From assembly GCA_031260665.1 (NCBI GenBank), contig JAISLD010000036.1, positions 1-64,000 on the forward strand: a stretch of DNA of 64,000 nucleotides. Reading direction: 5' to 3'. The notes beneath the pieces are model-generated. The model searched no databases. It saw nothing but the letters and a program-made list of their open reading frames with translations, and had not been told where the DNA came from. This document shows, one piece after another, positions 1 through 64,000 of this stretch. This DNA comes from Oscillospiraceae bacterium (lineage in GTDB: Bacteria > Bacillota > Clostridia > Oscillospirales > Ruminococcaceae). The stretch's first letter is position 1. The number at the start of each line of letters is the position of its first letter. Both the position numbers and the translations under genes were made by a program.

Positions 1-2
1 AT

Positions 3-341
3 TACAACAGCCTTTTGAAAAAGGTCACGGTGTCGGACAACAAGGCGAAGCTCTTGGGTCTTGGCTACGAGGAAGCTCTTGCTGGCGAAACCGCCGAAGC
101 TATGACGAACGGCGAACTCGACAAGGTTTTCGCAAATCAGAAGAAACACCTTGAATCCCTCGAAAAGAAAATTCGTGCCGATGTTCTGAAAGACACGCCT
201 AAACCCGGTAAAGATACTGTCCCCGGCGCAGTTGATTATCAGAAGAAAATCGAAGAAGCGCAGAAAAATGGGGACATGAGTGCGGCGGCGTACTATACGA
301 GACTTGCCGCACAAGAAGAAGCAACGCCCCCCACCACTTAA
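3..341 (+). CDS. Phage scaffold / minor structural protein (GP20-like), 5' truncated by window edge
   Basis: Open frame continues to the window start (YNSLLKKVTVSDNKAKLL...); charged, helical; directly upstream of the major capsid gene. Confidence 0.55.
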   Translation, partial: YNSLLKKVTVSDNKAKLLGLGYEEALAGETAEAMTNGELDKVFANQKKHLESLEKKIRADVLKDTPKPGKDTVPGAVDYQKKIEEAQKNGDMSAAAYYTRLAAQEEATPPTT

Positions 342-365
342 TTTTGAAAAGGAGAGTTGAAAGAT

Positions 366-1394
366 ATGGCAGACGTTTTGGCTACCAGCTTTGGAGTATT
401 GAATTACTCCGGTATGCTCTTTAACAAGGGCAACATTCGCACTCCCTTGAGTGCAATCATCGGTTCTCGTGCAAAAACCACTAACCATGTGGAATTCATT
501 ACCGGGCAGGAGTACACCTCCGGCGGCGGTGAACAGCCGAGCATTTCCGAGAACGCTTCTCTTACTGCTCCCGAAGCTACGGTTGTAACTCGTGAGCAGA
601 AAACCAACGTCACTCAGATTTTCATGGAAGCCGTTGGCGTTTCTTATGCCAAGCAGAGCAACATGGGTACTCTGTCCGGCGTGAACATTGCAAGTCAACA
701 GGCCAACCCCATCAACGAGCTTGACTTCCAAGTAGCCGCAAAAATGCAGAAGGTGAATCGTGACATTGAGTACACCTTCATCAATGGTGTTTTCAACAAA
801 GCAACCACTGACGCTACGGTGAACAAGACTCGTGGTCTCGTTACCGCTATCACTACCAACACCAAGGCAATGGGGTCTAAGCCCCTCGGTCTGTGGGATA
901 TTGCCGACATGGTGAAGAAAATCTACGGTGCAAATGCCCCTACAGATGGTCTTTGCCTGTGGTGTGACGCTACCACGCTGTTTCAGATTAACGCTGACGC
1001 TACGAACAACGGTCTTTCCGTAGTTCCTGCTTCTCGTGAAATCAACGGTATCGCCCTGTCCAGTGTAGTCACTCCTATCGGCGTGGTTTACCTGTTCCTT
1101 GGCGAGTTCCTTCCTGCCGGAACTGCTCTGTTGCTGAACCTCGGCGTTATCGCCCCTGTGTATCAGCCTGTTCCCGGTAAGGGCAATTTCTTCCTTGAGC
1201 CGCTGGCTAAGACTGGTGCTGGTGAAAAGTATCAGCTTTTCGGTCAGATTGGTCTCGACCACGGGCCGGAATGGTATCACGGTAAATTCACTGGCATTGC
1301 TCAGACCTTCACCGCTCCTACCTACAGCCGTAAGGTCTTCATTGCCAACGATTCCGATAACCCTGTCAACACCAAGGAAGTCACCGCTGGCTAA
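366..1394 (+). CDS. Phage major capsid protein (SU10-like / DUF5309-type)
   Basis: MADVLATSFGVLNYSG...; ~340 aa, follows scaffold, precedes head-tail connector genes; ATG at 366 rather than 357. Confidence 0.75.
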   Translation: MADVLATSFGVLNYSGMLFNKGNIRTPLSAIIGSRAKTTNHVEFITGQEYTSGGGEQPSISENASLTAPEATVVTREQKTNVTQIFMEAVGVSYAKQSNMGTLSGVNIASQQANPINELDFQVAAKMQKVNRDIEYTFINGVFNKATTDATVNKTRGLVTAITTNTKAMGSKPLGLWDIADMVKKIYGANAPTDGLCLWCDATTLFQINADATNNGLSVVPASREINGIALSSVVTPIGVVYLFLGEFLPAGTALLLNLGVIAPVYQPVPGKGNFFLEPLAKTGAGEKYQLFGQIGLDHGPEWYHGKFTGIAQTFTAPTYSRKVFIANDSDNPVNTKEVTAG

Positions 1395-1419
1395 TAAACG
1401 ATAAAGGAGGTACACAGTC

Positions 1420-1758
1420 ATGAACGCAACTGAAAAACTCGCTATGCTCAAAGTCCTTGTAGACGTTAAAGGAGATACGCAGGATTTGGCTCTGACTGTG
1501 TACCTTGCTTTAGCTGGAAAGAAAATTATCAACAAGGCGTTTCCGTATGACTCCACACAGACCGAAGTACCGTCCCGATATGATTTCCTTCAATGCGAAA
1601 TCGCCGCCTATCTTTGGAACAAACGAGGTGCGGAAGGTGAGACTTCTCACAGTGAAAACGGTGTAAGCCGTTCTTACGAAAACGCAGATGTACCCTCCTC
1701 CATGCTGAAAGAAATCGTACCGTACTGCGGTTCGATTCGGGAGGTGGCGAGAGAATGA
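1420..1758 (+). CDS. Phage head-tail connector protein
   Basis: 112 aa ORF directly after capsid gene; RBS aaggagg upstream; synteny. Confidence 0.55.
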   Translation: MNATEKLAMLKVLVDVKGDTQDLALTVYLALAGKKIINKAFPYDSTQTEVPSRYDFLQCEIAAYLWNKRGAEGETSHSENGVSRSYENADVPSSMLKEIVPYCGSIREVARE

Positions 1759-2159
1759 GGTGCATGAGCAGGAATAAGGTCACTTTTTTCTACGCTCTTT
1801 ATGAGCGCAAGGAAGCAATCACGGACGATTATGGGAACACGACTGGCGAGTTTGAGGTAATCTACGGAAATCCGTTGGAGTATTCGGCAAATATCTCAGC
1901 CGCCAAAGGAGAAACACAGACTCGGCAATTCGGAGAAAACGAGGTCTATGACAAAGTTATTGTGGCGGACAACACCGTCCCTCCGATTGACGAGTATTCG
2001 GTCTTGTGGATAGACACCTTACCACAGCTTGACGAGACCGGGGCATTGGCTACGGACGAGACCGGGAAGGTAATTACTCCCTATGACTACATCGTGACAA
2101 AAGTTGCTCGTAGCTTGAACAGCGTTTCCATTGCTGTAAGCAAGGTGAAAGTCCAATGA
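1755..2159 (+). CDS. Phage head-closure / structural protein
   Basis: 134 aa, overlaps neighbours by 4 nt, position in morphogenesis operon. Confidence 0.45.
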   Translation: MRCMSRNKVTFFYALYERKEAITDDYGNTTGEFEVIYGNPLEYSANISAAKGETQTRQFGENEVYDKVIVADNTVPPIDEYSVLWIDTLPQLDETGALATDETGKVITPYDYIVTKVARSLNSVSIAVSKVKVQ

Positions 2160-2677
2160 AAAAGACGGTTATCAGCTTCGGATTGTCTGAGCGAGAAATC
2201 GGCAAGGCAATTAAGGAACTTGAGCAGTACAAGCAGGAACTCATTCGCAAGACTGCTCTCCTTCGGGAGAAGGTTGCGGATAGGATTGCGAGTCTTGCTC
2301 GTAGTGGATTCAATGGTGCGGTTGTGGACGATGTGTTGAAAGGCGGCGTAAAAACAGCGCAAGTCGATGTTTCGCTGAACAACACAAATGATGTCTCACT
2401 GGTAATCGCAAACGGCGAAGACGCTATATGGGTAGAATTTGGAGCTGGCGTATTTCACAACGGTTCTGCCGGGTCTTCTCCTCACCCGGAAGGTTCTGCT
2501 CTCGGATTCACGATTGGCGGCTACGGCAAAGGCATGGGTAAAAAAGAAGTTTGGGGGTACTACGAGGGAGACGAACTTCGACTCACTCACGGTACACCAG
2601 CGATTATGCCGATGTACAATGCCGTGAAAACAGTCTGTGACGAGATAGCTGATATTGCAAGGGAGGTATTTGAATGA
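2156..2677 (+). CDS. HK97 gp10-like tail/neck protein
   Basis: 173 aa with ...IWVEFGAGVFHN...GTPAIMPMYNAV..., typical of the HK97-gp10 family. Confidence 0.65.
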   Translation: MKKTVISFGLSEREIGKAIKELEQYKQELIRKTALLREKVADRIASLARSGFNGAVVDDVLKGGVKTAQVDVSLNNTNDVSLVIANGEDAIWVEFGAGVFHNGSAGSSPHPEGSALGFTIGGYGKGMGKKEVWGYYEGDELRLTHGTPAIMPMYNAVKTVCDEIADIAREVFE

Positions 2678-3078
2678 TTGACGTAGAGACTGAGCTTTTT
2701 TCAGAGGTGTCAAGTAAAGTCCGGGAGAGATACCCGAACATCAACATGACAGGCGAGTACGTCAAGTCACCTTCTGATTTCCCTTGCGTGTCACTGGTTG
2801 AGGTGGACAATGCAACATTCCGCAATACGCAGACAACCGAAAGTCAAGAAAATCATGTGGTGGTCATGTACGAGCTGAATGTCTATTCCAACAAAACCAA
2901 AGGCAAAAAGGCTGAGTGTAAAGAGATAGTAGCGTTCATTGATGAACTGTTGATGGAGCTGAATTTCACAAGAATTATGCTTGAGCCTGTGCCAAACCAA
3001 GACAATGCAACAATTTACCGTATGCTTGGGCGTTACCGGGCAATCGTTTCAAAAAACAAAACCATCTATAGGAGGTAA
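2674..3078 (+). CDS. Phage tail completion/terminator-like protein
   Basis: 134 aa between gp10-like and major tail gene; synteny. Confidence 0.5.
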   Translation: MIDVETELFSEVSSKVRERYPNINMTGEYVKSPSDFPCVSLVEVDNATFRNTQTTESQENHVVVMYELNVYSNKTKGKKAECKEIVAFIDELLMELNFTRIMLEPVPNQDNATIYRMLGRYRAIVSKNKTIYRR

Positions 3079-3083
3079 AAATC

Positions 3084-3509
3084 ATGGCAATTTCGACTTA
3101 TAAGATTTTCCTTATGAAGAAGGGCGAGGGTAGCACATACGCCAAGCTCATTAACATTAAGGATTTTCCCGATTTGGGCGGTTCGCCCGAAATGCTTGAA
3201 ACTACCACCCTGTCTGACAAAATGCAGACGTATATTCCGGGTATTCAGTCCCTTGACGCTCTTGAGTTTACCGCCAACTACACCAAGGAGGATTACACCA
3301 CGCTCAAAGCTCTTGAAGGTGTTGAGCATGAGTACGCCGTTTGGTTCGGCGGCACGGAAACTGGCGGCGTGATTACGCCCACTGGCTCGGACGGTAAGTT
3401 TGAGTTCAAAGGTCAGCTTTCGGCGTTCCCTGTTGGCGGCGGCGTGAATGAGGTAGTTGACATGACAGTTACTATCGCTCCTTCCACCCCCATCGAACTC
3501 GCAGAGTAA
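3084..3509 (+). CDS. Phage major tail (tube) protein
   Basis: 141 aa, MAISTYKIFLMKKGEGSTYAKLINIKDFPDLGGSPEMLETTTLSD..., typical major tail protein N-terminus and position. Confidence 0.65.
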   Translation: MAISTYKIFLMKKGEGSTYAKLINIKDFPDLGGSPEMLETTTLSDKMQTYIPGIQSLDALEFTANYTKEDYTTLKALEGVEHEYAVWFGGTETGGVITPTGSDGKFEFKGQLSAFPVGGGVNEVVDMTVTIAPSTPIELAE

Positions 3510-3532
3510 AAAAATTATAGGAGGACAGTAAA

Positions 3533-3862
3533 ATGGCAAAGCAGTTGAGTTTCAATTTTGAGGATAAGGAATACACCTTGGAGTTCACTCGTAGGACAGT
3601 TACGGAAATGGAGAAGAAAGGGTTTGTTGCTTCGGACATCACCGATAAGCCCATGACCACTCTCCCGGCTCTGTTCGCTGGTGCATTTCTTGCACACCAC
3701 AGGTTCGTCAAGGAAGACGTAATCAATGACATCTATTCCAAACTTACCAAGAAGGAAGACCTTATCGGCAAGCTGGCTGAAATGTACAACGAACCGATTA
3801 TGGCTCTTGTGCAAGAGCCGGAGGAAGACAAGGGAAACGTGAACTGGACAGTGACTTGGTAA
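3533..3862 (+). CDS. Tail assembly chaperone, upstream ORF (gpG-like)
   Basis: 109 aa, between major tail and tape measure genes; followed by -1 frame ORF. Confidence 0.65.
   Translation: MAKQLSFNFEDKEYTLEFTRRTVTEMEKKGFVASDITDKPMTTLPALFAGAFLAHHRFVKEDVINDIYSKLTKKEDLIGKLAEMYNEPIMALVQEPEEDKGNVNWTVTW
3832..3838 (+). promoter_or_regulatory. Putative -1 programmed ribosomal frameshift heptamer G GGA AAC
   Basis: Zero-frame codons GGA(3833-3835) AAC(3836-3838) preceded by G; XXXYYYZ form; no stop in the -1 frame after it. Confidence 0.65.
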
Positions 3863-4299
3863 GTGACTCGCTGTCCTCCACTGAGGGGAGTGGTGGTGTA
3901 ACTGCCACTGCTCCCCTCAAAACTTACACCGAGAAATTCAATGAGTTGTTCCCCTATTACCTCTCCATCGGTATGACCGAGGAGCAGTATTGGGACAAGG
4001 ACAACCAACTCGTGATTGCTTACAGGAAAGCGGACGAACTGAGAATGGCTCGGAAAAATCAAGAGCTGTGGCTACAGGGAGCTTATTTCTATGACGCTCT
4101 GTGCCGGGTGTCTCCAATCCTTCATGCCTTTGCTAAAAAAGGAACGAAGCCCTCCCCATATCTTGCGGAAGCCTATGCTTTGACCGAAAAGCAAGCAGAA
4201 CTCGTGCAGGAGGAAAAATCGAAGAAAGTCTTTGATAAGGGCAAAAAAATGATGGAAGGATTCATGGCACAGCATAATCAAAAATTCGGAAGGAAGTGA
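3838..4299 (+). CDS. Tail assembly chaperone, downstream ORF (gpGT-like extension), probably made by -1 frameshift
   Basis: ORF in -1 frame relative to the upstream chaperone, no ATG/RBS at its start; open frame continuous from slippery site 3832-3838. Confidence 0.6.
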   Translation, partial: RELDSDLVSDSLSSTEGSGGVTATAPLKTYTEKFNELFPYYLSIGMTEEQYWDKDNQLVIAYRKADELRMARKNQELWLQGAYFYDALCRVSPILHAFAKKGTKPSPYLAEAYALTEKQAELVQEEKSKKVFDKGKKMMEGFMAQHNQKFGRK

Positions 4300-4304
4300 G
4301 GAAA

Positions 4305-7300
4305 ATGTCTACGACAATCGAATCGTTACAGGTTGAGGTTCAATCCAGTGCGACCTCTGCGGTTAGTGGAATAGACGCACTTGCTTCCTCGCTTGGTAAG
4401 TTAAAGTCCGCAACCAAGGGCGGCGTTGGGTTGACCGCTGTCGCAAAACAGCTTACCACTCTGAACAACGCCTTGAACGGTATCAGTGGTGCAAATGCAG
4501 ACAATCTGAACAAACTCGCACAGGGTTTGCAGACACTTTCCTCGTGTGGGAATCTCAAGCTATCGTCTTCTGTTCCCACACAGATAACCAATATCGGCAC
4601 GGCGGTCAAGTCTCTCAGTGGGACTGATTTCTCCGTACTTTCTCGCCTTGCCAATTCTCTTACGCCTTTAGAGAATGTCGGCAAGTCGAACTTGAACAGT
4701 TTCATATCGCAGTTGCAGAGACTACCTCAAGCGGTACAGGCACTCAATTCTGTAAACATGGGAGGATTGAGCAGTAAACTTGCGGAGCTTGTATCGGCAC
4801 TGAGTCAGCTTTCCAACATGGGTAAGAACAATTTGACATCGTTCGTCACTCAGTTGAACAAGATTCCAAAACTGATGGAGAATTTGAAAAATGTAGACAT
4901 GAGGACGCTCTACAATCAAATTCAGTCGCTTGTTAGAGTGTTCACACCATTGGCTACTCAGATGGAAAAGGTGTCCGCTGGTTTTGCGGCTTTCCCCACT
5001 CGTATTCAAAGACTTATTGCGGACAATGAGAAACTGGCAACCTCTAACGCCAAAACAGGCACGAGCTATGTGAACCTTGCGGCAAAAATCGGTATAGCGT
5101 ATGTTGCGCTTACGAGAATTGCTCGTGTTGTTGCGTCCTTTATCGTGAAGTCGAACCAGTACGTTGAGGATTTGAACCTGTTCACCGCTTCAATGGGTAA
5201 GTACGCAGATGAAGCTAAGAAATACGCAGAGAGCGTGGCCGACATCATTGGTATTGACCCGGCGGAATGGCTGAGAAATCAAGGTATCTTCATGACACTT
5301 GCAACAGGCTTTTGCGTTGTGAGTGACAGAGCGTACATCATGAGTCAGAACTTGACTCAGCTCGGCTATGACATTTCGTCTTTTTTCAATATCAGCTTTG
5401 CTGATTCCATGCAGAAGCTACAGTCCGGCATTGCTGGCGAACTTGAACCTCTCCGTAGGCTCGGCTATGACCTTTCAGTAGCTCGACTGCAACAGGAAGC
5501 ATACACGCTCGGTATCAAGAAGAAAATCTCGGCAATGACACAGGCTGAAAAAGCAGAGTTGCGCTACTACGCCATCATGACACAGGTCACAGTCGCTCAA
5601 GGCGATATGGCTCGTACATTGATTGCTCCTGCTAATCAGATTCGTATTTTGCAAGCACAGGTTACTCAGTGCGCTCGTGCGCTTGGTAATATCTTTATCC
5701 CGGCTCTGAACGCTGTCCTTCCTTACGCTATCGCTTTGGCGAAGGTGATTAGAATGGTGGCGGACGTTATCTCAAGCCTGTTCGGGTTTTCTCTCCCGGA
5801 GATAGACTACAGCGGCTTGAATGGTGCGGCTGGTGGTGCAGACGATGTAGCTAATGGTCTTGGTGACGCAACCAAGAAAGCAAAGGAACTCAAAAAAGCT
5901 CTAATTGGCATTGACGAACTTAACGTTCTCAGTCCGCCGGAGGATTCCGACAGCGGTACTGGTATCGGCGGAGCTGGCGGTCTTGGATTTGAACTGCCTA
6001 CTTATGACTTCATCAATGACGCAGTAACCAGCAAAATTGATGAAATCGTGCAGAAGATGAAAGAATGGCTCGGCATAGCCGATGGAATTGATTCTTGGGC
6101 AGAGTTCTTCGACACTCGTTTAGGTAAGATTCTGTTGGCCGTAGGTGCAATCGGTGCAGGACTTGCCGCATGGAAGATTGCCAAGGGAATTACCGACTTC
6201 TTCAAGACTATCTCCTCGTTCAAGGGATTTAATATCTCCTTGGCTTCGATTGGCGGTCTTGGCTTGCTTTCTGACCTCAACGAGTTCATCAAGTATTTCA
6301 AGGACTTCGTAGAGAATGGGGCTACCTTCCAAAACGTAACAGGAATGATAAGTGAGTTTGCTGGTGCGATTGGTGACTCCATGATTATCTTAGGCAACGT
6401 CAAAGTTGGCGGTGCTTTGAAAGTGGCACAGGGTATCGGTGAAATTGCAGTCGCAATTAAGGACATTTCTGAGAGTGGAGTGAATTGGGACAATGCCAAT
6501 ACCGCTATCAGAGGTTTGACGAATATTGCAATCGGTATCGGTGTCTTCACTGGCAATCTCAAGGTTGCCGCTTGGGGCTTGGCAATACAGGGCTTCACCG
6601 CCATCATTACCGAAATCGGTGATAACTGGAACGCTATAAAACAAGGCGATTGGAGTGGAGTGGACGTTGCTACGCTGGCTATCGGTGCGCTGGAAGTATT
6701 GGGCGGACTGGCTATTGCGCTGGACGTGTTCTCCAAGCTCAAGGGTGTAGTTTCAATCGGTAAGTCGGCAGAAGCGGTTAAGACCGTATCTGACGCTACA
6801 GGCAATCTGAGCAACACCGTAAGTACAGGTCTTTCCCCGAACCTTTCCACTCTTACTAAAAACCTTGGTATGGGGATTGTGATTGTCGCAGAGGTTGCGG
6901 CGGCGGCATTGCTTATCACAGGCGCAATTATCCTGCTCGGAATGGAGCTGGAACAGGTCGGTATCGCTTGGCAACCTGTCATTGACAACGGCGGCACAGT
7001 TGCGGCGGCAATGGGTATCGGAGTCGGTATCTTAGCGGCAATCGGCGTTGTGACCGCTCTCTTAGGCTCTGTAGGTACACCGCTTATTGTAAACATTGCT
7101 CTCGGCGTGGCTATCTTGGCAGAGCTGGGTATCGCCGCTGGTCTCTTTTTAATAGAGATTTGGGCGATAGGAAAGGGTTTAGACGAAATTGGCAAGGCAT
7201 GGCAACCTGTACTGGACAATGGTGACACCATTGCGAAAGGTATTGGACTTGGCACTGCTTTACTGGTTGGGATAGGGGTTGTCACTGCCGCTCTCGGCGT

Positions 7301-8807
7301 GGCTACCGTGGCAAGCGCAGGACTGTTGCCTTTGGCTATTGGTCTTGGTACTGCTATCCTCGTGGAGCTGGCTATAGCCGTGGTGCTGTTCATCGAAAGT
7401 CTTGTGGCTGTGGCAAAAGAACTTGGAAACAACCTTGCCCCGGCTCTCGATGATTTGAACGGAAAACTCCCCGGTTTGACTACCGATATGTCCGACTTCG
7501 TAGACTTCATGACTGCGTTTGCCGGAGAGGTTGTCAGATATACAGGAGCGAGTGCTGTCGCTGGATTGTCCGCAACAATCGACACGATTATCGGTTGGTT
7601 CACTCAAGACCCTATCGAGAAAATGAAGAACGATGTAGAGAAAATCGCAGGACAGGTGAAAGAGTTGAACGACAAGCTGAATGTAGCTGTCCCCGAACTG
7701 AAAACCGCAGTCGGTTTGTTGGCAGAATATGTTGACTTTGTTGATAAGCTCGGCACTGTAGCCGGGTCAAGTGGAACGGTGAAACTCTCCGAAGGTCTGA
7801 AAGTGAACTTGAAGACTGTAGGTGAAAACATCGTGACAGGGTTCAACGAAGGTGTCAAAAACAAGTATTCCACGATTCAGACCACGATAACAAATTGGGG
7901 TAGTGATGTTCAAAAGTGGTTCAACAATTCCTCTTTCGGTGGCGTGAACAAGGAGAAATTCGCCACCTATGCAAACGACATCGTGAACGGCTTCAAAGAT
8001 AAGATTTCCTCGTCCTCCGGCAACACCAAGAGCAGTATTACCTCTTGGGCTACCAACCTAAAAACGTGGTTCACAAGCAGTAGCTTCGGCGGAATAAACA
8101 AGGAGACCTTCGAGAAGTACGCAAACGACATCGTGAACGGCTTCAAGAATGGCATTGTTGGTCAGTCCGAAAGTGCAAAGAGTGGAATGACTACTTGGGC
8201 TAATAATACCAAGAAATACTTCACCGACATAGTATCGTCCAGCACTTTCTATGACATTGCGAAAGATGTCATTAAGGGCTTCAACAACGGTATCAATGAT
8301 TTCTACGACCTCTCTCGTTCCTATATGCGTAGATGGGCGAATGACGCAAAAGAGACCTTTAAGGAAGCTCTGGATTCCAATTCTCCGTCCAAAGTCTTCG
8401 AGCAAATAGGCGGAGATACAGTCCTCGGCTACAACCTCGGCATATCCCGGATTGGCAAGACCACGAGAGGTGTTGTGAACACTTGGGCGGACTCTTTTGT
8501 GAGCGTCAGCCCGGTCATGAGTTTCGCCGTGGACACCTCTGCATTGAGGTACTACAGCAGTGATTCCTTCGCCAAGTCCGTCTCTGCAAATGTCACGAGC
8601 AATAGTTCCGTTGCTGTCTCCGGCTTTAAGGAGGGCATGGAGGAATTCTATCGTGAGTACATCGAGCCTACGATGTCTCAAATGGCAGAGGATATGCGCC
8701 GACAGGCGGACAAGAACGAGCAGACCATCGTCCAAGTTGGCAACCGTGTCGTATCGGACGCTGTGACTACACAACAGAAAGCCAACGGATATGTGTTTGC
8801 AAAGTAA
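4305..8807 (+). CDS. Phage tail tape measure protein
   Basis: ~1500 aa, longest ORF of the module, helical N-terminus, hydrophobic repeats, follows tail chaperones. Confidence 0.9.
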   Translation: MSTTIESLQVEVQSSATSAVSGIDALASSLGKLKSATKGGVGLTAVAKQLTTLNNALNGISGANADNLNKLAQGLQTLSSCGNLKLSSSVPTQITNIGTAVKSLSGTDFSVLSRLANSLTPLENVGKSNLNSFISQLQRLPQAVQALNSVNMGGLSSKLAELVSALSQLSNMGKNNLTSFVTQLNKIPKLMENLKNVDMRTLYNQIQSLVRVFTPLATQMEKVSAGFAAFPTRIQRLIADNEKLATSNAKTGTSYVNLAAKIGIAYVALTRIARVVASFIVKSNQYVEDLNLFTASMGKYADEAKKYAESVADIIGIDPAEWLRNQGIFMTLATGFCVVSDRAYIMSQNLTQLGYDISSFFNISFADSMQKLQSGIAGELEPLRRLGYDLSVARLQQEAYTLGIKKKISAMTQAEKAELRYYAIMTQVTVAQGDMARTLIAPANQIRILQAQVTQCARALGNIFIPALNAVLPYAIALAKVIRMVADVISSLFGFSLPEIDYSGLNGAAGGADDVANGLGDATKKAKELKKALIGIDELNVLSPPEDSDSGTGIGGAGGLGFELPTYDFINDAVTSKIDEIVQKMKEWLGIADGIDSWAEFFDTRLGKILLAVGAIGAGLAAWKIAKGITDFFKTISSFKGFNISLASIGGLGLLSDLNEFIKYFKDFVENGATFQNVTGMISEFAGAIGDSMIILGNVKVGGALKVAQGIGEIAVAIKDISESGVNWDNANTAIRGLTNIAIGIGVFTGNLKVAAWGLAIQGFTAIITEIGDNWNAIKQGDWSGVDVATLAIGALEVLGGLAIALDVFSKLKGVVSIGKSAEAVKTVSDATGNLSNTVSTGLSPNLSTLTKNLGMGIVIVAEVAAAALLITGAIILLGMELEQVGIAWQPVIDNGGTVAAAMGIGVGILAAIGVVTALLGSVGTPLIVNIALGVAILAELGIAAGLFLIEIWAIGKGLDEIGKAWQPVLDNGDTIAKGIGLGTALLVGIGVVTAALGVATVASAGLLPLAIGLGTAILVELAIAVVLFIESLVAVAKELGNNLAPALDDLNGKLPGLTTDMSDFVDFMTAFAGEVVRYTGASAVAGLSATIDTIIGWFTQDPIEKMKNDVEKIAGQVKELNDKLNVAVPELKTAVGLLAEYVDFVDKLGTVAGSSGTVKLSEGLKVNLKTVGENIVTGFNEGVKNKYSTIQTTITNWGSDVQKWFNNSSFGGVNKEKFATYANDIVNGFKDKISSSSGNTKSSITSWATNLKTWFTSSSFGGINKETFEKYANDIVNGFKNGIVGQSESAKSGMTTWANNTKKYFTDIVSSSTFYDIAKDVIKGFNNGINDFYDLSRSYMRRWANDAKETFKEALDSNSPSKVFEQIGGDTVLGYNLGISRIGKTTRGVVNTWADSFVSVSPVMSFAVDTSALRYYSSDSFAKSVSANVTSNSSVAVSGFKEGMEEFYREYIEPTMSQMAEDMRRQADKNEQTIVQVGNRVVSDAVTTQQKANGYVFAK

Positions 8808-8819
8808 GGGGGTACGGTA

Positions 8820-9191
8820 ATGTCTTATTTGGCAATTAACGGTTATGAATTACCTCCTCCGAAGCGAGGAGTACACCCTATCGTAACTACGATGGTGGAC
8901 GCTGGCAGAAATGCCAACGGAGCAGTTGTGGGTCAGCGTGTGGGTCGAGACCAGTACAAGATAGACGGTCTTGAGTGGTCTTGGCTCACCGCCGCTCAAT
9001 GGAGTCGCATACTCAGTATTCTCAGCAGTTTCTTTGTGTATGTGACCTTCATTGACCCGGTGTCGAACTCCCCGAAGACCATCAAAATGTACCCCGGTGA
9101 TAGAACCGCCGAACCCTATTGGGTCGATGGGAACGGAAAGCCGACACACTACAGAAATTGCAAAATGAATCTTGTTGATGTTGGCGAGTAA
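8820..9191 (+). CDS. Phage tail protein (distal tail / DUF6711-like)
   Basis: 123 aa immediately after tape measure. Confidence 0.5.
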   Translation: MSYLAINGYELPPPKRGVHPIVTTMVDAGRNANGAVVGQRVGRDQYKIDGLEWSWLTAAQWSRILSILSSFFVYVTFIDPVSNSPKTIKMYPGDRTAEPYWVDGNGKPTHYRNCKMNLVDVGE

Positions 9192-9202
9192 GGAGTGATT
9201 TT

Positions 9203-11428
9203 ATGCAAAAAGTCTCAAAAGCATATCAAGATAGCATGAAATCTACTCTCCGAGAGAGGGCATACATCATGCTCTCTTTCGGGCTTGTCAATCAAGAAGC
9301 ACAGGCAAAAGCGAAAATTGCCCCCGGTGATTTCGCCTATTACTCAAACGACAGCAATGTCTTCGGTGAAAGTACCGATGATACCATATACGCTACGCTT
9401 GAGGAGGGTTTCACGAAGGTAGATGGCTCGATGTTCTTCCTTCCTCGGCAGAATCAGTCGAACACCTATCTCAATACAGGTCTTGTCAGCAGACAGCTTC
9501 TCACACAGGCGATTTTCGAGTTGACAATCAACCTCAACATGATTGCTACTGACTTCAAGGGTATTACCATCAATTTCGGTGAGAACTACCCGGTGAACTT
9601 CGACATGGTAGGCAGTGGCGGTCAGACCATCGAATATCGGAATAACACGAAGTCTCTGTTCACTACTGAGGAGGTTCTTGAAAACACGACTCAAGTCAAA
9701 CTGGTGGTCTACTCCATGAAAAACCCTCAGAGTAGGCTTCGTATCTACTCCGTCCGCTTTGGCTACGGTCTTGTTTATTATAACAACGATGTAATAAATT
9801 CGGCTCTTGATAGCTACGTTTCGCCCATCGGAGCGGACGTACCGCAGATTGACTTTACGGTACAGCTCAAGAACTACGACCATTACTTCAATGTCGATAA
9901 TCCAAAATCAGCAATCAACTTCCTTGAGACTGGACAGGAAATGGAAATCCACTACGGCTATCAGCTCCCCAATGGGGGCGGTATTGAGTGGATTCAAGGA
10001 AACCGTCTTCTTTGCTCCGAGTGGGAGTCGGACGATTACACAGCTACGATTCGCTGTCAAGACATCTTCCGTAATATGGACTCCGAGTTCTACAAGGGAA
10101 TGTACAACAGTGCAGGAGTGAGCTACTTCGATTTGGCAGTCGATGTTTTAGCGGACGCTGGCTTGGTGGATTACTACATCGACCCACAGCTCAAGACGCT
10201 ATTTACCAAGAACCCTTTGCCGAGGGTGAAGCACAAAGAAGCGTTGCAAATTATCGCCAATGCGTGTCGCTGTGTCCTGTCTCAGACAAGGCTCGGCAAG
10301 GTTCAGATAAAATCGAACTTTGTCCCGGAAGCGGCGGCAAGCACCGACAGCGAAGCGGCGTACTCCAACATTGCGAATATCTTAGACGGTTCGGACAAGG
10401 ACGAATATGGTTCGCTGGCAACCAACTACACAACAGTAGGCGGCACGATGTTCTTCCTTCCTCGAAATCTCAACGGAAATGTTCTCAACACTGGCTTTGT
10501 TTCAGCAGAGCAGTCCGGGGCAGACGGTACATTTCAGACAAATCCAATGATTACGGTTACGCAGGAAGTCGCTTGTATGTACTACGGCGTAAGACTGGTA
10601 TTCGGACACGCTCTCCCGGCAGAGTTCATCATTCGCACTTATAACGATGGTGCGTTGGTGACGGAGTATCATTGTGGCTCGGACGAAATTGAGAAGACAA
10701 CGATTCTTCATAATCCATTTGATGATTTCGATGTCATGACGATTGAGTTCGTAAAAACCGCTGAACCGTATAACCGCATTGTGCTTAACAATTTCAGTTT
10801 TGGCGATATAACGAGCTTCACCATGAGCCGCAACGATATGACCTCCTCTCCGAAAGCAATCAAGCAGGAGCTTGTGAAAGAGGTTGTTGTTCCTTGCTAC
10901 AGTTACCAAAACGGTACGGTTGAAGAAAGTCTTCTGAGCGAGGAGGTTACGGTTGTCGTTGGTGACGTAGAGACCTTCTTCGTGGGAGAACCCTCTTACA
11001 ATTTCAGAGCCGCTATCGAAAATGTGGCAAACGGTGTGACGATATTGGACTCCGGCAATTACTACGTCAAATTGCGATTTAATGTCACAGGCACACACCG
11101 ATTGGAGGTTTTCGGTTATCGCTACAAAATCGTTGAGCGGTACGCAGTGAAGTCCCTCAATAATCGTGGCAAAACAGTCAAATGGGAAAATCCTCTCATG
11201 TCGGATATAGCAATGGCTACCGACCTTGCCGAGTGGCTTGGAGACTATTACGCTTCCGGCATTGAGTACGAGTACACCACGAGAGGAAACCCGGAACTCG
11301 ATGTAAATGACATCATTTATCAAGAGAACGAGTTTCACAACGGCATGAAGGTGAACGTATATCGCCAAACTCTTGAGTTTAGTCAGAGCTTTTCGGGCAA
11401 GGTCACTGCTCGAAGGATAGGAGGTTAA
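9203..11428 (+). CDS. Phage tail/baseplate protein with duplicated domain
   Basis: 741 aa in tail-tip position; two copies of a [GS]xMFFLPR...LNTG module. Confidence 0.6.
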   Translation: MQKVSKAYQDSMKSTLRERAYIMLSFGLVNQEAQAKAKIAPGDFAYYSNDSNVFGESTDDTIYATLEEGFTKVDGSMFFLPRQNQSNTYLNTGLVSRQLLTQAIFELTINLNMIATDFKGITINFGENYPVNFDMVGSGGQTIEYRNNTKSLFTTEEVLENTTQVKLVVYSMKNPQSRLRIYSVRFGYGLVYYNNDVINSALDSYVSPIGADVPQIDFTVQLKNYDHYFNVDNPKSAINFLETGQEMEIHYGYQLPNGGGIEWIQGNRLLCSEWESDDYTATIRCQDIFRNMDSEFYKGMYNSAGVSYFDLAVDVLADAGLVDYYIDPQLKTLFTKNPLPRVKHKEALQIIANACRCVLSQTRLGKVQIKSNFVPEAAASTDSEAAYSNIANILDGSDKDEYGSLATNYTTVGGTMFFLPRNLNGNVLNTGFVSAEQSGADGTFQTNPMITVTQEVACMYYGVRLVFGHALPAEFIIRTYNDGALVTEYHCGSDEIEKTTILHNPFDDFDVMTIEFVKTAEPYNRIVLNNFSFGDITSFTMSRNDMTSSPKAIKQELVKEVVVPCYSYQNGTVEESLLSEEVTVVVGDVETFFVGEPSYNFRAAIENVANGVTILDSGNYYVKLRFNVTGTHRLEVFGYRYKIVERYAVKSLNNRGKTVKWENPLMSDIAMATDLAEWLGDYYASGIEYEYTTRGNPELDVNDIIYQENEFHNGMKVNVYRQTLEFSQSFSGKVTARRIGG

Positions 11429-11430
11429 AT

Positions 11431-11862
11431 ATGGCTTGGGAAACACCTAAAACTAACTGGCACGGCACGACTGACGCAAGCGGAAATTATGTCGGAGACA
11501 GGTTCAATGCGGTTGATTTCAACCGTATCAAGAACAATCTCACCTACCTTCGGGAATTGGCAATCAAGCTCTACGAGGAGTTCTTCATTGTGTCTCTTGG
11601 GGCTGACCGTACCCCTGTGAACTACTTTTATGCTGACGAAATCAATCAGCTTGAGGAAAATTTGGAGACCGTCAACACGAATACGCTTCGTAGGTCTTAC
11701 GGCTCTGCACCTGTCTACGTTGACAATGGCAATACCCCGGACTTTAACGAATTGAATCGGTTGGAACGTGCCATTCTCGACCTTTACGATAGACTCACCA
11801 ATGAGTTTGAGGGAAGACGAATGTTCACATGGAATTTCGGAATGAAAGGAGGAGGTTTATAA
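11431..11862 (+). CDS. Phage tail-associated structural protein
   Basis: 143 aa, MAWETPKTNWHGTTDASGNYVGDRFNAVDFNRIKNN..., in tail fibre region. Confidence 0.45.
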   Translation: MAWETPKTNWHGTTDASGNYVGDRFNAVDFNRIKNNLTYLRELAIKLYEEFFIVSLGADRTPVNYFYADEINQLEENLETVNTNTLRRSYGSAPVYVDNGNTPDFNELNRLERAILDLYDRLTNEFEGRRMFTWNFGMKGGGL

Positions 11863-12555
11863 ATGGCATGGACACTATTACCTGTTAACTATACGGACGC
11901 TGTGTGGAGCGGACTCAAACGGTACAACCAAGTTAGTAACGAGGACGGTACTGTCTCGTTCCAAGATGTGACTCAGTATAGCAACAAAGAAACCTCGTTC
12001 TTCGGTGCTATAGACGCAAACCGTATGAACGAAGCACTAAACACTCTCATGTCTATGGTGGAGAACGGCACTGACCTTTACGGAGCGTTTCAGAACTACT
12101 TCAACACGCAAAAGGGATTGTTTGAGGACACCGCTGACGCTACCCAAGCGGATTTCACCTCTTACGTTGCCGCTCTGAGGGTCGAGGGAGACCATGCAAT
12201 CGACAGCATTAAGGTTGATTACAGAGCAGAAATGAACGTGTTTGAGAGTCAACAGCAAGCCCTTTTCACCACATGGTTTGATTTTATTAAGGGTCAACTC
12301 GGCTCAGACGTTGCCGGGAATTTGCAAAATCAAATCAACGCTCTTGACACGAAGACTGACGGTTTCGACCCTCGCACCACTGTTTTTTCGCAAGATGGCA
12401 AGAACATAACCGAGACCTACGGTGTCAAGAGAATCGAAACGGAGTTCGTGTCTAACAGCACGATTGTCCAAAAGCTCTACGAGAACAACGTGCTTGCTGT
12501 CACAAAGACAATCACATTCAATGCTGACGGAAGCATAAACGAGGAGGTAAATTAA
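11863..12555 (+). CDS. Phage tail-associated protein
   Basis: 230 aa directly upstream of DGR target gene. Confidence 0.45.
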   Translation: MAWTLLPVNYTDAVWSGLKRYNQVSNEDGTVSFQDVTQYSNKETSFFGAIDANRMNEALNTLMSMVENGTDLYGAFQNYFNTQKGLFEDTADATQADFTSYVAALRVEGDHAIDSIKVDYRAEMNVFESQQQALFTTWFDFIKGQLGSDVAGNLQNQINALDTKTDGFDPRTTVFSQDGKNITETYGVKRIETEFVSNSTIVQKLYENNVLAVTKTITFNADGSINEEVN

Positions 12556-14487
12556 ATGGGTTGGGCAGAAGCAAAATGGACGGTTGACAGTATCTTGCAG
12601 AAGATAGGTCAAGCTCCGAACAATATGAGAGCTTTTACAGCTTTCCCACTTTCTGCGACAAGTCTTGGGTTGCGCTTCTTAGAACCCGAAGACAGCTATG
12701 CGGACGGTAATCTTATTTGTTCTGTGAAGGGTGTCATGGTTCGCATGAGTACCACGGCTTATCCTACGAACATCAACGAAGGTACGCTTGTGGTTGACAA
12801 TCAAAACCTTGGAGCATATGAGACTGAGCCGTTTGTTATCGAAAATCTTACTGAGAGTACGGCTTACTACTTCTCGGCGTTCCCTTACTCCGTACAGGGA
12901 GTTTACAATTTGTCGAGCAACTCAAGTAACCGTTCCTCGGCTTCTCCTGCCGCCGGAGAAGCAGTCACGGTCAATGTAACCATTGATGATACGACAGGCT
13001 TCACCAGCGTCACGGTGACTTGTGTCAACGAGACTGACCCGGCGGCTACGTCAAGTAAAACCATCACTCCGACACTCAGCACAGCAAACTTTGTTGTTCC
13101 CATTGGTGACACCTATCATATCGGGTACGGTGCGGCGGACGGTTATTCCAAGCCGAACAACACGGCTCCCAAGGTCTCTGTGGCTGGTGCAAGCACGACC
13201 TATGAAGCGACTTATTACTATTTCTCCGCAACCATCAATGTCACTTACCCTGTGGGCGCAACCGTGACCTGTGTGTGCGAATCTACAAGCTATACCGCTC
13301 CTACCACTACTGGTAGCTATGCGTTTATAGTCCATAAGGTCGGCACTTGGGTTATCACTGCAACGCAAGGCTCAAACGTAGCGTCCACCTCTGTCGCAAT
13401 CACAACGGACGGTCAGACTGCCACCGTGGAACTTTCTTTCGTGAAAATCTACGGTATCAGCCGTGACATTACTTCGTCCTCTCCTGTTTGGGCGAGAACG
13501 GACAGTGCCGTTGGGAAGACCGCTACTGCTTCTGTGGGCGTAACCGCCGGGGTAAGTGATTTCGACATCTGTGAGCCTTGGAGCGGTATCGTGAGAGAAA
13601 CGCTTGCAAGCGGTGACGTGATGGTGAAGATTCCGAAATTCTACTTCCAACGCTACAAAGAGGGCAATGTTGAACATATCAGAATCGCTGATAAGTCCAC
13701 CCAAGGATTCACAGTTCACCCTCTATTCAAACACGCAGGAGTGGAAAGAGACTTCGCCTATGTCGGTGCTTACAAGACTTCCAGCAATAACAAATCTGTT
13801 TCCGGGGCAAGTCCGCAAGCGTCTCAAACAAGGGCAGTGTTCCGTACAAATGCGAAAGCAAAGGGTAGCGGTTGGGGATTGATTGACATTGCGGCTCTGT
13901 CTGCGATTCAAATGCTTATTCTCGTGGAGTTCGCAACGAACAATGTGCAGACCGCAATCGGTAGAGGATATTGCGACAGCAACAGTGCCGCACTCAGCGT
14001 AGGTTCTTGCAATACTGTTCCGAACCTCACTGGTAGACCTTCCGGCACGGACAGTAAGACCGATGTCGTATGGAGAGGTATCGAAGGGCTGTGGGGCAAT
14101 GTTTGGGAATGGGTAGACGGTGTGAACTGGAATGACGGTACTTATTATGTCTGCAATGACCCTTCCAAGTATGCAGATGATACCGCAACCAACTACACAC
14201 AGCTTTCCTTCGCAGGAGCTACGAACTGGTCTTCCTCCTATATCACCACCGAGGGGCTTGACACAGGTAGCAATGCTCATATCATGCTTCCTTCCGCCGC
14301 CGGAAGCGGTAGCGAGACCACATATCAGTGTGACGCTTGCTGGTCTTCTACAGGTTGGCGGGTGTTCCAACGCGGCGGTGCTTGGGTTGATGGGTCGGCG
14401 TGCGGTCTGTTTGCGGCTCATTTGGGCAACGCTTCCTCGACTTCCGGCGTGTACGTTGGCTCTCGCCTGCTTTATTTGCCCTCCTAA
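12556..14487 (+). CDS. DGR variable protein: tail fibre/adhesin with C-terminal FGE-sulfatase/C-type-lectin-like domain
   Basis: 643 aa; Ig-like N-terminal region; GLWGNVWEWVDG motif of FGE/CLec folds; C-terminal VR with TR counterpart downstream. Confidence 0.85.
   Translation: MGWAEAKWTVDSILQKIGQAPNNMRAFTAFPLSATSLGLRFLEPEDSYADGNLICSVKGVMVRMSTTAYPTNINEGTLVVDNQNLGAYETEPFVIENLTESTAYYFSAFPYSVQGVYNLSSNSSNRSSASPAAGEAVTVNVTIDDTTGFTSVTVTCVNETDPAATSSKTITPTLSTANFVVPIGDTYHIGYGAADGYSKPNNTAPKVSVAGASTTYEATYYYFSATINVTYPVGATVTCVCESTSYTAPTTTGSYAFIVHKVGTWVITATQGSNVASTSVAITTDGQTATVELSFVKIYGISRDITSSSPVWARTDSAVGKTATASVGVTAGVSDFDICEPWSGIVRETLASGDVMVKIPKFYFQRYKEGNVEHIRIADKSTQGFTVHPLFKHAGVERDFAYVGAYKTSSNNKSVSGASPQASQTRAVFRTNAKAKGSGWGLIDIAALSAIQMLILVEFATNNVQTAIGRGYCDSNSAALSVGSCNTVPNLTGRPSGTDSKTDVVWRGIEGLWGNVWEWVDGVNWNDGTYYVCNDPSKYADDTATNYTQLSFAGATNWSSSYITTEGLDTGSNAHIMLPSAAGSGSETTYQCDACWSSTGWRVFQRGGAWVDGSACGLFAAHLGNASSTSGVYVGSRLLYLPS
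14354..14473 (+). repeat. DGR variable repeat (VR)
   Basis: Aligns without gaps to TR 14567-14686; in 14362-14473, 21 of 22 differences fall at TR adenines. Confidence 0.93.
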
Positions 14488-14493
14488 GGGGGT

Positions 14494-14513
14494 GTGGGGG
14501 ATTTCTCCCCCAC
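14494..14513 (+). other. DGR hairpin/cruciform downstream of VR (8-bp stem, 4-nt loop)
   Basis: GTGGGGGA-TTTC-TCCCCCAC perfect inverted repeat, ~20 nt after VR end, just past the stop codon. Confidence 0.75.
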
Positions 14514-14566
14514 AAGTGGGTTGAGCAAATGAAAGAGAAGAACTCATGAGCAACAAGGCGAACAGT

Positions 14567-14686
14567 AAAAGCGAGTGTTCCAACACGGCGGTAATTGGAA
14601 TAATGGGTCGAAATGCGGTCTGTTTACGGCTAATTTGAACAACACTTCCTCGAATTCCAACACGAACATTGGCTCTCGCCTACTTT
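14567..14686 (+). repeat. DGR template repeat (TR)
   Basis: Adenine-rich counterpart of VR (AAT/AAC codons in VR frame), non-coding, located between target gene and RT. Confidence 0.93.
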
Positions 14687-14801
14687 TGTTAAAGCGTAAA
14701 AACCATAAAATACTGTTTCGCCGTACCCATTGGTAAAAAATAGTTTGGAGGGATAGGGTCAGTAGGTTCATTCTCGAAAGCCCTATAAGAGACAAAAGCA
14801 G

Positions 14802-15899
14802 ATGAAAAGATTTGGATTCCTATACGAACAGATAGTCTCGGTTGAAAACTGCAAAGCGGCTATTATAAATGCTTCTGCGAAGAAACGAAGACGAAAGTCT
14901 GTGCAGGACATCACGAGCAATTTGGATTACTATGCTTCCGATTTATCGAAGCGGTTGATTGCTTTGGATTTCCTCACACCCTACAGAACTCGAATGATAA
15001 GGGACGGTCTTTCGGGGAAACAGAGGGAGCTACAAATACCTTCCTTTTACCCCGACCAATGCGCTCACCACGCAATCGTACAGATACTTCAACCTATCTT
15101 TATGAAATCGTCTTACCATTGGAGTTGCGCAAATATACCCAACAGGGGAATAGACCGTGCTTGCAAAGGCGTGGAGAGAGCCACGGTGAGAGACACCAAA
15201 CACGCAAAATACTGCGTGAAGATGGACATTCACAAATTCTATCCCTCTATTCCGCACGACAAACTCAAGGCTCGTCTTCGAGAGAAAATCAAGGACGAGA
15301 AAGCACTACAGATTATCGACAAGGTAATTGACTCCCATTCTCCGGGAATTCCAATCGGGAATTACACCTCGCCGTGGTTGGCGGAGTTCTATCTTCAACC
15401 GTTGGACTGGTTCATCAAACAGACGCTTGGGGTAAGACACTATATCCGCTATGCCGATGATTTGGTGCTAATAGGCAGTAACAAGCGAGAACTGCGAAAA
15501 GCAATGAACGCCATCATGGAGTTCATAAAGGACTTGGGCATGGAAGTGAAGCACGATTACCAGTTGTTTCGGATTCAGCGAAATTGCAAAGAGAAGAAAC
15601 AGCGCAAAGGTCGAAAGATTGACTTCGTTGGTAGGTGCTTCGGGATAGGTTTTACCACTATCCGAAAGAGACGTGCGCTGGCTCTTATGAGACAGAGCAG
15701 ATATATTCAGAAGCTCCAACGGACAAATCGTCCTGTGCCGTACAGAGTGGCTTCCGGCTTCTTGTCTCGATGTGCCTGTTTCAAACACACCAACTCGCAA
15801 GCTATGAAGAAAAAATACTACGACACTGTGAACATCAAAAAGCTAAAGGAGGTAATCAGCAATGAGAGTAAGAGGAAATGTCTCGCCCAATGCGCTTGA
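14802..15899 (+). CDS. DGR reverse transcriptase
   Basis: 365 aa with RT motifs VKMDIHKFYPSIPH, GIPIGNYTSPWLAEFYL, YIRYADDLVLIG; ~115 nt after TR. Confidence 0.92.
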   Translation: MKRFGFLYEQIVSVENCKAAIINASAKKRRRKSVQDITSNLDYYASDLSKRLIALDFLTPYRTRMIRDGLSGKQRELQIPSFYPDQCAHHAIVQILQPIFMKSSYHWSCANIPNRGIDRACKGVERATVRDTKHAKYCVKMDIHKFYPSIPHDKLKARLREKIKDEKALQIIDKVIDSHSPGIPIGNYTSPWLAEFYLQPLDWFIKQTLGVRHYIRYADDLVLIGSNKRELRKAMNAIMEFIKDLGMEVKHDYQLFRIQRNCKEKKQRKGRKIDFVGRCFGIGFTTIRKRRALALMRQSRYIQKLQRTNRPVPYRVASGFLSRCACFKHTNSQAMKKKYYDTVNIKKLKEVISNESKRKCLAQCA

Positions 15900-16200
15900 C
15901 ATCGAACCGTATGCCCCTACGTTGGGGTATGTGGAGGTCAGACTTCGTGAGAATATCAATGAACTCTCCGTATCTGACGAAATGACCGAGACCCCCATCA
16001 CAATGTACGAATATGACGAGTACACGTTCGTTCTGAGGGAAAAGGAGGGTTTACAGGCGGACATCGAAGCCAATATGGACGATTGGCTTACGACAGGCCG
16101 CACCTTGGAGGTTGACCCAATGGCAACGCTATATGTAACTGCGAGAGTCAGTGCCATTGACGAATACACGGAGGAACTTATCAAGGAGGGATTACTGTAA
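15862..16200 (+). CDS. Phage hypothetical protein
   Basis: 112 aa, RBS aaaggagg, overlaps RT 3' end. Confidence 0.5.
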   Translation: MRVRGNVSPNALDIEPYAPTLGYVEVRLRENINELSVSDEMTETPITMYEYDEYTFVLREKEGLQADIEANMDDWLTTGRTLEVDPMATLYVTARVSAIDEYTEELIKEGLL

Positions 16201-16361
16201 TGAGTACCTTAGTCGAAAGTTTGAAAAGGCTTTACACAAAGCAAAGGCTCACCAAAGAGCAAATGGTCGAAAGGGTTGAAAAAGGTACTATCACGGCGGA
16301 GGAGTACAAATATGTCACCACTGAGGAGTATGTTTTGCCGGGAGATTCGCCCATAGGCTAA
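16200..16361 (+). CDS. XkdX-like small phage protein
   Basis: 53 aa MSTLVESLKRLYTKQRLTKEQMVERVEKGTITAEEYKYVTTEEY..., XkdX-type motif; not in the supplied ORF track. Confidence 0.6.
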   Translation: MSTLVESLKRLYTKQRLTKEQMVERVEKGTITAEEYKYVTTEEYVLPGDSPIG

Positions 16362-16392
16362 TCCGAGAAAACCTTAAAAGGGAGGACACCAT

Positions 16393-16713
16393 ATGATTTC
16401 AGCAACCACACTACTCGTCAGCATTGTCGGAGCTATCTTTGCAAGCACAGGGTTTTGGGCTTTCCTCACCGCTATGATTCAGCGGAGAGACAAGAAGGAA
16501 AGCGCAGAAGCTCAAATGCTCAAAGGGCTTGGGCATGACCGAATTTGCTACCTCGGTTCGTGCTACATGGCACAAGGCTTTATCACAAAGGACGATTACG
16601 AGAATCTTCACGATTACTTGTATTCTCCCTATAAAAAGCTTGGTGGGAACGGCACGGCTGAAAAAATCATGAAAGAGGTAGACAAGCTACCCATGAAAGA
16701 AAAGGAGGGTTAA
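16393..16713 (+). CDS. Small phage membrane protein (holin-like)
   Basis: 106 aa, N-terminal TM helix, upstream of endolysin. Confidence 0.5.
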   Translation: MISATTLLVSIVGAIFASTGFWAFLTAMIQRRDKKESAEAQMLKGLGHDRICYLGSCYMAQGFITKDDYENLHDYLYSPYKKLGGNGTAEKIMKEVDKLPMKEKEG

Positions 16714-16715
16714 TT

Positions 16716-18026
16716 ATGGCTTTCACAAACAGTTCCTTAGTGACGTATAAACGCCTTACGTCACACTGTACGAAGAACCGAAACCATGCTATCGACACTA
16801 TTACGATTCACTGCATTGTAGGTCAATGGACAGCGAAGCAAGGTTGCGACTACTTTGCTACCACAGACCGTGACTGTTCCTCGAACTACATCGTAGGCAA
16901 GGACGGTTCAATCGGTCTCTCGGTTGAAGAAAAAGACCGTTCGTGGTGTTCTTCCTCAAGCTCCAACGACCACAGGGCAATCACTATCGAAGTTGCAAGC
17001 GACACCACTCACCCTTATGCAGTTACAGCTCAAGCGTATGCGGCACTGATTGACCTCGTGACGGACATTTGCAAGCGAAACAACATCAAAGAGTTGAAAT
17101 GGAAAGCGGACAAGTCCCTCATTGGACAGGTGGACAAGCAGAACATGACCGTTCACCGCTGGTTCGCCGCTAAAGCGTGTCCGGGTGAGTATCTGTATGA
17201 ACGGCACAGTGCGATTGCCGCAGAGGTCAACAAACGCTTGGGTACTGTAGCGAAGCCGCCTGTGGTGGTTACTCCTACTCAGCCTACGACCACCGTAGAC
17301 GTGGCGAAGACCATTTGGGACTTCTTTATCGGCAAGGGTCTCAATGCCTGTGCTGTGGCTGGTCTTATGGGTAATCTGTATGCGGAAAGTGCTTTGAAGC
17401 CTACCAATTTGCAGAACACCTATGAACAGAAGCTCGGCCTTTCCGACAGTGCCTATACACAGGCGGTGGACAATGGGTCTTATACGAACTTCGTAAAAGA
17501 TTCCGCCGGGTACGGTCTCGCTCAGTGGACATACTGGTCTCGCAAACAGGCTCTCCTCCAATACGCTCAGAAGGTCAAGAAATCTATCGGTGACTTGACT
17601 ATGCAGTTGGAGTTCTTGTGGCAGGAGCTACAGAGCTACACAAGCGTCACGAAGACGCTGAAAGCCGCTACCTCTATCCAAGTAGCGTCTGACGCTGTAC
17701 TTACAGGATATGAGCGTCCTGCCAATCAGAGTGACGCTGTGAAGGTCAAGAGGGCTGGTTACGGTAAGAAATACTACGACCAGTACGCTTCCAGCACAGC
17801 AAAGCCTACAACCCCCACAGCGTCAGTGCCGTATCTCGTGAAAGTGGACGCTTCGGTTCTCAATATCCGAAAGCAACCTACCACGAGTTCGGCCATAACG
17901 GGGGCAATCAAAGACAAGGGTGTTTATACGATTGTCGAGGAAGCAAGCGGCGCAGGAGCGACACGATGGGGTAAGCTCAAGAGCGGTGCTGGCTGGATTT
18001 CCCTCGACTACACCAAGAGGGCATAA
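16716..18026 (+). CDS. Phage endolysin: N-acetylmuramoyl-L-alanine amidase + phage lysozyme-like domain + SH3 domain
   Basis: ITIHCIVGQW...HRWFAAKACPGEYL (amidase_2); FFIGKGLNACAVAGLMGNLYAESAL...YGLAQWTYWSRK; VKVDASVLNIRKQPTTSS (SH3). Confidence 0.85.
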   Translation: MAFTNSSLVTYKRLTSHCTKNRNHAIDTITIHCIVGQWTAKQGCDYFATTDRDCSSNYIVGKDGSIGLSVEEKDRSWCSSSSSNDHRAITIEVASDTTHPYAVTAQAYAALIDLVTDICKRNNIKELKWKADKSLIGQVDKQNMTVHRWFAAKACPGEYLYERHSAIAAEVNKRLGTVAKPPVVVTPTQPTTTVDVAKTIWDFFIGKGLNACAVAGLMGNLYAESALKPTNLQNTYEQKLGLSDSAYTQAVDNGSYTNFVKDSAGYGLAQWTYWSRKQALLQYAQKVKKSIGDLTMQLEFLWQELQSYTSVTKTLKAATSIQVASDAVLTGYERPANQSDAVKVKRAGYGKKYYDQYASSTAKPTTPTASVPYLVKVDASVLNIRKQPTTSSAITGAIKDKGVYTIVEEASGAGATRWGKLKSGAGWISLDYTKRA

Positions 18027-18028
18027 CC

Positions 18029-18334
18029 GTGGGAACACGGTACAGGCGCAGGAAGAAAACACCGTTGGAGTTCTCGAAGAAGATTTTACTCTTTGCGGCT
18101 CTTGTGAACGTGGTGGTAATTGTCTTCACGATGATAATGATTTGGCGGACAAACGATTTGTCACCGTTGGCATATCTCATTCCGGCCATTGCCGCTGAGA
18201 CTGCCACAGGTACAGGTTTCTACTATGCCAAGGCGAAGGTGGAAAACCGTATCAAGCTCATGAAGCAGAATCGGATTGACCCCACGGAGAACACATTCAA
18301 CGACACTTACAACAATATAGGAGGTTTAGGATAA
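18029..18334 (+). CDS. Phage membrane protein (possible lysis accessory)
   Basis: 101 aa with two hydrophobic segments, between endolysin and holin. Confidence 0.4.
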   Translation: MGTRYRRRKKTPLEFSKKILLFAALVNVVVIVFTMIMIWRTNDLSPLAYLIPAIAAETATGTGFYYAKAKVENRIKLMKQNRIDPTENTFNDTYNNIGGLG

Positions 18335-18651
18335 TGACTATTGATTTGACACAGGTGGTAATTGCGGTACTCACACTTATTTTCGGCTGTATCTCTGCTT
18401 TTTTGATTCCGTATCTGAAAAGCAAGCTCACTGCCGAACAGCTCAGTAAGGTCAAGTTTTGGGTAAACATTGCAGTCGAAGCGGCTGAAATGATTTATGT
18501 CGGAACTGGCAGAGGGCAGGAAAAGAAAGACTACGTTCTGAAATTCTTGAACAGTAAGGGCTTCACACTCAATGTGGCTGAAATCGACAATCTCATTGAA
18601 TCGGCTGTTCTCGAACTCAAGACAAAAACAAAAGAGGAAGCAAGCGTTTAA
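18334..18651 (+). CDS. Phage holin (LLH family-like)
   Basis: 105 aa with N-terminal TM helix and KVKFWVNIAVEAAEMIY...KKDYVLKFL, typical of LLH holins. Confidence 0.65.
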   Translation: MTIDLTQVVIAVLTLIFGCISAFLIPYLKSKLTAEQLSKVKFWVNIAVEAAEMIYVGTGRGQEKKDYVLKFLNSKGFTLNVAEIDNLIESAVLELKTKTKEEASV

Positions 18652-18725
18652 CTTACTTCCTCTATCTGTAGGACAAATCCGAAGCAATGCTTCACGAAAA
18701 ACACGGTGTTCGGATTTGCACTGTT

Positions 18726-19068
18726 TGGTGGAGCCGAGGAGAATCGAACTCCTGTCCGAAAATACTTCACGCGGTTTTTCTACAAGCTTAGTCAATCGTA
18801 ATCTCAGCGCACGGCAGACAAGTGACAGACCACCGTGCGAGCCGCCTTTGATAAAACGCCGCTTAAAGGCATAGGCGGCGAGGTTTGCCGTTTAGTTTAC
18901 GCCCGAATCCGTGTCAACGGCAAAGCTCGGTCGGACGCAAGCAGCCCTTAGGCTGCTTGGAGTTCTAATTTATTGTTAGCGTTTATTTGTTTTTGCCCGG
19001 ATTAAACAGACGTGCGGCTGTGCTTGCTTAACTGCGCCGGATATCCCCGTCGAAACCTTTACGGCCCC
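18726..19068 (-). ncRNA. ssrA: tmRNA
   Basis: Reverse complement begins GGGGCCGTAAAGGTTTCGACGGGGATATCC and ends GGACAGGAGTTCGATTCTCCTCGGCTCCACCA; tag ORF GCTAACAATAAATTAGAACTCCAAGCAGCCTAA. Confidence 0.95.
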
Positions 19069-19250
19069 AAGGTGTATCTTACATTATAACATTATGCTCT
19101 ACTCTTGTCAAGCGGCTGTGAGTGTGACAGCTTGTCGATTTATGTAACCTTTTGTATTATTTAAGCAGAAATTCCGCTCCTGTGGGAGCGGCTCGGTGTC
19201 CGACTGGCGATAAAGTTAACGCGACACGTTGTTAATTATGTAACCACTTA

Positions 19251-19280
19251 GTGTTCTCTCCCCCAATGGAGAGAGAACAC
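19251..19280. terminator. Hairpin GTGTTCTCTC...GAGAGAACAC
   Basis: Perfect 10-bp inverted repeat just downstream of spoIVB; related hairpin at 59799-59835. Confidence 0.55.
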
Positions 19281-19303
19281 GGTTGCTTCAATGGGCGTTC
19301 AAA

Positions 19304-20521
19304 TCACGCCGCCTTGCTCACATCTTGCCTGCTCACTTCAATCTGCAGCGACTTGTCATACATATTCTCGGCGAATATCGCGTATCCTCTCGTCACATCG
19401 CCGACAAACACGTGTGTCACCGCACCCGCAAGTCTGCCGTTTTGTATAATCGGGCTGCCGCTCATTCCCTGTGCGATACCGCCTGTTGTATTAAGCAGTT
19501 CGGGGTCAGTCACACGGACAATCATATTTTTTACGGCGTTTGTTTCGTCATAGTTTATCTTTTCGATTATGACCGAGTAGGCTTTCGCTTCACTGCCGCC
19601 CACCGTTGATAGTATCTCCGCCGCGCCTGTCTTTACCTCTTGCTTGAACGCCATCGGAATCTCTCCCGTTATCGCGGGCGGGTTTTCCATTTTGCCGAAC
19701 ACACCCGAATCGGTGTTGAACGCAATCGTTCCTATTGCCACCTCAGACAGGAACGAACCGCAGAGTTCACCGGGTGCGCCTTTCTTCCCCTTGACCACGC
19801 GATTGATTGACACAGGCACCGCGTGCCCCTCAGACAGCGGCATAAGTTTGCCCGTGTCGCCGTCACAGACACCGTGCCCCAGCCCCGCGAATACACCTGT
19901 CGCCTTGTCGTAATAAGTCACCGTGCCGATACCGGCCGTGCTGTCACGCACCCACACGCCTATCTTGTATTCTCCGCTTTCAATAGACTTCGTCGGTGTG
20001 ACAGAGAGCGTCATAGGCGAGCCGTCGCGTATCAGTTCCACTTCGGCGGACTTCGGCGCAAGTGCCACAGCGTCGGCGATATCATCGTTGTCGGTAATCT
20101 TGACACCGTTGATTCGCAAGATATTGTCGCCTGCTTTTATCCCCGCGTCTTTCGCGGGAGAGCTGCCGCCTATATAGCCGAAGTCAGTCACCACCACACC
20201 GATGGTCAGCATTTTTATCCCAAACGGCGTGCCGCAAGGGATAAGGTTCGGTCTGTCTGTTCGTTCAATCTGAATGTCTTTTATCCCAAACATACCGAAC
20301 AAAGACAAGCGAGCGGTCTGCCTGCTTGGCGCGGCTGATAAAGTTTGCCGATAGGTTTCGATTGGAGTTATTTTTATATAATGAGTGCCGAGTTCTCCGT
20401 ACGGGTCGTCGGTGTACGACAGCTTTTCGGGCAACTCGGCTGTGAAATGCCCCAGCACCGCGGCTAACGTGACCGCCGACACCGCTAAGACGGCGTAAGA
20501 GAACCGAAGTAGTTTTTTCAT
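19304..20521 (-). CDS. spoIVB: Stage IV sporulation protein B, S55 peptidase
   Basis: N-terminal TM, PDZ segment, GHGVCDGDTG and GGIAQGMSGSPIIQNGRLAGAVTHVF motifs. Confidence 0.9.
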   Translation of the reverse strand: MKKLLRFSYAVLAVSAVTLAAVLGHFTAELPEKLSYTDDPYGELGTHYIKITPIETYRQTLSAAPSRQTARLSLFGMFGIKDIQIERTDRPNLIPCGTPFGIKMLTIGVVVTDFGYIGGSSPAKDAGIKAGDNILRINGVKITDNDDIADAVALAPKSAEVELIRDGSPMTLSVTPTKSIESGEYKIGVWVRDSTAGIGTVTYYDKATGVFAGLGHGVCDGDTGKLMPLSEGHAVPVSINRVVKGKKGAPGELCGSFLSEVAIGTIAFNTDSGVFGKMENPPAITGEIPMAFKQEVKTGAAEILSTVGGSEAKAYSVIIEKINYDETNAVKNMIVRVTDPELLNTTGGIAQGMSGSPIIQNGRLAGAVTHVFVGDVTRGYAIFAENMYDKSLQIEVSRQDVSKAA

Positions 20522-20785
20522 TAAGAATCCTTTTCCTGTGGTGTTGCGGCAAGCCGCTCGCCGAAAGCCGGCGTAAGCGTTACCTACGGAAGTTCATTCC
20601 CGCGAATAAGTCGTTAATGGCGTTTGCCATCTGCACGACTTGCCGCTTTATTACTATGTGTCGCGAAACGGCGAATTATTAAAGGAAATGTTCCGCACCG
20701 ATACCAAACGAACAGCGGAAACTATCTGTCGGGCATAATTGGTTCGTATGGCTTAGTTTATGTGCATGGATTGCCAACGTCGGTT

Positions 20786-20822
20786 AACATATACTACAAC
20801 CGGTTAAACTTTTAGTTTAACC
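20786..20822. repeat. 37-bp direct repeat copy 1
   Basis: aacatatactacaaccggttaaacttttagtttaacc, identical to 20955-20991. Confidence 0.9.
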
Positions 20823-20853
20823 TTCGCCGCTTCGCGGTGGTCGCGGCTACGGC

Positions 20854-20921
20854 GCGGATTTAACCGTCCTGATACGCCGTTTCGCGGCTTTGCCGCGTGG
20901 GCGCGTATGCGCCCAAACTTA
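20854..20921. repeat. 68-bp dispersed intergenic repeat copy A
   Basis: Matches 41195-41262 with 3 differences. Confidence 0.9.
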
Positions 20922-20954
20922 AAAACACTTTAGTGTTTTTAAGTTAACGGCTAT

Positions 20955-20991
20955 AACATATACTACAACCGGTTAAACTTTTAGTTTAACC
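20955..20991. repeat. 37-bp direct repeat copy 2
   Basis: Identical to 20786-20822. Confidence 0.9.
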
Positions 20992-21061
20992 GGCTATATA
21001 GCTTGTCGGTTGACATATATATAAAAGTGTGGTAGAATAAAAAGACTAAAAGCGAGATGAA

Positions 21062-21502
21062 GTGAACAAAGAGAGAGGGGGCGGCGGCTTGAATTATGAG
21101 AGGTCCTGCGGTGCGGTGATATACCGCAAGCACCACGGCAACACCGAGGTGTTGTTGATACAGCACACACATTCGGGTTACTGGTCGTTCCCAAAGGGGC
21201 ACCAAAACGAGGGAGAAACCGACGCGCAAACGGCTCTCCGTGAAATAAAAGAAGAAACAGGGCTCGACGTTTACATCGATGAGAGCTTCTGCGAAGCCGT
21301 TCAGTTCTCACCACGAAGAGGAACGATGAAAACCGTGATATACTTCATCGCTTCACTCAAAAGCCGCGAGGTTATCCCGCAGTATGAGGAGATTACCGAC
21401 TATCGTTGGGTGGAGGTGACGCAGGCAATCAACCTGCTGACTTATGAGAACGACAAAACGATTATCACCAGAGCAAAGAACTTCATTCAGTTTCACGTTT
21501 AA
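21062..21502 (+). CDS. NUDIX hydrolase (diadenosine tetraphosphatase-like)
   Basis: Nudix box GHQNEGETDAQTALREIKEETGL. Confidence 0.85.
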   Translation: MNKERGGGGLNYERSCGAVIYRKHHGNTEVLLIQHTHSGYWSFPKGHQNEGETDAQTALREIKEETGLDVYIDESFCEAVQFSPRRGTMKTVIYFIASLKSREVIPQYEEITDYRWVEVTQAINLLTYENDKTIITRAKNFIQFHV

Positions 21503-21516
21503 TATAAAGCAAAAAC

Positions 21517-21545
21517 AAAGCCCCTCTTACTATAAGAGGGGCTTT
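21517..21545. terminator. Bidirectional terminator
   Basis: aaagcccctctta-cta-taagaggggcttt, 13-bp stem, between convergent genes. Confidence 0.85.
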
Positions 21546-21557
21546 GCTCTGTCACGC

Positions 21558-21911
21558 TCAACTCGCGAGAGTGTTGCCGAGGGTTTCTTCTACCGCAAAT
21601 GTTGACGGAGCGATGAAAGTGTAGATTTCGGCCGATTCCCCCGTCCCTTTGACGAGGGCGCAGTCGTAGATATAGCCGCTCTCCGTCAGTGCCGCTGTTT
21701 CTGCCGAGGTCAGCTTCAGCAGCAGCCCGTCCTCTGTGTAACTAAGCAGCGTCAGCTCCCGCTTCAGCAGCGGCTCGGTGTCGCCGCGATTCTTCTTGAG
21801 GGTGAACACGATTTTGTCGCTTGAGTTAAGGATATACTCTTCGCCGCAGAGTGTCGGCACGATTTTGATGTGAACCGTGTCGCCCCTGTTCACCGTGATG
21901 GTCTTGTCCAT
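21558..21911 (-). CDS. Hypothetical protein (117 aa)
   Basis: ORF with RBS-like aaaggaaa upstream; no confident family. Confidence 0.5.
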   Translation of the reverse strand: MDKTITVNRGDTVHIKIVPTLCGEEYILNSSDKIVFTLKKNRGDTEPLLKRELTLLSYTEDGLLLKLTSAETAALTESGYIYDCALVKGTGESAEIYTFIAPSTFAVEETLGNTLAS

Positions 21912-21984
21912 AGGTTTCCTTTCGTTTCGTATGTTGATAATAACATTCTACCACGAAAGTAAACTGCAAATCAATGCAAGTTGT

Positions 21985-24345
21985 TTACTTAATTAACCTT
22001 TGGGCAATATCCGCTCCCTCTTTTGCGTCTTTGGCGTAGAAATCAGCTCCGATTGATTTCGCGTATTCCTCCGACAACACCGCGCCGCCCACAATCGTCT
22101 TGACGTGAGGCAGGTTAGCTTTAAGCAAACGCACGGTTTCTTCCATTGCAGGCAGAGTCGTCGTCATAAGAGCCGACAACCCAACTAAGAACGCGCTGTG
22201 TTCTTTCGCCGCTGTCAGTATCTTCTCGGGTGGTACGTCGCGGCCAAGGTCGATTACCGCGAAGCCGTAGCTTTCAAGCAGCACCTTGACGATGTTCTTG
22301 CCTATGTCATGCACATCGCCCTTGACCGTTGCAAGCACGATGACGCCCTTGTTTTGGCTCACGCCGCTTTTCAGCAGTTCGCCGCGTATCAGTTCAAAGC
22401 AGGCGCTCGCCGCGTCAGCCGCCTTGATAAGTTGCGGCAAGAACATCTTGCCTTTACCAAACGCCGTCCCCACCTCGTCAAGTGCCGGGATAATGAACTC
22501 GTCGGCTATCTGAAGCGGTGGTTTGCCACTGTCTATCATCGCGGCAGTCTGCTGTGTCGCGTCTGCGGTCAGACCGCACGCCACCGCGTCAAACAGCGGC
22601 AGGATATCGCTTGAAGCGGGTTTCTTGGGTGAGGCGGCGACTTGTGAGTAAACCTCGGCGTATTCGTCCGCGTGACCGTTCAGTGCCGCAAAGGCGCGAA
22701 ATGCCGTGCTTATCGCTTCGATGTTTGGGTTGACAATCGGGAGTGTCAGCCCGCGGTCAAGCGCAAGCGTGAGGAACGCCGCGTTTATTCCCTCGCGATT
22801 CGGCAGACCAAACGAGATGTTTGACACACCGAGCGTTGTTTTCACGCCAAGCTGTTTCTTCACAAAGGACAGCGTGTCAAGCGTCACCGCCGCGTTGCCG
22901 CTTCCCGCCCCGATTGTCAGCGTCAAGCAGTCGATGATTACGTTGTCGCGTGGAATCCCGTGGGTTTCGGCCGCTTCTATTATCCGCTTTGCTATCTCAA
23001 GTCTGCCTGCCGCTGTATCGGGAATCCCGTCTTTATCAAGGCACAGCCCCACCACAGCCGCCCCGTACTTCGCAACAAGCGGCAGTATCCTTTCAAGCAC
23101 CTCGGGGTCGCCGTTCACCGAGTTGACGAGCGGCTTGCCATTGTAGACACGCAGCGTTTGCTCCAACGCTTCGGCTTTTGCCGAATCAAGCTGCAGCGGC
23201 AAGTCACAGACACTCTGAACGGCAAGCACCGTGTCACGAAGCGCTGCCGCTTCGTCAATGCCGGCAAGCCCCGTGTTTATGTCAAGAATCTCGGCTCCCG
23301 CCTCTTGCTGTTCCACCGCTTGCCGCATTGCGTACGAGGTGTCGCCGTTTGTCAGCGCACTCTTGAAGAGCGGCTTGCCTGTCGGGTTGATTCGTTCACC
23401 GACCATTCGCGGTCGTTCAAATGTGACGACACGCCCTGCCGAACAAACCGCGCCGATATCGCCGCTTGTTTCAGTCGGCTTGAATCCGTTTGTCGCGTTT
23501 ATCAGATGAGCAATATGTTGCGGAGTTGTTCCGCAACAACCGCCAAGCATTTTCACTCCCAATTCCGCGTAGAGTTTCATCTGCTTTGCAAACTCAGCCG
23601 CAGTCAAGGCGAACACGCCTGTCGTTGGGTCGGGAAGCCCCGCGTTTGGCTTCACCATCACGGGTTTGTCGGTGAAGCGCAGCATCTCGCGGACAGTCGA
23701 AAGCAAGTCGGCAGGACCAAGCGAGCAGTTGACTCCGATAACGTCAGCACCAAGTCCGCCGAGTGTGAGAGCGGCGGCGGAGGGCGGCGTGCCCGTGAAC
23801 GTCCGTCCGTTTGGTTCATAGGTCATTGAGATAATGACGGGCAGGCGCGTGTTCTCTTTGGCGGCAAGCACCGCCGCTTTCGCTTCAAGCAAATCGGAAA
23901 AGGTTTCAGCGAGAATGAGGTCCGCTCCCGCTTCTTCCCCTGTCGCCATTATCTCACGAAACAAATCATACGCTTCTTCAAACGACATTGTGCCAAGTGG
24001 AGCAAGTTGTTCACCAAGCGGCGCGACGTCAAGAGCAACAAGCGCGCCGCCGCCGAGAGCCGCCTTTGTGAGGCGCACGTTCTCGGTGATTATCGCCTTG
24101 AAGTCAAGACCAAGCGGCTCAAGTTTCAGTCTGCTTGCCCCGAAGGTGTTGGCACATATCACACGTGACCCCACCTCGAGATAGGCTTTCGCCGCTTTGC
24201 TCACCACATCGGGCGCGGAGAACGCGAGTTCAGAGGAAACGCAGAAGCTGATGTTCGCGGCTTTCGCGAAGTCATAGAGCAGTGTGCCTTGCGCCCCGTC
24301 CGCAATGATAAAGTCGTCCGACGCTAAAAGTTCATTAAATGTCAT
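21985..24345 (-). CDS. metH: Cobalamin-dependent methionine synthase (Hcy, pterin-binding and B12 domains)
   Basis: GGCCGTTPQHI zinc motif, VGERINPTG pterin domain, DVHDIGKNIVKVLLESYGF B12 motif; no C-terminal activation domain. Confidence 0.92.
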   Translation of the reverse strand: MTFNELLASDDFIIADGAQGTLLYDFAKAANISFCVSSELAFSAPDVVSKAAKAYLEVGSRVICANTFGASRLKLEPLGLDFKAIITENVRLTKAALGGGALVALDVAPLGEQLAPLGTMSFEEAYDLFREIMATGEEAGADLILAETFSDLLEAKAAVLAAKENTRLPVIISMTYEPNGRTFTGTPPSAAALTLGGLGADVIGVNCSLGPADLLSTVREMLRFTDKPVMVKPNAGLPDPTTGVFALTAAEFAKQMKLYAELGVKMLGGCCGTTPQHIAHLINATNGFKPTETSGDIGAVCSAGRVVTFERPRMVGERINPTGKPLFKSALTNGDTSYAMRQAVEQQEAGAEILDINTGLAGIDEAAALRDTVLAVQSVCDLPLQLDSAKAEALEQTLRVYNGKPLVNSVNGDPEVLERILPLVAKYGAAVVGLCLDKDGIPDTAAGRLEIAKRIIEAAETHGIPRDNVIIDCLTLTIGAGSGNAAVTLDTLSFVKKQLGVKTTLGVSNISFGLPNREGINAAFLTLALDRGLTLPIVNPNIEAISTAFRAFAALNGHADEYAEVYSQVAASPKKPASSDILPLFDAVACGLTADATQQTAAMIDSGKPPLQIADEFIIPALDEVGTAFGKGKMFLPQLIKAADAASACFELIRGELLKSGVSQNKGVIVLATVKGDVHDIGKNIVKVLLESYGFAVIDLGRDVPPEKILTAAKEHSAFLVGLSALMTTTLPAMEETVRLLKANLPHVKTIVGGAVLSEEYAKSIGADFYAKDAKEGADIAQRLIK

Positions 24346-24926
24346 AATATTCCCAAAACCGCGCTGATTGTCTTGCGCGGCGTCATAATGCCGCTTGTGG
24401 TGACGGTCACGCCGATACTTCTGTGTGAATCGAGAAGCGAGAGAAACTCACGCTGATATGATAGCTCAAAGTCGCCGTATCCCGGGCTGTACCGTGAAAC
24501 AGAATGTGAAAACTTGAATTCTTCGCGGAACAGTGCTTCCGCTTTATTTGCCGCTTGCTCGACCGCGCCGCTTGCCAAGCAGTCGAGATAGAACGCCGCA
24601 AGCTGACTTGTCGCGCCTGCTCGCCTTATCTGTGAATCGATTGCCGCCCCAAGTGTGACCGCAAACATCACGCCGCGTCTGCAAGAGGCAAGGTGGTCGG
24701 CAATATCACTGCCGCTGAACTCCGAGTCGCCGCTTTCACTCACCGAGAACAACCGATAACAGCATTTCGGCGGCTTGTCCGCAAGTAGCGACTGAATCAC
24801 GCTTTGCCCATTCGTGAACTCCTCGTCGGGAATGTCTAAACCCGCAAGCTGAAGCGACCACGCGGTGTCAAGCGTTTCAATCGGCAGATACGCGGTGAAC
24901 ACGCGACCGGCGAGAGCGATGTTCAC
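24342..24926 (-). CDS. Methionine synthase activation domain protein (split MetH C-terminus)
   Basis: 194 aa; ...YSPGYGDFELSYQREFLSLLDSHRSIGVTVTTSGIMTPRKTISAVLGI..., adjacent to metH. Confidence 0.85.
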   Translation of the reverse strand: MNIALAGRVFTAYLPIETLDTAWSLQLAGLDIPDEEFTNGQSVIQSLLADKPPKCCYRLFSVSESGDSEFSGSDIADHLASCRRGVMFAVTLGAAIDSQIRRAGATSQLAAFYLDCLASGAVEQAANKAEALFREEFKFSHSVSRYSPGYGDFELSYQREFLSLLDSHRSIGVTVTTSGIMTPRKTISAVLGIL

Positions 24927-25756
24927 AAAAACAAGTGGCGGACGTTCTCGCCGATACGTCGAGCCACAGCGGGGCGGTTCATTGTGTAGAGATGAATCCC
25001 GTCGGCATCGTTGGCAAGCAGCTCCGCAATTTGTTCAACCGCGTAAGCGCAACCCGCGTCGAACAACGCTTCGGTGCTGCCGCCAAACTTAGCGAGCAGT
25101 TTTGTGAACTTCGGCGGCAACGAAGCGCCGGACAACGACACCATTCGTTTAATCTGGTTTGCCGAGGTGATAGGCATTATCCCGGGATAAAGCGGTATCG
25201 TTATGCCTTTCGCTCTCGCTTTGTCGGCAAAGCGAAACCACGCGGCGTTGTCAAAAAAAAGCTGACTATAGAGTGCCGACACCCCTGCCTGCGCCTTGAT
25301 TGCAAGGTGTTCAACGTCGAGGTCAAGATTGTCACATTCTGAGTGACACTCGGGGTAACACGCGCCGTAAACGGTGAAGCGAGGGTGACTTTGCCGAATA
25401 TGTGCAACCAACTCACTCGCGTACTTGAACTTGCCTGTCGGCGTTTCTCCCGCCACCTTGTCGCCACGAAGCGCCATAACAGACGTGACGCCGCTGTCGT
25501 AAAGATTCGTTAACTCCGCGTCTATGTCGGTGATTGACGAGTTAAGGCAGGTGAGGTGAGCTACAGACGGCGTGTTCAGTTTGTTGACGATATACGCGGC
25601 GAATTTTTCGGTTTCACCGCCGCCTGTGCCGCCTGCGCTGTAGGTCACGCTGATTGAGTCGGGTTTCATCGCGGCAAACTCATAGAGTGCGGGGTAGAGC
25701 TTTTCTTCGGGATAGTTCTTGTTCGGGGGAAACACCTCGAATGTAAACTTCTTCAT
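24923..25756 (-). CDS. metF: 5,10-methylenetetrahydrofolate reductase
   Basis: FEVFPPNK...DSISVTYSAGGTG... ; YPGIMPI; adjacent to metH. Confidence 0.92.
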   Translation of the reverse strand: MKKFTFEVFPPNKNYPEEKLYPALYEFAAMKPDSISVTYSAGGTGGGETEKFAAYIVNKLNTPSVAHLTCLNSSITDIDAELTNLYDSGVTSVMALRGDKVAGETPTGKFKYASELVAHIRQSHPRFTVYGACYPECHSECDNLDLDVEHLAIKAQAGVSALYSQLFFDNAAWFRFADKARAKGITIPLYPGIMPITSANQIKRMVSLSGASLPPKFTKLLAKFGGSTEALFDAGCAYAVEQIAELLANDADGIHLYTMNRPAVARRIGENVRHLFL

Positions 25757-25891
25757 ATATCAATTCCTTGGTTGACTTGGTACGTCATAAGAATAGCACA
25801 TTAACGGAGAAAAGTCAACATTTGCTTTACTTTTAATCAGCTTTGTGGTATACTGATATTTGATTAACGTGTGTCTTGTCTAAGGGTACAT

Positions 25892-28800
25892 ATGAAAACC
25901 AACTCAACTAACGGCGACGACAGATATCTGAATCGCAAAGTGTTCATTCGCCCCAACACCATAAAGATTAGCCACCCCGAAGCGGTGCTTTTGTTTGTTG
26001 CGTTTGTCATTATCTCCGTGGTCAGTTGCGTGTCAATCAGCGCGTCACTCTCAAAAAGCCTTGCCGAAAACATTCACGATACGCTTCAGATGTCAAGTAA
26101 GCTGATTGAGTCGGTGATATCGGACAAAGAGTTTATCCTCTCCGAAACGGTCAGCGCCGCCGAGAAGATTCTCGAGAACGGCGGCGACATCACCGATATC
26201 AGCGACATTGTTATCGGCAACACATACAATATAATAGAGAACGGCGGCGCCGCAGACGGCTTTGTCTTGCTGTACGCGGTGGTAGACGGCGTTTACACAA
26301 ACGGCAAAAACCAAACAATCAGCGAGAACTACTTTCCTGAAAGCAACAGGTGGTACAACAGTGCGGTTGCGGCAAAAGGCGACACGGTTGTGACTTACAC
26401 ACTCACTTCACAGCGAATAGACAGGCAGTTTGTGACGTTCAGCCGTGCGTTTTACACCGAGGGCGGCAGGTTGTCCGGTGTTGTCGGCGTTGACGTGGAA
26501 CTGCATAAGCTATTGTCCCACTTCAACTCAACCAAACTCGGCAGCAACGGATACTTCGTCATAGTTGACGAACGGCTTGACGTTATCTCCCACACCGACT
26601 TCGCTTTGATTGGGCAAAACCTTGAGTACATCAGCCCAACGCTTCTTGCCGCCGTGAAGAACGCCGAGAACAGCAAGTTCACGACACAGCGCACCACGAA
26701 TTTTCAGAACACGAGCGTAAGCATCGGCGCGCTGAAGTTAGCGAACGGCTGGTTCGTGCTTGAAGTTGTGCCCACCGCGCCTTATTACAGAGGGATACGC
26801 ACCATAGCGTCAACCCTCATCAGCTTTGCCCTCATTCTCACCTGTGCCTTTTCGTTTCTCATCATACGAATGTCAGCCGAGAGAACCCGTGCCAAGAAAG
26901 AAAGCAGCTGGAAAACCTCGCTTCTCATTCGCACATCAAGCGAGATTCGTGCCCCGATGAACTCGATTATCGAGATGAGCGAACTCGCTTTACGTGAGAA
27001 AACCTCGCTCACTGTCAGCGAGTATCTCGGCGAAATCAAAGCGGCGGGGAGCAGCTTGTTCGCTTCCATCAACGATATTCTCGACTTCTCGAACGTAGAG
27101 AGCGGCACATTAAACATCATTGAAGAGAAATATCAGCTGTCGCTGCTGATTGGCGACCTTGTCGGCGTTACACGGGCGCGGATAGCGAAGCGACCTATCC
27201 GCTTTATTGTCAGCGTCAGCCCCGACATACCGAGCAAGCTTATCGGCGACGAAACACGTGTGCGCCACATCGTCACCAATATGCTCGGCAACGCCGTGAA
27301 CCACACGACCGAGGGCTTTATCAAGCTGACAGTGTCGCACGAGCCGATGAAGAACGACAAACTGAAGCTGATATTTACGGTGGAGGACAGCGGCACGGGA
27401 ATCCGACGCGAGGACTTGCCGCTTCTGTTCGGTGGCTTCACCAGCGAAAATCGCAGACGAAACGTGGCGCTCGGCTTGCCGATAGCGCGCAGTCTTTGCC
27501 TTGCAATGGGCGGCGATATCTATGCAAACAGTGTTTTCGGTGAAGGCTCGACCTTCACGGCGATGGTTCAGCAGACTGCTGTTTCAGATAAAAAAGTTGC
27601 TGAAGTGACGGACCGTGAAAAGAAGAACGTGCTGCTCTTCGACACAGAGGACGCGGACGCCGAATCGCTGATACACGCGCTCGACAGCCTCGGCGTGGTG
27701 TCGCTTCGTGCCGCGAGCGAAGACAAATTCTTGTCGGAACTGACGAGCGGCGAGTACAGCCACGCGTTTTTCCGCTCCTCTGTGGCGAAAAATCTGTTAG
27801 AGCGTGTCGGTTCGCCGCGACCGCGAACCAAACTGGTTGAACTGGTTGACACATTTAAGTCAGCGGCGGAGTTTCAGCAAGTTGTGCTGCCCGTTTACGC
27901 CGTGTCTGTCGCGAGTGTGCTGAACGACACGGCTCCTCGTGAACGAGTGAGCCTGTCGGACGTGACGTTTGAAGCGCCGTCGGCTCGTGTTCTCGTGGTT
28001 GACGACATCGCTTCAAACCTCAAGATTGCCGACAGAATGTTACAACCGTACCGCATCGACGTTCGCACCTGTATCAGCGGCAAAGAAGCGGTTGACGCGG
28101 TTCGCACCACGAAGTTTGACCTTGTGCTTATGGACCACATGATGCCCGTAATGGACGGGATACAGACGACTACAGAGATACGTTCACTGAGCGGCAGCCG
28201 ATACAAAAATCTGCCGATTATTCTCTTGACAGCGAACAACGCCGCTGATATGCGTGACAAATATGCCGCAGCCGGCTTTAACGACTGCCTTGAGAAGCCG
28301 CTTGAGTCATACAGCCTAAACAAAACGCTTGAGAAGTGGCTGCCGAAAGAAAAGCGGATTAAACGGGTCAAGCCGCGGCTCAAAGCGAAACGTGAGTTGG
28401 TGCCCAGCATTGCGGGAATGGACGTGTCAAAGGGAATCACGCTGACAGGTGGCACGGAACGCGACTACATCACGGTGCTGAAACTCTTTGTGCAAGACGT
28501 CGAGCGTGACGTGTCGTTCCTCCGCGCTTACAACACGGACGGCGACCTCAAGGGCTTTGAGGTGGCGGTCTGCGGGCTTCAAAGTGCGGCGGCAGGCATA
28601 GGCGCGACCTCTGTGGGCGAACGACTGCCGCTTTTGCGCCGTGCCGCCAAAAACTCCGACCGCTCTTATATCTTGAAGAACCGTGCGCTTTATACCGCTG
28701 AACTCAGCGCAATGGCCGACACGGTGCGTGCCGCGATAGCCGAGATTGAAAAGGAATGGCAAAGCGGCGCGGATATCAAGCCGAGAATTGACACGCTGAA

Positions 28801-29014
28801 GCACCTCAAGGTCGCCCTCAAGTCAAACGATATGCGCCTGACCGACAAGCTGATGAGCGAACTCGAGGCGCAGAAGTTTGACGCTGAAACATCGGCACAG
28901 ATTGAAAAGATTGCGGAAGCGGTGCTGATATCGGAAAACGAAACAGCGGTGCAACTGGTTGACGAACTTTGTTATGAAGCTGAAACGCAAACGGAGAGCA
29001 AAAGTGGAGAATAA
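25892..29014 (+). CDS. Hybrid sensor histidine kinase-like protein with degenerate H-box and HPt (putative pseudokinase)
   Basis: dCache-like sensor, HisKA-like LLIRTSSEIRAPMNSI, HATPase N and G1 motifs, intact REC (LMDHMMPVMDG), C-terminal HPt-like domain. Confidence 0.85.
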   Translation: MKTNSTNGDDRYLNRKVFIRPNTIKISHPEAVLLFVAFVIISVVSCVSISASLSKSLAENIHDTLQMSSKLIESVISDKEFILSETVSAAEKILENGGDITDISDIVIGNTYNIIENGGAADGFVLLYAVVDGVYTNGKNQTISENYFPESNRWYNSAVAAKGDTVVTYTLTSQRIDRQFVTFSRAFYTEGGRLSGVVGVDVELHKLLSHFNSTKLGSNGYFVIVDERLDVISHTDFALIGQNLEYISPTLLAAVKNAENSKFTTQRTTNFQNTSVSIGALKLANGWFVLEVVPTAPYYRGIRTIASTLISFALILTCAFSFLIIRMSAERTRAKKESSWKTSLLIRTSSEIRAPMNSIIEMSELALREKTSLTVSEYLGEIKAAGSSLFASINDILDFSNVESGTLNIIEEKYQLSLLIGDLVGVTRARIAKRPIRFIVSVSPDIPSKLIGDETRVRHIVTNMLGNAVNHTTEGFIKLTVSHEPMKNDKLKLIFTVEDSGTGIRREDLPLLFGGFTSENRRRNVALGLPIARSLCLAMGGDIYANSVFGEGSTFTAMVQQTAVSDKKVAEVTDREKKNVLLFDTEDADAESLIHALDSLGVVSLRAASEDKFLSELTSGEYSHAFFRSSVAKNLLERVGSPRPRTKLVELVDTFKSAAEFQQVVLPVYAVSVASVLNDTAPRERVSLSDVTFEAPSARVLVVDDIASNLKIADRMLQPYRIDVRTCISGKEAVDAVRTTKFDLVLMDHMMPVMDGIQTTTEIRSLSGSRYKNLPIILLTANNAADMRDKYAAAGFNDCLEKPLESYSLNKTLEKWLPKEKRIKRVKPRLKAKRELVPSIAGMDVSKGITLTGGTERDYITVLKLFVQDVERDVSFLRAYNTDGDLKGFEVAVCGLQSAAAGIGATSVGERLPLLRRAAKNSDRSYILKNRALYTAELSAMADTVRAAIAEIEKEWQSGADIKPRIDTLKHLKVALKSNDMRLTDKLMSELEAQKFDAETSAQIEKIAEAVLISENETAVQLVDELCYEAETQTESKSGE

Positions 29015-29540
29015 ACTCTATACGGTGCTGATTGCAGACGACAGCCTCACCACGCTGAAGATTTGCAAGAACATATTAAGCGAATCCTACGTGGTTCACA
29101 CGGTGCAGTCGGCTGAAAAGATGTTTGAGCTGCTTGGTCGTCTGTCCCCCGATTTAATTTTACTTGACATTGAAATGCCGACGACCGACGGATACGCGGC
29201 AATCAAGAAGCTGAAGTCCTCTGTCGCAACAAGCAAGATACCCGTGGTGTTCTTCACGGCGCAAAGCACCAACAACGGCAGCGAACTTGAGGGGCTGGAA
29301 TTAGGCGCGGAGGATTACATCTTCAAGCCGTTCTCTCCCGCGTTGTTCAAGCAAAGAATCGGCAATCACATAAAATGGGCGCACGAACGGGAACAGCGTA
29401 CGCGTTTCGGTGAACTGCTGGCCGAGCAAGCGGCGGAACTCGCAGAGTTAAGCGCGCTTGTTCAAAGCGACGACAAAGCGGCTTCAATCACCCGTTCGCT
29501 GACAGAACGAACAGTATTGATACGTGATGAACTGAACTGA
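29004..29540 (+). CDS. Stand-alone response regulator (REC + helical C-terminus)
   Basis: VLIADDS...LILLDIEMPTTDG...FFTAQ...KPF; GTG start overlapping HK gene. Confidence 0.85.
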   Translation: MENKLYTVLIADDSLTTLKICKNILSESYVVHTVQSAEKMFELLGRLSPDLILLDIEMPTTDGYAAIKKLKSSVATSKIPVVFFTAQSTNNGSELEGLELGAEDYIFKPFSPALFKQRIGNHIKWAHEREQRTRFGELLAEQAAELAELSALVQSDDKAASITRSLTERTVLIRDELN

Positions 29541-29563
29541 ATTAAACGAAAGGGCGATATAAA

Positions 29564-30433
29564 ATGGTACAACTTTCTTACAACAATTACACAGCGGTGA
29601 TAACCGAGTTGGGCGCGGAACTCCGTTCGCTGAAACTAAGCACGGGCAGAGAGCTGATGTGGCAAGCAGACCCGCGGTTCTGGGGGAAAACTTCGCCTGT
29701 TTTGTTTCCGCTGGTCGGTTGCCCACGAGGAAAGAAAGCGTTGTTCGGCGGGATAGAATTCCCCGCGACACGCCACGGCTTTGCCCGTGATGTTCCGTTT
29801 GATTATTCAAAAATAACAGCTAACGAAGCGTCTTTTACACTGAACAGCAGTGAAGCGACCAAGGAACTCTATCCGTATGACTTCAAGTTTGTCATCAAAT
29901 ATCGCTTGCTCGGCGACAGGCTGAAACTGACTTACGCGGTGACGAACAAAGGCGATGTGCCGCTGCCGTTTTGCATTGGCGCGCACCCCGCTTTCAACCT
30001 GCCGTTTGGTGCGAACGAGAGTTTCTCCGACTATAAAGCCGTGTTTGAAACCAAAGTCACCGCCTCAACGCCCGACTTCAACGGCGAAACATTCTCAAGC
30101 ACATCACGAACAGCAAGACTGACCGACAGCGACATTTTCCCGCTGAATTACGCCGACTATGTGAATGACGTGGTGTTCTTCGACGACATCAAGGCAAACA
30201 GCCTGACCCTCACAAAAGACGGTACACACGGCGTCAAGGTTGGTTGGCAAGGATTCACGGGCGTGGGACTCTGGACGCCGACAGGTATGGAAGCACCGTT
30301 TGTTTGTGTTGAACCGTGGTGCGGCAGCGCCGACTTTGACAACGACCCACCCGAGTTTGAAAAGCGGCGCGGCGTTCAAACAGCGGCGGCAGGGGAAACG
30401 CTTAGGTATGAAATGATTATCTCGGAGGTGTAA
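29564..30433 (+). CDS. Aldose 1-epimerase family protein
   Basis: FPLVGCPRGKKALFGGIEFPATRHGFARD...IGAHPAFNLP...CVEPWCG. Confidence 0.85.
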   Translation: MVQLSYNNYTAVITELGAELRSLKLSTGRELMWQADPRFWGKTSPVLFPLVGCPRGKKALFGGIEFPATRHGFARDVPFDYSKITANEASFTLNSSEATKELYPYDFKFVIKYRLLGDRLKLTYAVTNKGDVPLPFCIGAHPAFNLPFGANESFSDYKAVFETKVTASTPDFNGETFSSTSRTARLTDSDIFPLNYADYVNDVVFFDDIKANSLTLTKDGTHGVKVGWQGFTGVGLWTPTGMEAPFVCVEPWCGSADFDNDPPEFEKRRGVQTAAAGETLRYEMIISEV

Positions 30434-30437
30434 GCGT

Positions 30438-30848
30438 ATGAACATCGAGAAACTGAAAGCGAATTACGGCGATGTGCGTTGGTACGACCGCAAGCGTACG
30501 CTCTTTGGGTTGCCGCTTTCTTTCACGGTCTACATCTTGACAGACAAAAAATTCTATGTCAGAACAGGGCTGTTCAACATAAAAGAAATCAACACGGATT
30601 TGTATAAAATCACCGACTACAACCTCAGCTTGCCGCTGTCACAGCGGATATTCGGTTGCGGCAGCATCAAGGTTCTCGCTAAAGACGTGGACACCCCCGA
30701 ATATCTCATCAAGTCGGTTAAAACCCCACGCGTGGTTGTTCACACACTTGACGAAACGGTCGAGGCGGAGCGCAGCAAGTATATGATTCGCGGAAGGGAT
30801 ATGTTCGGGGCGGCTGACGGTTCGCCGCACCACCACGGGGAATTTTAA
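30438..30848 (+). CDS. PH domain-like (bPH_2/DUF304-type) protein
   Basis: 136 aa; RKRTLFGLPLSFTVYILTDKKFYVRTGLFNIKEINTDLYKITD. Confidence 0.55.
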   Translation: MNIEKLKANYGDVRWYDRKRTLFGLPLSFTVYILTDKKFYVRTGLFNIKEINTDLYKITDYNLSLPLSQRIFGCGSIKVLAKDVDTPEYLIKSVKTPRVVVHTLDETVEAERSKYMIRGRDMFGAADGSPHHHGEF

Positions 30849-31816
30849 TGATAAAAGATTTAAGCGTCACGTTCAAAGAGATAGTCGAAGAATTCAAGTT
30901 AGAGGTGCTTTACTCACCCTATAGCATAGAAAACATTCACATAAAGACCGCGGACGTGAACAGGCCGGGGCTTCAGCTTGCGGGTTTCTACGAATATTAC
31001 GACAACTCGCGGATACAGATAGCGGGCAAGGCCGAGTTCGCTTATATGGAACAGAAGCCGATTGATGAACGCGTTGACGCGTTTGACGACTTCTTCTCCA
31101 CCAAGCCTCCCGTGTTCATAGTAACTCGTGGTATGGAAATATTCCCCGAGATATACACAGTGGCGGCTCACTATGAGGTGCCGCTTTTTCGCAGTGCTTC
31201 TCCTACATCTGAGTTCACCGCGAAATTGATACACTTTCTTGGCATAAAGCTCGCCCCACGAATCACGCGGCACGGCGTGCTGATTGAAGTTTACGGTGAG
31301 GGCGTGCTGATTATCGGGGACAGCGGAGTCGGCAAAAGCGAAGCGGCAATCGAACTCGTGAAGCGGGGTCACCGCCTTGTGGCTGACGACGCTGTGGAGA
31401 TACGGCGCACATCTGACATCACACTGGTCGGCAGCTCACCCGACAATATTCGTCACTTCTTGGAGTTACGCGGCATTGGGATAATCAACGCAAGGCAGCT
31501 GTTCGGTATGGGCGCGATAAAGATTGACGAGGAAATCGACCTTGTTGCGGGGCTTGAGCTTTGGGATTCAAGCAAGATGTACGACCGAATGGGCGTGGAC
31601 AACCGCTTCATCTCAATCTTGGGCGTGAAAGTCCCGCACGTCACTATTCCCGTGAAACCGGGGCGAAACATCGCGGTTATCCTTGAAGTCGCCGCGATGA
31701 ACAACCGACAAAAGAAGATGGGATACAACGCGGCGCAAGACTTGCTTGAGCGGCTTGGCACCAGTATGGAACCTCAAGATGAAATTGTGGACTTCTTAGA
31801 CGAAAGCAGCATGTGA
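30848..31816 (+). CDS. hprK: HPr kinase/phosphorylase
   Basis: P-loop GVLIIGDSGVGKSEAAIELVKRGHRLVADDAVEI; ELRGIGIIN signature. Confidence 0.95.
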   Translation: MIKDLSVTFKEIVEEFKLEVLYSPYSIENIHIKTADVNRPGLQLAGFYEYYDNSRIQIAGKAEFAYMEQKPIDERVDAFDDFFSTKPPVFIVTRGMEIFPEIYTVAAHYEVPLFRSASPTSEFTAKLIHFLGIKLAPRITRHGVLIEVYGEGVLIIGDSGVGKSEAAIELVKRGHRLVADDAVEIRRTSDITLVGSSPDNIRHFLELRGIGIINARQLFGMGAIKIDEEIDLVAGLELWDSSKMYDRMGVDNRFISILGVKVPHVTIPVKPGRNIAVILEVAAMNNRQKKMGYNAAQDLLERLGTSMEPQDEIVDFLDESSM

Positions 31817-32179
31817 GTCGGTGCCTGACAGGCAATAAGTTAATGGGATACGTTGTAGTTAAGCAAACAAAACGGTTGCCGCTTTATACGAAAGCGGGCA
31901 TTAAGCCAAATTTTATACGCTGGGGGCGCATAATGCGTCCTTTGCTTTTGTCTGTATACCCGAGGGCGACCGGAAAGCCCTTGCCGCTCCCGCAGGGGCG
32001 AAATCTCCGCAAAATGAATTGTTTAAGTTGTTGACATTGCTTGACAAATAAGGTATAAGCAGTTAATCGGCATTTATTCAAAGAAATATGCAAATATCCC
32101 TTGACATTACAGCATGTTTAAGGTTTAGAATGAATACTGTCGTTGACTTAACGACGTTTGATGAAAGAAAGAAACCAAA

Positions 32180-35100
32180 ATGAAACCAATTTCGTTCAAG
32201 GCGCTCGCGACTGCTCTTGTCGTCTGCATTGTCGCGACAGGGGCGGTTATGATATCGGGTTCGGTGTCGTCGGGGAGCAGCGTGCGGCGATACTCGCTGT
32301 TACATATCGCTCAACAGAATATCCGCGAAGCGTATAAAATCGACGACTGGCTTGTCGACCAAGCCCACTATGTGTCCTCTCTCGCCACGAATGTTGAGCA
32401 TTTGACGACACTGCCGCAAGATGAGCTGTCGAATATGCTGAAAGACTACGCAAACGACAACGAGCAGTATCAGCGCGTCTACATCGGCTATCCCGACGGC
32501 ACAACCTGTTCCACCGACGTTTACAGCAAGGGATACCTCACCACGTGGTTCGCCTATGAGCGGCCGTGGTATATCGGGGCGGCACAAGACGTAACCTCCG
32601 TGTTCGTGACCGACCCGTACGAGGATTCCAACACGGGCAACACCTGCATTTCTTTCTCCAAAGCGATTGTAGATAACGGCGAGCTTGTCGGCGTTCTCGC
32701 TGTCGATGTCTATGTTGACGTGATGTTCAACGCAATGGAGATAGGCAAGAGTTACACAAGCGACCTTGATATTCACAGCCTAAAGTTCATACTGACGCGT
32801 TCTGACGGTGAAGCGGTGTTGACACAACGGGGAATCGCGACAGCAAGCAAATATCTCACACCGACAGAAGAAGAAAGCGCGTTTTATCGCGACAACCTCA
32901 CGTCTGAGGGGCTTGAGAACATTGAATACGAGGTGATGAACGACTTAGACGGCACACCTGTCTACTGTGTGGGGCAAAACATTCCGCTGACAGGCTGGAC
33001 TCTCTACACTCTCGTTCCTGTGTCGGCAGCCGACTTGCCCGTGCTGACGCGCATTGTCCTCATGACTGCCGCTTCCGTGTTGTTTCTGCTGATAACCGCC
33101 GTGCTTATCTTCACAATGCAGCGTGGGCTTCGGCGCGCCGTGGCTACTGCTGAAACCGAATCACAAACAAAGTCGCTTTTCTTAGCGAATATGAGCCACG
33201 AGATACGCACCCCGATGAACGCGGTAATCGGTATGTCGGAGTTGGCGCTTCGTGAGGACCTGCCCGCCACGGCTTACAGTTACGTTGCGGGGATATATCA
33301 AGCGGGGTCAAACCTGCTTGCTATCATCAACGATTTGCTTGACCTCTCGAAGATAGAAGTCGGGCGTTTTGAAATCATTGACGGCGATTATTACCTTGCG
33401 TCGGTTATAAACGATGTTATCAATATGACGCAGACACGTTTGGTTGAAAAGTCACTCAAGTTTCTCACGTTTATCGACGCGAACCTGCCGAACAAACTAA
33501 ACGGCGACCCTGTCCGTATTCGTCAAGTGATGATAAACATCTTGTCAAACGCGGTGAAGTACACCGAGTCGGGTTTCGTCAGCTTTTCAGTTACGGGTGA
33601 GTACACAGACACGGGCGTGAAGCTGATTGTCACTGTCGCCGACAGTGGAATGGGCATAAAGAAAGAGGACAAGCAAAAAGTGTTCAGCAACTTTGCCCGT
33701 GTGAACAACGAAGCGGTGGCAAAGATTGAGGGCACGGGGCTTGGTCTATCGATTACCAAACACTTGTGCGAGATAATGCACGGGTCAATTGACTTTGAAA
33801 GCACGTTTGGCGTAGGTACGGAGTTCAAGGCGATTATCCCGCAGAAAGTCGTGTCTGACGACAAGTTGGCTGAAGTGAAAGCCAAAAACATCGCGGTGCT
33901 GTTTTTTGAGGACGATGAGGTGCTGATAGAATCGGCTGTCCGCACGTTTAATTCTTTGAAAATAGAATACAAACTGGTTCACAACGTGAACGACTTGTCA
34001 ATAGAACTGAAGAAACGCGCGGCTTATCCCGGCGGCAAAGAATACTCGCACGTTTTCATCAAAAACGATATCATAAACTATGTGCTTGAGGACATAAAGA
34101 ACATCGAGTCCGACATTATCCCCGTGGCAATGGTCGATTACACCAAAGAGATGATAAAGTACGGCGTTGACAGCATTGCCGTGCCTATCCACGCGATATC
34201 TGTCTCGAATGTGCTGAACGGTGAAAAAGGCGTGGCGGAGATGAACAACCCAAAGAACATCATTCGGTTTATCGCGCCGGACGCGAGGATTTTGCTTGTT
34301 GACGACGTGGTGACGAACCTCACCGTCGGTTCGGGACTCTTGCGCCCCTATCGAATGAAAATCGACTGCTGTGTAAGCGGCGGTGAAGCGATAGACTTGG
34401 TTCAAAAAAACAAGTATGACCTTGTGCTTATGGACCACATGATGCCCGTAATGGACGGCATTGAAGCGACAAAGCGAATCAGAGCGTTGGCTGAAACAAA
34501 CAGCAACTGCAAAAACTTGCCGATAATAGCACTGACAGCGAACGCGGTGCATGGTATGCGCGAGATGTTCATCTCAAACGGAATGGACGACTACATAGCG
34601 AAGCCGATAGACTCAAGCAAGCTCTACGCGGTTATGGACAAGTGGATACCGAAAGAGAAGCAGAAGAAAAGCACTTTCACGGTGGACACCAACTCCACAA
34701 ACCAAGGAGCGGAGCTTCTGAGAAAAGAGCTGAGTGACAACAACATACTCGACGTGTCGGCTGCAATCTCGATTGTCGGCACAATGGACAGCCTTGCCAA
34801 TGCGCTTGTGCAGTTTTATCGCGACTTGGACAGCTACATTTATCAGATAAACAACGACTTTGAAACGGAGAACTGGGCTGACTACATCATCAAGGTGCAC
34901 GCCGTGAAAAGCGTGTTCGCTACGGTGGGGGCGAAAGAGTTGGCTTCGTTTGGTCGGCGGCTTGAGAGTGCGGCGAAAGGCGGCAACTTTGCTCTCTGTG
35001 CGGGTGAAACCGTGAGGTTTTGCGATTTAATGCGGGACTTCAAGGCAAAGCTGTCAAAGACAAGCTTGTCTGAACACAAAAAAGAAAAGGCAAAGCAAGA

Positions 35101-35329
35101 AATGACTCAAGGCGACGCCAAAATCGCCGCCGAGATACTCGGTCGGCTTGCGGTGGTCTGTGAGGAGGGCAAACTTGACGAATCAAGCGAGATAGCGGAG
35201 GAGCTTCAGCGGTTCAAGTTTCAGCGAAGCCTGCAAGACAGCGTCAACGATATTGTAGAATTAGTCGGGGAGTTGGAACTCGACGAAGCCGCGGAGAAAT
35301 GCGGCGACATTATAGGGAGAATATTATGA
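32180..35329 (+). CDS. Hybrid sensor histidine kinase with REC and HPt domains (intact)
   Basis: FLANMSHEIRTPMNAVIGMSELALRED; GTGLGLSITKHL; LMDHMMPVMDG; HPt KVHAVKSVFATVGA. Confidence 0.93.
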   Translation: MKPISFKALATALVVCIVATGAVMISGSVSSGSSVRRYSLLHIAQQNIREAYKIDDWLVDQAHYVSSLATNVEHLTTLPQDELSNMLKDYANDNEQYQRVYIGYPDGTTCSTDVYSKGYLTTWFAYERPWYIGAAQDVTSVFVTDPYEDSNTGNTCISFSKAIVDNGELVGVLAVDVYVDVMFNAMEIGKSYTSDLDIHSLKFILTRSDGEAVLTQRGIATASKYLTPTEEESAFYRDNLTSEGLENIEYEVMNDLDGTPVYCVGQNIPLTGWTLYTLVPVSAADLPVLTRIVLMTAASVLFLLITAVLIFTMQRGLRRAVATAETESQTKSLFLANMSHEIRTPMNAVIGMSELALREDLPATAYSYVAGIYQAGSNLLAIINDLLDLSKIEVGRFEIIDGDYYLASVINDVINMTQTRLVEKSLKFLTFIDANLPNKLNGDPVRIRQVMINILSNAVKYTESGFVSFSVTGEYTDTGVKLIVTVADSGMGIKKEDKQKVFSNFARVNNEAVAKIEGTGLGLSITKHLCEIMHGSIDFESTFGVGTEFKAIIPQKVVSDDKLAEVKAKNIAVLFFEDDEVLIESAVRTFNSLKIEYKLVHNVNDLSIELKKRAAYPGGKEYSHVFIKNDIINYVLEDIKNIESDIIPVAMVDYTKEMIKYGVDSIAVPIHAISVSNVLNGEKGVAEMNNPKNIIRFIAPDARILLVDDVVTNLTVGSGLLRPYRMKIDCCVSGGEAIDLVQKNKYDLVLMDHMMPVMDGIEATKRIRALAETNSNCKNLPIIALTANAVHGMREMFISNGMDDYIAKPIDSSKLYAVMDKWIPKEKQKKSTFTVDTNSTNQGAELLRKELSDNNILDVSAAISIVGTMDSLANALVQFYRDLDSYIYQINNDFETENWADYIIKVHAVKSVFATVGAKELASFGRRLESAAKGGNFALCAGETVRFCDLMRDFKAKLSKTSLSEHKKEKAKQEMTQGDAKIAAEILGRLAVVCEEGKLDESSEIAEELQRFKFQRSLQDSVNDIVELVGELELDEAAEKCGDIIGRIL

Positions 35330-35802
35330 ACGAAAGTAATGAAATGACGGCGGTAGAAGCACAGGCGCAGGTAGTGACCACGCCGCCCGTGGCGGTCGTC
35401 GGCAAACCGCGCATCTCATCAAAGCAAATCATCTTGGCGGTGGACGACGTAAGTATGCACCTCATTCGTGTGCGCGAGATTCTCGGTGAGAAGTTTGACG
35501 TGAGGATTGCAAAGAGCGGCGAAGCGGCACTGCGTATCCTGCAAAAGACACTGCCCGACTTGATGCTGATTGACATTGAAATGCCGATGATGGACGGGTT
35601 TCAGTTGGCTGAAAAGGTGCGCTCGTTTGACGGAACGAAAGACATCAAAATTGCGTTTCTTACGTCAAACTCACAAAGCGAGTTTGTGGTGAAGGGAATG
35701 GAGCTTGGTATATCGGACTATGTGCTGAAGCCGTTCAACGCGGAGAAACTGCGGACACGCGTCTATGCAATGCTTGATTTGCCGATTCCCATAACGGAAT
35801 AA
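35326..35802 (+). CDS. Stand-alone response regulator
   Basis: ILAVDDVS...LMLIDIEMPMMDG...LTSN...KPF; overlaps HK stop codon. Confidence 0.88.
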   Translation: MNESNEMTAVEAQAQVVTTPPVAVVGKPRISSKQIILAVDDVSMHLIRVREILGEKFDVRIAKSGEAALRILQKTLPDLMLIDIEMPMMDGFQLAEKVRSFDGTKDIKIAFLTSNSQSEFVVKGMELGISDYVLKPFNAEKLRTRVYAMLDLPIPITE

Positions 35803-35862
35803 ACAACAAAACAAAAAGGTGAGTGTTATGCTCACCTTTTTGTTATTTAACTTATGTGTGAC

Positions 35863-36594
35863 CTAATTCTGGCAGTAGAACTGCTTGTATGGGTTCGAGG
35901 AGTTCGGGGTCAACGTGTAGAAGTGTGACGAAAGAATCTCGTCGGCGTTTCCGCCGAAATACTCGGTGTATTTACGCACAAACGGAGCGAACAGCTCTTT
36001 ATCCGCGTCAGTCGCGTCACTAAGCACAATCTGTGAGGGCAAACCCTCGAACTTCGCTTCTGAACGAATGAATATTTTGCCGCCGTGCATACCTGTCGCA
36101 GGGAAACCGCCGACAGGCGACACATCACTCGGCGTGTCAAGCCCAAGCAGCAGGATAATCCCACCTGCCTGATACTCGCCGAGAAAGTCGCCCGCTTTGC
36201 CGCCAATGACGATGACGGGCCGATGTTCACGATATTCTTTCATGTGAATACCGACGCGATAACCGACGTTGCCTTTGATGAACACGTTGCCGCTTCGCAT
36301 ACCGTAACCCGTGGTGTCGCCGCAGTTGCCGTGAATGACAATCTCGCCGCTGTTCATCGTGTCAGCCACCGCGTCTTGCGCGTTGCCGTTCACGACAATG
36401 CGGCTGCCGTTTAAGTAAGCGCCGAGAGCGTTGCCCGGGATTCCGTCAATCGTGATGTTCTTGCCGCTTGTTCCCGCACCGAGATAGCGGTGACCACACG
36501 CGTTCTTGATGAATATATCGCTGTCGCCGGTCGCTTTTATCCGTTCGTTCACTTCTTTGTAGTGAACGCCCGCCCCGTTTATCTCGTATGACAT
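35863..36594 (-). CDS. Glutamate synthase GXGXG-domain (alpha subunit domain 3) protein
   Basis: Repeated GxxxG beta-helix pattern; next to the other split GltS genes. Confidence 0.85.
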   Translation of the reverse strand: MSYEINGAGVHYKEVNERIKATGDSDIFIKNACGHRYLGAGTSGKNITIDGIPGNALGAYLNGSRIVVNGNAQDAVADTMNSGEIVIHGNCGDTTGYGMRSGNVFIKGNVGYRVGIHMKEYREHRPVIVIGGKAGDFLGEYQAGGIILLLGLDTPSDVSPVGGFPATGMHGGKIFIRSEAKFEGLPSQIVLSDATDADKELFAPFVRKYTEYFGGNADEILSSHFYTLTPNSSNPYKQFYCQN

Positions 36595-37850
36595 TACACC
36601 TGCCCCCCTAACTTCTCTTTGCGATAACTCTTGCCGTAGAGCATAAGGCGCGGCGACTTCTCGAGTTCCGTCACGTCAACGTCAGACAGCGACGTTTGCT
36701 CGCGGATAAGCGAGGTGTAAATCCCTGCACGGTCAACCTCATCGATGAGGATATAACCGACCAGCTTGTTCTCCCCGAACACGAGCTTCTTGTATCCCGT
36801 GACGTTGCCGCTTTTGTCTTTTATCTGCTCGGCATAGACCTTGCCGTCTGTTCTCATCGAGTCGCCCGCCGATATGACGTGAAGCCCGAAGAAACCAATC
36901 GCGTTCATCGGTATCGCTTTGTCATAGGGCATTTCGCCGCCCGCCATTGACACGCCCGCCGCTTCACCTTGAAGATACGCGTTCGGCAGCAACGCCAAGA
37001 TTTTGTCTTTCCCTGCCGTTATGTCAAAGCTCTCGGTGCAGTCGCCCGCCGCATATACGTTGTCAAGCGTTGTTTTTTGGAATTTGTCGGTCTTTATCCC
37101 GAGTCCCACTTCGCCGCCCGCTTCTTTCACAAGCTCCGTGTTCGGCCGAACACCGACAGCTAAGACCAGCACGTCAAAGTCAACCTTGTCGCCGTTCTTC
37201 AGGTAGGCTGTGGCTTCGTCAAACTTATCCGCGACTGTGCCGAGGATAAACTTCGCTCCGTTTTGCTCAAGCCGCGCCTTTATAAGCGCGCTGCCCTCAT
37301 CGTCAAGCACGCTGGGCATAACTTTCGCCGCCATATCTATGACGGTGACGGCGACGCCACGAAGGAGAAGTGCTTCCGCCGCTTTCAGCCCGATAAGCCC
37401 CGCCCCGACAATGAGTGCGGACTTTGCGCCGTTTGTCACGAGGCCGTCGATTGCTATCGACGAGTCGAGGTCCATAAACGTGAACTTGTTCTTCACGTTA
37501 TCAAGCCCTGTCATCGGCGGCACAAACGGCTTTGAGCCGGTTGCCACAAGCAGTTTGCCGAACGCAATCTCTTCACCTGACGACAGCGTGACGCTTGAAG
37601 CGTTCAGCTTTGCCACACGTTTGCCGAGGAGAGTGCTGACGTTGTTGTCTGTATAGAAGTTTTCACCGCGATAAAAGATTTTGTCGTGTTTCGTCTGACC
37701 GCCCAAGCGATAGCTGATAAGCGGACGCGAGTAGGTGCGGTGCGGCTCGTCTGATATAATGACAATCGGCGTGTCTTTGTCGAGTTTGCGAATTCCCTCA
37801 ACGCAGCCGATTGCCGCCGCCGAGTTTCCGATGATAACGTAGTTTAACAT
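36594..37850 (-). CDS. FAD/NAD(P)-dependent oxidoreductase
   Basis: YVIIGNSAAAIGCVEGIRK; SALIVGAGLIGLKAAEALLLRG; VYAAGDC. Confidence 0.88.
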   Translation of the reverse strand: MLNYVIIGNSAAAIGCVEGIRKLDKDTPIVIISDEPHRTYSRPLISYRLGGQTKHDKIFYRGENFYTDNNVSTLLGKRVAKLNASSVTLSSGEEIAFGKLLVATGSKPFVPPMTGLDNVKNKFTFMDLDSSIAIDGLVTNGAKSALIVGAGLIGLKAAEALLLRGVAVTVIDMAAKVMPSVLDDEGSALIKARLEQNGAKFILGTVADKFDEATAYLKNGDKVDFDVLVLAVGVRPNTELVKEAGGEVGLGIKTDKFQKTTLDNVYAAGDCTESFDITAGKDKILALLPNAYLQGEAAGVSMAGGEMPYDKAIPMNAIGFFGLHVISAGDSMRTDGKVYAEQIKDKSGNVTGYKKLVFGENKLVGYILIDEVDRAGIYTSLIREQTSLSDVDVTELEKSPRLMLYGKSYRKEKLGGQV

Positions 37851-38284
37851 TATTCTCTGTCCTCCAATACAATCGCTTTGTTCGGACAGCCCTCGACACA
37901 CGCGGGAGTGGCGTTTCGTGACAAGCAAAGGTCGCACTTCGTGATAACGTGCGCTTCTTCGTCACGAACGATACAACCGTAAGGACAGGACAACACACAA
38001 GTGAGGCACCCGACACAGCGTGTCTGGTCACAAACGATAACGCCGTCGTTCACCGAGAGCGCACCTGTGATACAGCCCTTCACGCAGTATGGCACGGCAC
38101 AGTGGCGGCACTGCACCGCAAAGTTTACGTCTGTGCCTTCTTCCACACGGATACGCGGCAGTGGCTTTTTCTCGCGGGAGAACGCCTTAACTAAGTCGCG
38201 TTCGCCGCTGTTCATTCCCGCACAATAATATTCGCAGAGGTGGCAGCCAAGGCACCATTCCTCATTGACATAGACTTTTTTCAT
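37850..38284 (-). CDS. 4Fe-4S ferredoxin-like protein
   Basis: CLGCHLCEYYC, CRHCAVPYCVKGC, CVGCLTCVLSCPYG cysteine motifs. Confidence 0.88.
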   Translation of the reverse strand: MKKVYVNEEWCLGCHLCEYYCAGMNSGERDLVKAFSREKKPLPRIRVEEGTDVNFAVQCRHCAVPYCVKGCITGALSVNDGVIVCDQTRCVGCLTCVLSCPYGCIVRDEEAHVITKCDLCLSRNATPACVEGCPNKAIVLEDRE

Positions 38285-38295
38285 ATTTGTTTCCT

Positions 38296-39810
38296 TTATA
38301 TCGCGGTACCCGCGTGTTTCACCCCAAGAAGCTCAAGTTCAACCTCGTTCAGCCCAACTCCACGAAGCATAAGTCTGTTGCCGCGCAGCGCTTCAATCGA
38401 GTTTATGCCCATTCCACCCATCAGTTCCTTTATCTCGTGGTCCCACGCGTGAACGATGTTGACAAGGCGTTTGTAACCGATTTCGGGGTTCAGCCGCTTC
38501 ACGAGTTCGGGTTTCTGTGTGGCGATGCCCCAGTTGCAGAGTCCGCGTTGACAGTCGCGGCAAAGGTGGCAACCGAGTGCAAGCAGTGCCGCAGTTCCTA
38601 TGTAAACCGCGTCCGCACCCAGTGCAACGGCTTTCACCGCGTCGGTTGAGCAGCGGATACTGCCGCCGACCACCAAGCTTACGTTGTCACGTATGCCTTC
38701 TTCACGCAGGCGGAAGTCCGCTTGTGCGAGTGCCAGTTCAATCGGAATACCCACGTTGTCGCGTATCCTTGTGGGCGCCGCGCCTGTTCCGCCGCGGAAT
38801 CCGTCAATCGCTATGATATCCGCTCCGCTTCTCGCAACACCTGAAGCGATAGCCGCGACGTTGTGAACAGCCGCTATCTTCACGATAACGGGTTTCTTGT
38901 ACTCGGTCGCTTCTTTCAACGAGAGAACAAGCTGACGCAAGTCCTCGATTGAATAGATATCGTGGTGAGGCGCAGGTGAAATCGCGTCTGTTCCCATAGG
39001 AATCATTCGTGTTCGCGACACGTCCTCAAGGATTTTCGCCCCGGGTAGGTGACCGCCGATACCGGGTTTCGCCCCTTGACCTATCTTTATCTCAATCGCC
39101 GCGCCCGTGTCGAGATAGTCTTTATGCACACCGAAACGCCCGCTTGCCACTTGAACAATCGTGTTCGGTCCGTACTCGTAGAAGTCTTTATGAAGCCCGC
39201 CCTCTCCCGTGTTGTAGAAAATACCGAGTTCTTTCGACGCTTTTGCGAGTGACGCGTGCGCGTTGTAGCTGATTGAACCGTAACTCATCGCGGAGAACAT
39301 AATCGGTGTGGAAAGCTCAAGGTGAGGGGCTGTGTTGCTGAGAACCAAGTCGCCCTCGCTATCATATTTTACCTCATTTGACTTCTTTCCGAGGAACACT
39401 CTCGTTTCCATCGGTTCACGAAGAGGGTCAATAGACGGGTTGGTGACTTGCGAAGCGTTCAGCAGCAGTTTGTCCCAATAAATCGGGAACTCCTCGGGGT
39501 TGCCCATTGCCGACAGCAGTATGCCGCCTGTTTCCGCTTGCTTGTACGCTTCCACCATCAGCTGCTGACGCCAGTTGACGTTTTTACGGAAGCGGTTCTC
39601 GTTCGGGAGAATCTTCAGTGCTTTTGTGGGGCAGAGCGACACGCAGCGTTGGCAGTCAACGCAGTCTGTTTCGTTGCAGAGCATTGTGTCAAGCTCTTCG
39701 TCATAATAGTGAACTTCGTTTGAGCATTGTCGTTCGCAGACGCGGCACTTTATGCACCGTGTGTGGTCGCGAACCACGTCGAAGTTTGCCGGTATATAAT
39801 TTATCGCCAT
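38296..39810 (-). CDS. Glutamate synthase FMN domain (GltB2) with N-terminal 4Fe-4S motifs
   Basis: CIKCRVCERQC...CVDCQRCVSLCP; GQGAKPGIGGHLPG; IDGFRGGTGAAP. Confidence 0.9.
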   Translation of the reverse strand: MAINYIPANFDVVRDHTRCIKCRVCERQCSNEVHYYDEELDTMLCNETDCVDCQRCVSLCPTKALKILPNENRFRKNVNWRQQLMVEAYKQAETGGILLSAMGNPEEFPIYWDKLLLNASQVTNPSIDPLREPMETRVFLGKKSNEVKYDSEGDLVLSNTAPHLELSTPIMFSAMSYGSISYNAHASLAKASKELGIFYNTGEGGLHKDFYEYGPNTIVQVASGRFGVHKDYLDTGAAIEIKIGQGAKPGIGGHLPGAKILEDVSRTRMIPMGTDAISPAPHHDIYSIEDLRQLVLSLKEATEYKKPVIVKIAAVHNVAAIASGVARSGADIIAIDGFRGGTGAAPTRIRDNVGIPIELALAQADFRLREEGIRDNVSLVVGGSIRCSTDAVKAVALGADAVYIGTAALLALGCHLCRDCQRGLCNWGIATQKPELVKRLNPEIGYKRLVNIVHAWDHEIKELMGGMGINSIEALRGNRLMLRGVGLNEVELELLGVKHAGTAI

Positions 39811-39824
39811 ATATTTGACTCCTT

Positions 39825-39870
39825 GTTGGTGCTCGACAGGCAATTATGTCGGTGCCCGACAGGCAACTAT
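39825..39870. repeat. Two tandem ~23-bp units of the dispersed GTCGGTGCCCGACAGGC repeat
   Basis: gttggtgctcgacaggcaattat / gtcggtgcccgacaggcaactat. Confidence 0.75.
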
Positions 39871-39916
39871 CGTTGCGTGAGTGGCAACCCTGTGCTTAAA
39901 GTTAGAACATTAAACT

Positions 39917-41008
39917 TCACTTGTTCAGTCTGACTATTATCGGCTCGCCGCCACGTGGCGACAACACGCCGTCTATATCGGGGCAGATTGCACGGATAGC
40001 GCACTCTTCACTCGCGACATACACCGTGTCGTCTTTCTCGGCGTAGACCATAGAGCGGAGCTTCAGCCTGTCGTTAAGTGCCATAAACCCGCCCTCAAAG
40101 CCGAGCATAATGGAGAACGGACCCGTGACCAGCAAACTTGGGAAGTTCGCTCGGATATATCGGAGGATACCGCGTTCTTTCTCGGTGTACTTCGCCGACG
40201 ATTCAATCTCACTCCAAAACGGCGACGCGATGACCTTTGCCGCGTCCTCAAGTTTCATTCCGAGTTTTCTGTTTAGATAATCGAAGATGTAGGTTATCGC
40301 TTCGGTGTCGGTGAGGAGGTCGCAGTGATAGCCGTGCATTTCAACGAAGTTGCGGTTGACGGCATACGAGGATATCTCTCCGTTGTGAACGATAGTGTAG
40401 TCAAGCATAGCGAACGGGTGCGCGCCGCCCCACCAACCGGGTGTGTTGGTGGGGTAACGCCCGTGTGCGGTCCAGCAGTGACCTTTGTATTCTTCAAGTT
40501 TGTAGTATTCACCCACATCTTCGGGGTACCCCACAGCCTTGAACACGCCCATATTCTTTCCGCTTGAAAAAACATACGCACCGTCTATGTTGTGGTTAAT
40601 ACTTGTCACACATTGCGCGACATACTCGCGTTCGTCAAGTTGATTTGACTTCAGCTTGCTGGTACGGCAATCAACGAAGTAACGCCAGATGAGCGGGGCT
40701 TTGCCTATGCCGGGGTGTTCCCTCACGGGGATAGTCGAGCAATCGACGACCTCAAAATGCTCTGATATAAAGTCGTCGCCCACTTTGCGTGTCGCTTCGT
40801 CGTCATAGAACACGTGAAACGCGTACTTGTCCGCGTATTCGGGATAGATACCGTACCCCGCAAAGCCGCCGCCCAGCCCGTTTGAGCGTTCTTTCATATA
40901 CGAGATTGACGTAACGATGTCGGCTCCGCTTCGGCGTTCACCGTTGCGGTTGATAAAGCCGCTGATAGCGCAACCCGACGGTATTCTTACTTGACCTTCT
41001 TTTAACAT
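39917..41008 (-). CDS. Class II glutamine amidotransferase (split glutamate synthase GATase domain)
   Basis: CAISGFINRNG N-terminus region; GRYPTNTPGWWGGAHPFAMLDYTIVHNGEISSY. Confidence 0.88.
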   Translation of the reverse strand: MLKEGQVRIPSGCAISGFINRNGERRSGADIVTSISYMKERSNGLGGGFAGYGIYPEYADKYAFHVFYDDEATRKVGDDFISEHFEVVDCSTIPVREHPGIGKAPLIWRYFVDCRTSKLKSNQLDEREYVAQCVTSINHNIDGAYVFSSGKNMGVFKAVGYPEDVGEYYKLEEYKGHCWTAHGRYPTNTPGWWGGAHPFAMLDYTIVHNGEISSYAVNRNFVEMHGYHCDLLTDTEAITYIFDYLNRKLGMKLEDAAKVIASPFWSEIESSAKYTEKERGILRYIRANFPSLLVTGPFSIMLGFEGGFMALNDRLKLRSMVYAEKDDTVYVASEECAIRAICPDIDGVLSPRGGEPIIVRLNK

Positions 41009-41194
41009 AATATGTAAGTCCTTTCCTAAGAACGAGTGTTCAGCAGCATATGCAGACACGAACTTAGTAATTATACCATTCTTCGCATAGTTTGTCAATA
41101 GGTTATTGTTGGCTAATATATCTTGACTTTAGTGTGTTAAAGTGATATAATTACATCACTTGTTATTATAGTAGGTTAAATTAAAAACGCAGGA

Positions 41195-41262
41195 GCGGAT
41201 TTAACCGCCCTGATACGCCGTTTCGCGGCTTAGCCGCGTGGGCGCATATGCGCCCAAACTTA
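41195..41262. repeat. 68-bp dispersed intergenic repeat copy B
   Basis: Matches 20854-20921 with 3 differences. Confidence 0.9.
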
Positions 41263-41287
41263 AGCAATTTCACCTCAAAGGAAACTA

Positions 41288-41593
41288 ATGAACACACATA
41301 TTGACCACGAAATGGCGCGACTCTTCTACGAAGCGGTGCTGTCACTCGGCGACCCCGATGAATGTGAGAGTTTCTTCGGCGACCTCTGCACCACAGGCGA
41401 ACTCCGCGCTATCGCACAGCGTTTCTATGTCGCCAAGCTGTTGTCGGAAGGAAAGATTTACACCGATATCGCGGCTGAAACAGGCGCGTCCACCGCGACA
41501 ATCTCGCGTGTCAACCGCGTCGTCACCGCTCCGCTTCCTCCGCGTGGCGGTTGCCGCGAGATAATCAAACGATTAGAGGATATGAACGGCTGA
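41288..41593 (+). CDS. YerC/YecD-family TrpR-related protein
   Basis: LCTTGELRAIAQRFYVAKLLSEGKIYTDIAAETGASTATISRVNR HTH. Confidence 0.82.
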   Translation: MNTHIDHEMARLFYEAVLSLGDPDECESFFGDLCTTGELRAIAQRFYVAKLLSEGKIYTDIAAETGASTATISRVNRVVTAPLPPRGGCREIIKRLEDMNG

Positions 41594-42417
41594 TGGCAAA
41601 GATAGTGAGGGCGTTGTCAGAGGACGGTGGCGCGTTTGCGGCGGCGATTGACGCGGCTGATATGGTGAACGAGTTGATTCGTATACATGGGCTGAACGTG
41701 TCGGCGGCGGCTCACCTTGGCAAACTTGCGCTTGCCTGTTCACTAATGGGTTCGCTGATGAAAAACAGCGGCGATAAACTGACGCTGTCTGTGAACAGCG
41801 GCGGCACTCTCGGTTCGCTTCTTGCCGAATCGGACTATATGGGGAACGTGCGCGCCAAAGCGGACAACCCGCACGCGTTTGAAGAGCCGCTTGTGACAGG
41901 AAGCGGCACGTTTCACTCAATAAAAGACATCGGACTGAAGGTTCCTCATTCGGCACAGGTTCCGCTTCAGTCGCCCGATATCGCCGACAATGTTATGGCG
42001 TATTATATCCTCAGCGAACAAATCCCGACGTTTTGTGCGTTTCAGCTGTCGTTTGAGGGTGGCAAAGCCGTTTATGCAGGGGGATACATCGTTCAGGCGC
42101 TTCCTCCCGTGTCAAAAGAAGTTATAAAACAAATTGAGGTGAACGCCGCTGTTCCCGTTGCGCTCGGCACCAACGCCGAGCAGCTTGCTCTCGCCGCTCT
42201 CGCCGGAATGAACGCGAATCTTCTTGATTCGTGGGACTGCTTTGTTCACTGTTCTTGTTCAGCTGAACACACCATTGATATGCTTGCGGCGTTGCCTAAG
42301 CCTGACCTCGAGGCTTTGTTCGTTGACGGCGAGAATATCGAGGTCTGTTGCGACTTTTGCGGCAAGAGGTACGTTTTCAATTCGGAACAAGCGAAGAAAC
42401 TAATCAGTTTAGAGTAA
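41593..42417 (+). CDS. hslO: Hsp33 redox-regulated chaperone
   Basis: C-terminal VCCDFCGKRYVF zinc motif plus CSCS pair; 275 aa. Confidence 0.88.
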   Translation: MAKIVRALSEDGGAFAAAIDAADMVNELIRIHGLNVSAAAHLGKLALACSLMGSLMKNSGDKLTLSVNSGGTLGSLLAESDYMGNVRAKADNPHAFEEPLVTGSGTFHSIKDIGLKVPHSAQVPLQSPDIADNVMAYYILSEQIPTFCAFQLSFEGGKAVYAGGYIVQALPPVSKEVIKQIEVNAAVPVALGTNAEQLALAALAGMNANLLDSWDCFVHCSCSAEHTIDMLAALPKPDLEALFVDGENIEVCCDFCGKRYVFNSEQAKKLISLE

Positions 42418-42421
42418 CATT

Positions 42422-43066
42422 ATGGAAAAACCGCAGAGAATCCTCATCGTTCACCCCGACAACGCGGTGCGTGACAAACTGCAGTTCGCTTTAATCAACG
42501 CGGGATTTGCGGCGTTTGGGGCGGCTGACTTTGACGACGGCTTGTCGAAAGCCGCCGAGTATCGCCCCGCTCTCGCGTTTGTGGCTGATGGTGCGGCTTC
42601 GTTTCGTGGGTCGGCAAACATCTTTGTCGTTGCGATGAACGCGGGAGCGGCAGGCGACACCGACGACTTTCTTCTGCCGCCGTTTCGCCCCGAAGAAGCC
42701 GTGCTTCGTGCCAAAGCCCTGCTGAAGTCACAGACAACTGAAGAAGAACACGAATCGGTGTCGCTTCTCGTGTCTTATGACGGGCTTGTCGTTGACAAAA
42801 GCAAGTATGAACTTCGTGTTGACGGCACGTCAATCAGCACACCTCCGCGTGAGCTTGAGCTGCTTTATCATCTCGCCGCTAATCCAAACCGCGTGTTCAC
42901 CCGCAACCAGTTGCTTGACGACCTTTGGGGGTTTGAATACTTCGGCGACACACGCACCGTTGATGTTCACGTCAGGCGTTTACGCAAAAAACTCGGCTCA
43001 AACCCCGACAGACGTTGGGAGCTAAAGACCGTGTGGGGCATCGGATACAAGTTTTCAACCGAATAA
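42422..43066 (+). CDS. OmpR-family winged-helix regulator with degenerate receiver
   Basis: C-terminal LTPPRELELLYHL-like...TRTVDVHVRRLRKKLG...WELKTVWGIGYKF; N-terminal receiver lacks canonical acidic residues. Confidence 0.83.
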   Translation: MEKPQRILIVHPDNAVRDKLQFALINAGFAAFGAADFDDGLSKAAEYRPALAFVADGAASFRGSANIFVVAMNAGAAGDTDDFLLPPFRPEEAVLRAKALLKSQTTEEEHESVSLLVSYDGLVVDKSKYELRVDGTSISTPPRELELLYHLAANPNRVFTRNQLLDDLWGFEYFGDTRTVDVHVRRLRKKLGSNPDRRWELKTVWGIGYKFSTE

Positions 43067-43078
43067 GGAGGTATAACT

Positions 43079-45076
43079 ATGCCGGCATTTGACAACGCAG
43101 TGATTTATCACATCTATCCGCTTGGATATTGCGGGTGCCCCCCGCAAAACAGCTACACGCAAAGCGGCAGCCCTATCCTTCGTGTAATCGAGCAGCTGCC
43201 GATACTGAAAGCGCAAGGGTTCAACACGATTTTCTTCGGTCCGTTGTTCGAGTCGTCACGCCACGGGTATGACACCGCAGACTACCGCAAACTTGACTCG
43301 CGGCTCGGTACCAACGATGATTTTAAGAAAGTGTGCGCCGAAATCCACGCACTCGGTATGCGCGTGATAGTGGACGGCGTGTTCAATCACGTTGGGCGTG
43401 AGTTCTGGGCGTTCAAAGATCTGCTTCAGCACAAACTATCCAGCCGATACAAAGACTGGTTTCACGTCCGTGACGGCAACTCAAACTACAACGACGGATT
43501 TTGGTACGAGGGCTGGGAGGGACACTTTGAACTCGTGAAGCTGAATCTCTACAACCCCGAGGTGAAAGAACACATCTTTGACAGCGTAAAACTCTGGCGC
43601 GACGAGTTTGGACTTGACGGGCTTCGCCTTGACGTTGCGTATTGTTTGGAGCCAAACTTTCTCAAAGAGCTGCACACTCGCTGCAAGTCGCTCTCGCCTG
43701 ACTTTTGGATAATGGGCGAGGCGATTCACGGCAACTATGCCACTTGGGCGAACAACGAGATGTGCGACAGCGTGACAAACTACGTTTGCTACAAGGGGCT
43801 GTACTCCAGCTTCAACTCGCTCAATATGTTTGAGATTGCGCACTCGCTGAACCAGCAGTACAGCAGCAACAACTGGGGCAACGTACGCGGTCGTTTTCTC
43901 TACTGCTTTGCCGACAACCACGATGTAAGCCGCGTCGCCTCAATACTGACTAACAAAGAGCATCTCGCCCCGCTTTACACCCTGCTGTTCACTATGCCGG
44001 GCGTGCCGGGTGTCTACTACGGCTCTGAATACGCGGTCACGGGCGAGAAGTCAAAGGGCGACAGCGACTTGCGGCGTGAGTTTAAGCTGTCGGAAGCGAA
44101 AGCAATTCCTCTCACCTCACACATCGCAAAGTTAGCGAAGGCGCACACCAAGCTGAAGCCGCTCTGTGTCGGCGATTACCGCCATATCATTCTGCAAAAC
44201 AAGTTCTTCGCGTTTGAACGCGAGCTAAACGGCGACAAAGTCTTTGTTCTCATCAACGCCGACAGTGGACCCAGCACGTTCAACCTGTGGGGCGACGGCG
44301 AGTATGTCGATGTGCTGTCGGGAGATATCGTCAACACATCGGCGCCGATTACGCTGCCCGCTTATCAGTCGGCGGTGCTGGCAAAGAGCTACGTCCCCGA
44401 TGAGCTGACTATCTCGCTTCCCGCGTCGCCGCTGAAACAACTGCTTGATACCAAGCCGAAAGCCCTGCTTATCGACCTTGACGGCACGCTGACCGACACC
44501 GAAGCGGACTTCCTTGAAGCGATGAAGAACGGGCTGAAATTGCTGAATCTCACGCTGACGGACGGCACAGCGGAGCGAATTGTCGGTGGGAACGCCGTTT
44601 ACTACAAAGAAACGCTTGAGGAGCAGCTTGGGGCGGCGAACGCCGACAAGATGTACGCTTTAATCACGAAACTGCGGCTTGAGAAGTGGGACAGCCAAGG
44701 CGTGAAGCTGATTGATGGTGCCGAGGAACTGCTGAAGAACGCCAAACGCGACGGCATAAAGCTTGCTCTCGTCACATCGACGGCACGGGACTTGACTTTC
44801 GCGAAACTTGCGTACGCAAGGGTGCTTAGCCTGTTTGACGTTATCGTCACAGCTGAATGTTACGAGGGGTTCAAACCGTCGCCCGCACCGTATCTCAAAA
44901 CGCTTGAGCTGCTTCAGATTCCTGCCGCCGATTGCCTTGCCTTTGAGGACAGCGCGCCCGGTCTGCTGTCGGCGACTGCCGCAGGGCTGCGCACTGTGCT
45001 GATTGCCGGTGTGGTTGATGTTGATGAAACGGTAGCTGAAAAAGCCGAAGTGATAATCAAGAATTTCGAGTTATAA
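43079..45076 (+). CDS. GH13 alpha-amylase-family enzyme fused to a beta-phosphoglucomutase-like HAD phosphatase
   Basis: GH13 motifs VIVDGVFNHVG, GLRLDVAYCL, WIMGEAIH, FADNHDVSR; then HAD motifs LIDLDGTLTDTEA, LVTSTARD, AFEDSAPGL. Confidence 0.9.
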   Translation: MPAFDNAVIYHIYPLGYCGCPPQNSYTQSGSPILRVIEQLPILKAQGFNTIFFGPLFESSRHGYDTADYRKLDSRLGTNDDFKKVCAEIHALGMRVIVDGVFNHVGREFWAFKDLLQHKLSSRYKDWFHVRDGNSNYNDGFWYEGWEGHFELVKLNLYNPEVKEHIFDSVKLWRDEFGLDGLRLDVAYCLEPNFLKELHTRCKSLSPDFWIMGEAIHGNYATWANNEMCDSVTNYVCYKGLYSSFNSLNMFEIAHSLNQQYSSNNWGNVRGRFLYCFADNHDVSRVASILTNKEHLAPLYTLLFTMPGVPGVYYGSEYAVTGEKSKGDSDLRREFKLSEAKAIPLTSHIAKLAKAHTKLKPLCVGDYRHIILQNKFFAFERELNGDKVFVLINADSGPSTFNLWGDGEYVDVLSGDIVNTSAPITLPAYQSAVLAKSYVPDELTISLPASPLKQLLDTKPKALLIDLDGTLTDTEADFLEAMKNGLKLLNLTLTDGTAERIVGGNAVYYKETLEEQLGAANADKMYALITKLRLEKWDSQGVKLIDGAEELLKNAKRDGIKLALVTSTARDLTFAKLAYARVLSLFDVIVTAECYEGFKPSPAPYLKTLELLQIPAADCLAFEDSAPGLLSATAAGLRTVLIAGVVDVDETVAEKAEVIIKNFEL

Positions 45077-45087
45077 TAAGCAACAGC

Positions 45088-45126
45088 AAAACAACAACCC
45101 CCTCATCATGAGGGGGTTGTTGTTTT
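45088..45126. terminator. Bidirectional terminator
   Basis: aaaacaacaaccccctcat-c-atgagggggttgttgtttt perfect 19-bp palindrome between convergent genes. Confidence 0.9.
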
Positions 45127-45139
45127 GTTTTGCTTTCGA

Positions 45140-47203
45140 TTAAAGCGAGATGTCTTGTCTTAGCTTGAACTTCGCTACGTTTGCCGCGAGAATGTTCGAC
45201 TGTGCATTCAGCTCTTCGCTTGAAGCCGCCGATTCTTCCGCTGTTGCGCTGTTGCGCTGAACAACCTCGCTCACTTGCTCGATTGCTTCGTTGATTTGTG
45301 TGATTGCCGTGTTCTGCTCGTCGCTTGAGATTGCGATACCGCTGACGATAACCGCCGACTCGTTGATTCCGCTGACAATCTCGCCGAGTGAAACCGCTGT
45401 TTCGCTTGCTATCTGTGCGCCGAGTTCCGCTTTCTTCATCGAGTTCTCGATAAGCGCACCTGTTTCTTTTGCCGCTGCCGCCGACTTGCTCGCCAGGTTC
45501 CGCACTTCGTCAGCCACGACAGCAAAGCCTTTGCCTGCCTCGCCTGCGCGCGCCGCTTCGACTGCCGCGTTGAGAGCCAGAATGTTTGTCTGGAAAGCGA
45601 TATCGTCGATAACCTTGATAACCTTGGAGATATCTTGGCTTGCCTTGTTGATTTCTTGCACCGCACTGGTCATCTCGCCCATTTGGCTGTTGCCCTTTTC
45701 GGCGTTTGCCTTGATTACATTAGCGAGAGCCGCCGCGTTGTTTGCCATCTCTGTGTTTTCTTTGGTCTTGCTGCTTACGTCAGCAATGCTTGCCGACAAC
45801 TGCTGCACGGTCGCCGCCTGTTCGGTCGAGCCTTGTGCCAGCGACTGCGCCCCTTCTGATATCTGCGTTGCGCCCGACTGAACTTCAGCTGTCGCGCTGT
45901 TGATGTCGCGGAACAAACCGTTGAGGTTTGAAAGCATTTTGTGCAGTGAGTTGCCCATAAGGTCGTCGGGTGAGAGAACCGACACTTCGGCGGTGAGGTC
46001 GCCTGCCGCAACTGTGCCGAGCTTTTGCCCAATCTCGCCAAGGCGGCGGGCCATTGTGCCAAGCACGCCGACCGACTGTGCAACTTCGTCTTTGCCTTCC
46101 GAGATTGTACGCATTTGCTGCCATTCTTGCTCGGAGAAAGTCACGCGGCCTTTAACGCCGACTTCAGACAGAATGTTTGAGAGGAACTGCACGGGGCCCG
46201 TGATAGATTTGTTGATTGTGATTGCCATTGTGAGCGCGACGATTACCGCGAAGATAACGATTGCGATAACGATGATAAGCGCGATAACCGCGATGTTGCT
46301 TGCTGTTTCAATCTGCTTGACAACGAGGTCGGTTGTGATTGTGTTCAGCTTGTCAAACTCTGTGAGTGCTGTTGTTGAGAAGTTGCCCGCGTCAACAACG
46401 AGGCTGTCAATCGTTCTGTTTGCTGTTGAATAGCTTTCATACGCGGTTTGGTATGCCGCGGCATATGTGATGACGTCGTCCATCATTTTTTTGGTGTTTG
46501 ACGATTGGAATTCACTTTTTATTGATTCAATTTTAGCAATCATATCGGTAATGCTTTTGTCAGCTGTCGCTTCGTCAGCCGCTACCCAGTATGTAACCGA
46601 ACTTCTGATGTTCAGTCGAACGTCGATTGCCGTGTTTACGACGTCGTTGATGTCCTTAAGCTGTTTTGCGTGGCGCAGTGTGTCCGCTTGAACCGTGTCT
46701 TTCGATATTGAGTCAAACAAATAGTTGTTCAGTTCGCTGAGCTTGTCGACAAACTCGCCGCCCGCCGTCGTGATTTGGTCTTTCGCTGTTGCGGCAGCGG
46801 CATAAGCGTCTTTCACTTTCACCGTGGCGTTGTAATAGTCGGTGGTTGCTTTGTTGGCGTCGGTGACATTGGTGAGGTATTGCCCGAGGAGAGCCTTGTT
46901 GTCGTTTACGTTCTTTTCGGCTGTCGCCATATCTGTTTCTTCAAGGTTATAGGCGTCGGTCAACGCCTTGAAGCTGTCGTCTGTGTAGACGAGGAACATT
47001 TTGTTTGCGGGGATACGCATTTCGTAGAAATACGAACGGGTGCTGGACAACGAGTCGTTGAACTCGTTCGCGGTTTCAATGTTTTTCACCGCGTTAATGC
47101 TCATTAGGTTGGTAATGACGACGGCAATAGCGATAACTGCCATAAGGGCAATCGCCGCTCCAAATCCGATGAACAGTTTTTGCGAGATTTTCAGGTTCTT
47201 CAT
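45140..47203 (-). CDS. Methyl-accepting chemotaxis protein
   Basis: Two TMs, HAMP, conserved hairpin [40 protein letters not shown]. Confidence 0.95.
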
Positions 47204-47467
47204 TTGTTCGCTCCTTGAATAGATTATGAATGTCCGCACCGGCGAAAGAGTGACGATGATAGGGTGATACTATATTAGTATCGTTTGGTTTCGCGATAAC
47301 TTTAGTTGTTCTCAAATGTTCTTTTGCGGTTACACCTAAATTACATCATATTATAGCATAGCCGTTTTCGTTTGTCAATACGATTTTCACAATTTACTTG
47401 CTTTTCCATTAAAATTTGTGGTTCTTCGTCACGGTCAACAACCGCGGCGTACATTCCGAAGGTCAAG

Positions 47468-47557
47468 GGCGACGTATCCTATAAACTCTATAGCCTTTCG
47501 GGCAATAAGCTAATCGGCGACGTATTCTATAAGCTCTATAGCCTGTCGGGCACCGAC
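47468..47557. repeat. Imperfect 48-bp tandem repeat
   Basis: ggcgacgtatcctataaactctatagcctttcgggcaa... / ggcgacgtattctataagctctatagcctgtcgggca... Confidence 0.8.
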
Positions 47558-47680
47558 TTGCGTTTCTTTTGATATTATGGTATACTAAGCAAAGTATGCT
47601 CTAATTATTTTGCGCACGGGCTCGCCCCGTTGGGGCAACCGCCCTTTTATTCTTACACAGAGAAACAGAACGAGGTATAT

Positions 47681-48586
47681 ATGCCGCTTGAAGTTACCAA
47701 CCTAATCAAACGCTATGGCGACAAACTTGCCGTCAACGGTTTGACGTTCTCGCTCACCAAACCCGGTGTTATGGCGCTGCTTGGCACCAACGGAGCGGGC
47801 AAAACCACATCGATACGCATTATTCTCGGTATGCTGTCGAAAGACGGCGGCTCGGTGCTGTGGAACGGCACGCCTCTCAAGGCGACCGAATCGCCTGTCG
47901 GTTATCTCGCGGAAGAGCGGGGATTATACCCAAAGTATAAAGTCATCGACCAAATCAAGTACTTTGCCAAACTGAAAGGCTTGCGCGGCGACAAAGCAAA
48001 GGCGCGTATCGACTATTGGTTCGACCGCCTTGAAATCGCGGAGTACCTCACCAAGACAGCGTCACAGTTGTCAAAGGGCAACCAGCAAAAGGTTCAGCTT
48101 GCGGCGGCGCTCATTAGCGAACCTGAGTTGCTTATCCTTGACGAGCCGCTGTCCGGACTCGACCCGGTGAACAGCGACTTGTTCAAGTCGGTTATCCGCG
48201 AGGAGATTGACAAAGGCAAGTTCATCATTATGTCGTCACACCAAATGGCGACAGTCGAGGAGTTCTGCGAGGACATCATCATTATGCACCGCGGCGAAAC
48301 GGTGCTTCAAGGCAACCTCAACATAATAAAGAAGAGCCGTGGTCGCGTCAACTTGTCAATCAAGTCGGACGGGGATATCAAGCCGATTGCCGCCGAGTGT
48401 GGGCTTCAGCTTGTCAGCGAAACACCAAACGGCATTGACTTCAAGATTCAGCGTGAAAAGCAAGCGGCGGAGTTTTTACATCAACTGGTTGACCGCGGCA
48501 TCACGCCTGTTCGCTTCGACCTGCGTGAGCCGTCGCTCCACGAGATATTCGTTGAAAAAGCGGGTCACGCCGACGAAAGCCTGTAG
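47681..48586 (+). CDS. ABC transporter ATP-binding protein (NatA-like)
   Basis: Walker A GTNGAGKTTSIR, LSKGNQQKVQ signature, LLILDEPLSGLDP. Confidence 0.92.
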   Translation: MPLEVTNLIKRYGDKLAVNGLTFSLTKPGVMALLGTNGAGKTTSIRIILGMLSKDGGSVLWNGTPLKATESPVGYLAEERGLYPKYKVIDQIKYFAKLKGLRGDKAKARIDYWFDRLEIAEYLTKTASQLSKGNQQKVQLAAALISEPELLILDEPLSGLDPVNSDLFKSVIREEIDKGKFIIMSSHQMATVEEFCEDIIIMHRGETVLQGNLNIIKKSRGRVNLSIKSDGDIKPIAAECGLQLVSETPNGIDFKIQREKQAAEFLHQLVDRGITPVRFDLREPSLHEIFVEKAGHADESL

Positions 48587-48686
48587 AGAATATTAAAAAA
48601 CGGGTTGGGGACGTAGCCCCATTTGAGAGAGAAAAGTCCCAAGCGGCTTTGCCGCGAGTGACAAGACTTTTCGAACGGAGAATAAT

Positions 48687-50066
48687 ATGTTAAAAGACAT
48701 CAAAGGTTGGCGTGACGTGTTCTCGTTCACCGCGATACAAACGGTCACGTCGAAGAGTTTCATCATCAGCGGCGCGCTTCTTGTCGCGTTGTTCACGGCG
48801 TTCGCGTTGTCGTTCAATCTCATTATCCCGGGATATATCCGTGACCAACAGGCGAAAGAAGGCGCGGATCTCAAGGTACAGCAGGGTTACACCGCTTATG
48901 TTTCGTATGACGGCACGAACAACAAACTTATTGACAAGGCAATCGAATCAACAGGCGGCACGGTTCGGTCGTCGCTGTTGTCGTCAACCGATGAAGATAC
49001 GCGTATGCAACAGATACGCACAGGGACAGACACACTTGAAATCGTGATTGAGGAAGAAAAAGGCGACTACACCGTCACGGTTTATCGCCCCGAAGACGAG
49101 AGCGTTATCTCCAAAAAGTTTGTCGACCACCTGAACGACCTCATACGCGACGCAATCAAAGACACGCTGCTTGTTGACAACGGTGTCGCCCCCGAAAACC
49201 TCAACAAGGTGAAGCCCGCCGTCTGGACCTACCAAACAATCGCGGGCGACAAAACCAACAGCGAAATCACACAAATGCTTGGTATGGTGGTGCCGATGGT
49301 GGTGACGTTGGTGCTGTTTATGTTCATATTCCTCTTTGCCACGTTTGTGGCACAGAGTATCGCTCAAGAGAAATCTTCGCGTGTTATGGAACTGCTGCTC
49401 ACGTCCGTTCGTCCGCTTGCCGTTATCATTGGCAAAGTTCTCGCAATGGGAACGGTCGCCTTGGTTGAAATGGTCGTGATGTTCGCTATTCCCGCACTCG
49501 CGGCAGGGCTTACCGCGCCTGTCGGTATCCTCGGCGAGCTTAACGGCACGGTAACACCCGAAACAGCGGAGATTGCGGCTATCGCGGCGGAGATTCAGCC
49601 AATGCTTGACACGATAACGCCGCTCAACATCTTAGCCACGGTGGTGATATTTATCCTTGGTTTCTTGTTTTACGCGCTTCTTGCCGGGCTTGTCGGCGCG
49701 ACAGTCAGCCGCATTGAGGATTTGCAGCAAGCAATGCTGCCGTTCTCGTGCAGTGGACTTGTCGGAATGTATCTCGCTTACATACCCGCGGCGTTCACCT
49801 CCATATCAGACGGCGCCGACAAGATAACAAAGTTTGCTCGGTTGTTCCCGCTGTCGTCGCCGTTTGCCTTGCCGTCGGGCATATTCCTCGGTCAGATGAG
49901 CGCCGTTAACATCATCGTCGCGATACTTGTGCTTGCTGTCTGTGTCATAGGGATGGCGTTTCTCACCTCAAAGGTTTACGAGTATCTTATTCTTCACACA
50001 GGTGACCGAGTGAAGTTTATGTCGCTGTTTGGCATAGCGAAGAACAACAAAGCGGAAGCGAGATAA
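48687..50066 (+). CDS. ABC-2 type transporter permease (NatB-like)
   Basis: Multiple TMs, EKSSRVMELLLTSVRPLAVIIGKVL motif. Confidence 0.88.
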   Translation: MLKDIKGWRDVFSFTAIQTVTSKSFIISGALLVALFTAFALSFNLIIPGYIRDQQAKEGADLKVQQGYTAYVSYDGTNNKLIDKAIESTGGTVRSSLLSSTDEDTRMQQIRTGTDTLEIVIEEEKGDYTVTVYRPEDESVISKKFVDHLNDLIRDAIKDTLLVDNGVAPENLNKVKPAVWTYQTIAGDKTNSEITQMLGMVVPMVVTLVLFMFIFLFATFVAQSIAQEKSSRVMELLLTSVRPLAVIIGKVLAMGTVALVEMVVMFAIPALAAGLTAPVGILGELNGTVTPETAEIAAIAAEIQPMLDTITPLNILATVVIFILGFLFYALLAGLVGATVSRIEDLQQAMLPFSCSGLVGMYLAYIPAAFTSISDGADKITKFARLFPLSSPFALPSGIFLGQMSAVNIIVAILVLAVCVIGMAFLTSKVYEYLILHTGDRVKFMSLFGIAKNNKAEAR

Positions 50067-51230
50067 ATGCAAGAACTCTTATTACGCGTACTTGAGTGGC
50101 TGAAAGACTACTTCAGGCGGCTGAACAAGCCGCTCATACTCCTTTGTCTGCTCGCTTGCGCGTTCAGCGTTGTTTTGCTGTACACTTTGTGTGAAAACGA
50201 AGTCAGCCCGTTTGTGAAACCGCGTCACTACAAAATGCAGATTGCAATGACCTCACTCGGCACGGTCTTTGCTTTGATACTGTCGGGGATAAACTATCGT
50301 TCCATCGCGAAACTCTGGTACATCTACGCGCCTGCCGCTCTTTTGCTTGTCACTTTGCTGTTCACGCCACTCGGAATAACAGTCGCGGGTGCAGACGACA
50401 TCGGGTGGCTAAGCCTTGGCTTCACGTCCATTCAGCCGTCTGAGTTTCTCAAAATCGCGTTTATCCTCTCGTTTTCATACCACATCAGCAAGATAGGCGA
50501 GCGAATCGCCACTCTGCCGCATTTGCTTCTCCTTTGCGTACACGGTGCGATACCCGTTGGACTGATTGCCTTGACAGGCGACGACGGTACTGCCCTTGTG
50601 TTTGCCGTTATCTTCGTCTTTATGCTGTTTGCCGCAGGAGTGAGGTGGCGTTACGTCATACTCGGCGTGGCGGCTGTGCCCGCTTTCGCGTTTGTAGTTT
50701 GGCGTTATATAATGAAGCCGCACCAGCAAATGCGCTTTCTTGTTATCTACGACCCCACGGTGCGTGAGGAGCAGGTGCAGAATCTCTTTTATCAGCAGTA
50801 CAAAAGCCTTGCGGCACTCGGAACAGGCGGGCTGAAAGGCACGGGGCTGATTGGCGGCGACTACGTTTATGTGTCGGAGATACAAACCGACTTTATATTC
50901 GCTTACATCGGCAACGCACTTGGTTTTCTCGGGTGCGCCGCCACCGCTGTTCTGCTTGCGACGATATGCTTTATGGTGCTTTACGTCGCGTATTCAGCGA
51001 AAGACACACTCGGTCGAATGGTCTGCATTGGCGTATTCACTATGCTGTTTGTTCACTCGTTTATCAATATAGGAATGGTTATCGCGGTGTTCCCCGTCGT
51101 CGGGATACCGCTGCCGTTTATCAGTGCGGGCGGCAGCTCTCTGCTTGCTCTCTATCTCTGTATCGGTCTTGTAATGTCGGTCTATTCGCACCGTGAAGTA
51201 AAACGATATATGTTTTCAACCAAAACTTAA
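50067..51230 (+). CDS. FtsW/RodA/SpoVE family protein
   Basis: Polytopic; IQPSEFLKIAFIL; NIGMVIAVFPVVGIPLPFISAGGSSLLALYLCIGLVMSV. Confidence 0.9.
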   Translation: MQELLLRVLEWLKDYFRRLNKPLILLCLLACAFSVVLLYTLCENEVSPFVKPRHYKMQIAMTSLGTVFALILSGINYRSIAKLWYIYAPAALLLVTLLFTPLGITVAGADDIGWLSLGFTSIQPSEFLKIAFILSFSYHISKIGERIATLPHLLLLCVHGAIPVGLIALTGDDGTALVFAVIFVFMLFAAGVRWRYVILGVAAVPAFAFVVWRYIMKPHQQMRFLVIYDPTVREEQVQNLFYQQYKSLAALGTGGLKGTGLIGGDYVYVSEIQTDFIFAYIGNALGFLGCAATAVLLATICFMVLYVAYSAKDTLGRMVCIGVFTMLFVHSFINIGMVIAVFPVVGIPLPFISAGGSSLLALYLCIGLVMSVYSHREVKRYMFSTKT

Positions 51231-51238
51231 GGATTTTA

Positions 51239-52291
51239 ATGATATCTTCTGTATTACTGGCCGTTGACGACGGCACCTACGATGTTGACAGCTCACTCGA
51301 CGAACTCGCGGAGCTTCTTAAGACAGCGGGCGGCGAAGCCGTGGCTCGTGTGACGCAAAAGCGTGACAAGCCCGACTCTCACACCTGCTTTGGTTCAGGT
51401 AAACTTGAAGAAACAGCGGAGTTCATCAAAGCAAACGCGGTGGAGCTTGCTGTGTTTGACAACGAGTTGTCGTCAAGCCAAACGCGTGGTGCCGAGGAAA
51501 TACTGGGGTGCCGTGTTATCGACCGCACAATGCTGATTCTCGACATCTTCGCGGCGAGAGCGTTGTCCGCTGAGGGCAAACTGCAAGTGGAGTTAGCACA
51601 GCTTCGTTACACATTGCCGAGGCTTTCAAGCGCGAGCAAGGGGCTGTCGCGGCAAGGCGGCGGCATAGGCGCGAGAGGACCGGGCGAAACAAAACTTGAA
51701 ACAAGCAAGCGGCACGTCCGTGAGAAGATACTTCACCTTGAACGTGAGCTTGAGGCGTTGTCGCAAAAGCGGTCGCAGTCGCGTCAGCGTCGCCGCAAAG
51801 ACGGGCGGCTGACCGCCGCGATTGTTGGTTACACAAACGCCGGCAAGTCAACTCTCCTCAACAAGCTGACCAAAGCGGGCGTGCTGTCTGAGGACAAACT
51901 CTTCGCGACACTCGATCTCACCTCAAGGGGGCTGTATCTCCCAAACGGCGCGACCGTGACCGTGACAGACACCGTGGGACTGATTCGGCGGCTTCCTCAC
52001 CACCTTGTCGAGGCGTTCAAGTCAACGCTTGAGGAAGCGGCGTTCTCTGATGTGCTGATTCACGTCATAGATGTATCCGACCCCGAATGGCACGAGAAGA
52101 AGCAGACAGCGGTTGACACGCTCGCTTCACTCGGGTGCGGCGATATCCCCGTGCTGAATCTCTATAACAAAGCGGACAAGTTAGCTGAACAGCCGGTTGA
52201 TATAGACGGTGTGTTCCTGTCGGCAAAGTCAGGCGAGGGAATTGACGAGATGAAGCGGCGACTTGCGGACTTACTCGGCGACAGCTTCTGA
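51239..52291 (+). CDS. hflX: GTPase HflX
   Basis: GIGARGPGETKLETSKRHVREKI; G1 VGYTNAGKSTLLN; DTVGLIRRLPHHLVEAFKSTLEE. Confidence 0.94.
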   Translation: MISSVLLAVDDGTYDVDSSLDELAELLKTAGGEAVARVTQKRDKPDSHTCFGSGKLEETAEFIKANAVELAVFDNELSSSQTRGAEEILGCRVIDRTMLILDIFAARALSAEGKLQVELAQLRYTLPRLSSASKGLSRQGGGIGARGPGETKLETSKRHVREKILHLERELEALSQKRSQSRQRRRKDGRLTAAIVGYTNAGKSTLLNKLTKAGVLSEDKLFATLDLTSRGLYLPNGATVTVTDTVGLIRRLPHHLVEAFKSTLEEAAFSDVLIHVIDVSDPEWHEKKQTAVDTLASLGCGDIPVLNLYNKADKLAEQPVDIDGVFLSAKSGEGIDEMKRRLADLLGDSF

Positions 52292-52305
52292 AAGGATAAC
52301 CACAA

Positions 52306-53778
52306 ATGCTTTTCAATAATTATGACGTTGTTATCGTCGGGACAGGCGTGTCCGGTCTCTATGCGGCTCTCAATCTCGGCAGTTCGCTTCGTGTGCTTAT
52401 GCTGTCTAAAGCGGACTTCAACGTCTGCAATTCATCACTCGCTCAAGGAGGAGTGGCGGCTGTTATCGACCAAACCGAGGACAGCTTTGACAGGCACGCA
52501 AACGACACGCTGACAGCGGGAGGCTTCACCAACGACAAAGAACATCTCGCTGTGTTGGTCGAAAGCGGACCTAAAGAGATAGAGAAGCTGTTGTCATACG
52601 GTGTTCAGTTTGACCGCGACGACAACGGCGAGCTTTCGCTGGCGCTTGAGGGCGGACATTCACGGCGGCGAATCGTTCACAGCAAGGACAGCACGGGCTT
52701 TTCGATTGTGTCAACACTGACCGACCGCGTGAAACTTATGCCAAACGTCAAAATCAGCGAGAACGCCGCGTTAGTTGGCTTCGAGAAACGCGGAGACAAA
52801 TTTCTGCTTGATATTTATAAAGACAAGCGGCACGTTTACGTCAGCGCGGCGACTTGCCTCTTCGCGACAGGCGGGATAGGCAGGCTTTACGAATACACGA
52901 CCAACTCGACGATAGCGACAGGCGACGGCATTTTCTTCGCGCTTGAAGCGGGAGCCGAGGTGAAGAACCTTTCGCTCATTCAGTTTCACCCCACCGCGTT
53001 CGCTTCCAAAGACAAAGAGTGCTTTCTTATATCAGAAGCGGTGCGGGGAGAGGGCGCGATTCTGCTGAACGGCAAAGGTGAACGCTTTATGCCGACATAC
53101 GAACCCGAAAGAAAAGAGCTTGCCCCCCGCGACGTGGTGTCGCGCTGTATTCTCGCGGAGCAGGCAAAGACAGGGAGCGGCGACTTCTTTCTTGACATAT
53201 CGTTCAAAGAAGCAAGCGCGGTGAAGGCGCGGTTCCCGATGATATATGAACGTGTGCTTCAAAAGGGATACGACATCACAAAGACTCCGATTCCGATATA
53301 TCCGTGTCAACATTATCTTATGGGCGGCATAAACGTCGACACAGTGGGACGAACAGACGTTGACGGACTTTACGCCGCAGGTGAATGCGCCCACACAGGC
53401 GTTCACGGGAACAACAGGCTTGCAAGCAACTCGTTGCTTGAAGCACTTGTCTTTGCGGGAACGACCGCCGTTGATATCAACGAGCGGTATTCACCGAGTG
53501 ACGTCACTGAAATAAACATAAACGATTACATCCCGACGACGGGCGTGTTCTTGCACAATAGTTTTTGTGCGGAAGTGCGGCGGATAATGCAAGCGGCTTA
53601 CTTCATTGAGCCAAACCTCACCGAATGTGAACGCGGACTGAAGCGACTGAACGAGATGACGGCTGTGCTTGCGCAAACAACCTGCGAACCCACACCCGAA
53701 TATGCCGAAACCAAGTCGGCAGTGCGGCTTGCCACGATAATACTCGGCGAGATTCTTTTCGGCAGACAAAACATATGA
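52306..53778 (+). CDS. nadB: L-aspartate oxidase
   Basis: DVVIVGTGVSGLYAAL; SLAQGGVAAV; HYLMGGINVDTVGRTDVDGLYAAGECAHTGVHGNNRLASNSLLE. Confidence 0.92.
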   Translation: MLFNNYDVVIVGTGVSGLYAALNLGSSLRVLMLSKADFNVCNSSLAQGGVAAVIDQTEDSFDRHANDTLTAGGFTNDKEHLAVLVESGPKEIEKLLSYGVQFDRDDNGELSLALEGGHSRRRIVHSKDSTGFSIVSTLTDRVKLMPNVKISENAALVGFEKRGDKFLLDIYKDKRHVYVSAATCLFATGGIGRLYEYTTNSTIATGDGIFFALEAGAEVKNLSLIQFHPTAFASKDKECFLISEAVRGEGAILLNGKGERFMPTYEPERKELAPRDVVSRCILAEQAKTGSGDFFLDISFKEASAVKARFPMIYERVLQKGYDITKTPIPIYPCQHYLMGGINVDTVGRTDVDGLYAAGECAHTGVHGNNRLASNSLLEALVFAGTTAVDINERYSPSDVTEININDYIPTTGVFLHNSFCAEVRRIMQAAYFIEPNLTECERGLKRLNEMTAVLAQTTCEPTPEYAETKSAVRLATIILGEILFGRQNI

Positions 53779-54845
53779 AACAAAAGGTTCTCGCCGCAAT
53801 GAGCGGCGGCGTTGACAGTTCAGCGGCTGTCATTCTGCTGAAAGACGACTTCGATGTGGTCGGCGTGACGCTGAAGCTGTTTGACTATGCCGACGAGGAG
53901 AAGCGCGGCTGCTGCACCGAAGCGGACGCGGTGTTTGCCGCTCAAGCGGCGGCAAAGTGCGGCATACCGCACTACACGTTCAATTACACCGAGTTGTTCA
54001 CCCGCGAGGTGATAGAGAAGTTCTCGCGTCAGTATATCGACGGTCTTACACCGAACCCGTGTATCGACTGCAACACGTTCGTCAAGTTTGGCGCGTTGTT
54101 TGACAGAGCAGACGAGCTTGGCTGTGACTACATCGCAACGGGTCACTACGCTGTTTGCGAGTTTGACCAAGACAGCGGTCGTTATCTGCTGAAGAAATCG
54201 CCGTCAGATAAAGACCAATCCTATGTGCTTTACACGTTGACGCAAGAGAACCTGAGCCGCGTGTTGTTCCCACTCGGCGCGTTCACCGACAAAGCGGAGG
54301 TGCGCCGACTTGCGTTTGAGCACGGCTTTGAAAACCACCGCAAACCCGATTCGCAGGATATCTGCTTTGTGCCCGACGGCGACTACGCCGCGTTTCTCCG
54401 TCGGTTTGCGGGTGTGAAGTCAGAAGCAGGCGACTTTATAAGTCAAAGCGGCGAGGTTATCGGCAGGCACGGCGGTCACTTGAAGTACACAATCGGGCAG
54501 CGGCGTGGGCTTGGCGTGGGTTTCGGCAAGCCGATGTACGTTTGCGGTAAGAACCCGCAGTCAAACGAAGTGGTGCTGACGGAAGAAAGCGGCTTGTCGT
54601 CGGGCGGCTTTGTCGCGAATCAGCTGAACTGGATTGCGATAGAGAACCTTGACGGCAACCTCACCTGCAAAGTAAAGACGCGGTATCGGCAAGCTGAAGT
54701 CCCCTGTGAAGTAACGTCAACAAAAGACGGCGGCGTTCGTGTCGAGTACGCCGAACCACAAAAAAAAGCCGCACCGGGTCAACGCGCCGTGTTCTATGAC
54801 GGAAACGTGGTGATAGGCGGCGGCGTCATTGTCGGGAATCTTTAA
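53775..54845 (+). CDS. mnmA: tRNA 2-thiouridylase
   Basis: AAMSGGVDSSAAV; TPNPCIDCN; KPDSQDICFV; HLKYTIGQRRGLGVG. Confidence 0.93.
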   Translation: MKQKVLAAMSGGVDSSAAVILLKDDFDVVGVTLKLFDYADEEKRGCCTEADAVFAAQAAAKCGIPHYTFNYTELFTREVIEKFSRQYIDGLTPNPCIDCNTFVKFGALFDRADELGCDYIATGHYAVCEFDQDSGRYLLKKSPSDKDQSYVLYTLTQENLSRVLFPLGAFTDKAEVRRLAFEHGFENHRKPDSQDICFVPDGDYAAFLRRFAGVKSEAGDFISQSGEVIGRHGGHLKYTIGQRRGLGVGFGKPMYVCGKNPQSNEVVLTEESGLSSGGFVANQLNWIAIENLDGNLTCKVKTRYRQAEVPCEVTSTKDGGVRVEYAEPQKKAAPGQRAVFYDGNVVIGGGVIVGNL

Positions 54846-54938
54846 GTTGACAACCTTTTTCAGAAATGGTATAATAAGAACACCTATATGTTCACAGCGA
54901 TATCGCTGAAAGAATACTTATATAAAAGGGGAACATCT

Positions 54939-55811
54939 ATGTCATTTACGATAATCACGGATACAGGTTCGGACTTATCCACCGAATATGCCAAGAAGCA
55001 CAGCATAGTGATGGCGGAACTGAAAGCGTTCTCGGGAGAGGACCCAATCCCAACGTGGGGCAGCCTTGAGGACCCGTCGTGGATAAAAGACGTTTACGCA
55101 AGGCTTCGCCGCAAAGAGCATATCACGACCAGTTGCGTCAACCTTGAAGAATTTGAAACGATGTTTGAGAAGCTCGCGGCTGAAGGCAGCGACTTCATTT
55201 GCATATCGATATCATCGGGAATCTCGGCGACTTATGGGTTTGCCGCAGACGCGGCGGCACACGTTCGCGAGAAATACCCTGAACGAAAGATTTACGTTGT
55301 GGACAGCCTTTCGGCTTCGCTTGGGCAGGGATTGTTCGTTGATTTCGCCGTCAAACTTCGTGCCGAGGGCAAGAGCGTCAGCGAAACGTATCTGTGGCTT
55401 GACGAAAACCGCCGCAATGTCTGCCACTGGTTCACGGCTGACGACCTGTTCTTCTTGCAACGGGGCGGCAGAGTGAGCATTGCGGCGGCAATTGCGGGCA
55501 CAATGCTTGGCATAAAGCCCGTGCTTCACGTTGACAATGACGGCAAGCTGATTCCAATGGAGAAAGTGCGCGGCAGAAAAGCCGCGCTCAAGGCACTCGT
55601 TGACCATATGGAGCAAACAGCGGTGAACCCGGGCAAGCAGAAAGTCTTTATATCTCACGGCGACTCGCTTGAGGACTGCAAGTATGTGGAGAAACTTATA
55701 CGCGAACGCTTCGGCACCAAAGAATTCGTGGTTGATTATATCAAGCCGATGATTGGCGCACACTCGGGACCCGGTTGCATCGCCTTGTTCTTCTACGGAA
55801 ACGAGCGTTGA
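54939..55811 (+). CDS. DegV family fatty-acid-binding protein
   Basis: FTIITDTGSDLS; TTSCVN; ISSGISATYGFA; GAHSGPGCIALFF. Confidence 0.9.
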   Translation: MSFTIITDTGSDLSTEYAKKHSIVMAELKAFSGEDPIPTWGSLEDPSWIKDVYARLRRKEHITTSCVNLEEFETMFEKLAAEGSDFICISISSGISATYGFAADAAAHVREKYPERKIYVVDSLSASLGQGLFVDFAVKLRAEGKSVSETYLWLDENRRNVCHWFTADDLFFLQRGGRVSIAAAIAGTMLGIKPVLHVDNDGKLIPMEKVRGRKAALKALVDHMEQTAVNPGKQKVFISHGDSLEDCKYVEKLIRERFGTKEFVVDYIKPMIGAHSGPGCIALFFYGNER

Positions 55812-57691
55812 CAGACGACATTCGCGACGACACGCCTGAACAAGAACAGGAACAAACGCAGTACGAGTACAACTCACGGCTGCCGTTTCTTCGTGACAAA
55901 GCAAACAGGTTGCCGCTTGCATCGGGCGTTTATCTGATGAAAGACAAGTCGGGCAAGGTAATCTATGTCGGCAAGGCAAAGCAGCTGAAGAACCGCGTAA
56001 GCTCGTACTTTCGCGGTGTTGAGAGCCACGCGTTCAAGACGTATAAACTTGTTGAGAAGATACACGACTTTGACTTCATCGTCACACCGAGTGAGCTTGA
56101 CGCGCTTGTCCTCGAGTCGTCACAGATTAAACAGCGAAGCCCAAAGTATAACATTCTGCTGAAAGACGCAAAGGGAGCAAATTACATCAAAATCAGCGGC
56201 GGTGAGTTTCCGCGGCTGTCGTATGCTTTGCAGAAAGACGACCCGACCGCCGTTTACCTCGGTCCGTATGCCGAGGGCTTCACTATCAGACGCACAGTCG
56301 AGGACGCAAACGGTATCTTTCGCCTGCCCACTTGTTCTCGCGTGTTCCCGCGTGACTTCGGCAAGGAACGACCGTGCCTCAACCTACACATCAAGAAGTG
56401 TATGGGCGTTTGCACAGGCAGGATTTCCGCTGATGAATACAAATCGTCGGTTGACTCCGCTCTTCGCTACATCAAGGGAGGCAGCAAGGAGAGCATAGAG
56501 CGGCTGACACTGCAGATGAACACAGCGGCGGAGCGGCTTGAGTTTGAAAAAGCGGCGAAGTATCGCGACCAGATAGCGGCGATAACGCGTGCCGAACACA
56601 GCCAAAGCGTGATGACCGAACGCACATACGCGTTTGACTTGCTTGCCGTGTCGCAAAACGCCGGATTGTCGGCGGTGACGGTGATAAAGTATCGTGACGG
56701 CAAGCTGATTGACAAAGAGAATTTCTTTCTCGGCGATGAGTACCCACCCGAGGAAACGCGATACGACTTTATACTGAACTATTACGCGAAAGACGAAACC
56801 CCGAAAGAACTGCTGCTTGACGGTGAGGTGAACGACCGCGAGTTGCTGGAAGAATACTTGACAGGCAAACGCGGCGGCAAAGTGACCGTCGCGATACCGA
56901 AACGCGGCGAGGGGCTGACGCTTGTCACCTTAGCAAAGAGCAACGCCGCCGAGTATCTCGCACTTCGTGTGGGGCGCACCTCATCGGAGGTGTCGGCACT
57001 TGAGGAGTTGTCGAAAACGCTTGGACTGTCAAAGACACCGCAGAGAATCGAGTGCTATGACATATCGAATATGGGCAACGAGTCGATAGTCGCGGCGATG
57101 ACAGTCTGGAAGAACGGGCGCGCGTTCAAGCAGGGATACCGCAAGTTTCATATCAAAACGACTCAAGGCGCGAACGACACGGGTTCAATGGCTGAAACGC
57201 TTGAGCGGCGGCTCACCTCGCTTAAAGAAGAACGCGAGGGTTGGAACGAACGCCCCGACTTGATTTTACTTGACGGGGGAAAAGGGCAGGTGTCGGCAGT
57301 CAAAGAAGTAGCGGAGCGGCTCGGCTTTGCCGACATACCGCTCTTTGGCTTGACCAAAGACGACAAGCACCGTACACGTGCCGTCACGAGCGACGACGGT
57401 GAAATACGAATCAACGAGAATCGCCGGGTATTCAAGTTTCTGACGGAGATGCAAGACGAAACGCACCGCTTCGCGATAGGTTTTATGAAGCAAAGCCACG
57501 CAAAGCAAGCTCACAGCAGTATACTTGAAAAAGCGGACGGCATTGGGAAGAAACGCGCCGAGAACTTGCTCAAGACCTTTAAGACCAAGGCTGCGCTGAA
57601 GTCGGCGACCGTCGAAGAACTGAAAGCGGCGACGAAGCTGTCCGACGAGAAAGCCGAGAATCTAAAGAAATACATCGAGGAGAACTTGTGA
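55808..57691 (+). CDS. uvrC: Excinuclease ABC subunit C
   Basis: GIY-YIG GVYLMKDKSGKVIYVGKAKQLKNRVSSYF; IECYDISNMGNESIVAAMTVW; LILLDGGKGQVSAV; TTG start. Confidence 0.95.
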   Translation: MTDDIRDDTPEQEQEQTQYEYNSRLPFLRDKANRLPLASGVYLMKDKSGKVIYVGKAKQLKNRVSSYFRGVESHAFKTYKLVEKIHDFDFIVTPSELDALVLESSQIKQRSPKYNILLKDAKGANYIKISGGEFPRLSYALQKDDPTAVYLGPYAEGFTIRRTVEDANGIFRLPTCSRVFPRDFGKERPCLNLHIKKCMGVCTGRISADEYKSSVDSALRYIKGGSKESIERLTLQMNTAAERLEFEKAAKYRDQIAAITRAEHSQSVMTERTYAFDLLAVSQNAGLSAVTVIKYRDGKLIDKENFFLGDEYPPEETRYDFILNYYAKDETPKELLLDGEVNDRELLEEYLTGKRGGKVTVAIPKRGEGLTLVTLAKSNAAEYLALRVGRTSSEVSALEELSKTLGLSKTPQRIECYDISNMGNESIVAAMTVWKNGRAFKQGYRKFHIKTTQGANDTGSMAETLERRLTSLKEEREGWNERPDLILLDGGKGQVSAVKEVAERLGFADIPLFGLTKDDKHRTRAVTSDDGEIRINENRRVFKFLTEMQDETHRFAIGFMKQSHAKQAHSSILEKADGIGKKRAENLLKTFKTKAALKSATVEELKAATKLSDEKAENLKKYIEENL

Positions 57692-58242
57692 GAATCATAA
57701 CGGGCAGATTACGCGGCAGAAAACTGCGGCAGCCGACAGGAAACGACATCAGACCAACGACCGACATCGTGAAAGAAGCGGTGTTCAGCATAATACAGTT
57801 TGACATCGAGGGCAAGGTTTTTCTTGATTTGTTCAGCGGTACGGGGCAAATGGGGCTTGAGGCGTTCAGCAGAGGTGCGGCAAAGGTTTACTTCGCCGAT
57901 TCGTCAGCAGAAAGCGTCAAGTTGATAAAGAAGAACGTCGAGTCTTGCGACATTGAGGATTCATCTTGCCTTGTAATCAAGAACACACACGCGAGCGCAC
58001 TGCTGAAAAGCCTGACCGAGAAAGTTGGTGTGGCGTTTCTCGACCCGCCGTTTGAACGTGGACACCTCGAGAAGCACCTGCCGTTATTGGTGCCTTGTAT
58101 GAGCGACGACGGCATAATTATATGCGAACACGAGGTGGGGCTGGAGCTTCCGCGTGAGGTTGACACGTTTGCTGTTCACAAGACATACAAATACGGAAAA
58201 ACCGCGCTCACGGTTTACACGAGCGGGGCGGTCGAGGAATGA
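57688..58242 (+). CDS. rsmD: 16S rRNA (guanine966-N2)-methyltransferase
   Basis: MRIITGRLRGRKL; RPTTDIVKEAVFSII; FLDLFSGTGQMGLEAFSRGA; AFLDPPF. Confidence 0.93.
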   Translation: MRIITGRLRGRKLRQPTGNDIRPTTDIVKEAVFSIIQFDIEGKVFLDLFSGTGQMGLEAFSRGAAKVYFADSSAESVKLIKKNVESCDIEDSSCLVIKNTHASALLKSLTEKVGVAFLDPPFERGHLEKHLPLLVPCMSDDGIIICEHEVGLELPREVDTFAVHKTYKYGKTALTVYTSGAVEE

Positions 58243-58724
58243 AGAAAGCAATCTATCCCGGCAGCTTTGACCCCGTGACCTTCGGGCATATTGATATAAT
58301 CGAGCGTGCCGCCAATCTTTTTGGTGAAGTGACGGTCTTGGTGTCGAACAATCCCGACAAGAACACATCGTTCAGCTATGACGAACGACTGTCGTTCATA
58401 AAAAAAGTCACGATGAAATATCCCAACGTAAAGACCGATATGTTAGACGGACTTTTGGTGGATTACTTCCGTGACCACAACGCCGACGTGATAATCAAAG
58501 GACTGCGCGCAATGTCGGACTTTGAGTTTGAGTTTCAGCAGGCGCTTGTAAACAAAGACTTGTTCCCGAAAGCGGAAACCGTGTTTCTTTGTGCCAATGT
58601 GTCGGGGACGTTCTTGTCCTCGAGCATGGTGAAGCAAGTCGCGATGTTTGGCGGCGACATAAGCTCGTTTGTTCCGCAAGACATAATAAACGATATCTAC
58701 AGAAGAGTGAAAAGGAAAGCGTGA
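58239..58724 (+). CDS. coaD: Phosphopantetheine adenylyltransferase
   Basis: AIYPGSFDPVTFGHIDIIERA; KGLRAMSDFEFEFQQA; SSSMVKQVA. Confidence 0.96.
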   Translation: MKKAIYPGSFDPVTFGHIDIIERAANLFGEVTVLVSNNPDKNTSFSYDERLSFIKKVTMKYPNVKTDMLDGLLVDYFRDHNADVIIKGLRAMSDFEFEFQQALVNKDLFPKAETVFLCANVSGTFLSSSMVKQVAMFGGDISSFVPQDIINDIYRRVKRKA

Positions 58725-58728
58725 GAGT

Positions 58729-59217
58729 ATGGCGAACTTTGAAGAAACCTTGTCTGAAGTGCAGGAGATAGTTGACGGGGCACCCGGGATTCCGTTTTCT
58801 GACAACTGCATAATCAACCGCGGTCGTATGCAGGAACTTCTCCACACGGCGCGTATTCACCTGCCCGATGAGATGAAGCAGGCAAGCTCTGTGGTGTCGC
58901 GGCGCGGGATTATCTTGAAAGAAGCGGAGGACAAGTCGGCTGATATCTTGCGGCGAACCGAGGAGCAAGTGAAGCGAATGACCGAAGCGCACGTTATCAC
59001 GGCGCAGGCGCAGGAGTATGCGCGGCACATCACCGCCGACGCTCAAGAGAAATCGCGCGACATTCTCGGCGGGACATACAAGTTTGTCGAGGATACACTG
59101 GCGAAGCTGAACGATATCCTTGCGGCCGATATGGTCGAGGTGAAAAAGACGCTGAGTGTGCTGAAAGACAGGACGAGCCAGCAAGTCAAAGAGATAAACA
59201 ACGCGGGAAAGAAATAA
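58729..59217 (+). CDS. Conserved coiled-coil protein (ATPase/ATP-synthase-B-like helical)
   Basis: 162 aa, strongly helical, directly after coaD. Confidence 0.6.
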   Translation: MANFEETLSEVQEIVDGAPGIPFSDNCIINRGRMQELLHTARIHLPDEMKQASSVVSRRGIILKEAEDKSADILRRTEEQVKRMTEAHVITAQAQEYARHITADAQEKSRDILGGTYKFVEDTLAKLNDILAADMVEVKKTLSVLKDRTSQQVKEINNAGKK

Positions 59218-59232
59218 GTCAGTGCCTGCGCA

Positions 59233-59748
59233 TTACTGTTCGGACTTATCGTCTGCGGTTATCGTGACGACAGGCAGTTCAACGATTGACAGGTTCACTT
59301 TCCCGTCAGACGAGATGTCAATGACACCGTAGGTCACGGGGTTTTTCCCGCGTGGGCAGTCGAGGCTGCCGGGGTTCATCACGTAAACGCCGTTTGTGTA
59401 TTCGGTCTTGTAGAGGTGCGTGTGACCGTAAAGCGCAATACTGCAGCTGCGGTCTTTCGCCGCTTCAATCAGCTTTGACGTGCCGTTTTTCACGTCAAGC
59501 GTGTCCCCATGAACGCAGTAGATGTTGAACACACCTGCCGCCACAACGACCTGCGACTTCGCGAGGTTAAAGTCACAGTTTCCTTTCACAAAGACAAACC
59601 GTTGTTGAGGGAACATCTTCTCAACATCGTCAAACTCGTTGTATCCGTCGCCAAGATGAATGAACAAGTCGGAATCGAGGTTCAGTTCAACCGCTCTTTT
59701 CAGATTGTGAAAGTTCCTGTGAGTATCCGCGAACACTGTTATTTTCAT
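59233..59748 (-). CDS. YfcE/MJ0936-family metallophosphoesterase
   Basis: ITVFADTHRNF; HLGDGYNEFDD; VKGNCD; YGHTH; NPGSLDCPRG. Confidence 0.92.
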   Translation of the reverse strand: MKITVFADTHRNFHNLKRAVELNLDSDLFIHLGDGYNEFDDVEKMFPQQRFVFVKGNCDFNLAKSQVVVAAGVFNIYCVHGDTLDVKNGTSKLIEAAKDRSCSIALYGHTHLYKTEYTNGVYVMNPGSLDCPRGKNPVTYGVIDISSDGKVNLSIVELPVVTITADDKSEQ

Positions 59749-59798
59749 AGAATGCCTTTAACTTGAGTAAGATATTAGCGATGATTAGTAACTATTCA

Positions 59799-59835
59799 GT
59801 GTTCTCCTCTCCGCCTAAGACGGGGAGGAGAACAC
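59799..59835. repeat. Hairpin GTGTTCTCCTC...GAGGAGAACAC
   Basis: 11-bp perfect inverted repeat; related to 19251-19280. Confidence 0.6.
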
Positions 59836-59934
59836 GAGTTTCTTCGCCTGAATGAGTGAGGCGACTCTGTAATATTGTCTACGATATTATACCATTTTGT
59901 CTGACTTCTGTCAAACCTGAACGGACTTTACCCA

Positions 59935-60381
59935 ATGTATATGAACGATTTGCGAATCAAACTGCTTCACCAAAACGCCAAGCCGCCTACTCGGCAGACC
60001 TACGGCAGCGTCGGTTACGACATATCCGCGTGTATCGACGAGCCGCTTGTTATCAAGCCGAATGAACGGGTGAAAATCCCGACGGGTTTCGCTATTGCGT
60101 TGCCGCAAGGATACGCGGCGTTCATCTACGCGAGAAGCGGGCTTAGCTTCAAGCACGGGCTTATCCCCGCAAACGGTGTCGGCGTGATTGACTCCGATTA
60201 TCGCGGCGAAGTGGGCGTCTGCCTGCTTAATCTTTCCGACAAATCGTTCACGGTGAACCCGGGCGACCGAGTGGCACAAATGGTGATAACACGGTGCGAA
60301 CTCCCCGAACTGATTGAAGTGGAAGAACTCGGTCAGACAGAACGCGGCACAAACGGCTTCGGTTCGACAGGCACAACATAA
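59935..60381 (+). CDS. dut: dUTP diphosphatase
   Basis: ARSGLSFKHGLIPANGVGVIDSDYRGEVGV; GDRVAQMVI; TERGTNGFGSTG. Confidence 0.93.
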   Translation: MYMNDLRIKLLHQNAKPPTRQTYGSVGYDISACIDEPLVIKPNERVKIPTGFAIALPQGYAAFIYARSGLSFKHGLIPANGVGVIDSDYRGEVGVCLLNLSDKSFTVNPGDRVAQMVITRCELPELIEVEELGQTERGTNGFGSTGTT

Positions 60382-60383
60382 AC

Positions 60384-60415
60384 AAAGAAACTCTCCTGTA
60401 AGTGAGAGTTTCTTT
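60384..60415 (+). terminator. Rho-independent terminator after dut
   Basis: aaagaaactctc...gagagtttcttt followed by T run. Confidence 0.8.
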
Positions 60416-60420
60416 TTGGT

Positions 60421-60492
60421 TGGGCTACCTGGATTCGAACCAGGGAAATGACGGAGTCAAAGCCCGTTGCCTTACCGCTTGGCTATAGCCCA
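60421..60492 (-). tRNA. tRNA-Gln(TTG)
   Basis: Reverse complement TGGGCTATAGCCAAGCGGTAAGGCAACGGGCTTTGACTCCGTCATTTCCCTGGTTCGAATCCAGGTAGCCCA folds as a cloverleaf; anticodon TTG. Confidence 0.93.
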
Positions 60493-60533
60493 GTTTCGCG
60501 GCAAGTCGACGGAGAACTTGCCGCTTATTAGAT

Positions 60534-61454
60534 TTACTTTACCATTGAGGCAACTTCGTCTGCAAAGTTGTCTTCTTTCTTCTGAATCCCCTCGCCCTTT
60601 TCGTATCTCGTGAACGCCTCAACATCAAAGCCGTGACCCACTTCTTTGATGTACTGTTCAACTGTTTTGCTCGGGTCTTTAACGAAAGGCTGGTCAAGCA
60701 GGCAGATTTCCGCCGCGAACTTGCTCATTCTGCCGTCAACAATCTTGACGAGAACCGCCTCGGGCTTCGGCTTCTTGCTCTCTTCGTTTTCTTTACGCGC
60801 CAAACCAAGTTGAATCTCTTTTTCGTTTGAGATAACTTCAGCGGGGACTTCGCTTTGCCGCACATATTGCGGTGCGCTCGCCGTGATTTGCAGCAGCAGG
60901 TCTTTCGCTGCTTGCTTCACTTCGGGGGCGTTGTTGTCGTCGCTCTTCACCAAGATGATAGTGCCGATTATGCTGCCGCCGCCATCGTGAAGATATGAGT
61001 ACAAATCTCCCGTGAACTTCTTGAATCTGCGAATTTGGATATTCTCGCCGATTGTAGCGATACGTTCGGTCAGAATCTCGCCGAGTGTTTCGCTTTGGTT
61101 CGGCGGTGTCAGCGACTTCAGCGTTTCAACGTCAGCCGCGTCGTTTGCGAGAACCGTGTCGGCAACAATGTTAACGAACTCGATGAACCGTTCGGCTTTC
61201 GCCGCGAAGTCAGTCTCGCTGTTCACTTCGACCACCACGCCGACTTTCTTTTCGTCGTCAATTTTCACTGCAACGAGTCCTTCAGCGGCGATACGCCCCG
61301 ATTTCTTCGCGGCTTTCGCCAGTCCGCGTTCACGCAGCAGCTTGATTGCCGCTTCAACGTCGCCGTTCGTTTCTTCGAGGGCACGTTTGCAGTCCATCAT
61401 ACCGCAGTTGGTGCGTTCTTTCAGGTTTTTTACGTCTTGTGCAGATATAGCCAT
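60534..61454 (-). CDS. tsf: Elongation factor Ts
   Basis: VKNLKERTNCGMMDCKRALEETNGDVEAAIKLLRERGLAKAAKK. Confidence 0.96.
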   Translation of the reverse strand: MAISAQDVKNLKERTNCGMMDCKRALEETNGDVEAAIKLLRERGLAKAAKKSGRIAAEGLVAVKIDDEKKVGVVVEVNSETDFAAKAERFIEFVNIVADTVLANDAADVETLKSLTPPNQSETLGEILTERIATIGENIQIRRFKKFTGDLYSYLHDGGGSIIGTIILVKSDDNNAPEVKQAAKDLLLQITASAPQYVRQSEVPAEVISNEKEIQLGLARKENEESKKPKPEAVLVKIVDGRMSKFAAEICLLDQPFVKDPSKTVEQYIKEVGHGFDVEAFTRYEKGEGIQKKEDNFADEVASMVK

Positions 61455-61460
61455 ATCTTA

Positions 61461-62207
61461 CTATTCTCCTGTCGTTTCAGCGGTTTCGGGCTTGTCGGTT
61501 GTGGGTTCTTCTTCTTCGCCTATGTCGCCCTGCTTGGTTTCGATGATAGCGTCAGCCATTGCGCCCGCAATCAGCTTAACGGCACGGATAGCGTCGTCGT
61601 TGCCGGGGATAACCCAGTCGATTTCATCGGGGTCGCAGTTGGTGTCAACAATGGCGACAATCGGGATACCGAGCTTTCTTGCTTCGGCGACCGCGATTCT
61701 CTCTTTCTTCGGGTCAACAATGAAGAGCGCACCCGGCAATCTCTTCATGTTGCGGATACCGCCGAGGAACTTCTCGAGTTTTTCTATCTCTAAGTTGAGT
61801 TTGATGACTTCTTTTTTCGGGAGCAGATTGAACGTGCCGTCTTGCGACATCGTTTGCAGCTGCTCAAGCCGACGAATACGACGCTGAATTGTCTTGAAGT
61901 TCGTCATCATTCCGCCGAGCCAACGTGCGTTGACATAGTGTGCGCCTGCGCGTGACGCTTCTTCTTTGATTGACTCAGCCGCTTGCTTCTTGGTGCCGAC
62001 AAAGAGAATCTCTTTTCCTTCGGCTGCCACGGAGTTTACGAACCTGTACGCGTCGTCTAACTTGCGCACGGTCTTTTGCAAGTCGATGATGTAGATACCG
62101 TTACGTTCCGTGAAGATGTACGGTTCCATTTTCGGGTTCCAACGCCTTGTCTGGTGTCCGAAGTGAACGCCTGCTTCAAGGAGTTGTTTCATTGAAACTA
62201 CTGCCAT
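61461..62207 (-). CDS. rpsB: 30S ribosomal protein S2
   Basis: [47 protein letters not shown]. Confidence 0.97.
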
Positions 62208-62440
62208 TTGGTTCTCCTGTTTACGTTTGATTTGGCTTGTCCGCGTGATTTTGCCCAACGTAACAACGAACAAGCAAGATTCGCGCTTTAAGGCGCAGGA
62301 AATATTATAGCATATTCTGTGAGCCTTGTCAAGAGGCGGCGCTTCTGTTTTTGTTTTCTTTTAAGCAGCTGTTTTGTCGGCAACGCGACACGTCGCTGAC
62401 GGTTGCGCAAATTGTTTCTTAACAAAAAATAAAAAAACAC

Positions 62441-62469
62441 TTGACAAACGATTTAGGTTGTGTTACACT
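62441..62469 (+). promoter_or_regulatory. Sigma-A-type promoter for hrcA operon
   Basis: TTGACA (62441-62446), 17-nt spacer, TACACT (62464-62469). Confidence 0.8.
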
Positions 62470-62473
62470 ATAT

Positions 62474-62500
62474 TTAGCACTCAACAAGGCAGAGTGCTAA
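62474..62500 (+). promoter_or_regulatory. CIRCE operator
   Basis: TTAGCACTC-N9-GAGTGCTAA perfect match, upstream of hrcA. Confidence 0.97.
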
Positions 62501-62528
62501 CACATACCGAGATTAACTTTAAGAACGA

Positions 62529-63575
62529 ATGGTTATGGAAAGAAAGTTTCAGATACTTGAGGCGGTGATAGACGAGTATATCCGCACAGGCGAACCTGTA
62601 GGTTCAGGCACAATCAAAGACAGACTGCCGTTTGCGGTGTCCCCCGCGACAATTCGTGCCGAGATGTCGGCATTGGAAGCGGAGGGGTACCTCGGTCACC
62701 CTCACACATCAGCGGGGCGAGTGCCGACTGTTCGCGGTTATCGGCTCTACATCGACCGAATGGGCGGCGCGGCTGTGTCAATCTCCGAGGAGGAGAAGCA
62801 GAAACTCGATAACTTCTTTGAGGGGCTTGAGGGCGAGGGCGACGAAACGATTATCGACACGGCGTCACACGCGTTGTCGGAGATAACGCGCTGTGCCATT
62901 GTCGCTACCGATACGTCGGCACGCTTCTCGGTCATCACCAAGGTTGACGTTATCCCGACAGGGCGGCGAATGTACGTTTTGCTTCTCGTCACATCGGCGG
63001 GAGATATCAAGAACCGTGTCTGCCGCTTGTCGTTCGACCTCACGAAAGAACAAACCGATTTCTTCATCGATTTCGTCCGCAACAATCTCGAGGGCGCGTC
63101 GCCCGAGCTTCTCACCCCCGATTTCTTTGAAGAGCTATCCATTGCGCTCGGCAACTATGTGATGACGCTGGCTCCACTGCTGAAAGTAGTCGCGGAGTTA
63201 TCCGAGGAGATGAAAACGCGGCGAGTTCTCGTCAAAGGTGAAACGATACTGATTGAAAGCGGGGACATAGGCAAGAACCAGCTGATATCTCTGCTTGAAC
63301 ACCGAAACGAAGTGACAGAGCTGTTTGACGGGGCGTTCAGCGGAATCAGCGTGGTGTTTGGCGAAGAACTAAGCGGTGAACGAAGCATTGTGGTGCAAAA
63401 CGGCGCGCTCTTATCGGGGGCGTTCAGCAAAGACGGCAAGCCTGCGGGCAGCCTTGGCGTTATCGGTCCGCTTAGGCTCGACTATAAAAAGATAATCCCA
63501 TATATAGAGTATTTCACGCAGAAAGTAACAGGAATTCTTTCGGGAGAAAAGGAGGAAGAGAAAGACAGTGAGTGA
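62529..63575 (+). CDS. hrcA: Heat-inducible transcription repressor HrcA
   Basis: EYIRTGEPVGSGTIKD; SPATIRAEMSALEAEGYLGHPHTSAGRVPTVRGYRLYID. Confidence 0.96.
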   Translation: MVMERKFQILEAVIDEYIRTGEPVGSGTIKDRLPFAVSPATIRAEMSALEAEGYLGHPHTSAGRVPTVRGYRLYIDRMGGAAVSISEEEKQKLDNFFEGLEGEGDETIIDTASHALSEITRCAIVATDTSARFSVITKVDVIPTGRRMYVLLLVTSAGDIKNRVCRLSFDLTKEQTDFFIDFVRNNLEGASPELLTPDFFEELSIALGNYVMTLAPLLKVVAELSEEMKTRRVLVKGETILIESGDIGKNQLISLLEHRNEVTELFDGAFSGISVVFGEELSGERSIVVQNGALLSGAFSKDGKPAGSLGVIGPLRLDYKKIIPYIEYFTQKVTGILSGEKEEEKDSE

Positions 63576-64000
63576 TAAACCAAAGAAGCACAAAGGAGAA
63601 CCCGAAGCCACTAAACCTGCGACAAAAGAAGCGGAAGCGGACGTAGTGGTGGAGGAGAAGCCCGCTGAACCCGTGCAGGAGCAGATAAAACCGGCGGCAA
63701 ACGAAGCGGAGAAGCTTCGTGAGCAGCTGATGCGGCAAATGGCTGAATACGACAACTATCGCAAGCGCACAGCCCGCGAGAGAGCGGAGCTTGAACCCGA
63801 GGTAACGGCAAAGGTGCTGACAAAGTTCCTGTCTATTCTTGACAATCTTGACAGGGCGCTCACGCAAGGTTGCTCTGACGAGGGATTCCTGACGGGGATA
63901 AAGCTCGTGAGGGATAACTTCACGGCACTGCTTGAAGAGTCGGGCGTGAGCGAGATAGACACGAGCGGCAAGTTCGACCCGGCGCTTCATCAAGCAATAA
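63568..64000 (+). CDS. grpE: Nucleotide exchange factor GrpE, 3' truncated by window end
   Basis: GTG start overlapping hrcA; MAEYDNYRKRTARERAEL; FLSILDNLDRAL; FDPALHQAI. Confidence 0.92.
   Translation, partial: MSDKPKKHKGEPEATKPATKEAEADVVVEEKPAEPVQEQIKPAANEAEKLREQLMRQMAEYDNYRKRTARERAELEPEVTAKVLTKFLSILDNLDRALTQGCSDEGFLTGIKLVRDNFTALLEESGVSEIDTSGKFDPALHQAI

Follow-up and report, generated by a model that had tools for sequence, protein, structure and literature searches.

Does a pair of similar repeats at the end of a phage tail-fiber gene, followed by a gene for a reverse transcriptase (RT), constitute a working diversity-generating retroelement (DGR), the remains of one, or something unrelated to retrohoming? 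The question is raised by a locus in the 64,000-nucleotide stretch of DNA analyzed here (the window). The first-pass annotation had read this locus as an active DGR of a prophage that diversifies the C-type-lectin-like tip of its tail fiber. The features on which our analysis turns are as follows, in window coordinates.

12556..14487, + strand: target gene, whose 3′ end contains the variable repeat (VR); it codes for a 643-aa tail-fiber/receptor-binding protein
14362..14473, + strand: VR, gap-free against the template repeat (TR), with a high dN/dS where that of the gene body is low
14454..14473, + strand: probable IMH, the 3′ end of the VR and adenine-free in the VR
14479..14490, + strand: weak stem-loop, CCCT-CCTA-AGGG, at the target gene's stop codon, a short DNA fold that recurs in relatives
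14493..14514, + strand: target-recognition hairpin TGTGGGGGA-TTTC-TCCCCCACA, 20 nt 3′ of the VR
14575..14686, + strand: TR, whose 3′ end is IMH*
14687..14801, + strand: TR-RT spacer of 115 nt, equivalent by position to the BPP-1 Sp
14724..14801, + strand: Rfam RT-18 RNA (RF03021), with three covarying helices, ending at the RT start codon
14802..15899, + strand: DGR RT of 365 aa, with active site YADD and motif 4 IGNYTSP
15862..16200, + strand: acidic ORF of 112 aa that overlaps the 3′ end of the RT gene and has no family match
18726..19068, − strand: tmRNA gene (tag ANNKLELQAA) abutting phage lysis genes

The cassette proper is thus ordered target gene, hairpin, TR, spacer, and RT, all on the + strand.

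The repeat pair and its target gene

The TR and the VR align without a gap over 112 of 112 positions and differ at 22 of them. Of these differences, 21 fall on TR adenines, of which there are 29 (hypergeometric P = 3e-15); the threshold that we applied for a DGR was at least 75% of mismatches at TR adenines. Fifteen of the adenines are changed to G, four to C, and two to T, and the sole non-adenine change is a C-to-T difference at VR position 14450. Our recomputation reproduced the alignment and the counts of the first-pass annotation, whose protein readings of the TR and the VR were exact. Two of its details stood only in part. It had extended the alignment 8 nt upstream with five more adenine substitutions; the five mismatches are indeed present at 14354-14361, but because the VR encodes there a G-W-R that is conserved in nearly all relatives, we do not regard this segment as mutagenized. 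It had also placed AAY codons at the variable sites, which does not hold for all of them: one is AAA, and CAC, ACG, and ACT codons are changed too. A separate correction concerns VR position 14469, which is G where IMH* has A (14682). The VR has G in 10 of 10 close relatives aligned, and since relatives share both the VR G and the TR A, the position marks a fixed difference between IMH and IMH*, not a product of mutagenesis. With position 14469 and the upstream extension set aside, the core tally is therefore 20 of 28 adenines changed plus one non-adenine change. In the whole 1.46-Mb draft genome the TR matched itself and a single VR.

The target protein matched the tail-protein family phrog_5302 (E 3e-65) and had no match above cut-off in Pfam or NCBIfam. 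The C-terminus of an AF2 model of the full-length protein was unusable (pLDDT about 30) and was replaced by a model of the C-terminal 347 aa, built from a 52-sequence alignment (pLDDT 96.3, pTM 0.95). When this model was searched against the PDB, the top nine fold matches were DGR variable proteins (TaqVP, Mtd variants, and TvpA), and the matches in the viral fold collection BFVD were tail collar fiber proteins. Residues 297-643 correspond to a CLec-type variable protein whose C-terminus carries the VR. The fold is shared with TaqVP of Thermus aquaticus (PDB 5vf4; E 7.5e-13) at 16% identity, TaqVP being from a bacterial DGR whereas the target is a phage tail protein. The model supports a diversified receptor-binding tip with a predicted CLec fold, and gene context and fold agree in this with the lectin-like tip originally proposed.

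Comparative evidence of activity in close relatives

Comparing VRs across related prophages, as the first-pass annotation had suggested, was made possible by two pairs of contigs, each pair representing nearly the same phage in different metagenomes. In the pair L038/L041, the VR differed at 13 of 34 TR-adenine sites and at 0 of 92 other VR sites, with 0 differences in the 126 positions of the TR and 26 at 7401 positions elsewhere. In the pair L042/L043, the corresponding figures were 18 of 31, 0 of 83, 0 of 114, and 22 of 3346. The target proteins of these contigs are 72-74% identical to that of the window and their RTs, which belong to the same clade as the window's, 76-81% identical. Variation in the VR was confined to TR-adenine positions in both pairs, which by comparison shows the DGR to be active in these close relatives; DGR activity in phages has already been documented broadly (PMC8144416). 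A comparison of L036 with L037 was left out because cross-alignment of TR and VR distorts its counts, and three further relatives (L008, L009, and L010) have identical VRs and are therefore uninformative on activity.

The window's VR follows its own TR at 25 of 25 non-adenine columns where relatives' TRs differ, and for all pairs the agreement between VR and own TR at such diagnostic columns was 1122 of 1122. Thus, the TR has been copied into the VR repeatedly in each lineage. Estimates of dN/dS were 0.06-0.08 for the RT, indicating strong purifying selection, and 0.06-0.15 for the body of the target gene versus 0.7-4.2 for the VR. Because a same-species search found no second strain carrying the window's prophage, we can only infer, as the first-pass annotation did, that this copy has diversified its VR recently.

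The RT, the spacer RNA, and the post-VR hairpin

The RT is intact, and both its ORF and that of the target are open. It matched RVT_1 (E 4e-18) and phrog_1423 (E 1e-90), and its best match in the PDB was the reverse transcriptase 8ub7, which we take to be BPP-1 bRT; group II RTs matched more weakly. In our tree it nests among the RTs of TR/VR-bearing DGRs, within the DGR clade and with an intact YxDD, and every close relative for which upstream sequence is available has its own adenine-directed TR/VR pair. The residue equivalent to bRT R74 is kept in 107 of 107 sequences, and that equivalent to I181 is mostly I or L; both are reportedly implicated in adenine mutagenesis by Handa et al. A hallmark of about 90% of DGR RTs, though not a strictly defining one, is a motif 4 of (I/V/L)Gxxx followed by SQ. 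The window's RT has the IGxxx part, with SQ replaced by SP (proline at residue 191).

The same replacement is present in 18 of 18 RTs of one clade (SH-aLRT 100), of which 17 have YADD; these are 18 sequences, several of them near-duplicates, and not independent events. Two SP RTs outside the clade (L138 and L005) represent separate gains in the tree. The DiGReF survey found variation at the last two positions of the SQ motif in 15 of 155 DGRs (PMC3521204). SQ has been proposed to set fidelity, with the glutamine behind adenine-specific infidelity (PMC3521204), and for RTs that vary here, an error of sequencing or a recent loss of activity has been suggested as a possible cause (PMC3521204, PMC4244168). 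In the SP clade, 277 of 499 TR adenines were changed and 11 of 1324 other positions, as compared with 712 of 1241 and 26 of 3788 in SQ relatives. The SP clade mutates at adenines only, as its SQ relatives do; as judged from these alignments, adenine specificity in the SP lineage does not depend on the motif-4 glutamine. The SP exceptions, earlier discounted as perhaps erroneous or inactivated (PMC3521204), are represented here by an 18-member clade that keeps full adenine specificity, and with its purifying selection and recently diverged VRs the clade provides a natural test of the role of the SQ glutamine in adenine infidelity. The proportions of G, C, and T among the changes differed marginally between SP and SQ RTs (chi-square P = 0.05), and we make no claim of an altered spectrum. 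The VRs of L138 and L005 are purely adenine-directed (12 of 12 and 22 of 22), and the RT of L005 has YMDN in place of YxDD.

Just upstream of the RT, the spacer is 107-117 nt long in 17 of 17 SP-clade members that have a TR. The RT-18 match within it scored 43.8 bits against a gathering cut-off of 41.3; RT-17 matched as well, below threshold. RT-18 occupied the TR-RT interval in 18 of 20 further relatives and in 11 of 14 examined earlier, and when 399 genomes of the phylum were scanned, each of the five matches obtained lay directly 5′ of a DGR-type RT. In 30 sequences, the three helices had standard pairs in 94.3% of cells, as opposed to 66.3% after shuffling, with a covariation score of 0.80 as opposed to 0.25 (shuffled) and about 0.1 (slid). 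Rfam types RT-17, RT-18, and RT-4 as sRNAs only, and we found no literature that ties RT-17 or RT-18 to DGRs, the original description of these RNAs, probably Weinberg et al. 2017, being outside the scope of our search. The slot is occupied by Rfam Phage_DGR in BPP-1 and by RT-4 in Faecalibacterium phage FP_Epona, and RT-17, RT-18, RT-4, and Phage_DGR may form one superfamily.

The BPP-1 spacer reportedly recruits the RT-Avd complex and uses one of its internal adenines to prime cDNA synthesis (PMC12875486), and by analogy RT-18 would have the same recruiting and priming role. If RT-18 were instead a separate small RNA or the leader of the RT mRNA, its sRNA typing in Rfam would be accounted for, as would its ending at the RT start codon, a leader-like place. 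Its recurrence between TR and RT in the two sets of relatives, the association of all five phylum-wide matches with a DGR-type RT, and the presence in that very slot of a BPP-1 RNA reported to recruit RT and prime cDNA (PMC12875486) argue otherwise, and we consider both of these readings unlikely. As DGR spacer RNAs, Rfam's unexplained RT-17, RT-18, and RT-4 RNAs gain a likely role. RNAs of these three types were seen in the slot just 5′ of the RT in the window and in L020, L021, L022, and L025.

The post-VR hairpin has a 9-bp GC stem and a pyrimidine-rich 4-nt loop, TTTC, and departs from a BPP-1-type hairpin (a 7-10 bp GC stem with a sense-strand GRNA loop of 4 nt) in its loop only. In the SP clade the stem is conserved, 19-21 nt after the VR. 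Among the window's closer relatives the loop is TTTC, TTTTC, TTCTC, or CTTT, and members further out have other sequences. Many SQ relatives have GGNCA-like 5-nt loops, and the loop of BPP-1 is GAAA. Homing of BPP-1 fell to near background when its GAAA loop was replaced by CTTT, a sequence similar to TTTC (PMC3240598). Given that TTTC departs from GRNA, loop recognition has probably diverged from that of BPP-1, or else the opposite strand is read. We also considered a terminator role for this hairpin and rejected it, as no T run was found.

A search for Avd with PF22296, which finds BPP-1 Avd (positive control), gave no match in this genome or in any of the relatives that we searched, though a divergent Avd could have escaped the profile. 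As a proxy, 23S_rRNA_IVP was uninformative, having no match even in controls. We tentatively raise the idea, which we hold to be somewhat less than an even bet, of an Avd-free phage DGR lineage in which mutagenesis, self-primed and strictly adenine-directed, requires nothing beyond the RT and RT-18 and works without the motif-4 glutamine, the hairpin loop following a non-BPP-1 rule. Compact cassettes of this kind, with no detected Avd, are suited to biochemistry.

Alternatives, mechanism, and related systems

Could the locus be other than a functional DGR? An ordinary duplication, in which the copy at the tail-fiber tip diverged by positive selection without retrohoming, would be in keeping with the location of the VR, since a receptor-binding domain can be expected to evolve under such selection. 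Selection, however, cannot limit changes to the adenine positions of the other copy (P = 3e-15), nor can it hold non-adenine columns in register with the TR (1122 of 1122), and the same-phage pairs refute this explanation, to which we give practically no weight. A group II, retron, or defense RT merely lying beside the repeats is suggested by the proline of motif 4, which is the group II/retroviral state (PMC3521204), and by the best NCBIfam matches, group II RT/maturase and Drt3a. Those matches are far below cut-off (102.9/300, 68.6/235, and 87.5/200 bits), whereas 8ub7 outscores the group II RTs in the PDB; the tree, too, contradicts this assignment, as do the adenine-directed pairs of the close relatives, and it is exceedingly improbable.

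A decayed DGR would have the TR and VR as fossils of past activity and SP as the mark of an inactivated RT. The published view of SQ variants as errors or recent inactivations (PMC3521204, PMC4244168), the lack of a detected Avd, and a loop that is not GRNA could all be cited for it. Yet SP is fixed across an 18-member clade whose RT has a dN/dS of 0.06-0.08, new adenine-only changes separate the members of same-phage pairs that have SP RTs, the VR matches its TR perfectly at the diagnostic non-adenine columns, and the RT and target ORFs are open, so that we judge decay to be very unlikely. We conclude that the window holds a complete and very probably functional phage DGR. The first-pass annotation, which had noted neither the SP motif nor the RT-18 spacer nor the unusual hairpin loop, is borne out in this respect by the RT clade, the adenine direction, the CLec-like fold predicted for the target, the hairpin after the VR, and the spacer RNA; on the other side are the failure to detect Avd, which is essential in BPP-1, the TTTC loop, and the non-adenine change at 14450. 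The cassette is of an ordinary kind in a well-described class, and the SP lineage is a clean variant of it.

In the functional DGR that we favor, the RT (14802-15899) would read a transcript carrying the TR (14575-14686) and the RT-18 spacer, which, to judge from its position and covariation and from the BPP-1 spacer, would recruit the RT and provide the priming site. During cDNA synthesis misincorporation occurs only opposite template adenines, as the VR patterns show, and the cDNA would then replace the VR (14362-14473) at the IMH, with the hairpin downstream. The tail fiber, whose CLec fold is predicted with high confidence, would thereby acquire a randomized C-terminal surface for receptor binding.

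With the Bordetella phage BPP-1 (mtd/avd/TR/brt) the cassette shares the order VR-TR-RT, an adenine-directed VR, a structured TR-RT spacer RNA, a GC hairpin after the VR, a CLec-fold tail target, and the equivalents of bRT R74 and I181. It differs in having no detected Avd, SP rather than SQ, an RT only about 30% identical, a spacer of the RT-18 rather than the Phage_DGR type, and TTTC rather than GAAA as the loop. Searching phages at the DNA level yielded nothing closely related to the cassette. A prophage DGR of Lacrimispora defluvii (RT 85% and target 75% identical) has the same layout, with RT-18 and SP/YADD, and differs from the window in its VR at adenine sites and in a 5-nt loop, TTCTC. 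SQ gut-phage DGRs (Lactobacillus phage LBR48 and many IMG/VR contigs) also have an RT-18 spacer, with RTs about 40% identical, and no Avd was detected in the contigs searched, as in the window; unlike it, they have the SQ motif and mostly GGNCA-like 5-nt loops. No TR/VR was visible in the LBR48 stretch.

The cassette is embedded in a phage tail and lysis block consisting of a tape measure gene (4296-8807), the tail fiber, the RT, an endolysin (16716-18026), and a holin (18334-18651). The ORF at 15862-16200 is probably a tail-associated gene and not an Avd. The contig starts inside phage head genes, among them a capsid-like ORF (357-1394); window positions 1-4300 showed no integrase. The prophage's left half therefore lies elsewhere or is missing, the prophage being either split across contigs or incomplete. 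The tmRNA gene at 18726-19068 is the probable integration site; no second copy of its 3′ end (attL) was found in the draft genome. The relative in L009 also adjoins a tmRNA.

Finally, we note that L004, from relative G082, has in addition to its main VR (800-914) what may be another VR-like copy of the TR, at 1048-1163; the resemblance is weaker there, with 34 mismatches, 26 of them at adenines.
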